Shown here: positions 1 to 64,000 of the stretch, piece by piece | How positions within the stretch are numbered: position 1 is the stretch's first letter | How the letters are laid out: the number at the start of each line of letters is the position of its first letter | From: Arsukibacterium sp. UBA5043 | GTDB lineage: Bacteria > Pseudomonadota > Gammaproteobacteria > Enterobacterales > Alteromonadaceae | Assembly: GCA_002415085.1 (NCBI GenBank) | Contig: DIBV01000007.1 | Span: 1-64,000, forward strand | Direction of reading: 5' to 3' | DNA: 64,000 nucleotides | Notes under the pieces: model-generated | Databases searched by the model: none | What the model was told of the DNA's origin: nothing | Seen by the model: the letters and a program-made list of their open reading frames with translations, nothing else | Program-made: the position numbers and the translations under genes

Positions 1-546
1 GCACTGGCACTTCTTGGTGTAACTGTTAATGGGTATGCCGCTTATCGGCTAAGCAAAGGAAATACACTGAATGAGAAAGTACTGAACTGGCATCTATTGG
101 AAGATGTGCTGGGTTGGGTGGCGGTACTCATTGTGGCCATAGTTCTGCAATTTGTGGACTGGCCTATTTTAGACCCTTTGCTTTCTATTGGTTTCACCTT
201 ATTTATTTTGGTTAATGTTTTACGCAACCTCAGCACAACTGCGCGCTTATTTCTGCAAGCAGCGCCAGATAGCAAATTGCAAAATGAAATCCAAGATACT
301 TTGCTGAAAATTGATGAGTTAGACAGCATTCATCACCTGCATCTCTGGTCGCTTGATGGTGAACATCATGTACTCACCGCACATGTGGTAACCGATGCAA
401 GTATAGAATTTACTGCAACTAGTTATGCTGATATCAAACAGCGCATTGCCAACGCATTGGATCAGTTTGATCTAGCACATACCACGATAGAGCTGGAGCT
501 AACACAAGAAAATTGTCGGGATGATGATCCGCATAAGGTGCAGTGA
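1..546 (+). CDS. Cation diffusion facilitator family transporter, C-terminal part (5' end outside window)
   Basis: The reading frame is open from the first base and stops at 544-546, so the start lies upstream of the window. The visible 181 residues hold the last membrane segments and the cytoplasmic domain. An HLLED motif at the start of a membrane helix matches the metal-site helix of CDF proteins. The C-terminal domain contains the [19 protein letters not shown] stretch typical of CzcD/ZitB-type zinc efflux proteins. The family exports Zn2+ (also Cd2+ or Co2+) from the cytoplasm in exchange for protons. The metal cannot be decided from this part. The next gene begins 1 base after the stop, so the two are probably co-transcribed. 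Confidence 0.9.
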
Positions 547-547
547 A

Positions 548-874
548 GTGACCGTCATTACAACGTTAGGTTTATTTATCATTACTGCAATAGCAGAAAT
601 TGTCGGCTGCTATTTGCCTTACCTGTGGCTGAAAAAAGGAGCTTCAGCCTGGGTGCTGTTACCTGCTGCAATCAGTCTGGCATTATTTGCCTGGTTGTTA
701 ACGCTTCATCCAACGGCTGCTGGGCGTGTTTATGCAGCTTACGGCGGAGTATATGTGACAGTAGCATTAGTGTGGTTATGGGGAGTAGATGGCATTCAAC
801 CACACCGCTGGGATCTGGCTGGCGTGGTGCTAATGCTCGCAGGCATGGCAGTGATCATGTTTGCTCCCAGATGA
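548..874 (+). CDS. YnfA/UPF0060 family small membrane protein
   Basis: This 108-residue protein consists of four hydrophobic segments and carries the family signature [13 protein letters not shown] near the N-terminus and YAAYGGVYV in the third segment. I start it at GTG 548, preceded by AAGGTG at 535-540. That gives the family's usual length; a longer reading from 521 would overlap the upstream gene and add residues the family lacks. YnfA proteins resemble small multidrug resistance (SMR) pumps and have been linked to drug efflux in some enterics, but the physiological substrate is not settled. The position right behind a cation efflux gene suggests a shared transcript. Confidence 0.9.
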
Positions 875-948
875 AGCAGACTGTACTCGGAGCATCGGTT
901 TGAAAGTGAGTAAATGGCGAAATAATGAATTTCATAAAAAACATATTC

Positions 949-1689
949 TTAGTCATCATTATATGAGAAATTTCCCGAATCCCGGCTAACCCTCAATAAG
1001 TAAGATAAATCACTGTTTTCTGCTATTGCAGTTTTGTCGCCGCCTTTAAAAAAATAGCCACCGCTACTACCCAGCAGCGTTAACGTGTCGCCACTGCGTT
1101 TCAGTGCAGTACCTTCTGGTAAGGCAATAATCGGCGTAGTCGGGTTTAACACCATAAACTCTGCCAAACGCATATCGCGCGTTTCACCGTGAAACCCTTC
1201 AGGTTTATAATCGCTGTAATGCGGATTTAACTGCAGTGGCACTAGCTGCAATGCGTCAAATGACACCGGCTCAATAATCGGCATATCGTTGGTGGTGCGA
1301 ATGCTTTGACCTGCTATATTAGAACCGGCGCTCCAGCCAATATACGGCACGCCATCGGTTACGCGCTCCCTGATCAATTGCACGATATCTTGTTGATATA
1401 GCTCATTAAGTAGCTGGAATGTGTTGCCGCCACCTACGGCTATTGCTTGTGCTGCGCTAACCGCTTTTTCGGGCTCTGGATACTGGTGCAGGCTGGTTAT
1501 TTTTATCTTTAACGGCGCTAACGCACTGGAGACTTGTTTAAGATAATCATCGCTGTCAATGCTAACGCCGGCATAGGGTATAAAAAGCAGTTCGCTGACA
1601 CCTTGCAAATGTGCTTTAAGCCAGGCCATGTATGGTGCCAGATACTCGCTGCTGTGGGCTCGTGAGCTGCTTAATAATAGTAATTGCAT
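949..1689 (-). CDS. pepE: Dipeptidase E (peptidase family S51), cytoplasmic alpha-aspartyl dipeptidase
   Basis: A 246-residue protein without signal peptide, hydrolysing dipeptides with N-terminal aspartate. The nucleophile sits in GWSAGSN (Ser120), with His157 in LNPHYSD and Glu192 in ALPEGTA. These are the same positions as the catalytic Ser, His and Glu reported for Salmonella PepE, so the enzyme should be active. The GGGNTFQLL motif (residues 86-94) is also conserved. Start ATG 1689 is preceded by GGAG. It is a single gene, divergent from htpX and facing the YnfA gene tail to tail. Confidence 0.93.
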   Translation of the reverse strand: MQLLLLSSSRAHSSEYLAPYMAWLKAHLQGVSELLFIPYAGVSIDSDDYLKQVSSALAPLKIKITSLHQYPEPEKAVSAAQAIAVGGGNTFQLLNELYQQDIVQLIRERVTDGVPYIGWSAGSNIAGQSIRTTNDMPIIEPVSFDALQLVPLQLNPHYSDYKPEGFHGETRDMRLAEFMVLNPTTPIIALPEGTALKRSGDTLTLLGSSGGYFFKGGDKTAIAENSDLSYLLRVSRDSGNFSYNDD

Positions 1690-1843
1690 GGGGTTCTCCG
1701 GTTCTGCTTCCTGTTTCGGCGGCTATTGTAGCGAAAAGCGGGCAGTCAAACATGTTTTCTTACACATTATCGACAGGTCTTAATTTGAAATTCAGCTGGC
1801 TGCCCATATATTGGTAGCAATTACGTCACTGAGGTAGGGTTAT

Positions 1844-2704
1844 ATGAAAAGAGTTTTGCTGTTTCTGGCAACGAACCTGGCGGTTATTTTAGTACTGAGT
1901 ATTGTACTGAACATCGTTTTTAGTTTTTTAGGTATCGATCACAGTAGTATTGCTGGTCTGTTGGTATTTGCGGCAATATTTGGTTTTGGCGGCTCGTTTA
2001 TATCGTTGGCATTATCAAAATGGATGGCAAAGCGTTCCACCGGGGCGGAGGTAATTACCCAGCCACGTAACGCTACTGAGCAATGGCTGATGCGTACAGT
2101 TGAGCGCCAGGCCAGAAAAGCCGGCATTGGTATGCCGGAGGTAGCGGTATATGATTCACCTGAAATGAATGCTTTTGCTACAGGTATGAACCGCAATGCG
2201 GCTTTAGTGGCGGTAAGTACCGGTTTGCTGCGTAATATGAAAGAAAACGAGGTAGAAGCAGTATTGGCGCATGAAGTGTCCCATATTGCCAATGGCGATA
2301 TGGTAACGCTGACCCTGATCCAGGGGGTAGTCAACACCTTCGTTATTTTCTTTGCCCGCTTAATTGCCGGTGCGATTCGCAATAACAATCAGCAGCTGGG
2401 GACCTTTGCTTATTTTGGTATTGTTATTGTACTGGAAATTGTATTTGGTTTTCTGGCCAGTATCATCGTTATGTGGTTTTCACGCCAACGGGAATACCGG
2501 GCCGATGCTGGCGCGGCGCGGTTAGAAGGGCCTGATAAAATGGTCGCGGCGCTGGAGAGGCTTAAAAACAACCACGAAAGCCGCCTGGAAGGCAGTTTAA
2601 TGGCGTTTGGTATTGCCGGTAAGAAGCCTAAGTCAGAGCTGCTGTTAACTCATCCGCCACTGGAAAAGCGGATTGAAGCCCTGCGCAACCGTCGCGAGTT
2701 TTAA
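1844..2704 (+). CDS. htpX: Protease HtpX, membrane zinc metalloprotease (M48B)
   Basis: The 286 residues match the family length. Two N-terminal membrane segments (about 4-28 and 36-58) are followed by the cytosolic catalytic domain, with zinc motif HEVSH at 143-147, then two further hydrophobic stretches around 160-210. HtpX works with FtsH in quality control of the inner membrane, cutting misfolded membrane proteins. A GAGGTAGGG ribosome site precedes the ATG. In enterics the gene is induced by envelope stress; I cannot see a recognisable Cpx site here. The gene is monocistronic, closed by a strong terminator at 2729-2757. Confidence 0.96.
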
Positions 2705-2728
2705 TTTTATTTACACTAAATGTAGCAG

Positions 2729-2757
2729 AAGGCCCCTTGAAAGGGGCCTTTTTTATT
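2729..2757 (+). terminator. Rho-independent terminator of htpX
   Basis: A perfect 10-base stem (AAGGCCCCTT / AAGGGGCCTT) with a two-base centre is followed by a T-rich run (TTTTATTT). Confidence 0.93.
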
Positions 2758-2893
2758 TAATGGCCGCGAGTGGAATATACTGATAGTGGCAGTAGAGCAC
2801 TATTAATCCTTTGAATAACGGCAATAGCCGAACAACACTGGTATCACGCGTAAGTTTTGCTAAGGTAAGCCAAAATCACTAGCCGGAGTCATC

Positions 2894-4048
2894 ATGCAAC
2901 AGACAACATTACAGGCACTGTTACAGCCACCGAAAATAGCTGAGTTTAATCCACCGCGCCGTATTTTAATGGGCCCGGGGCCGTCTGATGTGTATCCTCA
3001 GGTTCTGGCTGCGCAGGCCAGGCCAACAATAGGTCATTTAGACCCATTGTTTATTGGCATGATGGATGAGCTGAAGCAATTATTACAGTATGCATTTCAA
3101 ACCAAAAATCCAATGACCATTGCGGTATCTGCCCCCGGTAGTGCCGGCATGGAAACCTGTTTTGTTAATCTGGTTGAGCCGGGTGAAAAGGTCATCGTTT
3201 GTCGCAATGGGGTGTTTGGTGAACGGATGCGTCAGAATGTGGTGCGTTGCGGCGGTGTAGCAGTGTGTGTTGATAATGCCTGGGGGGAGCCGGTTAACCC
3301 GCAACAGGTTGAAGAGACGCTAAAAAAACATCCGGATGCACGTTTTGTTGCTTTTGTGCATGCTGAAACGTCTACCGGGGCGTTAAGTGATGCTAAAACC
3401 CTCTGTGCTTTAGCCCGGCAGTATGATTGTCTGTCTATTGTCGATGCGGTTACTTCATTAGGTGGCGTGGAGCTCAGAGTAGATGAGTGGGGCATTGATG
3501 CTATTTATTCAGGTAGTCAGAAATGTTTATCCTGTGTGCCGGGTTTGTCTCCGGTGTCGTTTTCACCCCGCGCAGTAGAAAAAATTCAGCAACGTCAAAC
3601 CCCGGTGCAAAGCTGGTTTTTAGATCAGAGCCTGGTAATGGCGTACTGGAGCGGTAAAGGGAAACGCAGTTATCATCATACTGCGCCGGTAAACAGCTTG
3701 TACGCGCTGCATGAAGCGCTGCGATTGCTGGCAAATGAAGGGCTTGAGCAGGCGTGGCGGCGCCACCAGATGATGCATCAGTTGTTGGCAGAAGGCTTAA
3801 CCAAACTTGGTCTGGAGTTTGTGGTGGCGGGGCCATACCGGTTACCACAATTAAACCATGTATTTATACCTAAAGGGGTGGAGGATGCGGCGCTGCGTTC
3901 GGCACTGCTTGAACAGTACAATCTGGAGCTTGGCGCCGGCCTTGGCGATATGGCTGGTAAAACCTGGCGTATTGGTTTAATGGGTTATGGTGCACGGCGT
4001 GAAAACATTGCACTTTGCCTGCAGGCACTCACTGAGCAACTAAAGTAA
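2894..4048 (+). CDS. Class V aminotransferase, alanine-glyoxylate / serine-pyruvate type
   Basis: A 384-residue PLP enzyme of fold type I. The N-terminal LMGPGPSD (residues 25-32), the HAETSTG substrate loop (156-162), Asp184 in VDAVTSLGG, and the PLP-binding Lys210 in YSGSQKCL are all present. These are hallmarks of the alanine-glyoxylate, serine-glyoxylate and serine-pyruvate transaminase group, which moves an amino group onto glyoxylate or pyruvate. The exact donor cannot be fixed from sequence. The gene stands alone between the htpX terminator and a small TIGR02647 gene, so context does not help. Confidence 0.88.
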
Positions 4049-4139
4049 GCAGCTTAATCGTTAAATTTGTGCAGAAAAGGCTGCCAATATTTGCCGATTA
4101 CGGCTATCTTGAATCTGCTAACAACAGAGGATGTATGCT

Positions 4140-4376
4140 ATGCCAGTAACACCTGAGCTGAATGCTGAAATAAAAATTCTGAATTTATATAATCTGGACT
4201 CACAAATGGAGGGGTTAAAAGTTCATAAAGATGCTGATAGTGAAACCCGCGACGCCATTGCCCGCTTACATGCTAAAGGATTGCTGACCCAGGCTGATGG
4301 TGGCTATTTAACCGATCTGGGCGTGCACTGTGCAGAGCATATTCAGACGGCGCTGCGAATTCTGGCTACCCGCTAA
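4140..4376 (+). CDS. TIGR02647 family small protein, function unknown
   Basis: A 78-residue protein starting MPVTPEL, with the conserved features of TIGR02647: an N-terminal helix, a VHKDAD motif and a LHAKGLLTQADGGYLTDLG region that resembles the wing of a winged helix. I chose ATG 4140 over ATG 4131 because the AGAGG ribosome site (4126-4130) touches 4131 but is 9 bases from 4140, and because the family begins with MPxTPEL. The family is mostly found in Pseudomonas and Alteromonadales-like bacteria and has no assigned role. DNA binding is only a suggestion from the predicted fold. Confidence 0.85.
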   Translation: MPVTPELNAEIKILNLYNLDSQMEGLKVHKDADSETRDAIARLHAKGLLTQADGGYLTDLGVHCAEHIQTALRILATR

Positions 4377-4390
4377 TACGCTTTACGAGC

Positions 4391-4415
4391 AACTGGCCTG
4401 CTATTCAGGCCAGTT
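4391..4415. terminator. Bidirectional terminator-like hairpin between convergent genes
   Basis: A perfect 10-base inverted repeat (AACTGGCCTG / CAGGCCAGTT) with a 5-base loop lies between the TIGR02647 gene and the transglutaminase gene. It covers the stop codon of the latter (4401-4403). The T-run is weak on both sides, so this is a moderate call. Confidence 0.6.
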
Positions 4416-6338
4416 TAAACCGGTGAGTATTTTACGATTCTCTTTTAAGTGCTGTTTTAACTGCCGTAATGCGGTTTGATCACTGGCAAATAGCGCCCGT
4501 TGATACAAGGAGTCTATTGTCTCAAGCAGGATGGCGTGCCGGGGGTTATAGCGTTGCACTGTGTTAATAAACTGACTGAAATTCTGGCCTGCTGGTTTAT
4601 GCTGGATCAGTTTTCTAAAATAGCGCCTGATTAATCGCACCGGGGCCGGAAAGTTTTCTGGTTGCCGTTGATACCGAAGATACCACCAGCCCAATCCCAT
4701 TAGCAATATTACCAAACCAAGCAGGGCCAACAGCTTGCTAAAAGCTTTTAATTGTTGCCACAGGTTATATTGCTGGCTTTCATCAAATCCTAATACCCAT
4801 ACTGACCAATAGTAATCCAGATGCAATAATTGTTGGTTAATATAATTAACGGCAGAAAAACGCCGCCAGTTTGCCTGTAACTGAGTCTGCTCGTCAGCCG
4901 ATAATACGGCATCCAGACCGGCCAGAACCCGCTCTGGCGCAATAACAGCGGTGGGATCAAATCGGTGCCAGAGACCACTATCAAAATACTCCACCCAGGC
5001 ATGTGCTTCTCTTTGCCGTACTTCAAGATATTGTTGTTCTTCATGCCAGACGCCGCCCTGATAGCCGCCAACCACTCTGGCAGGCACACCCGCTTCCCGT
5101 AATAGCACTGCCGTAGCTGAAGCGTAGTGACTACAAAACCCGGTACGGCTATCAAATAAAAAGGCATCAATGCTATTGTCGCCAAGACGTGGAGGGTTGA
5201 GACTATAAAAGTAAGGTTGTTGCCGGAACAGGGCACTTATTTGTGCTATTAATTCAGCAGTTGAACTGGTTTTAGCCGCCAGCTCATTGGCCAGCGCCCG
5301 GGTTTGTGGATTGGCCTTAACAGTTCTGCTGTTCAATTGCTGTTCTGTCGCATTATCTTCAGGTATGGCTGACAATACACTGCTTAGCTGATAGCTCAAC
5401 CGTTGACTAACCGGGCGGCGGGCTTCAACCAGATAGGCCGCAACGGGGCGCACGGTATGAGTCAGTTGCACCGGTATGCCAAGTGCAAACAGGCTTCGCT
5501 GGTTACTGACTTCAGTAATAACCTGATAATCAATTCGTAGCCCGTTGTTGTACTCATTGGTTTGCGCCGTGGTTGGCTGACGAGCTTCAAACCGTCGGTT
5601 GACGTTCCAGCTGCGGCCATCAAAATCTTCGTATACTTTAGCGCGCCAGTATAATTGTTGCCGCGCTGGCCGAGGCCCGCTGAAAATAGCCCGAAATGCC
5701 AACGTGTCACTTTGTACCAGGCTTTCAATGCTGCCGGGATCCAGACTATCAGCCAGGCCGGTTACGGCAGCATCTGCCGTTGGGATCCGCCACAAAGGTT
5801 GTAAACGGGGGAACAATAGAAACAATGAGATCCAGACAGGAAAAGTAAGCAGTAAAGCTTTTCCTAATTGCAGCACCTGCAATCGCTGTTGTTTGCTGGC
5901 ATATAGCTGATAGTGTTGATAAAGCGTAAATAGTAGCAACGCCAGAACCAGCAGACTTAACAGAATACTCTGATAAAAAATAAAACAGCATGCTAACAGG
6001 AAATATAACACCCAGAGCAACTGATGACTGTCATGCCGCTGTCGAATTAAAACCATGCGGCTGACGGCCGATAGCAGCAGTATTTGCAACATAAAGTGAA
6101 AAATACCGCTTTGATTGATACTGATAAGCAGTAATAACAGGATTACTGCCGCAATAATATTTACCCGTTTTAACTTATTTACTTTGGCAGTGGTTCGTTG
6201 CAAAGGCCAGCGATACGCCAACAGCAGCACTAAAATAGCGCTGTACCATAAAGGTAAAGCCTGATGAAGTAACACGATTATAGCCAGTAAAATAATCGTA
6301 AATGATAGGATAGCCTGCCGGTTTAACAGCACTAACAT
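4401..6338 (-). CDS. TgpA-type membrane transglutaminase-like protein (DUF3488 plus transglutaminase domain)
   Basis: The 645-residue protein has about six membrane helices in residues 1-175 (DUF3488), a periplasmic transglutaminase core and one more membrane helix near 535-560 with a cytoplasmic tail. The thiol-protease-like triad is intact: Cys402 in TGFCSHYA, His447 in EAHAWVE and Asp461 in HRFDPTA. The family includes P. aeruginosa TgpA, essential there and thought to act on cell-envelope proteins or peptides; its substrate is unknown. The start overlaps the stop of the DUF58 gene by 7 bases, and moxR lies before it. This is the classic MoxR / DUF58 / TgpA operon. Confidence 0.92.
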   Translation of the reverse strand: MLVLLNRQAILSFTIILLAIIVLLHQALPLWYSAILVLLLAYRWPLQRTTAKVNKLKRVNIIAAVILLLLLISINQSGIFHFMLQILLLSAVSRMVLIRQRHDSHQLLWVLYFLLACCFIFYQSILLSLLVLALLLFTLYQHYQLYASKQQRLQVLQLGKALLLTFPVWISLFLLFPRLQPLWRIPTADAAVTGLADSLDPGSIESLVQSDTLAFRAIFSGPRPARQQLYWRAKVYEDFDGRSWNVNRRFEARQPTTAQTNEYNNGLRIDYQVITEVSNQRSLFALGIPVQLTHTVRPVAAYLVEARRPVSQRLSYQLSSVLSAIPEDNATEQQLNSRTVKANPQTRALANELAAKTSSTAELIAQISALFRQQPYFYSLNPPRLGDNSIDAFLFDSRTGFCSHYASATAVLLREAGVPARVVGGYQGGVWHEEQQYLEVRQREAHAWVEYFDSGLWHRFDPTAVIAPERVLAGLDAVLSADEQTQLQANWRRFSAVNYINQQLLHLDYYWSVWVLGFDESQQYNLWQQLKAFSKLLALLGLVILLMGLGWWYLRYQRQPENFPAPVRLIRRYFRKLIQHKPAGQNFSQFINTVQRYNPRHAILLETIDSLYQRALFASDQTALRQLKQHLKENRKILTGLNWPE

Positions 6339-7276
6339 AACGCCAACTCACGCAGACAGCGTTGCAAATGCTGTTGACCACAGGACGGGCTGATGCTTTT
6401 AGTGTTAATCCGCAGACCATAGGGTTTGCTGCGTTGCTCCAGTTGCAACATCATATAACAGGCCTTTGACAGCGCAACCTCCAGGGCTGCACCGGTAACG
6501 GTTGGAATGGTAATCCAATCAGGTTCTGGTACAGGAGAGCTTGGCGCATGCTTTACAACCGGGTTATCAGGATCCCGTGCCAGACGCTTCCACAGCATCA
6601 GCTTCAAGCTGTCACCAGGGTGATAGCTACGAATCGTATCGTAGTCCTCTGCGATCTGGTTTTTAGTGCCCCGGTCGACCGCCAGAGCCTCGACAGACTC
6701 TGAGGGCAAAGGCTTGGGAAAAACCCAGAAATGATAATCAAGCATTAGCATGCTTTTGCAGTTGAACAAACCGAAAGGATAATAACTATGGACAGTTAGA
6801 CGTGGTAATGGATAATAGCCGCGGTTTTCGGCAAGCAGCGGTACCATAACGTGCAGGTTGGCATCGGCCAGTACTGATGGCTGCTGCTGAGAATGAAAAT
6901 AACATTGAATTTGCTGCTTCGGCTCAGGCGTTTGCAATGCTACGGGTACCATCAGTGTTTCTGTGGCATAGGCACTTAACACGGGCGCACAACTTACCGT
7001 AATATTATGTAAATTACGCCAGGCTAATACCAGTGCCAGTAGCAACACGGAAACCAGCATATAACTCATTAATAATATTAAATTATTCTGATAGTTGGTG
7101 CCCAGGAAATAAAGCAAAATCAGTAGTAAAATATACCATAGACCAAACCGGCTTGGCAGAATATAAATGATCTTCTGGCTCAACGTAACTTGTCTGGCCG
7201 GCGGTTGTCGCTTGTTGAGCCAGTTATTGAGCCGCTGGCGAAACCACTGTTGAAACCGCCACTTAAGGTGTTTCAT
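6332..7276 (-). CDS. DUF58 domain-containing membrane protein
   Basis: The 314-residue protein has two adjacent membrane helices (about residues 35-75) followed by a DUF58 domain with the conserved DYDTIRSYHPGDSLKLMLWKR region (about 215-235). DUF58 proteins are related to von Willebrand A-like domains and work with MoxR AAA+ ATPases. I start it at ATG 7276, which overlaps the moxR stop as ATGA. A longer TTG start at 7285 is possible but less likely. It overlaps tgpA by 7 bases at its end, so translation of all three is probably coupled. Confidence 0.88.
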   Translation of the reverse strand: MKHLKWRFQQWFRQRLNNWLNKRQPPARQVTLSQKIIYILPSRFGLWYILLLILLYFLGTNYQNNLILLMSYMLVSVLLLALVLAWRNLHNITVSCAPVLSAYATETLMVPVALQTPEPKQQIQCYFHSQQQPSVLADANLHVMVPLLAENRGYYPLPRLTVHSYYPFGLFNCKSMLMLDYHFWVFPKPLPSESVEALAVDRGTKNQIAEDYDTIRSYHPGDSLKLMLWKRLARDPDNPVVKHAPSSPVPEPDWITIPTVTGAALEVALSKACYMMLQLEQRSKPYGLRINTKSISPSCGQQHLQRCLRELALC

Positions 7277-8181
7277 AACGGGCAAACAGTTTGCTCAAGC
7301 AATAACTCGCTGTGGGAATGACTCGCTGCACTGGATCGTGGATCTAGCCGATGTTCTGCAACCGATGGAAATACCTGTTGCACATCATCAGCCGTCACAA
7401 AATCACGACCAGTGATAAGAGCATGTGCCTTACTTGCCCTTAGCAGAGCTTTAGAGGCGCGGGGCGATAATGGTAGCATATCATTGCGGCTGCGACTGGC
7501 ATCAACCAAACTGAGCAAATAATCAATTACCGCATCACTAACAGTAACTGAGCCAAGTCTTTGCTGCAGACTTTGTAAGGTATTACCATCAAGCTGCTGA
7601 GTTAAAAACTGCAAGCGAGAACCTTTGCTATCGTCAACCAGCAACTGATGTTCAGCTGCACGCTCTGGAAACCCTAAAGATAAGCGCATTAAAAAACGAT
7701 CCAGTTGTGACTCCGGCAAAGCAGACGTTCCCGCATGAAAGAGAGGGTTCTGTGTTGCGATAACAAAAAAAGGGCTGGGTAATGGCCGGGTCTGGCCATC
7801 AGTACTAACCTGGCGCTCTTCCATAGCTTCGAGCAATGCGCTCTGGGTTTTAGGGCTGGCGCGATTTATTTCATCTGCCAGTAACACCTGAGAGAATACC
7901 GGTCCCGGCTGAAAATGAAATTGTTGTGACCGGGCATCGTATATGCTGATGCCGGTTAAATCTGCAGGGAGTAGATCACTGGTAAATTGCACCCGCCGGT
8001 AACTCAGACCAAGACTGTTAGCCAGTGCATGAGCCAGGGTGGTTTTACCAAGACCAGGAAGATCTTCAAGCAGCAAGTGCCCGTCGGCCAGCAAGCAACA
8101 CAGCGCCAGGCGAATCTGTTGTTGTTTACCAAGAATAACCTGATTAAGGCTTTGTTCAACCTGATGTAATTGCGCTAACAC
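7273..8181 (-). CDS. MoxR-family AAA+ ATPase
   Basis: A 302-residue AAA+ protein with Walker A in LPGLGKTTLAHAL (about 41-52), Walker B in LLADEINRASPKTQ (about 105-118), sensor 1 in FVIATQNP and a C-terminal lid domain. MoxR ATPases are chaperone-like and help assemble or activate envelope or metal-containing complexes, together with DUF58 and VWA proteins. The start is GTG 8181 with AAGGA six bases upstream. It is the first gene of the moxR / DUF58 / tgpA operon. The protease terminator at 8247-8272 separates it from the subtilase gene upstream. Confidence 0.93.
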   Translation of the reverse strand: MLAQLHQVEQSLNQVILGKQQQIRLALCCLLADGHLLLEDLPGLGKTTLAHALANSLGLSYRRVQFTSDLLPADLTGISIYDARSQQFHFQPGPVFSQVLLADEINRASPKTQSALLEAMEERQVSTDGQTRPLPSPFFVIATQNPLFHAGTSALPESQLDRFLMRLSLGFPERAAEHQLLVDDSKGSRLQFLTQQLDGNTLQSLQQRLGSVTVSDAVIDYLLSLVDASRSRNDMLPLSPRASKALLRASKAHALITGRDFVTADDVQQVFPSVAEHRLDPRSSAASHSHSELLLEQTVCPL

Positions 8182-8246
8182 GCTAATTCCTTACTGCTAA
8201 TTTATACTCTCTATACTAGCTGCTTGGCTGTCAGGATCAACTAAAG

Positions 8247-8272
8247 AATAAGGCAGCCAAAGCTGCCTTATT
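8247..8272. terminator. Terminator after the S8 peptidase gene
   Basis: An 11-base perfect stem (AATAAGGCAGC / GCTGCCTTATT) with loop CAAA lies just downstream of the minus-strand peptidase gene. The T content after the stem is modest on the minus strand and better on the plus strand. Confidence 0.7.
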
Positions 8273-8291
8273 TATTGCAAAAGGTGGAGTA

Positions 8292-10793
8292 TCAGAAATC
8301 CACTACTAAATCAGCCGAACATACCATAGTGCCTTCCAGACACAGGGTGTAAGTTGCTGATGCTGCCATCGAGTTAAACCGATCACGATGTCTGCCATCA
8401 TTTTCAATTGTTTCGATATACGCACCATCACGGTACAGATCCAGATCACCTGTTGCTCCCATCCAGCGTAAGTCAACTATCGTTGATCCGGTGCGAGCTC
8501 TGATAGCGCGATGCAACGTTAACGTAATATCACTCTCAACCAGGCTAACCATCTGGCTTGTCATATCTGTTAAACCGGTACTGTCGGTAACTGTCAGGGT
8601 GACTTCATAGCTCCCTTCTGCCGGATAAGTGTGGCTCGGGTTTTGCTCGTCTGACACAGCGCCATCACCAAAATCCCAGCTCCAGCTGCTGATATTATCG
8701 TTGGCATCAGTAGAACTGTCGGTAAAATCGACATTCAGGCCTGATGCAACATAACTAAAGCCTGCTGCCGGCGCCACTGGATCCGGATCAACCACATCAC
8801 CACCAAGCGCTGTTATCGTCAGGTTCCAACTGTTTAAGGTGCCTAAATCGGCGCCGGCATTGTCAGATACATTCAGGGTCCAATCGCCTTGCATCGCTTC
8901 ACCATTGAAGGTATCAACGGTCCAGCTTTGCACTAAGTCATCTTCGCTGCCACCACTACGATTTTGCAGTATATGTTCTGTGCCTTGCGGCGACGTCAGA
9001 CTAACAACTAAGTCGCCTCTCCAGGTGTGGGTGATGTCAACGCCTGCTTCAACGTTAAATACGGTTCCTTCGTCAGGCACGTTTATAACACTGTTGATGC
9101 CAGTTGCGTTGTTATCTGGAATAGCCACGGGGTTGGTGTTCTCAAAACTGAAATCAGCCAGCCCTTGTGGCAACACCACCAGCGTTGCCGATACGCTTTT
9201 AACCACTGCTGGATCTGCCGCATCAATACCTGTCACTGTTACTAAATAATCGCCCCATGGGGTGTCAGCCATGGTCGGTACCGACACGGTAATGGTATCA
9301 CCCGGCTGAGCGGATTCAGCAGATAAGCTCACGCCTTCAATACTGGGATCGGTACTGACACTAAGCTCAACATCACCCATCCAGTCGGCCAGATTACCGA
9401 CATCAAGGCTAAATTCAGCCGTTTCACCGGCGGTAATCTGCTGACTGCGGGGAGATAATGTTAAGCGGAAACTCGGCGTTGGATCGGCATCAGCAAGCGC
9501 GTTTACCAGATTTAAACGCTTTCCAGAAACGGTCTTACCATCGAGCGAAGCAAGCTCGTCGCCACTATCCATCAGAATTGCTTTCATTTCCAGTGGGGTT
9601 ATTTCCGGATTTATAGACCACAACAGTGCTGCGGCACCTGCAACATGCGGCGAGGCCATGGAGGTACCAGAAAATACGGCATAATTGTTGCCCGGTACGG
9701 TTGATAAAATGTCTGAGCCCGGTGCGCCAAGATCGACCGAAGTAGCACCATAATTGGAAGCGCCAACAGCAAATACCGATAAATCATCAAGGCGATCGGT
9801 TGAAGCGACCGAGACAATAACATCAAGATCATAGCCCGCCGGATACATTGGACTAACATCAGCATCTGCGCCATCATTGCCTGAGGCTGCAATAAATAGA
9901 ATACCAGCATCGCCGCCTGACTGAATGGCTGCGCGCAACGTTTCGGAGAAACCGCCGCCGCCCCATGAGTTATTGGTAGCCTTAATGTTTACGCCATAAT
10001 TTGTTTTTAAATCGGTATAGTAGTCAATACATTCAATTGCGCCTGCCGTACTGCCACCCGTAGGGCCGAGGAACTGACAGGGCAGCAGGGTGACATTCCA
10101 GTTTACGCCGGTTATACCCACACCATTGTCACCACCTGCTCCGATTGTCCCTGCAACATGAGTACCATGACTATCGCTATCCATCGGATCGTTATTTTCG
10201 TTCAGTGTTGAATAACCATATGGATGGCCCGGATAGCTGCCATCGTTCTCCCAACGGTTTGGAATTAAATCAGGATGGTTGTAATCCATACCTGAATCGA
10301 TAACACCAATCACCACATCATGACTACCGGTTGTGGTATCCCACGCTGCAACGGCACTGATATCGGCCCCAGCAGTACCACCATTTTGCCCGGTATTATT
10401 TAACGACCACATCTCTCCAAATCGGGGATCACCAGGAACGGCAAGAGGAGCGGCTAACGCTTTTACCAAATAATTTGGTTCAGCAACCTCAATAGCCGGG
10501 TTAGCGGCAAGCTGCTTAATTAAGAAGTCACGATTAACGCCTTTAGGTACTTTAATTTTGGCTATGCGTCCATCTGCAATATGACGCATTTTAATGTCAC
10601 GCCCCTGATTATCGAGTTGTCGCAGACTGGCACCGCTGCGTTTTACGATAGAAACACGCTCTTGTTTGGTTACGCCAGGTTTAAACATAACAAGAATAGA
10701 ATCATCAGCTTGCGCAGGCTTATTCGCTGCGAATGCTGAACCCGAACACAGCGCTGCGGCAACCGCTAACGCCAGAATTTTTTGCTTGGACAT
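8292..10793 (-). CDS. Secreted S8 serine peptidase (subtilase) with I9 propeptide, P/proprotein-convertase and PKD domains
   Basis: I start at ATG 10793 (833 residues), preceded by GGGAA; a second ATG at 10805 would add four residues but has no ribosome site. Counting from that longer start: signal peptide to about 26, inhibitor I9 propeptide about 33-115, catalytic domain about 130-440 with Asp170 (VIDSGMD), His213 (DSHGTHVAG), oxyanion Asn310 (AASGND) and Ser382 (SGTSMASPH). A linker region follows at 445-545, then a P/homoB-like domain at 550-668, a PKD domain at 678-757 (SWDFGDG) and a C-terminal beta domain that may bind surfaces. It should be an exported, self-processed endopeptidase. 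It is divergent from the curli genes, so it may act on the matrix, but this is inference. Confidence 0.93.
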   Translation of the reverse strand: MSKQKILALAVAAALCSGSAFAANKPAQADDSILVMFKPGVTKQERVSIVKRSGASLRQLDNQGRDIKMRHIADGRIAKIKVPKGVNRDFLIKQLAANPAIEVAEPNYLVKALAAPLAVPGDPRFGEMWSLNNTGQNGGTAGADISAVAAWDTTTGSHDVVIGVIDSGMDYNHPDLIPNRWENDGSYPGHPYGYSTLNENNDPMDSDSHGTHVAGTIGAGGDNGVGITGVNWNVTLLPCQFLGPTGGSTAGAIECIDYYTDLKTNYGVNIKATNNSWGGGGFSETLRAAIQSGGDAGILFIAASGNDGADADVSPMYPAGYDLDVIVSVASTDRLDDLSVFAVGASNYGATSVDLGAPGSDILSTVPGNNYAVFSGTSMASPHVAGAAALLWSINPEITPLEMKAILMDSGDELASLDGKTVSGKRLNLVNALADADPTPSFRLTLSPRSQQITAGETAEFSLDVGNLADWMGDVELSVSTDPSIEGVSLSAESAQPGDTITVSVPTMADTPWGDYLVTVTGIDAADPAVVKSVSATLVVLPQGLADFSFENTNPVAIPDNNATGINSVINVPDEGTVFNVEAGVDITHTWRGDLVVSLTSPQGTEHILQNRSGGSEDDLVQSWTVDTFNGEAMQGDWTLNVSDNAGADLGTLNSWNLTITALGGDVVDPDPVAPAAGFSYVASGLNVDFTDSSTDANDNISSWSWDFGDGAVSDEQNPSHTYPAEGSYEVTLTVTDSTGLTDMTSQMVSLVESDITLTLHRAIRARTGSTIVDLRWMGATGDLDLYRDGAYIETIENDGRHRDRFNSMAASATYTLCLEGTMVCSADLVVDF

Positions 10794-11081
10794 AGTAATT
10801 CCCATTTTAATTATTTGTAAAGATTATGCTTACTTACTGCACCAATAACCATTAGCATGAATATTAACAATTTGCTCATAACAATCGTGTAAATAGTACA
10901 AATGGATTAGTAGTTAAGGACGGGCACATGTGAATGGATGGTTATTATCCTATTGTATTTAAACAAAATAATAATTTTATACGAAGTTATTAAATTGAAA
11001 TAAAAATAAAACATTTGTCCTATTGTAGCTTTAAAATATGTCTTTAGTCTGGAAGTTGTAATAATTGATGAAGGAATGTTT
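10794..11081. promoter_or_regulatory. Divergent control region between the subtilase gene and the curli operon
   Basis: This 288-base stretch carries no gene and is strongly AT-rich from about 10940. It must hold promoters for both directions. A TTGAAA at 10995-11000 could be a -35 element for the curli operon, but no good -10 sits at the standard distance. Two exact copies of TCCTATTGTA occur at 10948-10957 and 11018-11027. A CTTTAGTCT element at 11042-11050 is also present upstream of the csgD-like gene. Confidence 0.6.
10948..11027 (+). repeat. Pair of 10-base direct repeats upstream of csgB
   Basis: TCCTATTGTA is found at 10948-10957 and again, same orientation, at 11018-11027, exactly 70 bases apart. 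Both lie in the AT-rich leader of the curli operon. They could be regulator-binding half-sites or a duplicated promoter element; no function is shown. Confidence 0.5.
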
Positions 11082-11486
11082 GTGCTAAATGTAAATACTA
11101 AGTCCGTCTTTTTGTTAGTTGGTATAACAGCTAGCGGTTGGGCGGTTGCAGATGTTTCAGTGCAATTAACTTCATTGATTGAGCGTCATGCCTTGGCTAA
11201 CGGAGTCGATATTACTCAGTTGGGCGATCTGAATGTTGCTGATGTCACTCAGGGAGGCGATGCCAATTATGCCGTTTTATTACAGCAAGGCGTGCTTAAT
11301 CAGATATTTCTGCAGCAGTATGGCAGTGGTAATCAGGCACAAATCCGGCAGTTCGGTAACAATAACAGTGCTGATATTTTGCAGCAGGGAGAGAGCAACC
11401 TGATCCAGCTGGAGCAATGGGGAAACCGCAGTTTCTCGATTGAGCAGATTGGAAACGGTGCTGAAATCTCAATAATTCAATACTAA
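11082..11486 (+). CDS. csgB: Curlin minor subunit, CsgB-like nucleator
   Basis: I choose GTG 11082 (134 residues) because AAGGA at 11071-11075 is 6 bases away; ATG 11076 touches it. A signal peptide ends near AVA-DVS. The mature part is about eight 11-residue half-repeats of the type xxQxGxxNxAxI, for example TQLGDLN, QQGVLN, QYGSGN, QFGNNN, QQGESN and QWGNRS. The central glutamine and asparagine ladder is kept in nearly every half-repeat, as in canonical CsgB/CsgA beta-solenoids. CsgB is anchored on the cell surface and templates polymerisation of the major curlin. It is first in the operon, 22 bases before csgA. The CsgB name rests on repeat type and order; a CsgA-like role is possible. Confidence 0.82.
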   Translation: MLNVNTKSVFLLVGITASGWAVADVSVQLTSLIERHALANGVDITQLGDLNVADVTQGGDANYAVLLQQGVLNQIFLQQYGSGNQAQIRQFGNNNSADILQQGESNLIQLEQWGNRSFSIEQIGNGAEISIIQY

Positions 11487-11508
11487 TAAGAGACTCAGGG
11501 AGAATCAC

Positions 11509-12996
11509 ATGAACCTTATTAAACCACGTAAACATTTTTTAGGTATGGCAATTGCTTTGTGTTTTGCGGGCAATGTTATGGCAGAAAATGAAGCTATTAT
11601 TTTGCAGAGCTCAGCAGTCGGTTCTGCAGAAGGTAATACTGCTGAAGTGACTCAAACCAATACCGGTGGTAATGCTAATCTTGCCATTATTGAGCAAGTT
11701 GGTGAACTGAACTATGGCAGTGTTTTACAGAATGGTCTGTGGCTGGAAGCCTATAGTTTTAATACAGGCAGCGATAACGCAGTGCGGATCGAGCAGTTTG
11801 CGGATTGGCACATTGCCTCTAGCGATATTGTCGGTGATGAGAACATAGTCACCATTACCCAGGATGGTTTTTTCAATCAGACAGACGTTATTATTGAAGG
11901 TAATGTCAATGATACTGCAGTTTTTCAAACCGGAGATTTAAACGAAGCATTCGCTACTTTACTGGGCGACATGAACCTTGCTGAAATTGAACAAAGTGGC
12001 AATAGCAACTGGGTTACTGCGGAGTTTACCGGTAATGAAAACATGTTTTATAGTTATCAGGAAGGTAGCAGCAACGAAGCTGCCATGCTCGGCGTTGTCG
12101 GAAACTCCAATCAATTCGAAGCCGAACAGTTTGGTGATCAGAACGTGGGCGGAGTGGTAGGGTTAAGCGGCGATAACAATGCCATTTTCGTGCAGCAGGA
12201 CGGCATGCTCAATGCCTTTATTGCGACGGACGTTACCGGCAATGATAACTTGATTGATGTTTTTCAAGATGGCTCTGATAACGTTTTTTTGGTGCAACCG
12301 GTCACCGGCGACACCAACTGGATCCTGATTGATCAAACTGGTGTCAGCAATCTGGTGGAAGCGCCACTGGGACTTGTTGGCAATAATAACCTTATTGATG
12401 TCCGGCAAGATGGTACTGAAAACAATGCACTAGTAGCAACTGATGGTGATAATCACAATTTAACTATTTACCAGGACGGTGATATGAACACCGCAGAAAT
12501 GGTGTTGGGTGTTGATGGCAACAGTGCTGATATTTATAGTCGCGGTAATAATAATTATGCCGGCGTAGGCTTAGTAGGTAGTGACAATATTACCGACATC
12601 ATGCAGCGTGGTGATGATAACTTTGCTGTGGTTGATGTTGTTGGCGATGACAACGAGATCAGTGTTGATCAAATGGGTAATACCAACGAAGTGCTTATTA
12701 CCAGTGCCGTAGTGGTAGTTGAAAACAATATCAGTGTCCAGCAGGATGGTGATCTCAACCTGGTTGATATGCTTGTTGAAGGTAGTGGCAATCTGGCAGA
12801 CATTTTACAAGAAGGAAATGGCAACTGGGTAGCCGGCAACGATGGATACTTTGCACTTTCCGGAGAAAATGGTACCGTGGCTATCAGTCAACTGGGTAAT
12901 GACAATCTGGTGTTAGGAGAGCAGTATGGCAACGGTAATATCATGAATATTACTCAGCTGGGCGACTTTAATACCGCAATCGTTACTCAAAACTAA
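11509..12996 (+). CDS. csgA: Unusually large acidic curlin, CsgA-like major subunit
   Basis: The 495-residue protein is far longer than E. coli CsgA (151). A signal peptide ends at VMA (residue 25). From residue 109 to 495 there are about 17 repeats of 20-27 residues with pattern G-(D/N)-x-N-x-(I/L)-x-(I/V)-x-Q-x-G-x-x-N; residues 42-108 hold a few less regular ones. The first half of each repeat keeps the curlin Q-x-G-x-x-N signature; the second half usually lacks the glutamine. By hand count the mature part has no Lys, no Cys, 4 Arg and about 71 Asp plus Glu. It should be exported through CsgG and form extracellular amyloid fibres. AGGGAGA precedes the ATG. A hairpin at 13004-13020 follows the stop. 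Confidence 0.85.
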   Translation: MNLIKPRKHFLGMAIALCFAGNVMAENEAIILQSSAVGSAEGNTAEVTQTNTGGNANLAIIEQVGELNYGSVLQNGLWLEAYSFNTGSDNAVRIEQFADWHIASSDIVGDENIVTITQDGFFNQTDVIIEGNVNDTAVFQTGDLNEAFATLLGDMNLAEIEQSGNSNWVTAEFTGNENMFYSYQEGSSNEAAMLGVVGNSNQFEAEQFGDQNVGGVVGLSGDNNAIFVQQDGMLNAFIATDVTGNDNLIDVFQDGSDNVFLVQPVTGDTNWILIDQTGVSNLVEAPLGLVGNNNLIDVRQDGTENNALVATDGDNHNLTIYQDGDMNTAEMVLGVDGNSADIYSRGNNNYAGVGLVGSDNITDIMQRGDDNFAVVDVVGDDNEISVDQMGNTNEVLITSAVVVVENNISVQQDGDLNLVDMLVEGSGNLADILQEGNGNWVAGNDGYFALSGENGTVAISQLGNDNLVLGEQYGNGNIMNITQLGDFNTAIVTQN

Positions 12997-13003
12997 CGTA
13001 AAG

Positions 13004-13020
13004 GGCGGCCTTTGGCCGCC
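13004..13020 (+). terminator. Intercistronic hairpin between csgA and csgE
   Basis: A perfect 7-base GC stem (GGCGGCC / GGCCGCC) with loop TTT lies between csgA and csgE, ending 8 bases before the csgE ATG. There is no T-run, so it is not a full terminator. It may stabilise the csgBA message, reduce read-through, or mask the csgE start, which has no clear ribosome-binding site. Confidence 0.55.
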
Positions 13021-13028
13021 ATAGGCAT

Positions 13029-13406
13029 ATGAAAGTAATTTTCCTGCTGTTATGTTTGCTGCTGCCGGTAAAGGCGGCAGCAAATGATATCGAATTAAGC
13101 GGCTTAGTGATTGACCGCACCATCTCGCGTTTTGGCAAAGACTTTATGTTCTATTATTCTGGTTACTGGCGTGATATGCCGGCAACGGAAGGCGTGTCTG
13201 TGGTTATTTATGAACAAGTATATCCCCAAGCCGGCACATTCTTGTGGGTGGAGATGAATCAACAACGCGTTTATCAAACATATTTCGGCCGGCGTTATAA
13301 CAATGTTAAGGAGATGGCTGAGCAGGCGATTTTGCGCAGTATTAATGAGCTGGCCAACATTCAGGCCAGTATGTTATTGGGTAGTCAGGATCAAGAAATA
13401 TTTTAA
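13029..13406 (+). CDS. csgE: Curli assembly protein CsgE
   Basis: A 125-residue periplasmic protein with a signal peptide ending near AAA-ND (about residue 18). The mature part follows the CsgE pattern: LSGLVIDRTISRFGKDF at the start, a WVEMNQQRVYQTYF strand in the middle, and a C-terminal helix and tail ending in DQEIF. CsgE caps the periplasmic side of the CsgG pore and gates curlin entry. No Shine-Dalgarno sequence is visible before the ATG and a hairpin ends 8 bases upstream, so translation may be low or coupled to csgA. csgF follows after 11 bases. Confidence 0.9.
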   Translation: MKVIFLLLCLLLPVKAAANDIELSGLVIDRTISRFGKDFMFYYSGYWRDMPATEGVSVVIYEQVYPQAGTFLWVEMNQQRVYQTYFGRRYNNVKEMAEQAILRSINELANIQASMLLGSQDQEIF

Positions 13407-13417
13407 AAGGAATAATA

Positions 13418-13804
13418 ATGAACAAATCTGCAGTACTGCTATTCCTGCTGGCATCTGCCTGCGCAAGTGCAACTGAGTTAGTTTATACCCCGATTAATCC
13501 AAGCTTTGGCGGCAATCCGCTAAATGGTAATTTCTTATTACAGAAAGCCCAAAGCCAGAACGGCTATAGTGAAGAACGACCAACGTTATCTTTTGTGGAT
13601 AAATTTCAGGAGGCATTGGAGCGAAACATTATCAACTCGCTAACCAGACGAATAGCTGATGGTGAGCTGGTTGATGGCACATACAATACCGGTGAGTTTT
13701 TAGTCGAAATCACCACCGGAACTGACGGCAGCGTTATTGTAAATATTACCAATATTGATACAGGTGAAGTGACGATCATTACTATTCCTGTGATTGGGGG
13801 TTAG
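13418..13804 (+). CDS. csgF: Curli assembly protein CsgF
   Basis: A 128-residue secreted protein with a signal peptide to about residue 18. The N-terminal mature segment YTPINPSFGGNPLNGNFLL carries the conserved (P/N)xFGGNPxNG motif by which CsgF inserts into the CsgG channel. The rest is a helix followed by a small beta domain that couples CsgB to the pore on the cell surface. A good AAAAGGAA ribosome site precedes the ATG. The stop is followed after two bases by csgG. Confidence 0.93.
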   Translation: MNKSAVLLFLLASACASATELVYTPINPSFGGNPLNGNFLLQKAQSQNGYSEERPTLSFVDKFQEALERNIINSLTRRIADGELVDGTYNTGEFLVEITTGTDGSVIVNITNIDTGEVTIITIPVIGG

Positions 13805-13806
13805 TA

Positions 13807-14586
13807 ATGAAAGCAGTAGTTAATATAATAGTGATGTCCGCTCTGGCGGGATGTTCTCTGGTACCAAAACCTGAGCTGAGTATTACCCCGGCCAGTGTTG
13901 ATAGTATTAGTAGCACTATGCAGACGTTGCAACAGCAAGCAAAACCACGACAGCAAATCCCTGTTTCTGTCTATGCTTTTCGGGATCAGACGGGCCAATA
14001 TAAACCTCAGGGCAATGTATCAAGTTTTTCTACCGCAGTAACTCAGGGTGCAACCTCAATGCTAACCCAGATCCTGCTTGATAGTGGCTGGTTTGCGCCA
14101 CTGGAGCGGGAAGGATTACAAAATTTGCTTACTGAGCGAAAAATTTATGGCTCAAATAAAAAATTAACCGAACTGCCGCCGCTCAAAGAGGCCCGTTTAG
14201 TTTTCGAGGGCGGTATTATTGGTTATGAGACCAACTTAACTACAGGTGGTATTGGCGCTGAATATTTTGGTTTGGGACTGTCAGAATTATATCGGGAAGA
14301 TCAGGTAACGGTTTATCTGCGAGCAATTGATGTCTATACGGGTCAGGTGTTGCTTTCCGTTTCTACGACTAAAAAAGTGTTTTCACAGGAGTTACGCGCC
14401 GGTTTATTCCGATATGTGTCATTGAACAGACTGGTCGAAATGGAGGGGGGGTATTCGACCAATGAACCGGTGCAGTATTGTGTTAAGCAAGCAATGGAAA
14501 GTGCCGTGGTTGAATTAATTAGTATAGGTCTCGAGCGTGGTTTCTGGCGTACTGACGATCAGGCCAGTTTGGCAAGCTCAGGCTGA
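13807..14586 (+). CDS. csgG: Curli secretion channel lipoprotein CsgG
   Basis: The 259-residue precursor has a lipobox LAGC (Cys16), so it is an outer-membrane lipoprotein. The family core is clear: VYAFRDQTGQYKP, FSTAVTQGATSML, LEREGLQNLLTERK, EGGIIGYETN and YSTNEPVQYCV. CsgG forms the nonameric pore through which curlins leave the cell. Against E. coli CsgG from memory, the constriction loop reads PQGNVSSFS instead of PYPASNFS. Phe56 is kept, Tyr51 and Asn55 are replaced, and the loop is one residue longer. The last 28 bases overlap the 3' end of the opposite csgD-like gene. Confidence 0.95.
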   Translation: MKAVVNIIVMSALAGCSLVPKPELSITPASVDSISSTMQTLQQQAKPRQQIPVSVYAFRDQTGQYKPQGNVSSFSTAVTQGATSMLTQILLDSGWFAPLEREGLQNLLTERKIYGSNKKLTELPPLKEARLVFEGGIIGYETNLTTGGIGAEYFGLGLSELYREDQVTVYLRAIDVYTGQVLLSVSTTKKVFSQELRAGLFRYVSLNRLVEMEGGYSTNEPVQYCVKQAMESAVVELISIGLERGFWRTDDQASLASSG

Positions 14587-15236
14587 CTTTCCAATATCAG
14601 GTTGGATTGCTGCAACCAACGCAGCAATTCAACCCGGTTTCGGGCCTGCGTTTTTCTAAATACGGCCGATAAATGTGCTTTAACTGTATGAGCACTGATA
14701 TTCAATACTTCCGCGATTTCTTTGTTACGGGCACCTTCTGCAACTAGTCCAATTATCCGCTTCTCTTGCCGGGTAAGTTGGGCGTTGATACTGGCAGTCA
14801 TTTCTAAATTAGCTTTCTTAGGTTTATTAATCAGCAGATCCACTACGTCCGACATGACCGTACGCGAATAATATAACTGGCCGGACATCAGGGTTTTCAG
14901 CGCGGTCAATACCCGGTCTAATTGTTCATCACGATAGATCAACCCTCTGATCCCATTGTGAATCGCCAGCGCAGGATCGATTAGTGCCCGCTCAGCCTGA
15001 AAAATAAATACCGGGCAGCGCTGCATAATCGTCGATAATTCGTTAGACAGGCCTTTTTTGGTCAGATCATGGCTGTTAAACTGATAGCCCACCAAGACAC
15101 CTGATTTAATAGGCTGTTGAATAAAATCGGTACGATTGCACTGCTGTACTTTTATGCCAACCGATTGAGCCAGCATCGCGGTATTATGTAATTGCTGGCG
15201 CTCTGATAGTATTATCAGCTTGGAAAACCGTTCCAT
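14559..15236 (-). CDS. CsgD-like LuxR-family transcriptional regulator
   Basis: I start at ATG 15236 (225 residues) with GGAGGTG upstream; an upstream TTG at 15251 would put the ribosome site inside the gene. Residues about 1-130 form a degenerate receiver-like domain without a convincing phospho-acceptor aspartate, as in CsgD and VpsT. Residues about 150-212 are a LuxR-type helix-turn-helix (LTRQEKRIIGLVAEG, NKEIAEVLNISAHTVKAHL). CsgD activates curli and matrix genes. Its place at the end of the curli operon, tail to tail with csgG and overlapping it by 28 bases, supports this role. An inverted repeat just upstream (15257-15279) may be its own operator. Confidence 0.85.
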   Translation of the reverse strand: MERFSKLIILSERQQLHNTAMLAQSVGIKVQQCNRTDFIQQPIKSGVLVGYQFNSHDLTKKGLSNELSTIMQRCPVFIFQAERALIDPALAIHNGIRGLIYRDEQLDRVLTALKTLMSGQLYYSRTVMSDVVDLLINKPKKANLEMTASINAQLTRQEKRIIGLVAEGARNKEIAEVLNISAHTVKAHLSAVFRKTQARNRVELLRWLQQSNLILESQPELAKLA

Positions 15237-15256
15237 TGTTTTCACCTCCAAACGAC

Positions 15257-15279
15257 TTTAGTCTTAACCATTGACTAAA
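15257..15279. promoter_or_regulatory. Inverted repeat TTTAGTC-N9-GACTAAA upstream of the csgD-like gene
   Basis: Two perfect 7-base arms (15257-15263 and 15273-15279) are separated by 9 bases, 21-43 bases before the csgD-like ATG. The left arm lies in CTTTAGTCT, which also occurs at 11042-11050 before csgB. It is a candidate binding site for a dimeric regulator. Confidence 0.5.
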
Positions 15280-15286
15280 ACGACCC

Positions 15287-15295
15287 TGATATACT
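15287..15295 (+). promoter_or_regulatory. Candidate extended -10 promoter toward the phosphatase gene
   Basis: TGATATACT matches an extended -10 element (TGnTATAAT) about 135 bases before the phosphatase start. A TTGACT at 15271-15276 is only 13 bases away, too close for a normal -35, so the extended motif would have to carry the promoter. Confidence 0.4.
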
Positions 15296-15429
15296 GTACC
15301 GCGTGGCCATCAATTGCAACTGTTGAAGCCCGTTAAAGTTAAAATAAAGCCGCTGAAATGCCGCTTTTTTGCTATTGCACCAGGTGCTATTTTTAAGTTT
15401 AATCGCAGCAACTACGTTAAGGAGCAACC

Positions 15430-15906
15430 ATGCGCGTGAAAAAAGTTCTGCTTGTTTGTTTAGGGAATATTTGTCGTTCGCCAACCGCGCATGCGGTACT
15501 TAAGCACAAAGCATTGCAACAGCGACTTGATATTGAAATTGATTCTGCCGGAACCAGTGCCTCACACCGCGGCGATCGGCCAGACAGTCGCAGCATCGAA
15601 GCGGGTATTGCCAGAGGATACAATTTTACCGGCCTTTACTCACGACCGGTATTTGAGCAGGATTTCGCCGATTTTGATCTCATTCTGGCAATGGATAATG
15701 AAAATATTGCTGAATTAAAACGCCGTTGTCCGCCGGAACATCAGCATAAAATAAAATTATTTCTATCATTTCATCCGGAATATCCTGCTATAGATGAAGT
15801 ACCCGATCCGTATTACAGTGGCAGCAGAGGTTTTGAGCTGGTGCTGGATTTAATTGAACAATCTTGTGATAAATTAATTATGGCTGCTGAGTTTCAGGTT
15901 AAATAG
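15430..15906 (+). CDS. Low-molecular-weight protein-tyrosine phosphatase
   Basis: A 158-residue cytoplasmic enzyme with the P-loop CLGNICRSP at the N-terminus (nucleophile Cys10, Arg16) and the general-acid aspartate in VPDPYYSG. It hydrolyses phosphotyrosine on proteins. In bacteria, members such as Wzb regulate polysaccharide-export kinases; no such kinase is in this window. AAGGAGC precedes the ATG. It shares a divergent promoter region with the csgD-like gene, which may link it to matrix control, but it could equally be a free-standing household phosphatase. Confidence 0.93.
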   Translation: MRVKKVLLVCLGNICRSPTAHAVLKHKALQQRLDIEIDSAGTSASHRGDRPDSRSIEAGIARGYNFTGLYSRPVFEQDFADFDLILAMDNENIAELKRRCPPEHQHKIKLFLSFHPEYPAIDEVPDPYYSGSRGFELVLDLIEQSCDKLIMAAEFQVK

Positions 15907-16034
15907 TGGTTTCGTTCCGCTTATGCCGATTAAGCCGGTATTAGAGCGAAAAACTCTGAGTTCGGCATTGAATTTACGTCCGGAAGTCTATAACTTGGCA
16001 TCGTTTATTTAATTCAACGTATAGGAAACACATC

Positions 16035-17384
16035 GTGACCACCTGGACGCCAGATAGCTGGCGAGCTCTGCCGATACAACAACAACCGTCTTATCAGGAT
16101 CCGCATTTACTCGCGCAAATTGAAAAACAGTTGCACCGTTATCCACCTTTGGTTTTTGCACAGGAAACCAGAGATTTACATACGCAGTTAGGACAGGTTG
16201 CTAATGGCGAAGGATTTTTATTGCAAGGAGGGGATTGTGCCGAAAGCTTCAATGACTTTAATGCGCCCAAAATTCGTGACACCTTTAAAGTGCTGTTGCA
16301 AATGGCGGTGGTATTAACTTACGCGGGGGGGTTACCTGTTGTTAAAGTTGCCCGAATGGCCGGCCAGTACGCTAAACCTCGTTCCAGTGATCTTGAAACG
16401 ATAAACAACGTCACGCTACCAAGTTACCGTGGCGATATTGTAAATAGTTTTGAGTTTACTGAGGCTGCGCGCCAACCGGATCCTAACCGGCTGGTGACCG
16501 CGTATCATCATTCTGCTGCTACCCTGAATCTGCTCAGGGCGTTTGCTCAGGGGGGGTTAGCTGATCTGCATCAGGTCAGTAAATGGAACATGGGTTTTGT
16601 TGAGTCTAACCCATTAAAAGATCGTTATCATAACGTGGCCCAGCGTATCCAGGAGGCTTTGCGTTTTATGGAGATTTGCGGGATTACTGCGCAAAACTCG
16701 CCCTCTATTCGTGAGACGCAGCTTTATACCTCACACGAAGCCTTATTACTCAATTACGAGGAAGCATTAACCCGGCGCGATTCACTCACCGGTGACTGGT
16801 ATGACTGCTCTGCGCATATGGTCTGGATTGGTGAGCGCACCCGTCAGTTGGATCACGCCCATCTGGAGTTTTTCCGGGGTATTCATAATCCAGTAGGGGT
16901 TAAAATCGGCCCTGGTATGCAAGCCGATGAGTTAATCAGACTGATTGATGCATTAAATCCAACTAACACGCCTGGCAGATTAACATTGATCACCAGAATG
17001 GGTGCTGACAAGCTGGCCGATAAATTACCAGCGTTGGTACGTAAAGTTAAGCAGGAAGGGCGTAGCGTGGTCTGGAGTTCCGACCCGATGCATGGTAATA
17101 CAGTGAAGGCCAGCAACGATTTTAAAACCCGGGACTTTGAAGCGATTTTACGGGAAATTCGAAATTTCTTTGCGGTTCACAAAGCTGAGGGTACTCATGC
17201 AGGGGGCATTCATCTGGAGATGACAGGTGAACATGTTACCGAGTGTACCGGAGGCGCCTATGGTTTAAGCGAGCATGACCTAAGTAAGCGCTATTTTACC
17301 CAATGTGATCCACGGTTAAACGCCGACCAGGTGCTGGAGCTGGCTTTTTTAATTGCAGATACCTTGAGCGCCAGCCGCAAATAA
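16035..17384 (+). CDS. Class II 3-deoxy-7-phosphoheptulonate (DAHP) synthase
   Basis: A 449-residue protein of the plant-like class II family; it begins [17 protein letters not shown], as these enzymes do. GGDCAESF holds the metal-binding cysteine, and [12 protein letters not shown] near the C-terminus provides further metal ligands. It condenses PEP with erythrose 4-phosphate, the first step of the shikimate pathway. Start GTG 16035 has AGGAAA upstream. The neighbouring ppsR and ppsA control and make PEP, one of its substrates. Class II enzymes may replace or add to AroF/G/H; no other DAHP synthase is in the window. Confidence 0.95.
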
Positions 17385-17432
17385 TCACTGCAACCGAATG
17401 ACTTTCGCAATTATACCGTGTTAAAAAATAAA

Positions 17433-17451
17433 CAGGCCCGCAGCGGGCCTG
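17433..17451. terminator. Terminator between DAHP synthase and ppsR
   Basis: A GC-rich inverted repeat (CAGGCCCGC / GCGGGCCTG) is followed on the minus strand by a T-rich run (TTTATTTTTT). It fits best as the ppsR terminator and may also stop the converging DAHP synthase transcript. Confidence 0.85.
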
Positions 17452-17452
17452 A

Positions 17453-18262
17453 TTAATATTTGTGGCGTTTTAATCCTGTTTTGGCAATAATTTTGGCTGA
17501 GATTTCCTCAATAGACAGATGCGTTGAATTAAGAAAGGGGATTTGCTCTTGCCGGTATAGTGCCTCTACTTCATTTAATTCTGCAGCACATTGCCGGATG
17601 GATGCGTACCTGCTGTCAGGCCGGCGTTGTTGCCGGATCTGACTCAGTCGTTCAGCGGTAATACTTAACCCAAACAACTTATCTTTATTTCGCATCAATT
17701 CAGGTGGCAAGCGCAGCGCTTGCATGTCTTCTTCCACAAATGGGTAGTTGGCAGCCTTAATGCCGTATTGTAAGGCCAGATAAAGGCTGGTAGGAGTTTT
17801 GCCAGAGCGGCTTACGCCGACCAGAATAATGTCTGCCTGGTCAAAATTCTTCATATTGGCACCATCATCATTAGCCAGCGAAAAATTTACGGCGTCAATT
17901 CGAAAATCATAGGTTTTTTCATGCATGCTGTGGGTGCGGTGGGTTTTAGGAACGGGTGCAATGCCTAACTCGCGCTGAATCGGTTCAACGAAAGTGTTCA
18001 AGAAGTCATAACAAATACCGTCACTGCTATTAATAATGTGCCGTAAATTATCGTCGACAAACGTTTGGAAAATAAGAGGTTTTACTCCCGTTGTTTTATA
18101 CCGATCATTAATTCTCTGCTTCACCTGTAATGCCATATCAGTTGATTCCACAAAAGGTATCGTAATATGCTCAAATTGTGCAGGAAAAAGAGTAAGTAAG
18201 GCATGGCCAAATACCTCTGCAGTAATGGCGGTTCCATCAGATATGTAGAAAGCTGTCCGCAA
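17453..18262 (-). CDS. ppsR: PEP synthase regulatory protein (bifunctional kinase/pyrophosphorylase, DUF299)
   Basis: I start at TTG 18262 (269 residues), which has TTGGAG six bases upstream; the longer TTG at 18274 would overlap that site. The protein begins RTAFYISDGTAITAE, the family N-terminus, and carries a P-loop GVSRSGKTPTS about residues 150-160. PpsR inactivates PEP synthase by ADP-dependent phosphorylation of an active-site threonine and reactivates it by Pi-dependent dephosphorylation. It is divergent from its target ppsA, as in E. coli, with a 137-base shared promoter region. Confidence 0.95.
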   Translation of the reverse strand: MRTAFYISDGTAITAEVFGHALLTLFPAQFEHITIPFVESTDMALQVKQRINDRYKTTGVKPLIFQTFVDDNLRHIINSSDGICYDFLNTFVEPIQRELGIAPVPKTHRTHSMHEKTYDFRIDAVNFSLANDDGANMKNFDQADIILVGVSRSGKTPTSLYLALQYGIKAANYPFVEEDMQALRLPPELMRNKDKLFGLSITAERLSQIRQQRRPDSRYASIRQCAAELNEVEALYRQEQIPFLNSTHLSIEEISAKIIAKTGLKRHKY

Positions 18263-18399
18263 GGTAATCTCCAATTTGTTGTTATAAAATTACATGAAAA
18301 TTAAGGTTTTAATTAATCTCAGCCAGAGTGTAAAATCAATACGCTATGTAATGCTGCTGGTAAGCTTACACGCCCTTCAACAAAAAATGGAGACGAACT

Positions 18400-20778
18400 G
18401 TGCAAGAATTTGTGATTTGGTATGAAAAGCTGGGTATGCATGATGTGGATCGGGTAGGGGGTAAAAATGCTTCCCTAGGTGAAATGATCAGTAACCTGGC
18501 CAATGCCGGGGTGCAGGTACCGGGTGGATTTGCCACTACAGCGGATGCCTTCAATCAGTTTCTTGAACAAAGCGGTGTGAACGAGCGCATTTATCAGTTA
18601 CTTGATGGCTTGGATGTTGATGATGTTACTGCGCTGAGCAAAGCCGGTGCCCAAATTCGGCAATGGGTAATTGAAACACCATTTCAACCCGAGTTAGAAC
18701 AGGCCATTCAGGCCGCTTATCAGCAATTACATGCTGATCCGACGCACGACGTGTCTTTTGCTGTTCGCTCCTCTGCTACAGCTGAAGATATGCCTGATGC
18801 CTCTTTTGCGGGGCAGCAGGAAACGTTTTTAAATGTTCGCGGATATGATGCGGTCATTACCGCAATAAAACATGTATTTGCGTCTTTATTTAATGACCGG
18901 GCCATTTCATACCGGGTGCATCAGGGATACGATCACCGTGGCGTCGCCCTATCCGCTGGCGTGCAGAAAATGGTGCGCTCTGATATTGCTTCATCGGGTG
19001 TAATGTTCAGTATTGACACTGAATCAGGCTTTGAAGATGTGGTGTTTATTACCTCGTCGTATGGCCTTGGTGAAATGGTGGTACAAGGTGCCGTAAATCC
19101 TGATGAGTTTTATGTTCATAAACCGACATTGGCAGCAGGTCGGCCTGCAGTAGTGAAACGGAATTTGGGCAGTAAAAAAGTTGAAATGGTGTATTCAGCA
19201 GAGCAACAGCATGGCAAGCAAGTAAAAATTGTTGATATTAGTTCTGAGCGCAGCCAGCAGTTCTCTCTGACAGATGCTGAAGTTACTGAGTTGGCCAAGC
19301 AGGCTGTGATTATTGCCAACCACTATGGTCGGGCAATGGACATTGAGTGGGCGAAAGACGGTAATGATGGCAGGTTATATATCGTGCAAGCGCGACCTGA
19401 AACAGTAAAAAGCCGCGAAGACAGTAACAGTATGGAGCGTTTTCAGTTGCAAGGTACGGCGCCAGTGCTGGTAGAGGGGCGGGCGATTGGCCAGCGGATT
19501 GGTGCTGGCACCGCTAAGGTGCTCAAAGGCATTGAGCAGATGGATCAAATTCAGCCAGGTGATGTGCTGGTAACGGATATGACCGATCCCGACTGGGAGC
19601 CAATTATGAAGCGCGCTTCTGCCATCGTAACCAACCGGGGCGGTCGCACCTGTCATGCGGCAATTATTGCCAGAGAATTGGGCATCCCTGCTGTAGTGGG
19701 ATGTGGCGATGCCACCAATAAACTAAAAACGGGTCAGCAAGTTACCGTATCGTGCGCCGAGGGCGATACCGGATTTATCTACGATGGTAAACTTGAATAT
19801 AAAGTTGTCAGCAGCCGGGTAGACCAGATGCCGGCACTGGATTTAAAGATTATGATGAATGTGGGCAACCCGGAGCGGGCGTTCTCTTTTGCCAAATTAC
19901 CTCACGCCGGTATCGGTCTGGCCCGGTTGGAATTTATTATCAACCGGATGATTGGCGTACATCCAAAAGCGCTGCTGAACTTTGATGCCCAGACACCTGA
20001 GCTTAAAGCAACCATCAGTGAAATGATTGCAGGCTATAGCGATCCGGTTGAGTTTTACATTGCCAAGCTGACTGAAGGCATTGCCACGCTGGCATGTGCT
20101 TTTGCACCACAAAAAGTTATCGTGCGGATGTCTGACTTTAAATCAAATGAATATGCCAACCTGGTTGGCGGTCGTCAGTACGAACCGCATGAAGAAAACC
20201 CGATGATTGGTTTTCGCGGCGCATCACGCTATATATCAAAAGACTTCCGAGATTGTTTTGCTTTAGAAGTTGAAGCGTTAAAACGGGTTCGCAATATTAT
20301 GGGTTTTACCAATGTTGAGGTAATGATCCCGTTCGTTCGGACGTTGGAAGAAGCATCAGCCGTTATTGAATTGTTGGCAGAACATGGCCTTAAGCGTGGC
20401 GAAAATGGCCTGCGGGTCATCATGATGTGTGAACTGCCATCCAATGCATTACTGGCAGAAGAATTTCTGGAGTACTTCGATGGGTTTTCAATTGGTTCAA
20501 ACGATTTAACCCAGTTAACCCTGGGGCTGGATCGGGACAGTGGCCTCATTGCCCACTTATTTGATGAGCGAAATCCGGCAATATATAAGTTGCTGGAGAT
20601 GGCGATTAAAACCTGTAAGGCTAAAGGCAAGTATATTGGTATTTGTGGTCAGGGACCTTCAGATCATGAAGATTTCGCTGCCTGGTTAATGCAACAGGGT
20701 ATTGACAGTGTATCGTTAAACCCCGATACGGTATTAGAAACCTGGCTATACCTGGCAGAGAAGTTTGGCAAGCACTAA
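18400..20778 (+). CDS. ppsA: Phosphoenolpyruvate synthase
   Basis: The 792 residues equal the family length. The N-terminal ATP-grasp domain contains [21 protein letters not shown] fragments, the swivelling domain has GGRTCHAAI with catalytic His419, and the C-terminal TIM barrel carries the PEP/pyruvate site ([17 protein letters not shown]). It converts pyruvate and ATP to PEP, AMP and phosphate for gluconeogenesis. Start GTG 18400 has GGAGAC upstream. The T of the conserved GGRTCH motif is the usual target of PpsR, which is encoded divergently. A strong terminator follows. Confidence 0.97.
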
Positions 20779-20793
20779 CGGTATTTTATCTTA

Positions 20794-20824
20794 AAAAGCC
20801 CCGCCTCGCGGGGCTTTTTATTTG
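20794..20824 (+). terminator. Rho-independent terminator of ppsA
   Basis: A perfect 11-base stem (AAAAGCCCCGC / GCGGGGCTTTT) with loop CTC is followed by a T-rich tail. Confidence 0.95.
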
Positions 20825-20983
20825 TTGCTGCGGGCGACACCATTTGATCGATGAAATTTGGTTAAAAAACCACTAATCATGCGGTGCTGTTACTGGCAAA
20901 CATAGCTATTCGCCTGATGTTATGGCAAATTAACGCTAATTTATAATAAACAAATCCAACAACAATAATTACAGGGGAAGCTA

Positions 20984-22519
20984 ATGGAAGCCTTGGTCAG
21001 CACTGTTAATAGTATTATCTGGAGTCCGGCACTGATATTTCTGTGTCTTGGCGCTGGTTTATTTTATTCGATAATTACCCGTTTTGCTCAGGTTCGGCAC
21101 TTTAAGGAAATGTGCAAGTTGCTGTTTAGCGGCAACGAATCAGATAAAGGTATTTCATCATTTCAGGCATTGGCTGTGTCATTATCAGGCCGGGTTGGGG
21201 TAGGCAATATTGCCGGGGTTGCGGCCGCGATCGGTTTTGGTGGTCCTGGAGCAGTATTCTGGATGTGGGTAGTGGCGTTTCTCGGCGCGAGTACGGCTTA
21301 TGCAGAGTCAACGCTCGGTCAGGTCTATAAAGTTGAAGAAGACGGCCAGTATCGTGGTGGCCCGGCATACTATTTTGAGCGCTGTCTGGGCCAGAAATGG
21401 TTGGCGATTCTATTTGCGGTGTCAGCCATTATTGCTTGTGGCGTGTTTTTGCCAGGTGTGCAGGCTAATGCCGTTGGCAATGCGTTTACCCAGGTATTCG
21501 GTGAAGGCAATATGGTGGTGACCAGTTTCGGTGAAGTGGGTACTTTTAAGTTAGTCGCGTTGGCAATAATCCTGATTGTATTAGCGTTTATTATTTTTGG
21601 TGGCATTAAACGTATTGCGCATTTTACTCAGATTGTCGTGCCCTTTATGGCACTGGGTTACATCGTAATGGCACTGATTGTGGTTTTTCTTAATCTGGAT
21701 AAAGTGCCGGGTATATTCAGTTTAATTATCTCGGACGCGTTTACCGCGCAGGCCGGCATGGGCGCAGCGATTGGCTGGGGTGTAAAAAGAGGTATTTACT
21801 CTAATGAAGCAGGTCAGGGCACCGGGCCGCATGCCGCCGCTGCAGCAGAGGTTGACCATCCGGCACAGCAAGGCCTGGTTCAGGCATTTTCTGTTTACGT
21901 CGACACTTTATTTGTCTGCACCGCGACAGCATTAATGATTCTGATTACCTCACAATATAATATTCAGACAGAAGACTTTAACGCTGCCACCGGCGCAGGA
22001 AGCATTATTGTCCAGAATATTGATACCGCAACTGAGGTGGCCTCACCTGCCTTTACCCAAATGGCCTTAAACAGTGTATTTGGTCAGTTTGGTCAGGCTT
22101 TTGTTGGCGTAGCGATTTTCTTTTTCGCTTTTACCACTATTCTGGCGTATTACTATATTGCCGAAACCAACGTGTCATATCTAAATCGTTACTTTAAGGG
22201 CACTATTCCGCTGGTGCTGGTTAAAGTAGTCATTATGGCGATGGTGGCCTATGGCATGGTTAACAGCTCTGGCTACATTTGGGGTATTGGCGACATTGGG
22301 GTGGGCTTAATGGCCTGGATTAACATTCTGGGAATTCTTGCCATTTTCTTTGTAGCTAAGCCCGCTATCCTATGTTTACGTGATTATGAAGATCAAAAGA
22401 AAGCGGGTGGTCCGGTGACTTTCGATCCCGTGAAACTGGGCATAAAAAATGCGACGTTCTGGGAAAAACGGCTGGCAGATCAGCAAGCGCTCAAATCGTC
22501 AGACGCAAAGATAAAATAA
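20984..22519 (+). CDS. Alanine/glycine:cation symporter (AGCS) family protein
   Basis: A 511-residue inner-membrane transporter with about 10-11 hydrophobic helices. The family signature GVKRGIYSNEAGQGTGPHAAA lies about residues 265-285, and an N-terminal SLSGRVGVGNIAGVA motif is present. AGCS carriers import alanine or glycine with Na+. AGGGGAAG precedes the ATG. The gene is monocistronic between two terminators. The AGCS family also includes carriers for other neutral amino acids, so the substrate is not certain. Confidence 0.95.
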   Translation: MEALVSTVNSIIWSPALIFLCLGAGLFYSIITRFAQVRHFKEMCKLLFSGNESDKGISSFQALAVSLSGRVGVGNIAGVAAAIGFGGPGAVFWMWVVAFLGASTAYAESTLGQVYKVEEDGQYRGGPAYYFERCLGQKWLAILFAVSAIIACGVFLPGVQANAVGNAFTQVFGEGNMVVTSFGEVGTFKLVALAIILIVLAFIIFGGIKRIAHFTQIVVPFMALGYIVMALIVVFLNLDKVPGIFSLIISDAFTAQAGMGAAIGWGVKRGIYSNEAGQGTGPHAAAAAEVDHPAQQGLVQAFSVYVDTLFVCTATALMILITSQYNIQTEDFNAATGAGSIIVQNIDTATEVASPAFTQMALNSVFGQFGQAFVGVAIFFFAFTTILAYYYIAETNVSYLNRYFKGTIPLVLVKVVIMAMVAYGMVNSSGYIWGIGDIGVGLMAWINILGILAIFFVAKPAILCLRDYEDQKKAGGPVTFDPVKLGIKNATFWEKRLADQQALKSSDAKIK

Positions 22520-22548
22520 ATGTCTGAACGGGAAATTGCATAAGAAAT

Positions 22549-22576
22549 GCCCGGCTTTCTAGCCGGGCTTTTTTTA
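22549..22576 (+). terminator. Rho-independent terminator of the AGCS symporter gene
   Basis: An 8-base perfect stem (GCCCGGCT / AGCCGGGC) with loop TTCT is followed by seven T residues. Confidence 0.95.
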
Positions 22577-22671
22577 TGTTTAGGCTGCAGAACTGCATTT
22601 ACTTTGCCAACTCATTGTTGGTAAACCATACTAACTGAGTGAACCAATATCATTTAAAAAAGGAGTTAATT

Positions 22672-23025
22672 ATGCAGGCAGGTAAATATCCCCTGAGTAT
22701 GCTGGCAACACTGGTAATAGGTGGTCTATTGCTGACAGGTTGTGAGCGGGAGCGGCAAAGCATTGAGGCGCCGACTGATGAAGCCGGGCTGACAATAGCT
22801 CCTGAGAAAGGGATGTATGATGATCTAAATATTACCACAGCGGTGTCAACCGCGTTACGCTCTGAGCAGCGCCTTAATAACCTGAATATTCAGGTTGAAA
22901 CCGATAAAGGCGATGTCAGGCTACATGGCGAAGTTGCCACCGAAGAACAGCGGCAACTGGCAGAATCCATCGCCAGGGGCACACCTGGCGTGCACGCAGT
23001 TAATAATGATCTAGAGGTAAAATAA
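22672..23025 (+). CDS. BON domain lipoprotein
   Basis: I start at ATG 22672 (117 residues), preceded by the strong ribosome site AAGGAG (22660-22665). A GTG at 22639 is open in frame but would put that site inside the gene. The signal peptide ends in the lipobox LLTGC (Cys24 of this start), so the protein is anchored in a membrane, probably the outer membrane. Residues about 45-117 form one BON domain (ITTAVSTALRSE, GDVRLHGEV, TPGVHAVNNDLEV), a fold thought to bind phospholipids and stabilise the envelope, as in OsmY and DolP. Those have two BON domains, this one has a single copy. Confidence 0.88.
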   Translation: MQAGKYPLSMLATLVIGGLLLTGCERERQSIEAPTDEAGLTIAPEKGMYDDLNITTAVSTALRSEQRLNNLNIQVETDKGDVRLHGEVATEEQRQLAESIARGTPGVHAVNNDLEVK

Positions 23026-23031
23026 TGATTT

Positions 23032-23060
23032 GATTAAGCGGTGCAATGCACCGCTTAATC
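23032..23060. terminator. Perfect 14-base inverted repeat between the convergent BON and ABC transporter genes
   Basis: GATTAAGCGGTGCA and its exact complement TGCACCGCTTAATC are separated by a single base. The repeat covers the stop codon of the ABC transporter gene and starts 6 bases after the BON gene. T-runs are poor, but position and symmetry suggest a bidirectional terminator. Confidence 0.7.
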
Positions 23061-24902
23061 AATACCAATAAAACCACCGGTTTGATGCGCCCACAACTGG
23101 GCGTAAATGCCACCACTGGCGATAAGTTCATTGTGGCTGCCCTGCTCGACAATATTACCTTGATCTAACACGATTAATCGGTCCATCTGAGCAATTGTTG
23201 ACAGACGATGGGCGATAGCAATGACGGTTTTGCCGTCCATCAGCTTATTTAAACTGGCCTGAATGGCGGCTTCTACTTCGGAATCGAGCGCCGAGGTCGC
23301 TTCGTCAAGAATTAAAATAGGCGCGTTTTTGAGCAGTACTCTGGCAATAGCAATCCGCTGGCGCTGACCACCGGAGAGTTTTACACCACGCTCGCCTACC
23401 TGGGCATCAAAGCCGCTATTACCTTTAGGATCGGTTAAATCACGGATAAATTCACTGGCTTCAGCTTGCTCTGCGGCTAACATCAACTCTTCTTCGGTGG
23501 CATCAGGCTTACCATAAGCAATATTCTCCCGCACAGAGCGGTGTAATAACGACGTATCCTGAGTCACCATCGCAATCTGCTGGCGCAAACTTTCCTGGCT
23601 AACGGTACTAATGTCCTGACCATCAATCAGAATATTGCCACTTTCAATATCATAGAAGCGCAGTAACAGGTTTACCAAGGTAGACTTACCCGCGCCGGAG
23701 CGGCCGACTAAACCCACTTTCTCGCCAGGTTTAATGGTTAACTCAAGCTGCTGTAATACCGCGGCTTTGCCGCCTTCGACCGCTTGTTTACCATAATTAA
23801 ACCCGACCTGTTTAAACTCAATTTTCCCCTGGGGCACGGCTAATTTACTGGCATTGGCTACATCTTTTACTTCAATAGGCCGCGATAACGTGGCAATACC
23901 ATCAGCCACGGTGCCGATATTTTCAAATAACGCGCTGACTTCCCACATAATCCACTGTGCCATACCATTTAAACGCAGAGCAAGGCTGATCGCGATAGCA
24001 ATTGCGCCCACCGTAATAGCACTGCCAGCCCATAAGTATAAAGACAAAGCTGCCACGCTAAATACCAGAAGATAGTTAAGACTTTGCACGGACACACTAA
24101 GACCGGTGGCAAGGCGCATTTGCTGGTAAACAGGCTGCAAAAAGACGTCCATACTGTCTTTGGCGTAACTTTCTTCACGATTGGTATGGGAAAACAATTT
24201 AATAGTGGTGATGTTTGTGTAGCTGTCCACGATACGGCCGGTCATTTCTGAGCGGGCATCGGCCTGTGCAGTAGACACTCGTTTAAGCCGCGGTACAAAA
24301 TAAAATTGCAGGGCGATATAGGCCAGCAGCCAGATTAACATGGGCACAATTAAGCGCAGATCGGCATCAGCAACAAAAAATAACATTGCCCCAAAATAAA
24401 CCAGAACATACACCATAACATCCAGCAATTTCATTACGGTTTCCCGCACAGAAAGTGCGGTCTGCATTACTTTTGTAGCTATGCGTCCGGCAAAGTCATT
24501 TTGATAAAAGCTGACACTCTGGCGCAGCAGGTAACGGTGCGCCAGCCATCGAATAGACATTGGATAGTTACCCAGCAGGGTTTGGTGCACGATGGCTGAG
24601 TGAATAAAGTTCATCAGCGGCAGCAGAACAAGAGTTACCAGGGCCATCCAGATCAGGGTGGTCCGTTCATCACTAAAAAAATTGTCAGGGTCATTTACCA
24701 CCAGCCAGTCAACCAACTGGCCCATAAAACTAAAAAGTGATACTTCCAAAATGGCAAGAATAGCCGAGGAAAGTGACATAAAAAGCAAAGAACGTTCCAT
24801 GCCTTTGGTATAATGGCGGCAAAATGCCAGCAAACCGCGAGGCGGCTGACCAGGCTCCGCAGCGGGGAAGGGTTTAGTAAGTCGCTCAAAAAAACGCAGC
24901 AT
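23055..24902 (-). CDS. ABC exporter, fused membrane and ATPase half-transporter
   Basis: I start at ATG 24902 (615 residues) with CAGGA seven bases upstream. The longer reading from 24941 adds 13 residues without a ribosome site. Six membrane helices span about residues 45-330; the nucleotide-binding domain follows with Walker A GRSGAGKST, signature LSGGQRQRIAIAR and Walker B ILILDEATSALD. It is a homodimerising type IV exporter like MsbA or the multidrug ABC half-transporters. The substrate cannot be read from the sequence, and no lpxK lies beside it to support MsbA itself. Confidence 0.92.
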   Translation of the reverse strand: MLRFFERLTKPFPAAEPGQPPRGLLAFCRHYTKGMERSLLFMSLSSAILAILEVSLFSFMGQLVDWLVVNDPDNFFSDERTTLIWMALVTLVLLPLMNFIHSAIVHQTLLGNYPMSIRWLAHRYLLRQSVSFYQNDFAGRIATKVMQTALSVRETVMKLLDVMVYVLVYFGAMLFFVADADLRLIVPMLIWLLAYIALQFYFVPRLKRVSTAQADARSEMTGRIVDSYTNITTIKLFSHTNREESYAKDSMDVFLQPVYQQMRLATGLSVSVQSLNYLLVFSVAALSLYLWAGSAITVGAIAIAISLALRLNGMAQWIMWEVSALFENIGTVADGIATLSRPIEVKDVANASKLAVPQGKIEFKQVGFNYGKQAVEGGKAAVLQQLELTIKPGEKVGLVGRSGAGKSTLVNLLLRFYDIESGNILIDGQDISTVSQESLRQQIAMVTQDTSLLHRSVRENIAYGKPDATEEELMLAAEQAEASEFIRDLTDPKGNSGFDAQVGERGVKLSGGQRQRIAIARVLLKNAPILILDEATSALDSEVEAAIQASLNKLMDGKTVIAIAHRLSTIAQMDRLIVLDQGNIVEQGSHNELIASGGIYAQLWAHQTGGFIGID

Positions 24903-25165
24903 GAAAAGTCCTGAATGAAGAAATGAAGTGATAGCGCGCAATATTGTACCCGAGTTTGTCGCTTTGGATCAGGCTAATCTGTTAAATGAGCTGGCAGGGC
25001 GCTGATTTCTGACAGATCACCCTGCTGCATTGTGATAGTATAACGATATATTGCAGTAGCCACGTTAAACCAGCCTGTTATAATCTGCGTAAGTTACAGC
25101 TTGGATTAATTAAGCTCAGACCCAATTTATGTTCGTTATCGTGCGCTTAATCGCTGAGAAGTAAA

Positions 25166-25747
25166 ATGACTATTAAACTTGTCACCTCCACTATTTTACC
25201 AACACCTTTTGCTGAGTTCAGACTACATGGGTTTGTTGCTGACAATGGCAAAGAGCATGTGGCTCTGACTTTGGGTGATGTTACAACAAACGAACCGCTA
25301 TTAGCGCGGGTACATTCCGAATGTTTAACCGGTGACGCCCTGTTCAGTCTGCGCTGCGATTGTGGTCCGCAGTTAGAAGCTGCGATGCGGAAAATTGCCG
25401 ATGCCGGTCGGGGCTGTATATTGTATCTGCGTCAGGAGGGGCGGGGTATTGGTCTTATCAATAAAATCCGGGCATATGCAGAGCAGGATAAAGGCCTGGA
25501 TACGGTTGAGGCTAATGAAATTCTGGGTTTCTTACCTGACATGCGGGAGTATGATATTGCTGCGCAAATGTTTGCCCAGTTAGGTATTGAGCAAATACGC
25601 TTACTGACCAATAATCCGCGCAAGTTAAAGGCATTAAGCGATGCCGGGGTCAATATCCTGGAACGCGTGCAGCATCGGGTAAAAACCACCGCCCATAGCC
25701 ATCGCTACCTGGCGACTAAAGCGGCTAAAATGGGCCATATGGAGTAA
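25166..25747 (+). CDS. ribA: GTP cyclohydrolase II, riboflavin biosynthesis
   Basis: A 193-residue stand-alone RibA (E. coli 196). The zinc ligands Cys53, Cys64 and Cys66 are in SECLTGDALFSLRCDCG, and the catalytic RQEGRGIGLINKI segment and the LLTNNPRK motif are intact. It opens the imidazole ring of GTP to give the pyrimidine precursor of riboflavin. A GAGAAG site precedes the ATG. The next gene starts 10 bases after the stop and encodes a flavoprotein, so a shared transcript is likely. I see no FMN riboswitch fold in the 263 bases upstream, though I could not test this. Confidence 0.96.
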   Translation: MTIKLVTSTILPTPFAEFRLHGFVADNGKEHVALTLGDVTTNEPLLARVHSECLTGDALFSLRCDCGPQLEAAMRKIADAGRGCILYLRQEGRGIGLINKIRAYAEQDKGLDTVEANEILGFLPDMREYDIAAQMFAQLGIEQIRLLTNNPRKLKALSDAGVNILERVQHRVKTTAHSHRYLATKAAKMGHME

Positions 25748-25757
25748 CGAACCGCTA

Positions 25758-28700
25758 ATGATCCCTAAGCTAAACCCGGAATTGGCGCTTGACGCCAGCA
25801 TTGTCGCCTTTAGTAAAGCATTGCTCGCTGCTGGTTTTAGCGGTGATATTGAAACGAGCTACGGCAGTCGTTTAGCGGTGGCAACAGATAATAGTGTCTA
25901 TCAGGCGTTACCTCAGGCTGTGTTGCTGCCAAAAACGACTGATGATTTGGTGATCCTGACATCGCTGGCACAAACATCCAGCTTTTGTCATATAAAATTC
26001 AGCCCCCGCGGCGGTGGTACCGGCACCAATGGACAGGCACTGACCGAGCATGTGGTTATCGATTTATCGCGGCATATGCGGGGTATTCTTGAATTAAACG
26101 TCGAGCAGCGCTGGGTTCGGGTGCAGGCCGGTGTCATTAAAGATCAGTTAAATGCATTTTTAAAACCCTATGGTTTTTTCTTTGCACCAGATTTATCAAC
26201 CTCTAACCGGGCTACCATTGGTGGCATGATTAATACCGACGCCTCCGGTCAGGGTTCTCTGGTATATGGCAAAACCAGTGACCATGTATTGGCGCTTAAA
26301 ACCGTACTGATAGATGGCACCATTCTAAAAACTCATAAAATCGCCACGTTTGAGGCGGAGCATCGGGCTGAAATGCCCAACAGTATCGGCCGTATCTATC
26401 GTCAGGTGCTGGATAGCTGTCGGGATTTTCGACCGCAAATTCTGGAGAAGTTTCCGCGACTAAACCGTTTTTTAACCGGCTATGATTTAGAGCATGTGTT
26501 TAACGAGGATTTAAGCGAGTTTGATTTATCCAGAATTATTACCGGCTCTGAAGGATCACTGGGGTTTGTCACTGAAGCAAAGTTAAATATTACTCCCATC
26601 GCTAAATTCAAATGCCTGATAAATGTCAAATACGACCGATTTGAAAGTGCCTTGAGAAACGCGCCTTTTCTGGTCGCAGCGCAGGCAACATCAGTTGAAA
26701 CCGTTGACAGCAAAGTACTGAACTTAGCCCGCAACGACATCATCTGGCATCAGGTAAAGGAATTAATCACCGATATACCGAATACTGAAATGCAAGGCCT
26801 TAATATGGTTGAGTATAACAGTGAGAATCAAGCCGAAATAGAAGAAAAAGTCGCGGCACTGACAGCGAAGCTCGACCTTGCAATCGCTAACAATACCGAT
26901 GGCATAATTGGCTACCAATTAACTTATGATACCGCAGCTATCGGCAGTATTTATGCCATGCGTAAAAAAGCAGTAGGGCTGCTGGGTAATACCAAAGGCA
27001 GCCAAAAGCCGATTGCTTTTGCTGAAGATACGGCTGTACCGCCTGAAAATCTGGCCGACTTTATTATGGAGTTTCGCGCACTGCTTGACAGCCACGGTCT
27101 ACATTATGGCATGTTTGGCCATGTTGATGCCGGTGTACTGCATGTGCGCCCGGCGCTTGATTTGTGCGATCCCGAACAGGAAAAGCTACTGCGCACCATT
27201 TCAGATCAGGTTGTGGCTCTGACGGCTAAATACGGTGGCCTGATGTGGGGCGAGCACGGCAAAGGTTATCGAAGTGAATATGGGCCGGCATTTTTTGGCG
27301 CCGAGCTGTTTAATGAGTTGCGAAAGATTAAAGCTGCCTTTGATCCGCGTAATCGGGTAAACCCGGGTAAAATTTGTACCCCTTATCATAGTACTGAGCA
27401 ACTGGTCTCGGTCGATGGTCAGAAAAGAGCCTGGTTTGACCGGCAAATACCGGTCAATGTTAAACAAAGCTTTGACAGTAGTTTAAACTGCAACGGCAAT
27501 GGCTTGTGTTTTAACTATGAAGAAAGCTCGCCGATGTGCCCCTCCAGCAAGGTTACCCGAGATCGGCGCCACAGTCCCAAGGGGCGGGCGGGTTTAATGC
27601 GGGAATGGTTACGTCTTAATGAGCAGCAGGGCGTTGATATCTTAGCGACTGAACAAAAGTTACTGGAGCAATCCAGTAGCGTTAAACGCTTGTGGCAGAA
27701 AACGAAAAACAGCCTGGCAATGAGACAGGGCGAGCAAGATTTTTCGCATGAAGTAATGGCAGCAATGGAAGGATGCCTGGCCTGTAAAGCCTGCGCCAGT
27801 CAATGTCCGGTAAAAGTGGATGTACCGTCATTTCGTTCGCGCTTTTTGCAACTGTATTACAGCCGGTATTTGCGACCTGCCAAAGACTATATCGTTGCTA
27901 ATATAGAGCGCACGGCGCCGCTGCTGGCCAAAGCACCCAAATTAGTTAATTTTGTGCTAAGACGCAAAACGACGGCGGCAGTGCTGAAATCAGCAGTGGG
28001 CTATGTTGATACCCCTATGTTGTCAGTTCCAACGCTGGCACAACTGACCGGCGAAAAATACCGGTTTGATCTGAACGAGTTGCAACAATTATCCGCTGCA
28101 GAAAAAGCCAAAACAGTGTTGCTGGTCCAGGATCCTTTTACCAGCTTCTACGAGGCTGAGCTGGTTGCCGATGCGCTGCAGTTATTGGATAAAATGGGTT
28201 TTAAACCGCTCCTGTTGCCATTTCTACCCAATGGCAAGCCACAACATGTAAAAGGCTTTTTGCGTGAGTTTGCCAAGACAGCGACAACTGCCGCTCAGTT
28301 TCTTAACCAGCTAGATCAGCTCAAGTTGCCAATGCTCGGGCTCGATGCGTCATTAGTGCTGGTTTACCGTGATGAATATAATAAAGCGCTTGGCGCCAAC
28401 CGTGGTGACTTCAACGTTCAACTATTGCATGAGTGGCTGGTAAAGCAAATTTTGCCAAAAGCCCCTGATACAGCTGAGTTTGCATTGCTGGCACACTGTA
28501 CCGAAAAAACTGCATTACCAGAAACTGAAAAAGCCTGGCAGCAAATCTTCAGCCAGGCAGGGCTTAGTTTAAAGCCGGTTAGTGTTGGCTGCTGCGGTAT
28601 GGCAGGTACATATGGTCATGAAGCGCAGAACCTGGAAAACAGCAAAAACTTGTTCGAAATGAGTTGGCGCTTGCCAATTGAGCACTATGGTGTCGCCAAT

Positions 28701-28796
28701 ACTCTGGTCACCGGTTTCTCCTGCCGTAGTCAGGTAAAACGGTTGCTTGGCGATAAACCCAAACATCCGTTGCAAGCATTGCTGCAACGCTTATAA
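25758..28796 (+). CDS. ydiJ: YdiJ-like FAD and iron-sulfur dehydrogenase (probable D-2-hydroxyglutarate dehydrogenase)
   Basis: The 1012 residues are close to E. coli YdiJ (1018). In order: FAD-binding type 4 domain (about 45-280, PRGGGTGTNGQALT), FAD oxidase C-terminal domain (about 290-545), a ferredoxin-like segment with CLACKACASQCPV (first Cys 673), and a C-terminal CCG-type domain (VGCCGMAGTYG). It should oxidise a D-2-hydroxy acid and pass electrons through FAD and Fe-S to the membrane chain. E. coli YdiJ has been assigned to D-2-hydroxyglutarate; D-lactate is an alternative. It lies 10 bases after ribA, which helps make its flavin. Confidence 0.92.
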   Translation: MIPKLNPELALDASIVAFSKALLAAGFSGDIETSYGSRLAVATDNSVYQALPQAVLLPKTTDDLVILTSLAQTSSFCHIKFSPRGGGTGTNGQALTEHVVIDLSRHMRGILELNVEQRWVRVQAGVIKDQLNAFLKPYGFFFAPDLSTSNRATIGGMINTDASGQGSLVYGKTSDHVLALKTVLIDGTILKTHKIATFEAEHRAEMPNSIGRIYRQVLDSCRDFRPQILEKFPRLNRFLTGYDLEHVFNEDLSEFDLSRIITGSEGSLGFVTEAKLNITPIAKFKCLINVKYDRFESALRNAPFLVAAQATSVETVDSKVLNLARNDIIWHQVKELITDIPNTEMQGLNMVEYNSENQAEIEEKVAALTAKLDLAIANNTDGIIGYQLTYDTAAIGSIYAMRKKAVGLLGNTKGSQKPIAFAEDTAVPPENLADFIMEFRALLDSHGLHYGMFGHVDAGVLHVRPALDLCDPEQEKLLRTISDQVVALTAKYGGLMWGEHGKGYRSEYGPAFFGAELFNELRKIKAAFDPRNRVNPGKICTPYHSTEQLVSVDGQKRAWFDRQIPVNVKQSFDSSLNCNGNGLCFNYEESSPMCPSSKVTRDRRHSPKGRAGLMREWLRLNEQQGVDILATEQKLLEQSSSVKRLWQKTKNSLAMRQGEQDFSHEVMAAMEGCLACKACASQCPVKVDVPSFRSRFLQLYYSRYLRPAKDYIVANIERTAPLLAKAPKLVNFVLRRKTTAAVLKSAVGYVDTPMLSVPTLAQLTGEKYRFDLNELQQLSAAEKAKTVLLVQDPFTSFYEAELVADALQLLDKMGFKPLLLPFLPNGKPQHVKGFLREFAKTATTAAQFLNQLDQLKLPMLGLDASLVLVYRDEYNKALGANRGDFNVQLLHEWLVKQILPKAPDTAEFALLAHCTEKTALPETEKAWQQIFSQAGLSLKPVSVGCCGMAGTYGHEAQNLENSKNLFEMSWRLPIEHYGVANTLVTGFSCRSQVKRLLGDKPKHPLQALLQRL

Positions 28797-28839
28797 GAAT
28801 GTTGTTCTGCTGATTTTAACGTGGCTGAACACCAAAAAA

Positions 28840-28861
28840 AACGCCCTTAAACAAGGGCGTT
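28840..28861. terminator. Bidirectional terminator between ydiJ and the TonB receptor gene
   Basis: A 9-base stem (AACGCCCTT / AAGGGCGTT) with loop AAAC is followed on the minus strand by an eight-base T-run (28834-28841 read in reverse). It is therefore a strong terminator for the receptor gene and a weaker one for ydiJ. Confidence 0.9.
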
Positions 28862-28884
28862 GTTATTTACCTGGCGAAACTCAT

Positions 28885-31515
28885 TTAGAATTTATAACTT
28901 GCCCGGATATAGTAATAGCCACCATTGATACCCATAGGTGATGTTTCGTAATATTTACCCCCAAATGCATTATCCGGCTCACCAGCAGCGGACAAATCCA
29001 ATTCTTCGGCTTTAGTATCAAACAAGTTTTGCGCACCTGCAGATAACATCAAGTTATCGGTAAGATAGTAGCTTACTTCAGCATCAAACGTTATTTTTGC
29101 TGATGCATTTACTTCGGTACCCGGTTCTTCAGGCGTTCCGACCCAGTCAACATGCACACCCTGATACTCACCGTAATAATTGGCCCGGGCAAAGAAGCTC
29201 CAGTCATCCCAGCTTTGATTCCAGCTTAAAGTTCCACGGTGATTAGGCAGGTCATTTTCCAGACGGGAAACTTTGTCCGGACCAGTAATTGGCTGGCGTC
29301 CTACCGGTGGCTCAGTAATACGATCAACTTCTGTTTCATTCCAGTTGTATGCCAGACTGAAGGTACCGCGACCATTCAGAATATCCATCGCATAATTAAC
29401 GACCACATCGACGCCCTGAGTGGTGGTATCAAAGTCATTAGTGAAAAAGCTGACTTGCTGAATGGAATCAACATTTCTGACCCCGGCAGCGCGCAGGGCG
29501 TCTCGGTCAGCATCGGTCAGGTTAATTTTACTGGACTGACTGATACGATCAGTTACTTCAATATTGTAGTAATCCACAGTGGCAAAAAAACTATTACCAC
29601 TATAGACGAGTCCGAAGGCATAACTGGTCGACTCTTCAGGTGTCAGCTCTTGTCCGCCTAATTGCAGAGAAATAGGGTTTGTTGGCGGCAGTAAGGCTGA
29701 ATCTACCAGTACACCTGATTCCAGGTTGGTTTGTACGTTACTGACATTAGATTGGCCAACCGTCGGTGCCCGGAAACCTGTACTGGTAGAAGCACGCAAG
29801 GCCCAGTCATCGTTTAAGCGATACTGACCTGTTAGTTTATAATTAGTGGTATCACCGAAGGTATCGTAGTCTTCATAACGCAGTGCCAGACCCAATAAGA
29901 GGGCTTCGGAAACGTCCGCCTCCATATCGACATAAGCGGCATAGTTTCTACGGGTATATACACCGGCATCTTCCGGTTTAAAGCCCGGGAAACCATTAGA
30001 GCCGATACTAAAGCCCTGATCAACATAAGGGCCCACAGTAAAGGACGCTACATCACCGGAGACTACTTCGAAGCTTTCTTCAGTCCACTGCGTACCAAAG
30101 GCAACCGTCAAATCTTCGTACAAACCAACAGGTACAAATTTAACAAAATCAGCAGTGAAGGTTTTTTCCAGCTGAATATACTTACCTGGGTTAAATTCTG
30201 TTGGTGTATCCGGACCAAGAGAGGCGTTTAACGTATTAGTCATTTCGTAAGTCGATTCATTGCGGCCAACTGAGCCACTAAAATCGTACATAATGTTTTC
30301 TAACCAGCCGGTTTTGAATTCACCTTTAGTACCGACGGTCAGTGCAGTGTCAGTGACATTACCACCAAAGGTAGGGGTAAAGCCGCCTGGAAACATCTCG
30401 TTAAAAGCAAAACAGTTTTGTCCAACAGCGGTATTGGGATCAGCGATCAGCGCGTAATCAGCCTGGTCCAGTACATTGCCTGTGGTAATATTTACCGTTG
30501 GGCACGCGATGTTAGGGTCAAGTTGCGCCACCAGCAGGGTTTCGCCACCGTCATTAGAAAACACCCCTGGCCGGTTATGTGGGTTACGGAAGTAAAAACC
30601 GCCAGTAACATCACGCTCTGAATAGTTACCGAACATGTATGCTTCGCCACCGTTGCCTAAATCCAGGCCGGTGTTAACAAAAATGGTAATATCGTCTTTT
30701 ATTTCAGGTGAGCCCCAGATTTGGGTAATCGGTGCAATAAATTCGTTGCCTGCTGCAATAAAGCCCTGAGCATCTGCCCGTTGTACACTGCGACTGGTGG
30801 CGTCTGAATTTTTATACTGGGCACTGATATTGACAAAACCGTTGTCGGTCAATGGCATACCAATATTGGCGGCATACTCTGTGGAGGTGCCATCCCCTTC
30901 ATAATATTCCCCATGTTTAACTTCGAAGCTACCGCCGTCCGCCGCATCTTTTAATACAAAATTGATGACCCCGGCAATCGCATCTGAGCCGTATTGTGCT
31001 GCTGCGCCGTCCCGTAATATTTCAACTTGCTTTAATGCTATGCCTGGAATCACTGAAATATCAGCGCCCTGAGCGCCATCATTGATACCGCCGCCTAAAA
31101 AAGCGATAACTGAAGCTTTATGACGACGTTTACCGTTAGTAAGGATCAGAGTACTGTCTGCTGACAGTCCACGCAGACTGGCCGGACGAACCAGTGTTGC
31201 TGCGTCGCTTATCGGGTTTGAGTGCACGTTTAGTGAGGGTACTGTGGTGGTAATCATGTTCAGCATGTCTGAACTACCGCTCTTAACAAGTTCATCGCCA
31301 CCAATAATGTCGACTGGCACCGGGGAGTCGCCAATTGAACGGGGGGCTGAGCGGCTGCCGACCACCGCAATTTTTTCAATTTTCTGCTCTTTTGTGGCTG
31401 TGTCGCCAGTCTCCTGGGCAACAACCGTACCACTGACTATACCTAACGCAAACGTGGTTGCTATGGCATACTTAACCGCATGCGCAACCGGGTGGTATTT
31501 ATTGTTGTGTTTCAT
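28885..31515 (-). CDS. TonB-dependent outer-membrane receptor
   Basis: The 876-residue protein has a long signal peptide ending near VVA-QE (about residue 33), a TonB-box-like segment EKIAVVGSR, a plug domain about 55-175 (LRGLSADSTLILTNGKRR, VEILRDGAAAQYGSDAIAGVINF), and a 22-strand type barrel ending in the outer-membrane signal YIRASYKF. AGGAAAAC precedes the ATG. It imports a bulky ligand through the outer membrane with TonB energy. The substrate is unknown: no siderophore, glycan or vitamin gene is adjacent, and I see no convincing Fur box. Paralogous receptors of this kind are numerous in Alteromonadales. Confidence 0.93.
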   Translation of the reverse strand: MKHNNKYHPVAHAVKYAIATTFALGIVSGTVVAQETGDTATKEQKIEKIAVVGSRSAPRSIGDSPVPVDIIGGDELVKSGSSDMLNMITTTVPSLNVHSNPISDAATLVRPASLRGLSADSTLILTNGKRRHKASVIAFLGGGINDGAQGADISVIPGIALKQVEILRDGAAAQYGSDAIAGVINFVLKDAADGGSFEVKHGEYYEGDGTSTEYAANIGMPLTDNGFVNISAQYKNSDATSRSVQRADAQGFIAAGNEFIAPITQIWGSPEIKDDITIFVNTGLDLGNGGEAYMFGNYSERDVTGGFYFRNPHNRPGVFSNDGGETLLVAQLDPNIACPTVNITTGNVLDQADYALIADPNTAVGQNCFAFNEMFPGGFTPTFGGNVTDTALTVGTKGEFKTGWLENIMYDFSGSVGRNESTYEMTNTLNASLGPDTPTEFNPGKYIQLEKTFTADFVKFVPVGLYEDLTVAFGTQWTEESFEVVSGDVASFTVGPYVDQGFSIGSNGFPGFKPEDAGVYTRRNYAAYVDMEADVSEALLLGLALRYEDYDTFGDTTNYKLTGQYRLNDDWALRASTSTGFRAPTVGQSNVSNVQTNLESGVLVDSALLPPTNPISLQLGGQELTPEESTSYAFGLVYSGNSFFATVDYYNIEVTDRISQSSKINLTDADRDALRAAGVRNVDSIQQVSFFTNDFDTTTQGVDVVVNYAMDILNGRGTFSLAYNWNETEVDRITEPPVGRQPITGPDKVSRLENDLPNHRGTLSWNQSWDDWSFFARANYYGEYQGVHVDWVGTPEEPGTEVNASAKITFDAEVSYYLTDNLMLSAGAQNLFDTKAEELDLSAAGEPDNAFGGKYYETSPMGINGGYYYIRASYKF

Positions 31516-31552
31516 AGTGTTTTCCTGGATTATTTTTTTGATTTCACTAGAT

Positions 31553-31575
31553 AACGCTGATTGCTATATAGCGTT
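31553..31575. promoter_or_regulatory. Inverted repeat AACGCT-N11-AGCGTT in the receptor/GNAT intergenic region
   Basis: Two 6-base arms (31553-31558 and 31570-31575) lie 38-60 bases upstream of the TonB receptor start, between divergent genes. It is a possible operator; short arms make chance likely. Confidence 0.3.
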
Positions 31576-31692
31576 CAATTAACCATATTTTAAATTGATG
31601 CTGTTGTCCATCGCAGTTTTCTAGCGGTTGGTCGATCAAATGGGAACGAATTGTTAAAATATTCAGCTGCTGGTCAGCTGTAACGGAGTTTT

Positions 31693-32262
31693 ATGAAATC
31701 GATAGCCGTTATGGACGAGAGGTTCTTGCCGCAAGTTGTATCACTCGCAAATCAGGTTCATGGTGAGAATTATCTTGATCTGGCTAAATTAGCTGAGCTG
31801 CATCTACAGGGCATTAAACACAATATTAATGCCAGTTATGTCGCCCTGATTGACAAGCAGGTAGTGGGATATCGGCTGAGTTTTGCTGCAGGGCAATGGC
31901 CGTTAGATGAGTGGTGTTCAGTTCCGTTATGGCCAGTTCCCCCACCACAAATGGCCTATTTTAAGTCAGTTGCGGTTGCACCTGAGTTGCAAGGACAAGG
32001 TCTTGGCACACAATTACTGCAAGCGTCCATTGGCTCACTCCAGCAACAGGGTGCAACCGCAGGGCTTGCTCATATCTGGCAGCAAAGTCCGGGTAATGCC
32101 GCACAGCGCTATTTTTCTAAGGCGGGTGCTTCACTTTTAAAAGTGCATGCTGATCGCTGGTTACACTTGAGCAAGACTGCTGGTTATCTGTGTCCAATAT
32201 GTGGCAACCGCTGTCACTGCACCGCAGCCGAAATGGTACTATCTTTTGCGGACATGTGTTGA
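31693..32262 (+). CDS. GNAT family N-acetyltransferase with a cysteine-rich C-terminal tail
   Basis: The 189-residue protein has the GNAT acetyl-CoA motif A in FKSVAVAPELQGQGLGTQLL (about residues 96-115). The C-terminus adds a short C-x2-C-x3-C-x-C cluster (Cys167, 170, 174, 176, in LCPICGNRCHCTAAEM), which is not part of the normal GNAT fold and could bind zinc or iron. The stop overlaps the start of the FAD oxidoreductase as TGATG, so the two are translationally coupled. The acceptor substrate is unknown; the partner suggests an amine or amino acid. Confidence 0.88.
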   Translation: MKSIAVMDERFLPQVVSLANQVHGENYLDLAKLAELHLQGIKHNINASYVALIDKQVVGYRLSFAAGQWPLDEWCSVPLWPVPPPQMAYFKSVAVAPELQGQGLGTQLLQASIGSLQQQGATAGLAHIWQQSPGNAAQRYFSKAGASLLKVHADRWLHLSKTAGYLCPICGNRCHCTAAEMVLSFADMC

Positions 32263-33596
32263 TGTATGATCCTTATCTCGACACCACACTTTGCAGCAAT
32301 CAGCCTGATATCGGTAGTTACTGGCAAGCCGCAACGCCCACAAGCATTGATTATCCGGCTCTGAAGCGTGATATCAGTTGTGATACAGTAATCATAGGTG
32401 CCGGTTACACCGGGCTAAACTGCGGATATGAGCTGGCAAAAGTGCATCAACGCGATGTTGTGGTGCTGGATGCGCTGCAGCCAGGTTGGGGTTGCAGTGG
32501 CCGTAATGGTGGTTTTGTCCTCAGGGGTACTGGCAGACTGGGCTTAGCTCAGCTGGCCAGTAAATTTGGGCTGGAAACCGCCAGGGTGTTTCACCGGGAA
32601 TATGGTGCAGCGATCTTACGGGTAAATCAGCTTATTGAGCGGGGTAATATTGCCTGTCAGCCACAACCTGGTGGCTACTATAAGTTAACCCACAAAGCAG
32701 GTATGGCTAAAAGTCTGGCGCAACAGGCAGCGTTTTTAAACCAGCATTTTGACTATCCGGTGCAGTTTCTTGATAAAGCGCAATTACGGCATCAGGTGGT
32801 AAATCATCAGCAGGCAGATGCTGCGCTGTACTTTCCGGATTGCTACGGTTTGAATCCGCTGGCCTTGGCACATGGCTATGCGAGAATGGCTACTGAAGCC
32901 GGGGCCTCACTCTATGGACAAAGCCCGGTAATTAGCTTTAAACGTCTGCCAGCGGGCTTCGAAGTGATAACCCGGCAAGCAGTTATTACTGCGCGTAATC
33001 TGGTGTTAGCCACCAATGCTTATACCGCCAAAGGATTGTATCCGGCTATTAACAATAGTTGCTTGCCGGTATTAAGTAGCGTGATAGTCACCGAGCCACT
33101 CAATGCCAGCCAGTTGCAGCAGCTGAACTGGCAACAAAACAGTATCATGATGGATACCCGCATGCTGAAGTACTATTATCGGTTACTTCCGGATAACCGG
33201 GTTTTGTTTGGCGGCAGGGGAGCTATCAAAGGCAAAGATGCTGCCGACCCCATTTATCCCCGTCGCTTGCTGGCAGCGTTGAAGCACTGCTTTGCCGGTT
33301 TGGAACATCTCACCTATCAATACCAATGGAGTGGTTGGGTTGGCGTATCTTATGATGATTTACCCAGAGTCGTAGCGGCAGAGCCCAATCTCTTTTATGC
33401 CGCTGGTTATTGCGGCAGCGGATTATCATTCAGTGCCTTAGCCGGCGAGCGTCTGGCGCAGTTGGTTGCCGGTAAAACATTGCCCGCGTTGCCAATATAT
33501 CAAAGTATGTTGCCTGGCTTTCCGATGTCAGCATGGCGTCGACAGGGGCAGCAAATGTTTTATCAGTGGGGGCGCTTTAAAGATCATTTTTTATAG
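32262..33596 (+). CDS. FAD-dependent oxidoreductase of the DAO family, PuuB-like
   Basis: I start at ATG 32262 (444 residues), which overlaps the GNAT stop by one base (TGATG). A longer frame from 32190 lies fully within the GNAT gene. The dinucleotide-binding motif VIIGAGYTGLNCGYELAK is near residue 45, followed by WGCSGRNGGFVLRG, typical of gamma-glutamylputrescine oxidase and similar amine oxidases. The C-terminus has the FAD-contacting FYAAGYCGSGLSFS. It probably oxidises a secondary or primary amine, releasing an aldehyde and H2O2. No other puu genes are nearby, so the substrate remains open. Confidence 0.9.
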   Translation: MYDPYLDTTLCSNQPDIGSYWQAATPTSIDYPALKRDISCDTVIIGAGYTGLNCGYELAKVHQRDVVVLDALQPGWGCSGRNGGFVLRGTGRLGLAQLASKFGLETARVFHREYGAAILRVNQLIERGNIACQPQPGGYYKLTHKAGMAKSLAQQAAFLNQHFDYPVQFLDKAQLRHQVVNHQQADAALYFPDCYGLNPLALAHGYARMATEAGASLYGQSPVISFKRLPAGFEVITRQAVITARNLVLATNAYTAKGLYPAINNSCLPVLSSVIVTEPLNASQLQQLNWQQNSIMMDTRMLKYYYRLLPDNRVLFGGRGAIKGKDAADPIYPRRLLAALKHCFAGLEHLTYQYQWSGWVGVSYDDLPRVVAAEPNLFYAAGYCGSGLSFSALAGERLAQLVAGKTLPALPIYQSMLPGFPMSAWRRQGQQMFYQWGRFKDHFL

Positions 33597-33667
33597 TCGT
33601 TTCGCCAGGCGCGCTGGAGTTAATCTGTTGTCTTGCTTACAATGGCCCTTTTTTAAGCAGGGTTAGC

Positions 33668-34315
33668 ATGAGTTTCTGGCCAGAATTTTTGATTATTGCC
33701 TCAGTGCATTTACTTGCGGTTGCCAGCCCGGGGCCGGATTTTGCCATTGTATTGCGTTATGCAGTGCGGTTTGGCCGCAAGGCCGCCGTATTTGCCAGCC
33801 TTGGTATTGGCGTAGCCATTTTGTTGCATGTTACCTATTCTCTGGTAGGGATCGGAGTTTTAATTAAAACGACTCCCTGGTTGTTTCAGCTACTTAGCGT
33901 GTTCGCGGCGTGTTATTTACTGTATCTGGCTCAGGGCGCGCTGCGCGCTAAGGCACCGGTTGGGGGCGAAGCGATCGCGCTGGAGCGGCAAGCCACACCA
34001 GCAAGTGTAAAAGCGTTCAGTGCGGGGTTTATTACTAATGGTTTAAATCCGAAAGCGACCTTATTTTTTCTTTCTTTGTTTGCGGTAGTGATTTCTGCAG
34101 AGACCCCCTTTAGCTATAAGCTGATTTATGGCGTGTATATGGCATTGGCAACAGCCGCCTGGTTTTGTCTGTTGTCATTTGTGCTGACCAATAGCAAAGT
34201 CCGGGGATTTCTGTTGTTAAAAGGTTACTGGTTTGACAGGCTCATGGGGGTATTGCTGCTGTTACTTGCCGCGCAGTTGCTGATCAGTAGTTTTGGCAGC
34301 GCGGGTGGCGGTTAA
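33668..34315 (+). CDS. LysE/RhtB family amino-acid exporter
   Basis: The 215-residue protein has six hydrophobic helices and the family motif VASPGPDFAIVLRYAVRFG near the N-terminus, plus GLNPKATLFFLSLF in the middle. Members export amino acids such as threonine, homoserine, leucine or lysine. It lies 71 bases after the FAD oxidoreductase in the same direction and may belong to the same metabolic unit, though the gap could hold a promoter. Confidence 0.93.
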   Translation: MSFWPEFLIIASVHLLAVASPGPDFAIVLRYAVRFGRKAAVFASLGIGVAILLHVTYSLVGIGVLIKTTPWLFQLLSVFAACYLLYLAQGALRAKAPVGGEAIALERQATPASVKAFSAGFITNGLNPKATLFFLSLFAVVISAETPFSYKLIYGVYMALATAAWFCLLSFVLTNSKVRGFLLLKGYWFDRLMGVLLLLLAAQLLISSFGSAGGG

Positions 34316-34329
34316 TTTGCCGGTCCGGC

Positions 34330-34358
34330 TTGGCCTGTTGGCTTAGGGTCGGTATAAT
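34330..34358 (+). promoter_or_regulatory. Candidate sigma-70 promoter for trhO
   Basis: A perfect TATAAT at 34353-34358 lies 17 bases after TTGGCC (34330-34335), which matches part of the -35 consensus. It is 56 bases before the trhO start. Confidence 0.55.
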
Positions 34359-34414
34359 GCCGGCCGTCATTAATTTGCTCTGGATTTACGATCCAGCATC
34401 GCAAGAGGTTAACT

Positions 34415-35332
34415 ATGTTCGTTGTTGCTGCGCTGTATAAATTTGTTCATTTGCCTGATTATCAGGATTTACGCCAACCACTTTATCAGGTGATGGCTGA
34501 AAACGGGGTTAAAGGAACCTTGTTGTTGGCTACTGAGGGAATTAACGGCACTATCTGCGGTACTCGTGAGGGAATTGACGCGGTAAACCAGTGGTTTGCA
34601 ACGGATCCCCGTTTCGCCAATCTCAGTTACAAAGAGTCGTTTGCTGATGAGCCGGCTTTTTATCGCACCAAGGTGAAATTAAAGACCGAAATTGTCACGA
34701 TGGGGGTGGAGGGTATAAATCCGGCGCATATCGTTGGTACCTACGTGAAGGGTGATGCCTGGAATCAACTTATCAGCGATCCGGATACCCTGTTAATTGA
34801 TACCCGTAATGATTATGAAGTGGCTATCGGCACCTTTAAAAATGCAGTTAATCCAAACACGACCACTTTTAGAGAGTTTCCACAGTGGGCTGCTCAAAAC
34901 CTGGATACCGGCAAACACAAAAAGGTTGCCATGTTTTGCACCGGTGGTATTCGCTGCGAAAAATCTACCGCTTTTTTAAAAGAGCAGGGTTTTGAGGAGG
35001 TGTATCACCTTGATGGTGGTATTTTAAAATATTTGGAAGAAGTACCTGCAGAGCAGAGCTTGTGGCAAGGTGAATGTTTTGTGTTTGACCAGCGGGTAGC
35101 CGTAAAGCACGGTCTGGAGCAGGGAAGTTACGATCAGTGTTATGCCTGTCGGATGCCGTTATCTGTCACTGAAATGGCCTCGGTTGACTATGTAAAAGGT
35201 TTAAGTTGCCCTCATTGCGTGGCGCAAACTACTACAGAACAAAAAGCAGCTTTTGCAGAGCGGCAAAAACAAGTAGCGCTGGCAAAAGCCAGGGGTGAAA
35301 AGCATATTCGAGATGGCAAACTTGACAATTGA
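34415..35332 (+). CDS. trhO: tRNA uridine-34 hydroxylase TrhO (rhodanese family)
   Basis: A 305-residue protein with an N-terminal ferredoxin-like domain ([11 protein letters not shown] about 38-50), a rhodanese domain ([13 protein letters not shown]) with catalytic Cys175 in [11 protein letters not shown], and a C-terminal cysteine motif YACRMP plus CPHC. TrhO uses O2 to make 5-hydroxyuridine at position 34 of tRNAs, the first step to cmo5U/mcmo5U and wider wobble pairing. E. coli TrhO (YceA) is longer at the C-terminus. The tail here ends soon after the CPHC motif. Confidence 0.95.
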
Positions 35333-35351
35333 TGCTAAAAAGATCTAACCA

Positions 35352-35366
35352 TTCTATTTAATAGAA
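35352..35366. promoter_or_regulatory. Perfect palindrome TTCTATT-T-AATAGAA between trhO and the cytochrome b561 gene
   Basis: Seven-base arms around one central base lie 20 bases after trhO and 72 bases before the cytochrome start. It could be an operator or a weak hairpin; no T-run follows. Confidence 0.35.
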
Positions 35367-35437
35367 AGATCCTTGTTGTAAAATGCAATTTTAATTCTCT
35401 TACGTTGAGCTATTCTGCCCTTATATGGGAGGGCAGT

Positions 35438-35989
35438 ATGCTCAGTAATTCTGCAACGCGCTATGGCATGATCAGCATTGTTTTGCACTGGTTGGTTGCT
35501 GTCACTATTTTATCACTATTTGCGCTGGGCTACTGGATGGTAGACCTGACATATTACAGTAGCTGGTACCGAACCGCGCCCTACTGGCATAAAAGTATCG
35601 GCATTTTATTATTTCTGGCAGTAGGCATCAGGTTGCTCTGGCGTCTCGCCACGCCAACACCCGCTGCCCTTTCTTCCCATACTCTGCTGGAAAAAAGAGT
35701 CAGCCGCATCACTCATGTCGCACTTTATTTCCTGACGATCCTGATCATGTTGAGCGGTTATCTGATTTCAACCGCTGATGGCAGGCCAATTGCTGTATTT
35801 ACGTGGTTTAATGTGCCTGCCCTGGGTGAGTTGTTCCCGCAACAGACTGATATTGCAGGCGCTTTTCATCAGTATCTGGCGTATGCGTTAATAGGGCTAA
35901 CGGTGTTACATGCCCTTGGTGCACTTAAACATCACTTTATTGACAAAGATACCACCCTCAAAAGAATGTTAGGGCAGTCTGCCCATTAA
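35438..35989 (+). CDS. Cytochrome b561 (CybB-like di-heme membrane protein)
   Basis: I start at ATG 35438 (183 residues) with GGGAGGG upstream; the frame opens at 35405 but lacks a site there. Four membrane helices and several conserved histidines (VLHWLV at the start, WHKSIG, ITHVALYF, FHQYLAY, LHALGALKHHF) match di-heme cytochromes b561 that move electrons between quinol and periplasmic acceptors or superoxide. The YceI gene follows after 25 bases. The pairing of b561 and YceI is common in proteobacteria and suggests a quinone-related function. Confidence 0.92.
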   Translation: MLSNSATRYGMISIVLHWLVAVTILSLFALGYWMVDLTYYSSWYRTAPYWHKSIGILLFLAVGIRLLWRLATPTPAALSSHTLLEKRVSRITHVALYFLTILIMLSGYLISTADGRPIAVFTWFNVPALGELFPQQTDIAGAFHQYLAYALIGLTVLHALGALKHHFIDKDTTLKRMLGQSAH

Positions 35990-36014
35990 CAACTCAATAT
36001 AGAACAGGAGCGTT

Positions 36015-36587
36015 ATGATGAAAAAATTGTTACTCACGGCCGCCATTGCTGCGGTATGTAGTGGTGCGGTTAATGCAGCGGACTACAAAATTGATACTGA
36101 CGGTGCTCACGCTTTTATTCAATTCAAAATCAGTCACCTTGGATATAGCTGGTTGTACGGCCGTTTCAATACGTTTAATGGTGAGTTTAGCTATGATGCT
36201 GATAAACTGGCTGAATCAGAAATAAATCTGGTGATTAACACTGCCAGTATAGATTCTAATCACGCCGAGCGTGACAAACATTTACGCAGTGCCGATTTTT
36301 TAAATGTCAGTAAGTTTCCACAAGCGACTTTTAACAGCACAAAGATCGTGGCAAAAGAAGGTGATAATTTTGATTTGCACGGTAAGCTGACGCTCAACGG
36401 TGTCACCAAAGAGGTCGTTATTGCTGCTGAGAAAATAGGTGAGGGCAGTGATCCCTGGGGTGGATACCGGGCGGGTTTTGCCGGCAGTACCTCGTTTGCT
36501 TTAAAAGATTTCGGTATCAATTATGATCTGGGACCGGCTGCATCAACCGTTTACCTGGATTTAACTGTAGAAGGCGTTCGCCAGTAA
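36015..36587 (+). CDS. YceI family periplasmic protein
   Basis: A 190-residue secreted protein with a signal peptide ending VNA-AD (about residue 22). The mature part begins [23 protein letters not shown], a YceI hallmark, and contains [15 protein letters not shown] and a C-terminal LDLTVEG strand. The family is a lipocalin-like barrel that binds long polyisoprenoids such as ubiquinone precursors. CAGGAG precedes the ATG. It is probably co-transcribed with the cytochrome b561 gene before it. Confidence 0.95.
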
Positions 36588-36598
36588 GGTGTGCGTTG

Positions 36599-36641
36599 GC
36601 CAGCTGCCTGACTTTATAATATGAGATGGCAGGCAGCTGGC
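36599..36641. terminator. Terminator-like inverted repeat between convergent yceI and TPR genes
   Basis: GCCAGCTGCCTG (36599-36610) and its exact complement CAGGCAGCTGGC (36630-36641) are separated by 19 bases. No T-run follows on either strand, but the placement between two converging genes suggests transcript-end formation. Confidence 0.5.
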
Positions 36642-36669
36642 AAAATGTTACTTCTATTTATTCTAGCGG

Positions 36670-37647
36670 TTATAAGGGGCTTTTCAGCTGCACTTTCACC
36701 TGATCTTTTAAGTTCATAAAATCTTCATCTGCGCTGGTAGTATTGGCGATATCGGCAAATAACAATTCAGCCCGTCCATCACTACCTGCCAACATAAATA
36801 ATTGTACTAAACGCAATTTAGCCCAATTAAGCCTGCTCTGATCACTGTCTTTGTAATAACCAATATATTCAGACAATGCGGTAATACCGTTTAAAACATT
36901 ATCGTTAGTCAGGACAGCGAGACGGCCAACCTGATAGAGGGCATTATAACGTTGCGTAGGCTTAGTGCTAAACTCTGCTGTTTTACTATAAAGTTGCTGA
37001 GCAACAATATGAGCATCCTGCCTGGCAAGAATGCTGGCTTTGGTGGCAAGTAAATCAGGTTGATTCGGCATAGTTTTCAAATGTTTATCAATCAAGGCAA
37101 CGGCCTCACTTAAGCGTGCTTCCAGGATTAATAGCTGGATTTCAGCCAGGGCACCCTGTAATGGGTCCAGGCTGGCGAGCAATGTAGCTTGCTCTGCGGC
37201 TAATGTTTTACTGCCCCCAGCTGCAGGAGGAGCAGACTGATAAAAACTGATCAGGGCCTGTTGCGCCGGATAATTATCCGGATTTTCAGTTACCGCTCTT
37301 ACCAATAATTGCAAGCCATCCGTGGTTCGTTGGCGGGCATTAAAAATATTGCCATCAGAAGCCAGTACAATTTTATTGATCCCGGCCAGATACAGCAGCT
37401 CACTATGCTGCGGATAGTCAATGATTAACTGGTTTAGCAGAGTATTTGCTTCTTCGCGTTGGCGCAGATTAAACATGGCCTGAATATAGATAGCTGTTAA
37501 ATCGGGATTTTTTTTCAAGTCGGGTTGTTGATCAATTTCAGTGATGATTTTTCGGTATTGCGCTTGTTCATACCAGCTGTTTGCCTGCTCAGGTTCGATG
37601 GCAATAGCTGAAATACTGAACAACAAACCCATAAACGCAATTTTCAT
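36670..37647 (-). CDS. Exported tetratricopeptide-repeat protein, function unknown
   Basis: The 325-residue protein has a short signal peptide (ends about residue 17, AIA-IEP) and is otherwise helical with TPR-like units: a repeated W/LxxAxxYxxA pattern at about 23-40, 50-75, 80-100, 120-140 and 185-215. I do not recognise a named family. Such proteins act as scaffolds for envelope complexes. It lies 69 bases after yfaE on the same strand and could be a late member of the nrd transcript, though nothing ties it to nucleotide reduction. Confidence 0.75.
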   Translation of the reverse strand: MKIAFMGLLFSISAIAIEPEQANSWYEQAQYRKIITEIDQQPDLKKNPDLTAIYIQAMFNLRQREEANTLLNQLIIDYPQHSELLYLAGINKIVLASDGNIFNARQRTTDGLQLLVRAVTENPDNYPAQQALISFYQSAPPAAGGSKTLAAEQATLLASLDPLQGALAEIQLLILEARLSEAVALIDKHLKTMPNQPDLLATKASILARQDAHIVAQQLYSKTAEFSTKPTQRYNALYQVGRLAVLTNDNVLNGITALSEYIGYYKDSDQSRLNWAKLRLVQLFMLAGSDGRAELLFADIANTTSADEDFMNLKDQVKVQLKSPL

Positions 37648-37716
37648 TGAAACCCGCCTTGAAGCAAGATAAATACCGGATAAGTGTGCGATATAACGCG
37701 GTAAAATACCAGAGGT

Positions 37717-37971
37717 TCAGGGAATTTCAATTTCAATATCTGTGGTCGGAATGCTACAGCAGGGCAAAAATTCACCCTTTCGTACAAAAGCCAGCGGTTC
37801 ATGCAAATACTTAATGGTGCCGCTGAGCAGTTTGCAACGGCATGCACCACAGTAGCCTTCGCGACACTGATAGCTGATATCCTGTTTTTGCTGTTCAATG
37901 CTTTGCAAAATGGTAGGTTGGCTGCCATCAAAATTAATAGCAGCCTGGCCAATAACCGTAATCTCAGGCAT
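37717..37971 (-). CDS. yfaE: Class I ribonucleotide reductase maintenance protein YfaE (2Fe-2S ferredoxin)
   Basis: An 84-residue plant-type ferredoxin. The 2Fe-2S ligands are in YQCREGYCGACRCKLLSG (spacing C-x4-C-x2-C) plus the later Cys in LPCCS. YfaE reduces the diferric cluster of NrdB so that the tyrosyl radical can be rebuilt. The start is 6 bases after nrdB, the same arrangement as in E. coli nrdAB-yfaE. A larger overlapping frame from 38018 is a shadow. Confidence 0.95.
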   Translation of the reverse strand: MPEITVIGQAAINFDGSQPTILQSIEQQKQDISYQCREGYCGACRCKLLSGTIKYLHEPLAFVRKGEFLPCCSIPTTDIEIEIP

Positions 37972-37977
37972 GACAGA

Positions 37978-39108
37978 TTAGAGATCGAAGTCGCCGAACT
38001 CAGCACCATCAACTTCATTATCTATCTGGCCTACCAGATAAGAGCTGATTTCAGATTCCTGCGGTGCTACCTGCACATTGTCTGACACCAGCCAGGAGTT
38101 TATCCACGGAATAGGGTTTTGAGTTGTGCTAAAGCGCGCTTTTAAGCCTATTGCCTGCATCCGACTGTTGGTGATGTACTCAACATACTGGCACAAAATA
38201 TCCTTATTAAGTCCAATCATCGACCCGTCTTTAAACAAATATTGTGCCCAGTCTTTCTCTTGTTCGGCGGCTTTTAAGAAAATGGCATAAGCCTGTTCTT
38301 CACATTCTTTTGCTATGTCAGCCATTTGCGGGTCATCTTCGCCGGCAGCCATAATGTTCAGTATATGTTGGGTACCGGTCAGGTGCAGCGCTTCATCCCG
38401 GGCAATCAGTTTGATAATCTTGGCGTTACCCTCCATCAGTTCACGCTCGGCAAAAGCAAAGCTGCAGGCAAAACTGACATAAAAGCGGATAGCTTCCAGT
38501 ACATTAACCGATAACATACACAGATAAAGACGTTTCTTAAGTTCTCGCAGCGTAATACCAACGGTCTGGCCATTGATCTGATGCTCGCCCTCACCACAGC
38601 GTTGATACAGGTTAATACCATCAATCAGGCTATCGTAATAGCGGGTCACATCGTCAGCACGTTCCAGTATTTTTTCATTCAGCATAATGTCATCAAAAAC
38701 TTTATGCGGCTCTGAGGTAATATTGCGGACGATATGGGTATAGCTGCGGCTATGAATCGTTTCGCTGAAGGCCCAGGTCTCAATCCAGGTTTCCAGCTCA
38801 GGAATAGAAACAATAGGCAAAAACGCCACATTCGGAGAGCGTCCCTGAACAGAATCTAACAGGGTCTGATATTTCAGATTGCTCAGAAATATATGCTTCT
38901 CGTGGTCTGGCAGATTTTGAAAATCAATTCTATCTTTACTGACGTCAATTTCTTCAGGGCGCCAGAAAAAACTTAGCTGTTTTTCGATCAGTCTTTCAAA
39001 AATAGGGTACTTTTGCTGATCGTACCGCGACACATTGACCGCATTGCCAAAAAACATCGGCTCTTTTAGTTGATCATTAATTTCGCGATTAAAAGTGGTA
39101 TACGCCAT
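37978..39108 (-). CDS. nrdB: Ribonucleoside-diphosphate reductase 1 subunit beta
   Basis: I start at ATG 39108 (376 residues), the same length as E. coli NrdB; the frame continues to 39135 without support. Iron ligands Asp85, Glu116 and His119, and the radical Tyr123 in [11 protein letters not shown], occupy the same positions as in the enteric enzyme. The subunit holds the diferric-tyrosyl cofactor that starts radical chemistry in NrdA. It lies 74 bases after nrdA with a small hairpin between, and just before yfaE. Confidence 0.97.
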
Positions 39109-39148
39109 TGCTGTAAATATCCTAACTAAACACAACCTGTTGTTATTA

Positions 39149-39168
39149 CGCTCCGGGTTAACGGAGCG
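39149..39168 (-). other. Intercistronic hairpin between nrdA and nrdB
   Basis: CGCTCCG / CGGAGCG with a 6-base loop lies in the 74-base gap. Without a T-run it is more likely a transcript-processing or attenuation element than a full terminator. Confidence 0.5.
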
Positions 39169-39182
39169 ATGACTTATCCGTG

Positions 39183-41468
39183 TTAAATTTTACAGGCACC
39201 GCCTGCACAGCCGTCGTCTTCCGGCTCAGGTTTAATATCTTCCTGCATATCTGCTGCACCATCCCGGGTGTTATGGTAGTACATGGTTTTTACACCAAGC
39301 TTGTACGCTGTTAGCAGATCTTTTAGCAATAATTTCATGGGTACCCGACCACCGTCATATTTATTCGGATCATAATTGGTATTAGCCGAAATGGTTTGGT
39401 CGACAAACTTCTGCATAATGGCAACCAGGCTCAGATAGCCATCATTGGACGGAATATCCCATAGCAACTCATACTGGTTTTTCAACCGCTCATATTCTGG
39501 GACTACCTGTTTCAAAATACCATCTTTGCTGGCTTTAATACTGATATGACCACGTGGTGGCTCAATACCGTTGGTCGCATTAGAAATTTGCGATGACGTT
39601 TCTGATGGCATTAATGCCGACAAGGTAGAGTTTCGCAGACCAAACTGCAAAATATCTTTACGCAACTGCTCCCAGTTAAGTTGCAACGGTTCCGCACAAA
39701 CTTTATCAAGATCCTTTTTATAGCTGTCGATGGGTAAAATACCTTCAGCATAGGTTGTTTCATTAAATTTAGGGCAGGGGCCTTGCTCTTGCGCCAGCTT
39801 ATTTGAGGCTTTTAGCAAGTAGTACTGGATAGCCTCAAAGGTACGGTGAGTTAAGCCGTTGGCTGAGCCATCGGAATACTTCACGCCATTTTTAGCCAGG
39901 TAATACGCATAGTTAATAACACCTACCCCCAGGGTACGGCGGCTGATTGACGCGTGGTAAGCCGCTGGAATCGGGTAGTCCTGATAATCCAGTAAGCTAT
40001 CCAGTGAGCGAACCGCTAATTCAGCTAATTCCTCAAGTTCAGAAAGCTCGGTTATGGTACCCAGGTTAAAAGCTGATAAGGTGCACAAGGCAATTTCGCC
40101 ATTTGGATCATTAACGTGTTCCAGCGGCTTGGTGGGTAATGCAATTTCCAGACACAAGTTGCTCTGGCGTACCGGTGCCAGTTTCGGGTTAAAGGGGCTG
40201 TGGGTATTGCAGTGATCAACGTTTTGCAGGTAAATACGACCCGTGCTGGCCCGCTCTTGCATAAACAATGTAAATAATTCTAACGCCTTGATCCGCTTTT
40301 TGCGAATACTGCTATCGGCTTCATATTGCACGTATAACTTATCAAATTGCTCCTGATCCTGGAAAAATGCATCGTACAGACCAGGAACATCAGAAGGGCT
40401 GAATAACGTAATGTAATCATCTTTGATTAACCGGGTATACATCAAACGGTTAAACTGCACGCCATAATCGAGATGACGAACCCGGTTTTCTTCCACACCG
40501 CGGTTATTTTTCAAAACCAGTAGCGACTCAACTTCTAAATGCCATAGCGGGAAAAACAGCGTTGCCGCACCACCACGAACGCCACCTTGCGAACAGCTTT
40601 TAACCGCAGTTTGAAAATGCTTGTAAAACGGGATACAGCCGGTATGAAACGCTTCGCCGTTGCGAATCGGGCTGCCCAGGGCGCGAATACGCCCGGCATT
40701 AATGCCGATACCGGCACGTTGCGATACATACTTAACAATGGCACTGGATGTGGCATTAATAGAGTCAAGACTGTCGCCGCACTCAATCAACACACAGGAA
40801 CTGAATTGGCGGGTTGGCGTTCGTACCCCAGACATAATCGGAGTAGGTAATGACAGTTTAAACATTGACGTGGCATCGTAAAACCGACGGACAAAGTCTA
40901 AGCGGGTGCTCTTTGGATAGTTCGCAAACAAACAGGCCGCCACCAGAATATATAAAAACTGGGCACTTTCGTAAATTTCACCGCTTACCCGGTTTTGAAC
41001 CAGATACTTACCTTCCAGTTGTTTGACTGCTGCATAACTAAAATTTAAATCACGGCTGTGATCGATAAAACTGTTAATCGTGTCCAGTTCTTCCCGGCTG
41101 TAATCAGCCAGAATATGCTGATCATAACGTTTTGCCTCTACCATTTTCACCAGCTGATCATACAGATGCGGTGGTTCAAACTGGCCGTAAGCTTTTTTGC
41201 GCAAGTGGAACACGGCTAGTCTGGCGGCAAGGTATTGATAATCCGGACTCTCTTTTGAAATCAGATCAGCTGCGGCTTTAATAATGGTTTCATGAATATC
41301 AGCAGATTTAATACCATCATAAAACTGAATATGAGATTTTAATTCAACCTGTGACACTGACACATTGTGCAGGCCTTCGGCAGCCCAGGTTATGACCCGG
41401 TGAATTTTATCTAAGTCGAGGGGTTCACGGCGTCCGTCACGTTTAGTGACAAAGAGTTTTTGCGTCAT
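39183..41468 (-). CDS. nrdA: Ribonucleoside-diphosphate reductase 1 subunit alpha
   Basis: I start at ATG 41468 (761 residues, as in E. coli); the TTG at 41489 would add seven residues. The N-terminal ATP-cone ([21 protein letters not shown]) is present, so dATP feedback should operate. Active-site cysteines are in [19 protein letters not shown] and [10 protein letters not shown]. The C-terminal CAGGACKI provides the redox pair Cys754/Cys759. It reduces ribonucleoside diphosphates aerobically. Candidate NrdR boxes lie upstream at 41557-41601. Confidence 0.97.
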
Positions 41469-41556
41469 CGCTGAAGAGTTCCGTTTCAATAGTTATTATT
41501 AACTGGCAGCCCGTTTGCGCACGGCCCATTACACGCACCTTAATGCTGCCATTTTG

Positions 41557-41601
41557 CACAACATGTAGGTGTAAATTAAAAACTGATCACAAGATAGTGT
41601 G
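41557..41601 (-). promoter_or_regulatory. Candidate tandem NrdR boxes upstream of nrdA
   Basis: CACAAGATAGTGTG (41588-41601) matches the NrdR core CACWATATATWGTG at 12 of 14 positions. A weaker relative, CACAACATGTAGGTG (41557-41571), lies about 30 bases away centre to centre. Paired boxes near 31 bases are the known NrdR arrangement for repressing ribonucleotide reductase genes when dATP is high. The weaker box has one extra base. Confidence 0.5.
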
Positions 41602-41658
41602 GATTAGGGGCTTTTGCAAGGGTAGCGTTTGTTGAAAAAAAAGCCGGTATTATTCTCT

Positions 41659-41674
41659 GTTAGTAGCTACTAAC
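41659..41674. repeat. 16-base perfect palindrome
   Basis: GTTAGTAGCTACTAAC is fully self-complementary without a spacer, as expected for a dimeric repressor site rather than a hairpin. It lies 191 bases upstream of nrdA. Confidence 0.5.
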
Positions 41675-41829
41675 CTGATAACGCCTGCCGGGGAGAATGG
41701 CAAAATGAAGCAAGCTTTTTATTGGCTATAAATTTATTTGTTCTAAGCAGCTGCTTTTAAGCTTAACTGGCTATTTGGCAGACATCAGCCCCATCGCCGA
41801 CGCCATTACCAAATGGCCAAATACGGCTA

Positions 41830-42549
41830 TCAGATTTTATCATCTGGCTTGCGAGCAACTACAAAATAGTTCACATCGAGGCCCGGCCCGGTCTTAAAGC
41901 TATTATTGAGCGGGTTAAAGTGCAACCCAGTGGCATCTACAAGTTCCAGGCCCGCCTGCTCAATATCCCGCATTAATTGCGATGGCCGGATAAACTTACT
42001 AAAGTCGTGAGTTCCTTTAGGTACCAGGCGTAATACATACTCTGCACCCACAATAGCCATGGCATAGGCTTTTACCGTTTTATTAATAGTAGAAAAAAAC
42101 AGTAAGCCACCGGGTTTGGCTAAATCTGCGCAGGCCTGCACTACTGAAGCAGGTGCCGGAACATGTTCCAGCATTTCCATACAGGTTACGATATCAAATG
42201 CAGCCGGCTGGCTTGCGGCAAACTGCTCTGCCGTACTTTGCTGATAATTGACCTCGACCACGGCTTCCAGTGCGTGCAGTCTGGCCACAGTCAGTGCATC
42301 TTCAGCCATATCAATACCGGTAACCTTTGCGCCAGTGCGCGCCAGACTCTCTGCAAGAATACCTCCGCCACAACCTACATCGACGATGGATTTGCCAAAA
42401 ACACCCCCGGCCATATCGCTGATATAGCCAAGCCGGGTGGGGTTTAACAGGTGAAGCGGTTTAAATTCTCCTTCCTGATCCCACCAGCGCGCAGCTATAT
42501 CGTTAAATTTTGCAATTTCAGCTGGATCAACATTTGTATTTTGTGTCAT
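41830..42549 (-). CDS. ubiG: UbiG, ubiquinone biosynthesis O-methyltransferase
   Basis: A 239-residue class I SAM methyltransferase (E. coli 240). N-terminal [19 protein letters not shown] is a UbiG hallmark, motif I is [15 protein letters not shown] (about 58-72), the acidic post-I residue is in GIDMAE, and EMLEHVP follows. It performs both O-methylations of ubiquinone synthesis, so the organism makes ubiquinone. It is divergent from gyrA, as in E. coli. Confidence 0.97.
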
Positions 42550-42634
42550 GGTTCAGGCCTTAAAATTTTTTGCCATTATAAAGCCTTGATCTGTTTCAGC
42601 AAATAGCTGACGGCTTTTGGCAAGCATAACAGGC

Positions 42635-42663
42635 ATGGCAACTGCCATTTTATGTGGTAGAAT
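42635..42663 (+). promoter_or_regulatory. Candidate sigma-70 promoter for gyrA
   Basis: TAGAAT at 42658-42663 lies 17 bases after ATGGCA (42635-42640), which matches four of six -35 positions. It is 73 bases upstream of the gyrA start. Confidence 0.45.
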
Positions 42664-42736
42664 CCTGCGTTGTCTCGCGCTTTATAACATCGAAAAAAGC
42701 GAGTTATCTATCTGATTTAAGGGAAATTAGCGTTAT

Positions 42737-45424
42737 ATGACAGATCTGGCCAAAGAAATAGTTCCGATTAATATCGAAGAGGAATTAAAAAACTCCTACC
42801 TCGATTACGCCATGAGCGTAATTGTTGGCCGGGCTTTACCTGACGTTAGAGACGGTTTAAAGCCTGTTCACCGTCGTGTCCTGTTTGCCATGAAGGAATT
42901 AGGCAACGACTGGAATAAAGCCTATAAAAAATCTGCCCGGGTAGTGGGCGATGTTATCGGTAAATATCACCCGCATGGTGACAGTGCCGTTTACGACACC
43001 ATAGTCCGGATGGCTCAGCCGTTTTCATTGCGTTATATGCTGGTCGATGGACAGGGTAACTTTGGTTCGATTGACGGTGACTCTGCCGCTGCAATGCGTT
43101 ACACCGAAGTCCGAATGGCCAGAATTGCGCATGAATTGCTGGCAGATCTGGATAAAGAAACGGTCGATTTCGTGCCTAACTATGACGGCACAGAGCAAAT
43201 CCCGGCCGTATTGCCTACTAAGATCCCTAACTTATTAATCAACGGCTCATCCGGTATTGCCGTAGGTATGGCGACCAACATTCCACCGCACAACCTTAAT
43301 GAAGTGATTGATGGTTGTCTGGCATTAATTGCTAACCCCGATATTGAGCTGCACGAATTAATGCAGTTTATCCCGGGTCCGGATTTTCCCACTGCGGCCA
43401 TTATAAACGGCCGTAAAGGTATAGAAGAAGCCTACCGAACTGGTCGTGGCAAGGTATATATTCGCAGTAAAACCTGTATTGAAACCGACGAAAAAACCGG
43501 TCGCGAGACGATTATCGTCAACGAATTACCGTATCAGGTTAACAAAGCCCGTTTGATTGAAAAAATTGCGGAGCTGGTTAAAGAAAAACGAATTGAAGGT
43601 ATTTCTGCACTGCGCGACGAGTCTGACAAGGACGGTATGCGCATTGTCATAGAGCTGAAACGCGGCGAATCATCTGACGTAATGCTCAATCAGTTATACT
43701 CTAATACGCAAATGCAAACCGTATTCGGCATTAACATGGTAGCACTGGACGATGGCCAGCCCAAGCTACTTAGCCTAAAACAAATGCTGGAATGCTTTGT
43801 GTTACACCGCCGTGAAGTGGTTACCCGCCGCACTGTGTACGACTTGCGCAAAGCACGTGACCGCGCCCACATTTTGGAAGGCCTGGCGATTGCCCTGGCA
43901 AATATTGACGAAATCATTGAGCTGATTAAAACCTCAGCCAGCCCGGCAGAAGCCAAAGCAGGCTTGGTTGAGCGCGGTTGGCAACTTGGCGATGTCAGCG
44001 CCATGCTTGAAAGGGCAGGTAAAGATGCCGCCCGGCCTGAATGGCTGGAAGAGCATTTCGGCATCCGCGATAGTTTGTATTTCCTGACCGAACAACAAGC
44101 TCAGGCCATTCTGGACTTACGCTTACATAAGCTAACGGGCTTAGAGCATGAGAAGATCCTGGATGAATACAAACAACTGTTAGAGCTTATTGCTGAATTG
44201 CTGCATATTCTGGCTAGTCCGGAACGCTTAATGGAAGTAATTTGTGAAGAATTAGAAGCGGCCAAAGCCCAATACGGTGATGCGCGGCGCACCGATATCC
44301 AGGACAATATGCTGGATATCAATATGGAAGACTTAATTACCGAAGAAGATGTGGTGGTCACCCTGTCACACCTTGGTTATGCCAAGTATCAACCTTTGTC
44401 TGATTACGAAGCGCAGCGCCGCGGTGGTAAGGGTAAAGCTGCCACCACAGTCAAAGACGAAGACTTTGTCGATAAGCTATTAGTTGCCAGCACCCACGAC
44501 ACCATTTTATGTTTCTCAAACCGCGGGCGCCTTTATTGGATGAAGGTATATCAGTTGCCGTTGGCCAGCCGGACAGCCCGAGGAAAGCCAATTGTTAACC
44601 TGTTGCCTTTGGAGCAGGGCGAACGGATCAACGCGATTTTACCGGTTCGGGAATATGAAGAAGGTAAATACGTATTTATGGCAACCGCCAACGGTACCGT
44701 TAAGAAAACGGCGCTTACCGATTATTCACGGCCACGCTCTAACGGTATTATTGCGGTTAATCTGAACGAAGGCGATCACCTGATTGGCGTAGACATTACC
44801 GATGGTAGCAATGAAATTATGCTGTTCTCGGATGATGGTAAGGTGGTGCGCTTTACGGAAGATCAAGTTCGGGGCATGGGCCGCACGGCTACCGGTGTAC
44901 GCGGTATTCGTCTGCGGGAAGGTGGTTCAGTTGTCTCATTAATCATTCCAAAAGGGGATGGCGCCGTATTAACAGTCACCGAAAATGGTTATGGCAAACG
45001 GACATCGTTAACCGAATATCCGGCGAAGAGTCGGGCTACTCAGGGTGTGGTTTCTATCAAGGTCTCTGAGCGTAATGGTCTGGTAGTCGGTGCAGTACAG
45101 GTAAGTGAAACGGACGAAATCATGATGATTTCAAACCGTGGTACCCTGGTACGTACCCGGGTAAAAGAAGTATCTGAAGTTGGCCGTAACACCCAGGGCG
45201 TAATTCTGATCCGCACCCAGGAGCAGGAGAAAGTGGTTGGCGTAGCGAAAGTCGACGAAATTCAAGAACAGGATTTACCCCAAGATAGTGAAGATGGCAC
45301 AGGGTTAATCACGGCCGCTGCTGAAAATGCAGACTCTGCGGACACGGCAAACAGCGCTGATGTGGCAGGCCCGGATTTACAGGACAGTCAGTTAGCACAA
45401 GATAACGATCCTGAGCAGTCATAA
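42737..45424 (+). CDS. gyrA: DNA gyrase subunit A
   Basis: An 895-residue protein (E. coli 875). The breakage-reunion domain has the catalytic Tyr122 in [10 protein letters not shown]. The quinolone-resistance region reads [11 protein letters not shown] with Ser83 and Asp87, i.e. the sensitive type. The coiled coil, the C-terminal beta-pinwheel with the GyrA box QRRGGKGK (about residues 556-563) and a long acidic tail rich in Asp, Glu, Ala and Gln follow. With GyrB it introduces negative supercoils. The tail is the most variable part and explains the extra length. Confidence 0.98.
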
Positions 45425-45433
45425 TTCATCCGA

Positions 45434-45462
45434 AAACGGGCGCAGTAGCGCTCGTTTTTTTT
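45434..45462 (+). terminator. Rho-independent terminator of gyrA
   Basis: ACGGGCGC pairs with GCGCTCGT (one G-T pair) around loop AGTA and is followed by eight T residues. Confidence 0.9.
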
Positions 45463-45509
45463 AGCTGATTTTAAATCTTTGTCGAGAATAGAATAGAGAG
45501 CAGTAACAC

Positions 45510-46607
45510 ATGACTACCTTTAATTTTTGTGCCGGTCCGGCCATGTTACCCACGGCTGTGATGCAGCAAGCACAGCAGGAATTTATTAACTGGCAACAGC
45601 AGGGTTGCTCGGTAATGGAGGTAAGCCATCGAAGTAAAGCGTTTATTAAGGTGGCGGCTGAGGCTGAACAGGATTTACGTGATCTACTCTGTATTCCGGC
45701 TAATTATAAAGTGTTATTTATGCATGGGGGTGGCCGCGGCCAGTTCTCTGCGGTTCCGCTTAACCTGTTTAATGCCCAGGCGAATGCCGGTAACCGCAGT
45801 GCCGATTATATTATCTCTGGTGCCTGGTCAAAGGCCGCAGTAGAAGAAGGGCATAAATACGGTCAGCTGAATGTACAAGATGTGCGGGTTAAAACAGACG
45901 ATAACCTGCGTACTATTATTGACCCGACACAATGGCAACTTGACAGTAAGGCTGCTTTCATCCATTGCTGCCCGAATGAAACTGTCGATGGCGTTGAATT
46001 TACCGGATTACCCAAAACGGACGTGCCTGTCGTCGCCGATTTATCCTCCACTATTCTGTCACGGCCTATCGATGTTAGCCGCTATGGCGTGATTTATGCT
46101 GGCGCTCAGAAAAATATCGGGCCGTCAGGTTTAACATTGGCTATTGTCAGGGACGATTTATTACCTGGCGCAAATGCTGCTGTGCCAGCTGTTCTCGACT
46201 ATCGTTTAGCCGCAGATAACGACAGCATGTTTAATACTCCACCTACTTTTGCCTGGTATCTGGCAGGGTTGGTATTTAAATGGCTTAAACAGCAGGGCGG
46301 CGTTACTGAAATGGCAACGCGTAACCAAGCTAAGGCTAACTTATTATATGATTATATTGATAAAAGTGACTTCTATAGCAATGACGTCGCTAAAGCTTAT
46401 CGCTCGTGGATGAATGTGCCTTTTTTCCTGGCTGATGAGCGCTTAAATGATATGTTTGTTGAACACGCTCAGTTGCATGGCTTGCTGGCATTAAAGGGAC
46501 ACCGGATGGTTGGTGGCATGCGGGCCAGTATCTACAACGCAATGCCACTTGAGGGTGTACAAACACTGGTCAGTTTTATGCAGGAATTTGAACGGGTGAA
46601 CGGATGA
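45510..46607 (+). CDS. serC: Phosphoserine aminotransferase
   Basis: A 365-residue fold type I PLP enzyme. It starts [13 protein letters not shown], has [15 protein letters not shown] for phosphate/PLP binding, and the PLP lysine Lys201 in [12 protein letters not shown]. It acts in serine synthesis (3-phosphohydroxypyruvate to phosphoserine) and in pyridoxal phosphate synthesis. The stop overlaps the aroA start by four bases (ATGA), the conserved serC-aroA arrangement. Confidence 0.97.
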
Positions 46608-47884
46608 AGACATTAACCATTGAGCCTATTGCAAAAATGGCCGGTGAAGTGCATCTACCGGGCTCGAAAAGTATATCGAACCGGGTTTTGCTGCTGTCAG
46701 CTCTGGCACAGGGCACGACCCACATTACTAACTTGCTGGACAGTGATGATGTACGGCATATGCTCAGTGCACTAACAGCACTTGGCGTTAATTACACCTT
46801 GTCTGATTGTCGGACCCAGTGCAAGGTACACGGGATTGGCGGTCTGTTTAGTCAATCGCAAGCACTAAGCCTGTTTCTTGGCAATGCGGGCACCGCAATG
46901 CGCCCATTGACTGCCGCACTTGCGGCATCCAATGTTGATGTGACCCTGACCGGTGAGCCAAGAATGTACGAGCGGCCAATAGGTCATCTGGTAGCGGCCC
47001 TTGAGCAATGGCAGGCTGACATTCGGTATCTGAACCAGCCAGGTTATCCACCGTTACAAATAAAAGGTAAAGCATTGCAAGGCGGTGCCATGCAAATTGA
47101 TGGCAGTATTTCCAGCCAGTTTTTAACAGCAGTGCTGATGGTGGCACCTTTACTTAATGGCAACAGTAATATTGAAATACTAGGTGAACTGGTGTCGAAG
47201 CCGTACATCGATATTACTCTGGCGTTGATGCAACGTTTTGGGGTGCATGTTGAAAATGATAACTATCAACGTTTTAGCATCAAGGGGAACCAGCAATATT
47301 GCTCACCCGGCAACTGGCTGGTTGAAGGCGACGCATCTTCCGCCTCCTATTTTCTGGCAGCGGCTGCCATTCGGGGTGGCAGCATTAAAGTGACCGGGAT
47401 TGGCAAAAATGCGGTACAGGGTGATATTCATTTTGCGGATGCGTTAGCGGCCATGGGCGCAGACGTTGAGTGGGCAGACGATTACATTAAAGTAACGCGT
47501 AACAAGTTAATGGGAATAGATCGTGATTTTAACGCCATTCCTGATGCGGCCATGACCATAGCCACCACGGCATTGTTTGCCACAGGGCCGACAGTTATCC
47601 GCAACGTTTATAACTGGCGGGTCAAAGAGACTGACCGTCTAACAGCAATGGCGACAGAGCTGCGTAAAGTGGGTGCGGAGGTAGAAGAGGGACATGACTA
47701 TCTGAAGGTTACGCCGCCGCAGCATTTAACACACAGCAGTATTGCTACCTATAATGATCATCGAATGGCCATGTGCTTTTCTCTGGTGGCGTTAAGTGAT
47801 ACGGCCGTGACCATTGAAGATCCAGATTGTACAGCAAAAACCTTCCCGGGCTATTTTGCTCTGTTTAAGAGTCTGCAATGTTAG
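46604..47884 (+). CDS. aroA: 3-phosphoshikimate 1-carboxyvinyltransferase (EPSP synthase)
   Basis: The 426 residues match class I EPSP synthases (E. coli 427). Motifs [32 protein letters not shown] and [13 protein letters not shown] are intact. The glycine of GNAGTA and the following residues are of the glyphosate-sensitive type. It joins PEP to shikimate 3-phosphate. Translation is coupled to serC by the ATGA overlap. It uses PEP, as does the DAHP synthase encoded 30 kb upstream. Confidence 0.97.
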
Positions 47885-47977
47885 CAGCGACTTCGCCAAA
47901 ACAGGTGCAGTGTTTCATACTGCGCTTTGCCGGACATCTTTATCGCAACTAAACACAGCTTTTGTCGCAAAAACCTG

Positions 47978-47983
47978 TATAAT
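47978..47983 (+). promoter_or_regulatory. Candidate -10 element for cmk-rpsA
   Basis: A perfect TATAAT preceded by TG lies 52 bases before the cmk start. No good -35 hexamer sits at the right distance, so this is a weak call. Confidence 0.4.
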
Positions 47984-48034
47984 ATGGCGGTTTTAAAATT
48001 TGAAATAGCAGATTAATGCGCTTTAGGAGGTAGG

Positions 48035-48727
48035 ATGCCACAACATGCACCAGTAATTACCATCGACGGCCCGGGAGGCTCAGGTAAAGGCACATTAAGC
48101 CGTTTACTGGCTCAGAAGTTAGGTTGGCAATTACTCGACAGTGGCGCCATCTATCGGGTTCTGGCACTGGCGGCAATGCATCATCAAATTGCTGCGGATG
48201 ACGAAGAAGCATTACAACCACTGGCTGCGCATCTGGATGTGCAGTTTGGTGCTGATGAACAGGGCAGTACCAGGGTAACGCTGGAAGGCGAAAATGTCTC
48301 ACATACTATTCGTACCCAGGAAATTGCTGATGAAGCATCAAAAATTGCTTCGTTGCCGCGGGTGCGTGAAGCATTATTGCGCCGGCAACGCGCTTTTGCT
48401 GACGCACCAGGTTTGGTGGCGGATGGCCGTGATATGGGGACGGTAGTATTCCCGCAGGCAGAAGTTAAAATATTTTTAACCGCTGACCCTGCAGAACGCG
48501 CCAACCGTAGATATTTAGAGTTGAAACAAAAGGGTCTGGATGTTAACATCGACGCCCTTTTGAACGAGATCCAGGCGCGCGATGAGCGCGATATGAATCG
48601 GGCCACGGCTCCGTTAAAACCTGCTGCCGATGCATATATGCTGGATTCGACCAATAAAACTATTGAACAAGTGCTGGACGAAGTAATTAACTACATCAAC
48701 AGTAATACGCTGTTGAACGTAAGCTAA
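48035..48727 (+). CDS. cmk: Cytidylate kinase
   Basis: A 230-residue NMP kinase (E. coli 227). The P-loop is [14 protein letters not shown] (about 9-22). The CMP-binding insert and the [11 protein letters not shown] motif are present, and the lid region contains [15 protein letters not shown]. It phosphorylates CMP and dCMP. AGGAGGTAGG precedes the ATG. It stands between aroA and rpsA, as in most gammaproteobacteria. Confidence 0.97.
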
Positions 48728-48835
48728 AACACTGAAACCGCATTTTGGACAGCCAGTAACAAGGAATGTTGCCGGTAAACTTAGCAACCCCATAACGCAT
48801 GATGCGAAGTGGAGCACTTAACTGAAAAAGTGACT

Positions 48836-50515
48836 ATGACTGAAAATTTTGCACAATTATTTGAGGAAAGCCTCAAGACCATCGAAACCCGCCCAGGTGC
48901 CATTGTTAAAGGTACCGTTGTTGCTGTTCTGAAAGACGTTGTTATGGTTGACGCCGGTCTTAAATCAGAAGCTGCGATCCCTGTTGAGCAGTTTAAATCA
49001 CTGAGCGGTGAAATCGAAGTTAGCGTTGGTGACATCATTGATGTAGCGTTAGATGCTATTGAAGATGGTTTCGGTGAGACCTTGTTATCTCGTGAAAAAG
49101 CTAAGCGCCATGAGGCCTGGGTTCGCCTGGAAAAAGCTTGCGAAGATAAAGAAACTGTTATCGGTGTTATCACTGGTAAAGTTAAAGGTGGTTTTACGGT
49201 TGAAGTCGACGGTATTCGTGCCTTCCTGCCAGGTTCATTAGTAGATGTCCGTCCGGTACGTGACACCTTGCACCTGGAAAACAAAGAACTTGAATTCAAA
49301 GTTATCAAGCTGGATCAAAAGCGCAACAACGTGGTGGTTTCACGTCGTGCCGTGATCGAGTCAGAAAGCAGCCAGGAACGTGATCAGCTATTAGAAACTT
49401 TAGAAGAAGGCATGGAAGTTAAAGGTATCGTTAAGAACCTGACTGACTACGGTGCATTCGTCGATTTAGGTGGCGTAGACGGCTTACTGCATATCACTGA
49501 TATGGCATGGAAGCGCGTTAAGCACCCAAGCGAAATTGTTAACGTTGGTGACGAAATTCCAGTTAAAGTACTGAAATTTGATCGCGAGAAACAACGTGTA
49601 TCATTAGGCTTGAAGCAAATGGGTGAAGACCCGTGGGCTGCTATTGCCTCACGTTACCCAGAAGGTGCCCGCATCACTGGTCGCGTAACCAACTTAACTG
49701 ACTACGGCTGCTTCGTGGAAATCGAAGAAGGCGTTGAAGGTTTAGTTCACGTTTCAGAAATGGACTGGACTAACAAAAACATTCACCCATCTAAAGTGGT
49801 TAACTTAGGAGACACTGTTGAAGTAATGGTACTGGAAATAGACGAAGAACGTCGTCGTATTTCTTTAGGCCTGAAACAGTGTAAAGCTAACCCATGGGAA
49901 GAGTTTGCCAAGGGCTTTAACAAAAATGATCGCGTTAGCGGTAAGATCAAGTCAATCACTGACTTTGGTATCTTTATCGGCTTAGACGGCGGCATCGATG
50001 GCCTGGTTCACTTATCTGATATCAGCTGGAACGCTACTGGTGAAGAAGCGGTACGTGAGTTCAAGAAAGGTGACGAAGTACACGCAGTTGTGTTACAAGT
50101 TGACCCAGAGCGTGAGCGCATTTCTTTAGGTATCAAACAACTGGATGAAGATCCGTTCAATGGTTACCTTGCTGACAACAAAAAAGGTGCTATCGTTAAA
50201 GGTGAAGTAACTGCCGTTGACGCTAAAGGCGCTGCTGTTATGTTAGAAGGTGGTGTAGAAGGTTACATCCGGGTTTCTGATATCGCGCGCGAGCGGATTG
50301 AAGATGCCTCAACAGTACTTAAAGTAGGCGAAGAAGTTGAAGCTCGTTTAATGGGTGTTGATCGCAAGAATCGCGTAATCAGCCTGTCAATCAAAGCGAA
50401 ATTCGAAGCTGAAGAAAAAGAAGCTATGGATACCGTTAATACCAAGCAGCAAGAAGCTGACTTCGGTGGTAATGCTATGGCCGAAGCATTTAAAGCTGCT
50501 CAGAAGCAGGATTAA
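48836..50515 (+). CDS. rpsA: 30S ribosomal protein S1
   Basis: I start at ATG 48836 (559 residues; E. coli 557), giving the conserved [13 protein letters not shown]; the frame opens at 48809. Six S1/OB domains lie at about 20-87, 105-170, 191-259, 276-346, 363-433 and 450-518; repeated motifs are [25 protein letters not shown] and [14 protein letters not shown]1 brings mRNA to the ribosome. No proper Shine-Dalgarno sequence is near the ATG, as is known for enteric rpsA, where a folded leader allows autoregulation. Codon use looks highly biased, as expected for a ribosomal gene. Confidence 0.98.
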
Positions 50516-50524
50516 TTGCTAGCG

Positions 50525-50550
50525 AAGCAGGGGGCATCTGCCCCTTGCTT
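50525..50550 (+). terminator. Terminator-like hairpin after rpsA
   Basis: AAGCAGGGGGCA pairs with TGCCCCTTGCTT (12 base pairs including one G-T), with two bases between. The following TACCATTT is only moderately T-rich, so some read-through into ihfB is likely. Confidence 0.7.
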
Positions 50551-50577
50551 TACCATTTGGGTTTTGCAGGAGGGTCT

Positions 50578-50862
50578 ATGACCAAGTCTGAATTGATTGA
50601 AAAATTAGCAACCGATTTCCCGCATATTCAAGTCAAGGATGTCGAAGCATCTGTTAAAGAAATTCTGGAACAGATGGCCCAGTCACTGTCAGCGAATGAC
50701 CGTATCGAAATTCGCGGTTTTGGCAGCTTTTCCCTGCATTATCGTGCTCCCCGCACTGGTCGCAATCCTAAAACCGGTGATAAAGTAGAGTTAGACGGTA
50801 AATACGTCCCGCACTTTAAGCCAGGAAAAGAGTTACGCGACCGGGTAAAAGATAATACCTGA
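50578..50862 (+). CDS. ihfB: Integration host factor subunit beta
   Basis: I start at ATG 50578 (94 residues, same as E. coli) with AGGAGGG upstream. It begins [11 protein letters not shown] and carries the DNA-intercalating arm [25 protein letters not shown] bends DNA for recombination, replication and promoter architecture. It sits between rpsA and lapA as in E. coli. Confidence 0.97.
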
Positions 50863-50899
50863 TCCTTAATCGGGGCTATTGCAGTACACGGAGTGTCTT

Positions 50900-51142
50900 T
50901 TGAGCAGATTACTGTATCTGATACTTATTATTGCTTTTCTGGTGATAGGTTTCGTCTTTGGTGCTATTAACCAGCAAGTTACCGATGTACATTTTCTTAT
51001 TATCAAACTACAACTACGAGTTGTAGATATTGCTATTATTTTTTTAGTTACCGGCGTGATTTTAGGCTTGATAATTGCGGCTTGGTTAAGTATGGCCCGA
51101 CGCACCAAAAACTGGCTTAAATCTACTCCTGAGAAAACCTGA
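50900..51142 (+). CDS. lapA: Lipopolysaccharide assembly protein LapA
   Basis: I start at TTG 50900 (80 residues), preceded by GGAG at 50890-50893; a TTG at 50879 would place this site inside the gene. The protein has two membrane helices (about 3-22 and 43-65) and the family motif GAINQQVTDVHFL between them. LapA works with LapB and FtsH to control LpxC and thus LPS supply. lapB follows after four bases. Confidence 0.92.
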   Translation: MSRLLYLILIIAFLVIGFVFGAINQQVTDVHFLIIKLQLRVVDIAIIFLVTGVILGLIIAAWLSMARRTKNWLKSTPEKT

Positions 51143-51146
51143 CTTT

Positions 51147-52277
51147 ATGTTGGAATTGCTATTTTTGTTACTTCCTGTTGCGGCAGCTTATGGCTGGTTT
51201 ATGGGTAGAAATAGCGTTAAACATACTGAGCTAAAAGACCGCGCCAGCGTTACCCGAAATCTCTCCTCCGGCCTTAACTTTTTACTGACTGATCAGGAAG
51301 ATAAGGCTATTGAGCAGTTATTAGAATTGCTTGATATTGAAGCGGCTACCATTGAAACCTATCTCGCGCTGGCAAACCTGTTTCGGCGCAAGGGAGATTG
51401 GGACAAGGCCATTCGAATTCATGAAAAGTTACATCAGTTAAAATTAGCAAAACCTCAAGCGCAGCAAATTCAGTACGAGTTGGCAAAAGATTATTTTTCT
51501 GCCGGACTATACGATCGTGCGGAAAGTCTGGCAACGCCATTAGTAAACAGTAGCCGTTGGCGAGAGCCCGCTTTAAAGCAATTATTTAGTATTTTTACCG
51601 CCAGCCATGATTGGCACAAGACGCGGATATTTGAAACCGAAGTTAATAATAGCGAATCTCGTTCTTTAAAAATCGCTATGGCTAATATGGTCATTGAAGC
51701 GATGCTCAACAAACCTGATGTGCCACGCTTACAGCAGCTTATACAAACTAACCCGCTTGCAATCCGACCTCGTTTTGCTCTGGCAAAGTTTTATTTAGAT
51801 GCAGAGCAGGGCGATCTGGCAAAAGAACCCTTGTTAAGTATCATTAAACAAAAACCCCAATGGAGTGCTGAAATACTCCCGCTGCTACAGCAGTGCGAAT
51901 TTTCGGGTGATCAGTGGTATCAGTTGCTTAGCCAGTTAGCCAATAAACAACACAATGTTACGGCGAGTGGCTTACTGGCTGATTGGCTGGCAGAACACGG
52001 TTCAGCCAAGGCTGCTGAACAGTTTTTACTGGACAAATTACAGCAGCAACCCAGTATCCGGTTATTTCAAAAACTGTTGCAGGTCCGTCAGCATCAATCA
52101 ACTGCAGCAGCAGAAGCGTTGCTGTCAGTAGAAGAATTGGTTCAGGCATACCTGGCAAACAAAGTTTTATACAGTTGCCGCAATTGCGGTTTTAAGACCC
52201 GTCAGCAATACTGGCTATGTCCATCTTGTCAGCAATGGGAGACAGTAGAGCCGATTACCGGTATTGACGGCCGTTAA
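51147..52277 (+). CDS. lapB: Lipopolysaccharide assembly protein LapB (YciM)
   Basis: A 376-residue protein (E. coli 389) with an N-terminal membrane anchor (about 2-18), a series of TPR units and a C-terminal rubredoxin-type metal site with CRNCGF and CPSC. LapB guides FtsH to degrade LpxC, balancing LPS with phospholipid. The gene follows lapA directly and ends 25 bases before pyrF. Confidence 0.96.
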
Positions 52278-52302
52278 TATTACCAGTGTAGAAGGAACAC
52301 AG

Positions 52303-53013
52303 ATGTCTTGTAACACGCCTGTCGTGGTAGCACTTGATTATGCCAACCAGACTGAAGCCCTTAATTTAGTGGCGAAACTCGATCCCACCTTGTGCCGCTT
52401 AAAAGTTGGCAAAGAAATGTTTACTCATTTTGGTCCGGCGTTTGTTACAGAATTGCAGCGTCGTCATTTTGACGTTTTTCTCGATCTGAAGTTTCATGAT
52501 ATTCCTAACACCGTGGCAAAAGCGGTCCAAGCAGCAGCTGATCTGGGCGTGTGGATGGTTAATGTTCATGCCAGTGGCGGCAGTAAAATGATGACTGCGG
52601 CGCGTGAGGCAATACAGCGCTACGGCATTAATAAGCCCAGACTTATTGCGGTGACGGTATTAACCAGTATGGAGCAAAGCGATTTAACTGAAATGGGCAT
52701 TATGCTAAGTCCGGCACAACAGGTACAGAAGCTGGCAGCGTTGGCAGCAGCCAGTGGTTTAGATGGTGTCGTGTGCTCGGCGCAGGAAGCGGTTGCATTA
52801 AAACAGCAATTTGGCAAAAATTTTCAGTTAGTAACGCCTGGTATTCGTCCTGCCAGCAGTAATGCGGATGACCAGAAGCGCATAATGACACCGGCTGCAG
52901 CGGTTAAAGCCGGCGTTGATTTCCTGGTAATTGGCCGGCCAATAACTCAGGCCGCGTCGCCGCTGGTGGCATTACAAGCCGTAGTAAACGAAATTATTAA
53001 CGCCAGAACGTAG
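52303..53013 (+). CDS. pyrF: Orotidine 5'-phosphate decarboxylase
   Basis: I start at ATG 52303 (236 residues) with GAAGGA upstream; a longer frame from 52264 overlaps lapB. The N-terminus VVVALDYA and the catalytic [16 protein letters not shown] (Asp and Lys array) are intact, as is the phosphate loop [12 protein letters not shown]. It makes UMP. In E. coli yciH follows; here an antiporter gene takes that place. Confidence 0.97.
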
Positions 53014-53038
53014 TATTTAAAAAGAACAGGAGGTTTTT

Positions 53039-54763
53039 TTGGACACGATAAACCTCACCATTTTAATTGGCGGGTTATTATTTTTCGTCAGTATTATTGC
53101 CACGCTGATATCGGCGCGCCTTGGTGCGCCTATGCTATTAATATTTCTTATTGTGGGTATGTTAGCCGGTGAAGATGGCATTGTCGGCATCCAGTTTGAT
53201 GACCCGCAAACGGCATTTCTGATAGGCTCGATCGCTCTGGTTATTATTTTGTTTGATGGTGGTATGCGCACCCATCCGGAGCGTTTCAGGGTCGCGTTAG
53301 CACCGGCATCAATGCTGGCTACCGTTGGTGTGGTCATTACCTGCGGGGTAGTGGGCTTATCAGCCGCCTATTTACTTAACCTTTCGGTGGTTGAAGGCCT
53401 GTTGTTAGGGGCAATATTAAGCTCTACCGATGCTGCGGCGGTGTTTTCAATATTTCAGTCACAGCGACTGAGAATAAAACAACGGGTAGCATCAACGTTG
53501 GAAATAGAGTCGGGCAGTAATGACCCAATGGCAGTAATGCTAACCCTAACTCTGGTAAGTGTGTTGGCCCAAGGCGCAAAGCTTGATTGGATCGTCTTAT
53601 TGTCTTTTCTACAGCAAGCTGTAGTTGGCGGCGCCATGGGCTACGGAGCAGGGCGGGTATTTGTATTTTTATGCCGCAAGCTGCCATTAAGTTTCGCATT
53701 TTTTCCGTTACTTGCCGTCGCCAGTAGTATTTTTATCTACGCAATTACCAATAGTTTTGGTGGCAGCGGCTTTCTAGCTGTTTACCTGATGGGCTATCTG
53801 GTCGGCAACGCCAGATTGCCACAAATCATTCATATTCTCAGAATGCACGACGGCCTGGCCTGGATAAGCCAGATCAGCATGTTTTTGATGCTGGGGTTGT
53901 TAGTTGTACCAACAAATTTAAAAGAACATTTGGTAGATGCACTAATACTGGCGGGTATTCTGATTTTTATTGCCAGACCTTTGGCTGTATTAATAAGTTT
54001 AATTCCGTTTCGTTTTCCAATTAAAGATCAGGTTTTTATAAGTTGGGTTGGTTTACGCGGTGCAGTACCTATTATTCTTGCACTGTTTCCCTGGCTGGCT
54101 GGCGCGCCCAATGAGCATCTGTATTTCGATGTTGCCTTTGTGGTCGTCATTGTCTCATTAGTGCTGCAAGGCTGGACACTGGTGCCGGTGGCCCGTTGGT
54201 TGAAACTGGAGGTTCCTGGCGAACTTGAACCGGATCAAGCTATGCCGTTAGATGCAATTCCCAGTAAAGATGTGATGGAGGTTTTAGCTTTTGCTGTTGA
54301 AGATCAGTCACCTATTCGTGGAGTATGTTGGCAGGATCTGAAATTCAGTGTTGAGGTACAGTTTTTAGGAATAATTCGTGATGGCGAATGGCAGCTACCT
54401 GTAAAAGAACCTGTATTCAACAGCCGCGATACGGTGATGGTATTGGCCAAGCTGAAAGACGTAAGAAAAATTAGTGAAGTATTAGCAAGTGAAGCAGACA
54501 CTTCAGGACTGACTAACAGCAACTTCTTTGGCGATTTTGTCTTAAATGGCGAAGTAAGTCTGGCAGATTTAGACGCTTTTTACACCATTAATATGGACGA
54601 CCAGAACAAACAGCAAAGTCTGTCTTCTTATATAATAGAGCGATTTCACCGCCGGGTGGTTATTGGCGACCAGGTTAGGTTAGATCAACTCGTGCTTACT
54701 GTGCGGGAACTGGATGAAAATGGAATTATTACTCAGGTAGGTATTAAAGCGTTACAACCCTGA
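53039..54763 (+). CDS. K+/H+ antiporter, CPA1 family (CvrA/NhaP2-like)
   Basis: A 574-residue protein (E. coli CvrA 578) starting at TTG 53039 with AGGAGG six bases upstream. About 12 membrane helices occupy residues 3-395; STDAAAVFS and ESGSNDPMAV carry the ion-binding aspartates. A cytoplasmic part follows with a TrkA-C/RCK-like domain (about 410-490, the DVMEVLAFAVEDQSPI region) and a CorC/HlyC-like end. It exchanges K+ or Na+ for protons and supports growth at high pH or after osmotic change. It is 25 bases after pyrF, so perhaps co-transcribed. Confidence 0.92.
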   Translation: MDTINLTILIGGLLFFVSIIATLISARLGAPMLLIFLIVGMLAGEDGIVGIQFDDPQTAFLIGSIALVIILFDGGMRTHPERFRVALAPASMLATVGVVITCGVVGLSAAYLLNLSVVEGLLLGAILSSTDAAAVFSIFQSQRLRIKQRVASTLEIESGSNDPMAVMLTLTLVSVLAQGAKLDWIVLLSFLQQAVVGGAMGYGAGRVFVFLCRKLPLSFAFFPLLAVASSIFIYAITNSFGGSGFLAVYLMGYLVGNARLPQIIHILRMHDGLAWISQISMFLMLGLLVVPTNLKEHLVDALILAGILIFIARPLAVLISLIPFRFPIKDQVFISWVGLRGAVPIILALFPWLAGAPNEHLYFDVAFVVVIVSLVLQGWTLVPVARWLKLEVPGELEPDQAMPLDAIPSKDVMEVLAFAVEDQSPIRGVCWQDLKFSVEVQFLGIIRDGEWQLPVKEPVFNSRDTVMVLAKLKDVRKISEVLASEADTSGLTNSNFFGDFVLNGEVSLADLDAFYTINMDDQNKQQSLSSYIIERFHRRVVIGDQVRLDQLVLTVRELDENGIITQVGIKALQP

Positions 54764-54780
54764 TTTGTCACGCCTTTCAA

Positions 54781-55407
54781 CTAGAGTAATGGCGCGGTTG
54801 ATAAACTGATTGAGTACAACACGATACTAAAGGCACCAGTGGTTTTGTCAGCCAGCATTATACTAATGTGGCTTACGTCAGAGAAATTAAGTGCTGGCAT
54901 GTTATTAACCGGGCGGCCACGATAGCGGCCACTAAAATCGCCAGCTTGAAAATAATAGCTTTCCTGTTCTATGGTGCTATTAAAATCAGCTACATAAGCT
55001 ACTCCCTGCGCAATAAGTGGGGTTTTTAATCGTAACTGATATTGTCTGCCATCTGCGGCCAGATTTAATGTCATGCTGCGATAAGGTTCGACAGGTAATT
55101 TCTGTGCAAGCCTAAATTGTGCGGATGCAAAACCACCATTGTTTGCCAGTGACAACCTGCCAAAAAACCGCAGGCCAGCGGGTTCAGATACCGCTTTAAC
55201 AAAGCCCGATGAGCGTCCGCCCATAACGGTATCGTGGACAAGCTCGACTGTATTAAAATGTTCAGGATTATAAAACTCCAGAGTAATAATGCCTTGAATT
55301 TTTTCACCACCAGGCTTAGTTGCTGCCCGGTTTGGCGGTTCTGACTCAGCATTCATTGAACCGACACCTGATAAGGCAAGAAAGGCATAACATAAATAAG
55401 CTCGCAT
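54781..55407 (-). CDS. CIA30 family protein, exported
   Basis: I start at ATG 55407 (208 residues), which gives a signal peptide (AYLCYAFLALSGVGSMNA); the frame extends to 55509 without a site. The motif VHDTVMGGRSSGF and FGRLSLANNGGFAS are CIA30 (NDUFAF1-like) hallmarks; the domain is a galactose-binding-like beta sandwich. The mitochondrial relative helps assemble complex I. Bacterial exported forms have no set role. It is convergent with the antiporter gene. Confidence 0.87.
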   Translation of the reverse strand: MRAYLCYAFLALSGVGSMNAESEPPNRAATKPGGEKIQGIITLEFYNPEHFNTVELVHDTVMGGRSSGFVKAVSEPAGLRFFGRLSLANNGGFASAQFRLAQKLPVEPYRSMTLNLAADGRQYQLRLKTPLIAQGVAYVADFNSTIEQESYYFQAGDFSGRYRGRPVNNMPALNFSDVSHISIMLADKTTGAFSIVLYSISLSTAPLL

Positions 55408-55716
55408 AATTAATTCCGGTGTCTTAAACCGGTAATCGGTTGTTACGGTATAACTGAAGTTACGCATAGAATGTGGCTTTAGATTGTAAACTGACAAAAC
55501 CAGAGCCATTGTTTGGGTTAAAAAACAGAAATAAGCAGTTTAATCGCACTTTCAAACCCTGGAACAAAATAGCCGCTAATGTATATTATGTTAAATTGAA
55601 TGCATGGTAATAGTGATGAAAAAAAATGTTTACCACCTTGTCTCATGTATTCACATACTTATAGTAAAGCTGTTACTATCCTGTGCGAATTTTCCGTTAA
55701 TCCATACAGAGGTTTT
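55408..55716. promoter_or_regulatory. Divergent promoter region, CIA30 gene and beta-barrel gene
   Basis: This 309-base AT-rich stretch shows no gene that I can support. It must hold promoters for both directions; I find no clear operator. The two flanking frames run into it (55408-55509 and 55600-55716) but lack ribosome sites at their upstream starts. Confidence 0.5.
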
Positions 55717-56331
55717 ATGAAATTATTTAACGCTGGGTTGCTGTTCACTGCGGTTTGCTGCTCTGCATTTTCTGTTCAGGCTGCAGGCTCAGACATTAGC
55801 TGGAATTATGTCGCGGCAGGTTATGCCAAAACGACAATTAAAAATATTGGCAATAACAATGTTGAACTTGATGGCTATCAAGTTAGTGCCAGCTATTTAT
55901 TGTCTGACAATTTATACCTGCACGCTGCCTATAATGATGTATCCGGTGATCTTGATTTAATGGATGATATTCTTGGCATGGAGTTGGAAGCATCTGAATT
56001 AAAAGCTGGCCTGGGCGTACGCCAAACTGTTGCTGATAATATAGATTCGTTTTTTGAAGCAGGTTATGTCCGCTCAGAAAGCGCGGTTGTTGGCTTTGAA
56101 AAAGATACTCTTAGTGGTTTTCAGGCTGCTACTGGTTTTCGTTATCGCATAGTACACAACCTGGAATTATCGGCAGCAGTGCGTTATAACGACGGTTCTG
56201 ACTCCGAAAGTAGCACCGTTGCTGATATAAATGGACGTTACCGTGTCACGCCAATGCTAGATATTTACGTTGGCTACCAGTTTGATAGCGACGTATCCCT
56301 GTTCAGCACCGGACTTGCTATTAACTTCTGA
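55717..56331 (+). CDS. Small outer-membrane beta-barrel protein
   Basis: I start at ATG 55717 (204 residues) with AGAGG upstream. The signal peptide ends VQA-AG (about residue 23). The mature part alternates polar and hydrophobic residues in about eight strands (for example WNYVAAGYAKTTI, YQVSASYLLSDNLYLHAAY) and ends LAINF, a terminal aromatic typical of outer-membrane barrels. It resembles OmpA-like or OmpW-like eight-strand proteins, but I do not recognise a named family. Confidence 0.82.
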   Translation: MKLFNAGLLFTAVCCSAFSVQAAGSDISWNYVAAGYAKTTIKNIGNNNVELDGYQVSASYLLSDNLYLHAAYNDVSGDLDLMDDILGMELEASELKAGLGVRQTVADNIDSFFEAGYVRSESAVVGFEKDTLSGFQAATGFRYRIVHNLELSAAVRYNDGSDSESSTVADINGRYRVTPMLDIYVGYQFDSDVSLFSTGLAINF

Positions 56332-56417
56332 ATCAGTCGCTTCTGCTGATATAACGGGTAATAGTCTCGCCTAATCTGTAGTAACATGACCGCCTTTACC
56401 AGGCTGAATCTTAAGCT

Positions 56418-57149
56418 ATGTCGATACGACTGTTTCTAGTTACGTTAGTCTGCTGGCCGTTGCTGTTATGGCAAGGTAAGCACGCACAACAACGTGCTTT
56501 GCGCTTACCTGAAGGTGCCGGACGGCGCAGTGGTATGCAAGGCAGTGGCGAACCGCTTCGGTTACTTATCTGTGGTGATTCTGCTGCCGCAGGTGTTGGT
56601 ATTACGCAGCAACAACAGGCTTTCTCAGGCCAATTGGTTAAATTGCTGGCAAGGCGGTATCAGGTGAATTGGCAGCTTGCTGCCAAGTCTGGTCTCGATT
56701 GCTCGGGCTTAAACAAGTTATTGCATCAGCTGTATGCGCATAATAATGCGGTGTATCAGTTAGATTTGGTGGTGGTGTCGATTGGCGTTAATGACGTGAT
56801 TGCACGTCATAGTAAGGTCGAATTCCAACAGCAGATCAGAGCCTTACTAAACAGACTGGCCACTGATTTTACAAATCCTTATGTGTTATTCAGCGCTATT
56901 CCACCGATGGAGCGCTTTATAGCGCTGCCCTCGCCCCTTAATTACTGGTTAGGATTGAAAGCCAACATGCTTAATCAAGCTTTGGTGGCAGAGTTAAAAA
57001 ACTGGTCAAAAGCGCAGCTGGTAAACCATAATCTGGCATTAACGGCAGATATGCTTGCTGCTGATGGCTTTCATCCCTCTGAATCAGGTTGTAAAATCTG
57101 GGCGCAGCTCGTTTTTGATGCTATTGAACTTACTGTTAAATCAAAATAA
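56418..57149 (+). CDS. SGNH/GDSL-type hydrolase
   Basis: A 243-residue protein with an N-terminal membrane segment (about 3-18), then block I CGDSAAAG (nucleophile Ser55), block III with GVND, and block V with DGFHPS (Asp216, His219). It is a lipase/esterase or thioesterase like TesA, but the substrate is not clear. The N-terminal segment could be a signal anchor. It lies 86 bases after the beta-barrel gene and 39 bases before the DUF938 gene. Confidence 0.9.
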   Translation: MSIRLFLVTLVCWPLLLWQGKHAQQRALRLPEGAGRRSGMQGSGEPLRLLICGDSAAAGVGITQQQQAFSGQLVKLLARRYQVNWQLAAKSGLDCSGLNKLLHQLYAHNNAVYQLDLVVVSIGVNDVIARHSKVEFQQQIRALLNRLATDFTNPYVLFSAIPPMERFIALPSPLNYWLGLKANMLNQALVAELKNWSKAQLVNHNLALTADMLAADGFHPSESGCKIWAQLVFDAIELTVKSK

Positions 57150-57188
57150 GCTCACTGCCTGATATAGGTATCGTGTTAGAGTTCTGAA

Positions 57189-57821
57189 ATGACCACTGAA
57201 GCAAATTATCCGGATTTGCCGTTTTCTCAAGCATGTGAAAACAACAAATCACCTATTTTAAATGTGCTACAAAAAGCCTTTACCCGCTGCAGCACTGTGC
57301 TGGAAATTGGCAGTGGTACCGGCCAGCATGCGGTTCACTTTGCCCGCAACTTGCCACATTTACGCTGGCAGGCCACTGATCAGCCGGTTTATCTGGCGGC
57401 CCTTGCTGAACGTATTCGCCGTGCCGCGTTACCAAATTTACCTGAACCGTTACAGTTAGATATTTGCACCGATTCTGCACCAGCAAAGGCTGCCAATGGA
57501 CTATTCACGGCCAACACCCTACACATTATGCCATGGCCGGTGGTTGAACATTTCTTCAGCCGGTTAAACGAACTTACGTCTGATAATGCCACCTTGTGTA
57601 TTTACGGTCCGTTTAATTATAACCGTCAATTTAGCAGCACCAGCAATAAGGCATTTGACCAGAGCTTGAAAAGCCGCGATCCGCTAATGGGTATCCGCGA
57701 CATAGAAAATGTGCGGCAGCTGGCGCAGCAGCAGGGCTTTGTCTTGCAGCAGGATTGCGCTATGCCAGCCAATAATCGCTTACTATGCTTCGCTAAAAAT
57801 TTTCAGGTAACAGAGGCTTAG
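57189..57821 (+). CDS. DUF938 family SAM-dependent methyltransferase-like protein
   Basis: A 210-residue protein that starts with PFSQACENNKSPIL, the DUF938 signature, and has the SAM motif VLEIGSGTGQHAVHFA (about residues 37-52). The family is conserved in proteobacteria and animals (METTL26) with no known substrate. Its last four bases overlap the kynureninase gene on the opposite strand, tail to tail. Confidence 0.9.
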   Translation: MTTEANYPDLPFSQACENNKSPILNVLQKAFTRCSTVLEIGSGTGQHAVHFARNLPHLRWQATDQPVYLAALAERIRRAALPNLPEPLQLDICTDSAPAKAANGLFTANTLHIMPWPVVEHFFSRLNELTSDNATLCIYGPFNYNRQFSSTSNKAFDQSLKSRDPLMGIRDIENVRQLAQQQGFVLQQDCAMPANNRLLCFAKNFQVTEA

Positions 57822-59116
57822 GTTACTTTATGTTTTAACTTGTACTCTGCTTTTATATATTCCTTACTTCGCACGATATCTGCCAATACCTCAACCGAGG
57901 TCCACATATCAATAAAGCGCAGATAAAGTGGGGTAAAACCCAGCCGTAAAATATTGGGTGCCCGAAAATCTGCTATTACGCCCTGTTTTATCAATGCCTG
58001 GCACAATGCATAAGCATCCTCGTGCTGATAGGCCAGTTGGCTGCCCCGCTCCGCTTCGTTGGCGGGCGTTAGCAGCTGCAAGCTCTGCAGACACTCATGT
58101 TGCTGAACTAACTGGTGAAAACAGTTACTGAGCTGTAATGATTTCTGGCGTAGTAATGTCATGTCAACATCATTGAAAACATCCAGTGCTGCGTCTAGTG
58201 CGCTCATCGATATGATTGCCGGGGTGCCAGTGAGAAATTGCTCAATGCCCTGCGCTTTCTGGTAATGCTTATCAAAGGTAAATGGCGATTTATGGCCCAT
58301 CCAACCAGTTAACGGTTGGAGCAGTTTGTGATGATGGCGCTGTGCTGCATAGATAAACGCTGGTGCGCCAGGGCCACCGTTGAAATATTTATAACCACAG
58401 CCAACAGCAAAATCTACGTTGCAGGCATCAAGCGCAATGGGTAGCGCTCCGGCACTGTGAGCTAAATCCCATATCACTATAATACCTTTGGCTTGTGCCA
58501 ACGCGGTTAGCCTGTGCATATTTAAAAGCCGGCCGCTGCGAAAATCTACCTGGGTCAGCATCAGTACGGCAGTCATGGCAGCTAACTCAGGATCAGCTAT
58601 CGCCTGCTCCAGAGCTAAGTCGTTGTCGCTATCATCAATCAATTTTAAGCTACAGTTTTGCTTACCCAGCAAACTGGCCAGGCCTTCGACCATATATAAG
58701 TCGGTTGGGAAATTACCCGCCTGCGACAATACGACTGTACGTTCAGCATTGTTCGCTTGTTGAAGCAGCATAGCGCTACTAAGTACTTTAAATAAATTGA
58801 CTGACGTTGAGTCACAACAAATTACCTGACCGGCTGCAGCCCCGGTTAACTGTGCAATTTTTTCGCCTACTTTGGCAGGAAGATCGATCCAGCCATGGCT
58901 ATTCCAGCTTTTAATGAGATCTTGCGACCACTGCTGTGATAAAACATGCTGAGATCTTTCAGCTGCCACTTTTGGCATAGCGCCCAGTGAATTACCATCG
59001 AGATAAACGGTGTTTTCAGGCAAAATAAATTCATCTCTCTTTTTTGCCAATGGGTCTTGCTGGTCAAGTTGCTGCAAATATTTTAGGTTAATCTGGGCCG
59101 GGCTTGGGTTCGTCAC
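57818..59116 (-). CDS. kynU: Kynureninase
   Basis: A 432-residue PLP enzyme. It has YLDGNSLGAMP near residue 38, Asp217 in WDLAHSAGA and the PLP lysine Lys243 in GCGYKYFNGGPG, all kynureninase marks. It cleaves L-kynurenine to anthranilate and alanine, or 3-hydroxykynurenine to 3-hydroxyanthranilate. Start GTG 59116 overlaps the stop of the upstream hydrolase gene by four bases (GTGA), so the two are translationally coupled. No tryptophan dioxygenase gene is in the window. Confidence 0.95.
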   Translation of the reverse strand: MTNPSPAQINLKYLQQLDQQDPLAKKRDEFILPENTVYLDGNSLGAMPKVAAERSQHVLSQQWSQDLIKSWNSHGWIDLPAKVGEKIAQLTGAAAGQVICCDSTSVNLFKVLSSAMLLQQANNAERTVVLSQAGNFPTDLYMVEGLASLLGKQNCSLKLIDDSDNDLALEQAIADPELAAMTAVLMLTQVDFRSGRLLNMHRLTALAQAKGIIVIWDLAHSAGALPIALDACNVDFAVGCGYKYFNGGPGAPAFIYAAQRHHHKLLQPLTGWMGHKSPFTFDKHYQKAQGIEQFLTGTPAIISMSALDAALDVFNDVDMTLLRQKSLQLSNCFHQLVQQHECLQSLQLLTPANEAERGSQLAYQHEDAYALCQALIKQGVIADFRAPNILRLGFTPLYLRFIDMWTSVEVLADIVRSKEYIKAEYKLKHKVT

Positions 59117-60027
59117 TGTGCAAATAACTCCTGCAACGTTGCAATAAATTTTTTATACGCCAGCGTTTGAGGATGGATCCAATCAAAATGCCCGGCGTCT
59201 GCTACCAGCTGGAACGGCATTCCGCTGCCACTGGCCTGAGCAAGCGGCACGATACTATCAGTTGTACCGTGCAATAACATGGTTTTGGGGTGCATTGCCT
59301 GCTGCTGTGGGTTTGCTTGCAGATAGTATTCGGGTTGTTGTTCAGCGCTGCCTTGTAGAAATTGGTGGGTGGCTTGTTGGCAACTATTATTACCAACACT
59401 ATAACCAGGCATATCAGTAATCGCTGCCAGACCAACTACCCCTTTTATTGCAGGTAAACCAGACAATACTGGCTGATGATAACTTTTGCCTGCCGCTAAT
59501 AACGCCAGCTGTCCGCCTGCAGAATGGCCCGCTAGTACAATATTATTGCTATCAATTGGATAGCCGGATAATAAAGAGGGAACACTACTTATCCCTGCTA
59601 GTACATCGGTAAAACTGCCTGGCCAACCGCCCCCACTATCGCCGGTACGGCGGTATTCCAAAGACCAAACTGCAAAGCCTTCTGCCGCAAGTGCCTGACT
59701 AAAGGCTCTGCTATGACTTATATCATAGGCATTTAACCAGCAGCCACCATGAATAAACACCACAAGGGGCGCCTTTACCGGCATTGTTGCTGTTTGCGGC
59801 AGATACAACTGCCCATACTGCAGTGGTTCAGTACCGTAGGTCAGCCTGATACTGCTGTCGGTATAAGATAATGCTGCCAGGCTGCTATAGCTGACATTAT
59901 TGATTATGTGCAGGCTGGGCAATTCAGCTGAAGCGCTATTGCTTTGCTCGTCATCAGGCAGCTTCTGAGCGCAGCCGCTGAGCAGCAGAACCGCTCCGAT
60001 TAATATTGTTATTAGTATTTTAATCAT
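59113..60027 (-). CDS. Alpha/beta hydrolase lipoprotein, possible kynurenine formamidase
   Basis: The 304-residue protein has a lipobox LLSGC (Cys19), so it is a membrane-anchored lipoprotein. The esterase core has the oxyanion motif HGGCW (93-97), nucleophile Ser169 in GHSAGGQ, Asp257 and His280. The HGGxW motif and the size match the kynurenine formamidase/arylformamidase group. The four-base overlap with kynureninase supports hydrolysis of N-formylkynurenine, but a periplasmic or outer-membrane location would be unusual for that pathway. General carboxylesterase is the alternative. Confidence 0.85.
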   Translation of the reverse strand: MIKILITILIGAVLLLSGCAQKLPDDEQSNSASAELPSLHIINNVSYSSLAALSYTDSSIRLTYGTEPLQYGQLYLPQTATMPVKAPLVVFIHGGCWLNAYDISHSRAFSQALAAEGFAVWSLEYRRTGDSGGGWPGSFTDVLAGISSVPSLLSGYPIDSNNIVLAGHSAGGQLALLAAGKSYHQPVLSGLPAIKGVVGLAAITDMPGYSVGNNSCQQATHQFLQGSAEQQPEYYLQANPQQQAMHPKTMLLHGTTDSIVPLAQASGSGMPFQLVADAGHFDWIHPQTLAYKKFIATLQELFAQ

Positions 60028-60228
60028 AACGTTAACGATAACACGGTCAGATAATTATTTACTAAGCAGTGTATTACCGTCGATGCGTTACTCATATTCA
60101 AATTTAATCTGACTTAGTACTAAATTCTCTGATCAGGTTGGGGCTTCGCCTTGTATTTGCGGCAGGCTAAGCCAATATCTTTAAAATACCTTTGTTTGCT
60201 GGCGTAACCATTTAATCAGGAGAGAATA

Positions 60229-61074
60229 ATGAGTAATAACTATACCCCACCAAAAGTATGGCGTGCCGACCAAGAAAGTGGCGGCCAGTTTGCCAGTATT
60301 AATCGCGCTGTTTCTGGCGCCACTCATGACAAAAAGTTAGAGCAAGGCAAACATCCTTTGCAGTTGTATTCCATGGCAACCCCAAATGGAGTGAAAGTAA
60401 CAATTTTATTGGAAGAATTACTGGAAGCGGGCGTTAGAGATGCAGAATATGACGCCTGGCTTATCAGCATTAAAGACGGCGACCAGTTTGGCAGTGGCTT
60501 TGTTGAGTTAAACCCTAACTCAAAAATTCCGGCACTGCTTGATAAGAGCACGGGAAGCCGAGTATTTGAATCAGGCTCAATATTGCTCTACCTTGCAGAG
60601 AAATTTAATACCTTTATCCCCAAGGAGCCTGCCCAACGTACTGAAACCCTAAACTGGCTGTTCTGGCAAATGGGCAGCGCACCGTTTTTAGGTGGCGGTT
60701 TTGGCCATTTTTATGCATATGCTCCTGAGAAGCTTGAGTATCCTATTAACCGTTACACCATGGAAACAAAACGCCAGCTGGATGTTTTAGAGAAACAATT
60801 GGCTGAACACGAATATATCGCAGGCGAAGAATACAGTATTGCCGATATGGCTATATGGCCGTGGTACGGAGCTCTGGTGTTAGGCGATCTTTATGATGCT
60901 GCAGCGTTTTTACAAGTACAAGACTACCCTAACCTGCAGCGCTGGGCAAAACAACTTAACAGTCGGCCAGCTGTGCAACGAGGCAGAATTGTCAATCGTA
61001 ACTGGGGGAGCGGTTTGCAGTTACCCGAGCGCCACGGTAGTGCTGATTTTAGCGCGATAACCGCCGGTAGTTAA
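60229..61074 (+). CDS. yghU: YghU-type glutathione S-transferase / disulfide-bond reductase
   Basis: A 281-residue protein (E. coli YghU 288) with the family's N-terminal extension (NNYTPPKVWRADQESGGQFA), a thioredoxin-fold domain (ATPNGVKVTILLEELLEAG, then FESGSILLYLAEK) and an alpha-helical C-domain (EYSIADMAIWPWYG). YghU binds glutathione and reduces disulfides of small molecules. CAGGAGAG precedes the ATG. The stop lies two bases from the convergent MipA/OmpV gene. Confidence 0.93.
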   Translation: MSNNYTPPKVWRADQESGGQFASINRAVSGATHDKKLEQGKHPLQLYSMATPNGVKVTILLEELLEAGVRDAEYDAWLISIKDGDQFGSGFVELNPNSKIPALLDKSTGSRVFESGSILLYLAEKFNTFIPKEPAQRTETLNWLFWQMGSAPFLGGGFGHFYAYAPEKLEYPINRYTMETKRQLDVLEKQLAEHEYIAGEEYSIADMAIWPWYGALVLGDLYDAAAFLQVQDYPNLQRWAKQLNSRPAVQRGRIVNRNWGSGLQLPERHGSADFSAITAGS

Positions 61075-61076
61075 TG

Positions 61077-61910
61077 CTACCAACCACTTACTGTCTGGGC
61101 CGATCTGGCCCAGATATAAGTTACGCCGATCCCTGCCGACCAGCCACCATTTTGCACCACTAACGGGCTATGCTGATTTTTAGCACGAGTTACTGTCTCA
61201 TACCTGGCAAAACTAAAACCGCGCCATTTCGATGAGAATTTTTTGCTGATAGCAGCCGAAAACCTTAAGGCAATTAAACCTGGTTTAGCATCAAACTCAG
61301 GTCGTTCATTGGTAGCAAATTGCTCGGCAACCTGATAGAACCTGTCGGTTAGCTTTTCACTGCCAAATAACGCACTTGTGCCGAAGGTGTAGCTTAAACC
61401 GCGGCTAGTTGTAACATCAGCAAACAGTGATGGTTCAAAACTTACCCCAGTGTAACGCATGCCATCCTCAACATCGAATGCTGCCCGCACCGGCATATCC
61501 AGACGAAGCCTGCTTCCCCAGATATTATCACTAATGGTCCAACGCAGACGCGGACCTGCCTCAACCAGTGTGCCGAGTTCAGGCATTCCTGCCCGCTCGT
61601 CTATATCGCCATCAGAAGCGCCCAGAGCGGCAGCGAAGCCGACATCAACTTCCAGCTTTTCGCTTTTGTACGCCCGCAATCCGACATTATCACGATCTGC
61701 CCTTAACAAGTCGCCCCGGTAAATCAGATAAGGCAGAATAAAATTACGCTGCACTTGTTCATTTGCGCCAGGATAGGCCAACTGCTCAATGCTCAGGCCA
61801 AGCAAACCCGCTTCCCACAATGGCAGATCCGTTGCTGGCTCAGCGTCTGCTGTAGCATAAAATAAGCTGCTGGTTATCAATGCTAAGGTCGTTTTTACTC
61901 TGTTACTCAT
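61077..61910 (-). CDS. MipA/OmpV family outer-membrane protein
   Basis: A 277-residue precursor with a signal peptide ending ADA-EP (about residue 23). LPLWEAGLLGLSIEQLAYPG and LPYLIYRGDLLRADRDNVG at the start of the mature chain are MipA/OmpV marks; it ends in beta strands with a final GW rather than the usual terminal Phe. Members are barrels linked to peptidoglycan-synthesis scaffolding or osmotic and antibiotic response. The gene overlaps the end of the kinase gene by 8 bases and has no clear ribosome site, so translation is probably coupled. Confidence 0.88.
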   Translation of the reverse strand: MSNRVKTTLALITSSLFYATADAEPATDLPLWEAGLLGLSIEQLAYPGANEQVQRNFILPYLIYRGDLLRADRDNVGLRAYKSEKLEVDVGFAAALGASDGDIDERAGMPELGTLVEAGPRLRWTISDNIWGSRLRLDMPVRAAFDVEDGMRYTGVSFEPSLFADVTTSRGLSYTFGTSALFGSEKLTDRFYQVAEQFATNERPEFDAKPGLIALRFSAAISKKFSSKWRGFSFARYETVTRAKNQHSPLVVQNGGWSAGIGVTYIWARSAQTVSGW

Positions 61911-63249
61911 GGGGAGTTGCCACCTGTCTGGTATTTGAGTGAGTTAAATAAGGCTCAAGTAATTGCCAGATATTAACCCTGGCCCTCAGTCGGGCCGCCA
62001 GTAAATATAAGCCAGCGATTTTACGGTGTAAAAATAAAGCATCAGCCGGCGGACTGTGCCAGTAGTTTTGCTGCGTACTAAGGGCCGTACCTGCGTCCCG
62101 TAAACGTCTGGCTAAATCACTCTGGCCAAAATCAAAGGCGGCATTCTGGCGCAAAGGTTCGCACGCCAGCTCAACTAAATTCAATACTGCTGTTTTCTGT
62201 TCAGGTAAGATAGCCTGACTGAAAAAACCAATCGTGCTTAACGCACTAGCCATTGCCGGCTGGTTATTGCTACAAGCGGCACTGAACAATGCCCGATAGC
62301 CATTGCTTATGGTATCGGAATAGTCGCGACAGGCGCCAAAGTCTAGTAGTACCAGCTGCTGGCTATCTGCGTTATACAGGTAATTTGCGAAATTCGGGTC
62401 TGTTTGTACCAGTTTAAATTCAAATAACTCTCTGAAAAATAGTTTAAACATCAGCCGGAGCACTCTGTCCCGTTCCGCTTGCGGTGTATTCAGTAAACTT
62501 TCAATGGTATCACCCTCAACATAAGACATTATCAGGATATTAGCGCTGGTAAGATCCTGGTACACCTTAGGTAATAGGTAAGTGTCATCATCAGCAAAAT
62601 AATGCCGATACCGTTGCAAAAACGTCGCCTCTTTTAAATAATCTGCCTCGTTTTTCAGTTGGATTTTAGCTTCAGCTAACAGGCCATGATAATCCATTTC
62701 TGGCGGGATCAAGCCGCTTAACCTTAATAAAGTCGCAACATTATCAACATCACTGTCAATACTGGCTCTTACTCCGGGATACTGAATTTTCACCGCCAGT
62801 TTGTCGCCATTATCATGATAGGCCTGATGCACCTGGCCAATTGACGCTGCTGCAATAGGTTTAAACGTAAAGTCTGCAAAATGCTGCTGCCACTGCTCTC
62901 CCAGGTTCTGCCTCAGCACTTGCGATAACTGTTTAGCCGGCATCGGGTTGGCATTGGCACGTAAGCGTGCCAGTAAATCGGTAAGTTCGGCTGGCAATAA
63001 ATCGCCGCTATCCATCGACAGTAGCTGGCCCATTTTCATCGCGGCACCGCGCATGTGGGCCAGTTGGTCAGCAACCCGCTTAATATTTGCCGGGGTAAGC
63101 AGCATCGCTTTGCCGCTGGGTCTGTTCCCTTGGGCTAATTGCCGGGCCCCTTCTGCTAACATACCTCCGGCGACGCGCCCGGCAAGCGAAGCCAGACCAC
63201 CTATCCGCCTGATCCTATTGCCAGGTACCTCTGACGTCTTATTAACCAT
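61903..63249 (-). CDS. ABC1/UbiB-family atypical kinase (AarF-like)
   Basis: I start at ATG 63249 (448 residues) with AAGGG five bases upstream; GTG 63252 adjoins it. Counted from that GTG, the KxGQ motif KMGQLLSM is at 73-80, the alanine-rich nucleotide loop AAASIGQVH at 134-142, the lysine of VKIQYPG at 155, and DPNFANYL and LLDFGACR follow. UbiB-family proteins act as ATPases or kinases in ubiquinone biosynthesis or lipid transport. This one lacks the two C-terminal membrane helices of UbiB itself, so it resembles the ADCK/ABC1 paralogues. Confidence 0.92.
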   Translation of the reverse strand: MVNKTSEVPGNRIRRIGGLASLAGRVAGGMLAEGARQLAQGNRPSGKAMLLTPANIKRVADQLAHMRGAAMKMGQLLSMDSGDLLPAELTDLLARLRANANPMPAKQLSQVLRQNLGEQWQQHFADFTFKPIAAASIGQVHQAYHDNGDKLAVKIQYPGVRASIDSDVDNVATLLRLSGLIPPEMDYHGLLAEAKIQLKNEADYLKEATFLQRYRHYFADDDTYLLPKVYQDLTSANILIMSYVEGDTIESLLNTPQAERDRVLRLMFKLFFRELFEFKLVQTDPNFANYLYNADSQQLVLLDFGACRDYSDTISNGYRALFSAACSNNQPAMASALSTIGFFSQAILPEQKTAVLNLVELACEPLRQNAAFDFGQSDLARRLRDAGTALSTQQNYWHSPPADALFLHRKIAGLYLLAARLRARVNIWQLLEPYLTHSNTRQVATPHE

Positions 63250-63340
63250 CACTACCCTTACGGTTGATACTCAATAGCAGAAGATACGTGGCCGGCTACC
63301 GATAAGCTCAGTAAATGGTGTGATAAATTTTTCTCCCAGC

Positions 63341-63511
63341 TCAGATGTTTGTCATCTGTGCCGCCTCCGCATCAATAATCTCCCGTTCTCTGTCATCGAT
63401 ATGTCCGTCTGATTTTGCCGCTGCAATAACGGCAATCAGTATTGCTTTGCTATGAACTTCAACTTCTGCTTCAGAGACTCTATCAATATTAGAAAAAAAT
63501 CGGATTATTTC
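63341..63511 (-). pseudogene. Remnant of a TerB/DUF533-like gene
   Basis: Reading the minus strand gives a run with VSEAEVHSKAILIAVIAAA and then KSDGHIDDREREIIDAE before a stop at 63341-63343. The AAAKSDGHID segment resembles the TerB-like core of DUF533 (YebE). No ATG, GTG or TTG start with a ribosome site is present and the rest of the domain is missing on both sides, so I call it a decayed fragment. The 5' end overlaps the 3' end of the neighbouring gene in another frame. Confidence 0.45.
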
Positions 63512-64000
63512 ACGAGGTGATAGTGCTGCAGCAATGCCTGCTGTTCGCGCTGAAAATAGTCAGCAATGGCGTTGTTTAACGGGCTGGGGTTGAAGTGATA
63601 GAAGCCATGACGGACAACGGGAACAAAACCTCGTTTAAGCTTATGCTCGCCCTGCGCCCCAGCATCGAACCTGGCTAGGTTATTGGCAATGCAATAGTCG
63701 ATTCCGGCATAATAACAACATTCAAAATGCAGTTTATCAAACTCTGCCAGGCAGCCCCAGTAACGGCCATACAAACAATCACTGGATTTAAAGCACAGTG
63801 AAGCAGCAACCAGTTTTTCGTTAAGATAGGCGGCGAACACCACGATGCTTGTTGCCATTTTCTGGCCCCACAATTGCAAAGTTTCCGGAGTTAAATAACC
63901 GTTGTGGCCAGATCTCTTCTGATAGGTTGCCTGATAGAACTGACTGAACTTTCGCCAGAACTCAGCATCCAGTTCTGTGCCGGCATGATGTTGGATGACG
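63505..64000 (-). CDS. DUF482/GNAT-type protein (peptidogalycan recognition family), 5' end outside window
   Basis: The frame is open from the window end to a TAA at 63505-63507, leaving the C-terminal 164 residues. They include a GNAT-like half: FAAYLNEKLVAASLCFKSSD, LYGRYWGC, FDKLHFECCYYAGIDYCI and FDAGAQGEHKLKRGF, which are signatures of DUF482 (FemAB-like acyl transferases). The family's substrate is unknown. It lies after the TerB-like remnant and on the same strand as the ABC1 kinase. Confidence 0.88.
   Translation of the reverse strand, partial: VIQHHAGTELDAEFWRKFSQFYQATYQKRSGHNGYLTPETLQLWGQKMATSIVVFAAYLNEKLVAASLCFKSSDCLYGRYWGCLAEFDKLHFECCYYAGIDYCIANNLARFDAGAQGEHKLKRGFVPVVRHGFYHFNPSPLNNAIADYFQREQQALLQHYHLVK

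Follow-up and report, generated by a model that had tools for sequence, protein, structure and literature searches.

The csg locus and the csgA product

The window analyzed is a 64,000 nt stretch (positions 1–64,000) of contig DIBV01000007.1 from Arsukibacterium sp. UBA5043, a genus placed at NCBI in the Chromatiaceae, Gammaproteobacteria. It contains a curli operon with the gene order csgB-csgA-csgE-csgF-csgG, in which csgA is the second gene (Table 1). Curli are protein fibres that serve many bacteria in biofilm construction. This order is shared with P. tunicata, according to a passage of its genome paper. A LuxR-type regulator gene lies behind the operon on the opposite strand; it is termed csgD-like, as CsgD is its best NCBIfam match, with 68.9 bits against a cut-off of 250. 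It overlaps csgG tail to tail by 28 bases (positions 14559–14586). A gene for a subtilase (S8) with a P-domain and a PKD domain (positions 8292–10805, minus strand) adjoins csgBA and is directed away from it. Numerous secreted subtilases are reported for Arsukibacterium ikkense (PMC4767292).

Table 1. Features of the csg locus in the window
Feature	Positions	Strand	Basis
csgB, minor subunit, presumed nucleator, 136 aa	11076..11486	+	Gln in 6/6 xxGxxN sites
csgA, major curli subunit	11509..12996	+	495 aa then stop; Pfam Curlin_rpt
signal peptide, 25 aa	11509..11583	+	VMA/EN motif read by eye, no prediction tool
csgA, interior turns, Gln confined to one strand	11809..12873	+	anchor parse
csgA, C-terminal stretch, all strands with Gln, 2 acids/30 residues	12904..12993	+	anchor parse, acid count
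csgE	13029..13406	+	PF10627
csgF	13418..13804	+	PF10614
csgG, outer-membrane secretion channel	13807..14586	+	PF03783
csgD-like LuxR-type regulator	14559..15251	-	PF00196; best NCBIfam match CsgD, below cut-off

The coordinates, the reading frame and the length of 495 residues given for csgA in an initial annotation of the locus are correct. The protein matches the Pfam curlin repeat (Curlin_rpt, PF07012) with E = 5.2e-56 and 186.7 bits (cut-off 20.7) in 15 stretches, in agreement with the CsgA-like identity assigned there. It scores 111.0 bits with the NCBIfam equivalog NF007470, "curli major subunit CsgA" (a model of 150 positions with a cut-off of 160), and 120.5 bits with the CsgB model NF007506 (cut-off 165). 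It is placed in the wider curlin family and not in the narrow equivalog NF007470. When the genome that encodes it is searched with CsgA as the query, only CsgA itself and csgB are returned. The product is almost certainly CsgA.

The mature chain (470 residues after residue 25) has 42 Asp and 29 Glu, i.e., 71 acids, with 4 Arg, 2 His and neither Lys nor Cys; the computed charge at pH 7 is about -67. These values reproduce the hand counts of the initial annotation for the chain after residue 25, as well as its description of a lysine-free and strongly acidic protein. Structure prediction had been proposed as a check, and it yields a beta-solenoid of stacked arches. The AlphaFold2 model made without relatives is far weaker (pLDDT 70.9). 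The CsgA model compared with structure 8c50, which is the Pontibacter korlensis CsgA termed R15.5, has an RMSD of 8.3 A and 32% identity across 348 aligned residues. Foldseek alone places 8c50 at rank 44 (E 8.9), and its search of the PDB has no match at E <= 0.001.

Repeat anatomy and its conservation

Half-turns were parsed by scoring Gly, Asn and hydrophobic positions, with Gln given zero weight. The parse of CsgA shows 43 half-turn anchors, nearly all spaced 11–13 residues apart, or ~20 full turns; the first few anchors fall in the signal/N-terminal region. The repeats proposed initially are real, but the count of about 17 was too low. Gln and non-Gln anchors alternate in 0.84 of neighbouring pairs, compared with 0.51 after shuffling, and 0 of 2000 shuffles equal this value. 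The half-lost glutamine ladder that had been described is therefore both real and regular. The picture of a long, one-sided solenoid applies to the interior, where there is a single Gln ladder, but not to the chain ends, which are two-sided (Q-Q near the N-terminus and Q-Q-Q-Q at the C-terminus). The residues in the slot of the second Gln depend on the counting scheme. In 11-residue half-turns they are I, V, L, F, N or T. When 12-residue half-turns are counted from the Asn, the slot holds G or D, and V or L is adjacent. The earlier wording "small, hydrophobic or acidic" is a fair description of these residues.

Of the 31 genomes available for the genus, 24 have an orthologue, and all 24 frames are open and encode 490 to 527 residues. 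In the family, which here means the numbered family of the genome search, CsgF is present in 114 of 395 genomes, 113 of them above the cut-off. The 114 family loci examined comprise 24 from the genus and 90 others; the locus of the genome with the sub-cut-off CsgF (G229) is not in this sample. Curlins with 300 or more residues are present at 110 loci, and 109 of these curlins have at least 400 residues; the other one (L111, 310 aa) is excluded from the set of 109. Loci L134, L155, L177 and L178 are without a curlin of 300 aa; the L134 sequence spans 2.7 kb and lies at the end of a contig. A length that had been called "giant" is thus normal for the family, being at least 400 residues at 109 of 114 loci. 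Two loci from other genera of the family have additional short curlins near the long one in place of the usual single csgB, two at L094 (128 and 149 aa) and three at L108 (141–153 aa).

A set of 54 representatives with <70% identity was compared, 48 from the family and 6 from other families chosen for likeness. Their median length is 493 residues (middle half 487 to 506) and their median number of half-turns is 41.5 (middle half 40 to 42). Long CsgA proteins, some with Gln on both strands, also occur in other families of the order, in a sample of regions from 20 of the 51 genomes with curlin repeats. A recent repeat expansion was considered and rejected: no tandem DNA repeat is found at positions 11000–13100, and an alignment of six orthologues has no gaps.

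The two kinds of half-turn differ in length. Those leading from a non-Gln to a Gln strand are 11 residues long in 696 of 759 cases in the representatives, whereas those leading from a Gln to a non-Gln strand have this length in 414 of 759, the remainder being mostly 12. On account of these lengths one strand is rigid and the other allows bulges. In 11-residue half-turns the second-Gln slot is filled by V, I or L in 302 of 471 cases. The first label used to separate "half" from "double" curlins considered only the residue two before Gly and overlooks a Gln three before Gly, as R15.5 revealed. With a looser Gln rule the one-ladder pattern persists; the interior Q-Q fraction is <0.15 in 102 of the 109 family proteins and above this in 7. 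The alternation has a shuffle p <= 0.0005 in 97 of the 109, and p is at most 0.036 in the remaining ones.

A CsgG tree of 63 rows (midpoint root) has a 51-row group with support of 100/99 that contains the family rows plus those from two other families. By the first label, 49 of these rows are one-ladder and 2 are intermediate. The "half" state by this label requires 4 changes on the tree, of which the starred branches force 2, and the tree does not establish a single origin of the pattern. Some curlins outside the family that are irregular and shorter (L218, L220 and L221) also received the first "half" label.

At the C-terminus of the representatives, the final two anchors are both Gln in 54/54, compared with 16 of 1667 interior neighbour pairs, and acids per residue fall from 0.162 inside to 0.063 over the last ~30 residues. 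A double Gln near the N-terminus is present in only 24/54. Conservation is highest in the last strands and lowest in the interior ones, with interior identities depressed by register slips. A repeat-by-repeat comparison of CsgA with the 53 other representatives gives no clear register; the best offset differs from 0 in 22. Two single positions in the C-terminal part are also maintained, an outward Asp on the seventh strand from the end (52/54) and an inward Gly on the third (53/54).

Solenoid faces and the placement of acidic residues

A negatively charged face had been predicted for this CsgA. Asp/Glu occupy 11 of the 39 outward positions of the Gln strand and 7 of the 24 of the other strand, i.e., equal shares of both faces, and the charged face is rejected. 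In the 54 representatives, counting 11-residue half-turns only, outward acids amount to 0.24 on the non-Gln strand and 0.35 on the Gln strand and are lower on the non-Gln strand in 44/54, a weak lean of the family toward acids on the Gln face. The same half-turns show a difference in outward hydrophobic residues (V/I/L/M/F/Y/W), with 0.36 on the non-Gln and 0.20 on the Gln strand and the former higher in 53/54.

The two family differences agree with a solenoid whose Gln-less sheet would be hydrophobic on both sides and would pair with its counterpart in a second filament, or stick to hydrophobic surfaces. The more hydrophobic outer face of the non-Gln strand across the family is a hint of such filament pairing, as read from residue patterns. 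However, the effect is weak in this CsgA (outward hydrophobic residues at 11/24 compared with 13/39, or at 18/45 and 17/45, p = 1.0, with all half-turns counted), and uneven faces are also found in several CsgB and some other curlins. A two-faced solenoid of this type is unlikely as the main explanation.

Another reading is an acidic fibre that binds metal or nucleates mineral; binding of metal ions or salts had been raised by the initial annotation. Asp/Glu aligned on one face would bind Ca2+ or mineral salts, and assembly would depend on divalent cations. The 71 acids and 4 Arg within 470 residues are in line with this, as is the behavior of R15.5, which carries an Asp/Glu grid, aggregates more strongly when Ca2+ is added, and bears an encrustation that is calcium phosphate in its authors' view (excerpts of PMC10192328). 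The source of Arsukibacterium ikkense is calcium carbonate columns whose interior exceeds pH 10 (PMC4767292, in part). The placement of the acids in CsgA is opposed to this reading. In successive turns there are 8 acid-over-acid pairs of 210, where shuffling gives 16.7 +/- 2.9 (p = 0.001), and all but two of the 24 genus members (exceptions L004 and L025) have low stacking at p <= 0.05, i.e., 22. The same script applied to R15.5 shows the opposite, 40 of 168 against 30.0 +/- 2.5, and the test can therefore detect ladders. The face figures of R15.5, as distinct from its stacking, are shifted by an off-by-one Gln position (Gln three before Gly). A control of 11 double-Gln long curlins has 85 pairs against 91.2 +/- 7.0. 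Among the 54 representatives, stacking is below expectation in only 31 (total 802, 843 expected, z -2.1); with the test restricted to interior half-turns, CsgA has 5 pairs against 15.3 expected and the overall z is -4.1. The avoidance of stacking is not clearly specific to acids, because hydrophobic residues of CsgA also stack slightly under chance (20 against 25.7, p = 0.044).

CsgA has 0 matches to GGxGxD (RTX-type) or to D-x-[DN]-x-DG. We conclude that the acids in the genus are spread and not stacked, which argues against a ladder for metals and fits repulsive gatekeeping; the acid ladder is rejected. Even R15.5 assembled into fibrils in the presence of EDTA and at pH 9, and its aggregates increased at pH 4, as described in part of PMC10192328. 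Acidity is moreover a property of the whole family. Net negative charge per 100 residues has a median of 12.6 in the genus, compared with 14.6 for the other family members, and the median acid count is 64 in the 24 genus proteins and 75 in 85 other family proteins. A link between acidity and the ikaite habitat was rejected, since the rest of the family is equally or more acidic. Lys-free CsgA is found in 15/24 genus proteins and in 13/85 others, and the absence of Lys is not a fixed trait. In size and acidity this CsgA is ordinary for the family, an unexceptional protein, and a metal-binding fibre is improbable.

Least probable is a relaxed curlin in which the ends suffice for assembly and the second Gln has drifted off without function, since its points of support, the similar losses in a published degenerate class (PMC10192328) and the low conservation of interior strands, are set against the regular alternation throughout the 109 proteins, an open frame in all 24 genus copies and a slot that is mostly V, I or L.

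Proposed explanation and comparison with known curlins

The explanation that we favor, at a probability of roughly 0.75, is a one-ladder CsgA solenoid with charge gatekeeping and an edge-type last turn. CsgA would be exported and moved through CsgG with the help of CsgE and CsgF, CsgB would nucleate it, and polymerization on the cell surface would produce biofilm fibres. The ~20 stacked beta-arches would form one long solenoid. In its interior one sheet would carry the canonical N...Q motif, and since the Gln slot of the other sheet is mostly aliphatic, the core would be held by the Gln ladder on one side and by packing on the other. The numerous, mutually staggered acids may slow off-pathway aggregation. 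In the gatekeeping proposed for E. coli CsgA, Asp gatekeepers are within R2 to R4 and changes toward R1/R5 lead to a shorter lag (PMC9900396, in part). That scheme works largely via Arg/Lys partners of Asp, and Asp-Asp repulsion is also mentioned there. With 4 Arg and no Lys, only the repulsion would apply to this CsgA, and the near absence of such partners reduces our confidence in the explanation as a whole. The last turn would be the edge that templates the next subunit or is templated by it, and this proposed role would account for its double Gln and few acids. Its assignment as the propagating edge is made by analogy and is tentative, at somewhat less than even odds.

A further and still more doubtful proposal is that these proteins constitute a distinct curlin class, a near-constant ~20-turn solenoid with a single interior Gln ladder and a double-Gln, acid-poor kernel at the C-terminal turn, present in a large gammaproteobacterial group. 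If so, the repeat requirements for folding within a subunit would be separable from those for propagation between subunits. If the wider pattern holds, dozens of species without half of the interior ladder but with an intact last turn would be a natural experiment, and it would become possible to test which Gln residues are needed for amyloid propagation and which merely hold the fold. As a whole, the gene encodes an intact curli subunit that is mostly ordinary and belongs to the degenerate curlin class, and the charge part of the initial annotation was over-interpreted. What deserves further attention is the regularity across many species, together with the canonical last turn.

The open-licence literature searched has nothing on curli of Arsukibacterium, and the word curli occurs 0 times in an Arsukibacterium paper (PMC4767292). 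There are published precedents for the size, the acidity, the loss of the ladder and the proposed metal test. It had been noted that an existing good description, in related species, of large acidic CsgA with this half-repeat would refute the earlier reading; long CsgA, a degenerate class and tests on the acidic R15.5 are indeed published, so that this is the case only in part. CsgA proteins of up to 529 residues and 22 repeats are known outside Enterobacteriales (Dueholm 2012, PMC3521004, in part). The Alteromonas/Pseudoalteromonas examples in that paper are similar to the locus described here, with a csgBAEFG operon, csgD opposite and a long CsgA. The regular loss of one Gln, the acidity and the constant length are absent from their description in the available part of the paper.

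Repeat numbers have local maxima near 15 and 22 (excerpt of Sleutel 2023, PMC10192328). In the degenerate (D) class of the same study, motif a and/or b is incomplete, e.g., a motif b without Gln, sometimes with a hydrophobic residue instead, or the repeats and arcs are longer. This CsgA has the properties of that class. It differs from the published example, which is irregular, in that the loss is one-sided, regular along most of the chain and present in many species. It is not of the centrosymmetric (CS) class, in which the core residues of motif a are repeated in b, as the second Gln is absent in the interior. R15.5 is a long, very acidic solenoid like the one predicted here, with no Lys and no Arg in residues 9–356. 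Unlike this CsgA, it is of the centrosymmetric class, with Gln in both motifs and acids stacked on one face (PMC10192328). E. coli CsgA (8enq) is likewise the major subunit of a csg operon and has curlin repeats, but it has 151 aa and five repeats, with Gln on both strands, and after residue 22 it has 10 acids and 4 bases, compared with 71 acids and 4 Arg here. As far as the available text extends, the open-licence literature searched has no description of a regular one-ladder pattern, of the constant length or of a last turn that is canonical. Compared with these known curlins, the one-ladder architecture, the near-constant length and the double-Gln, acid-poor last turn are possibly new.
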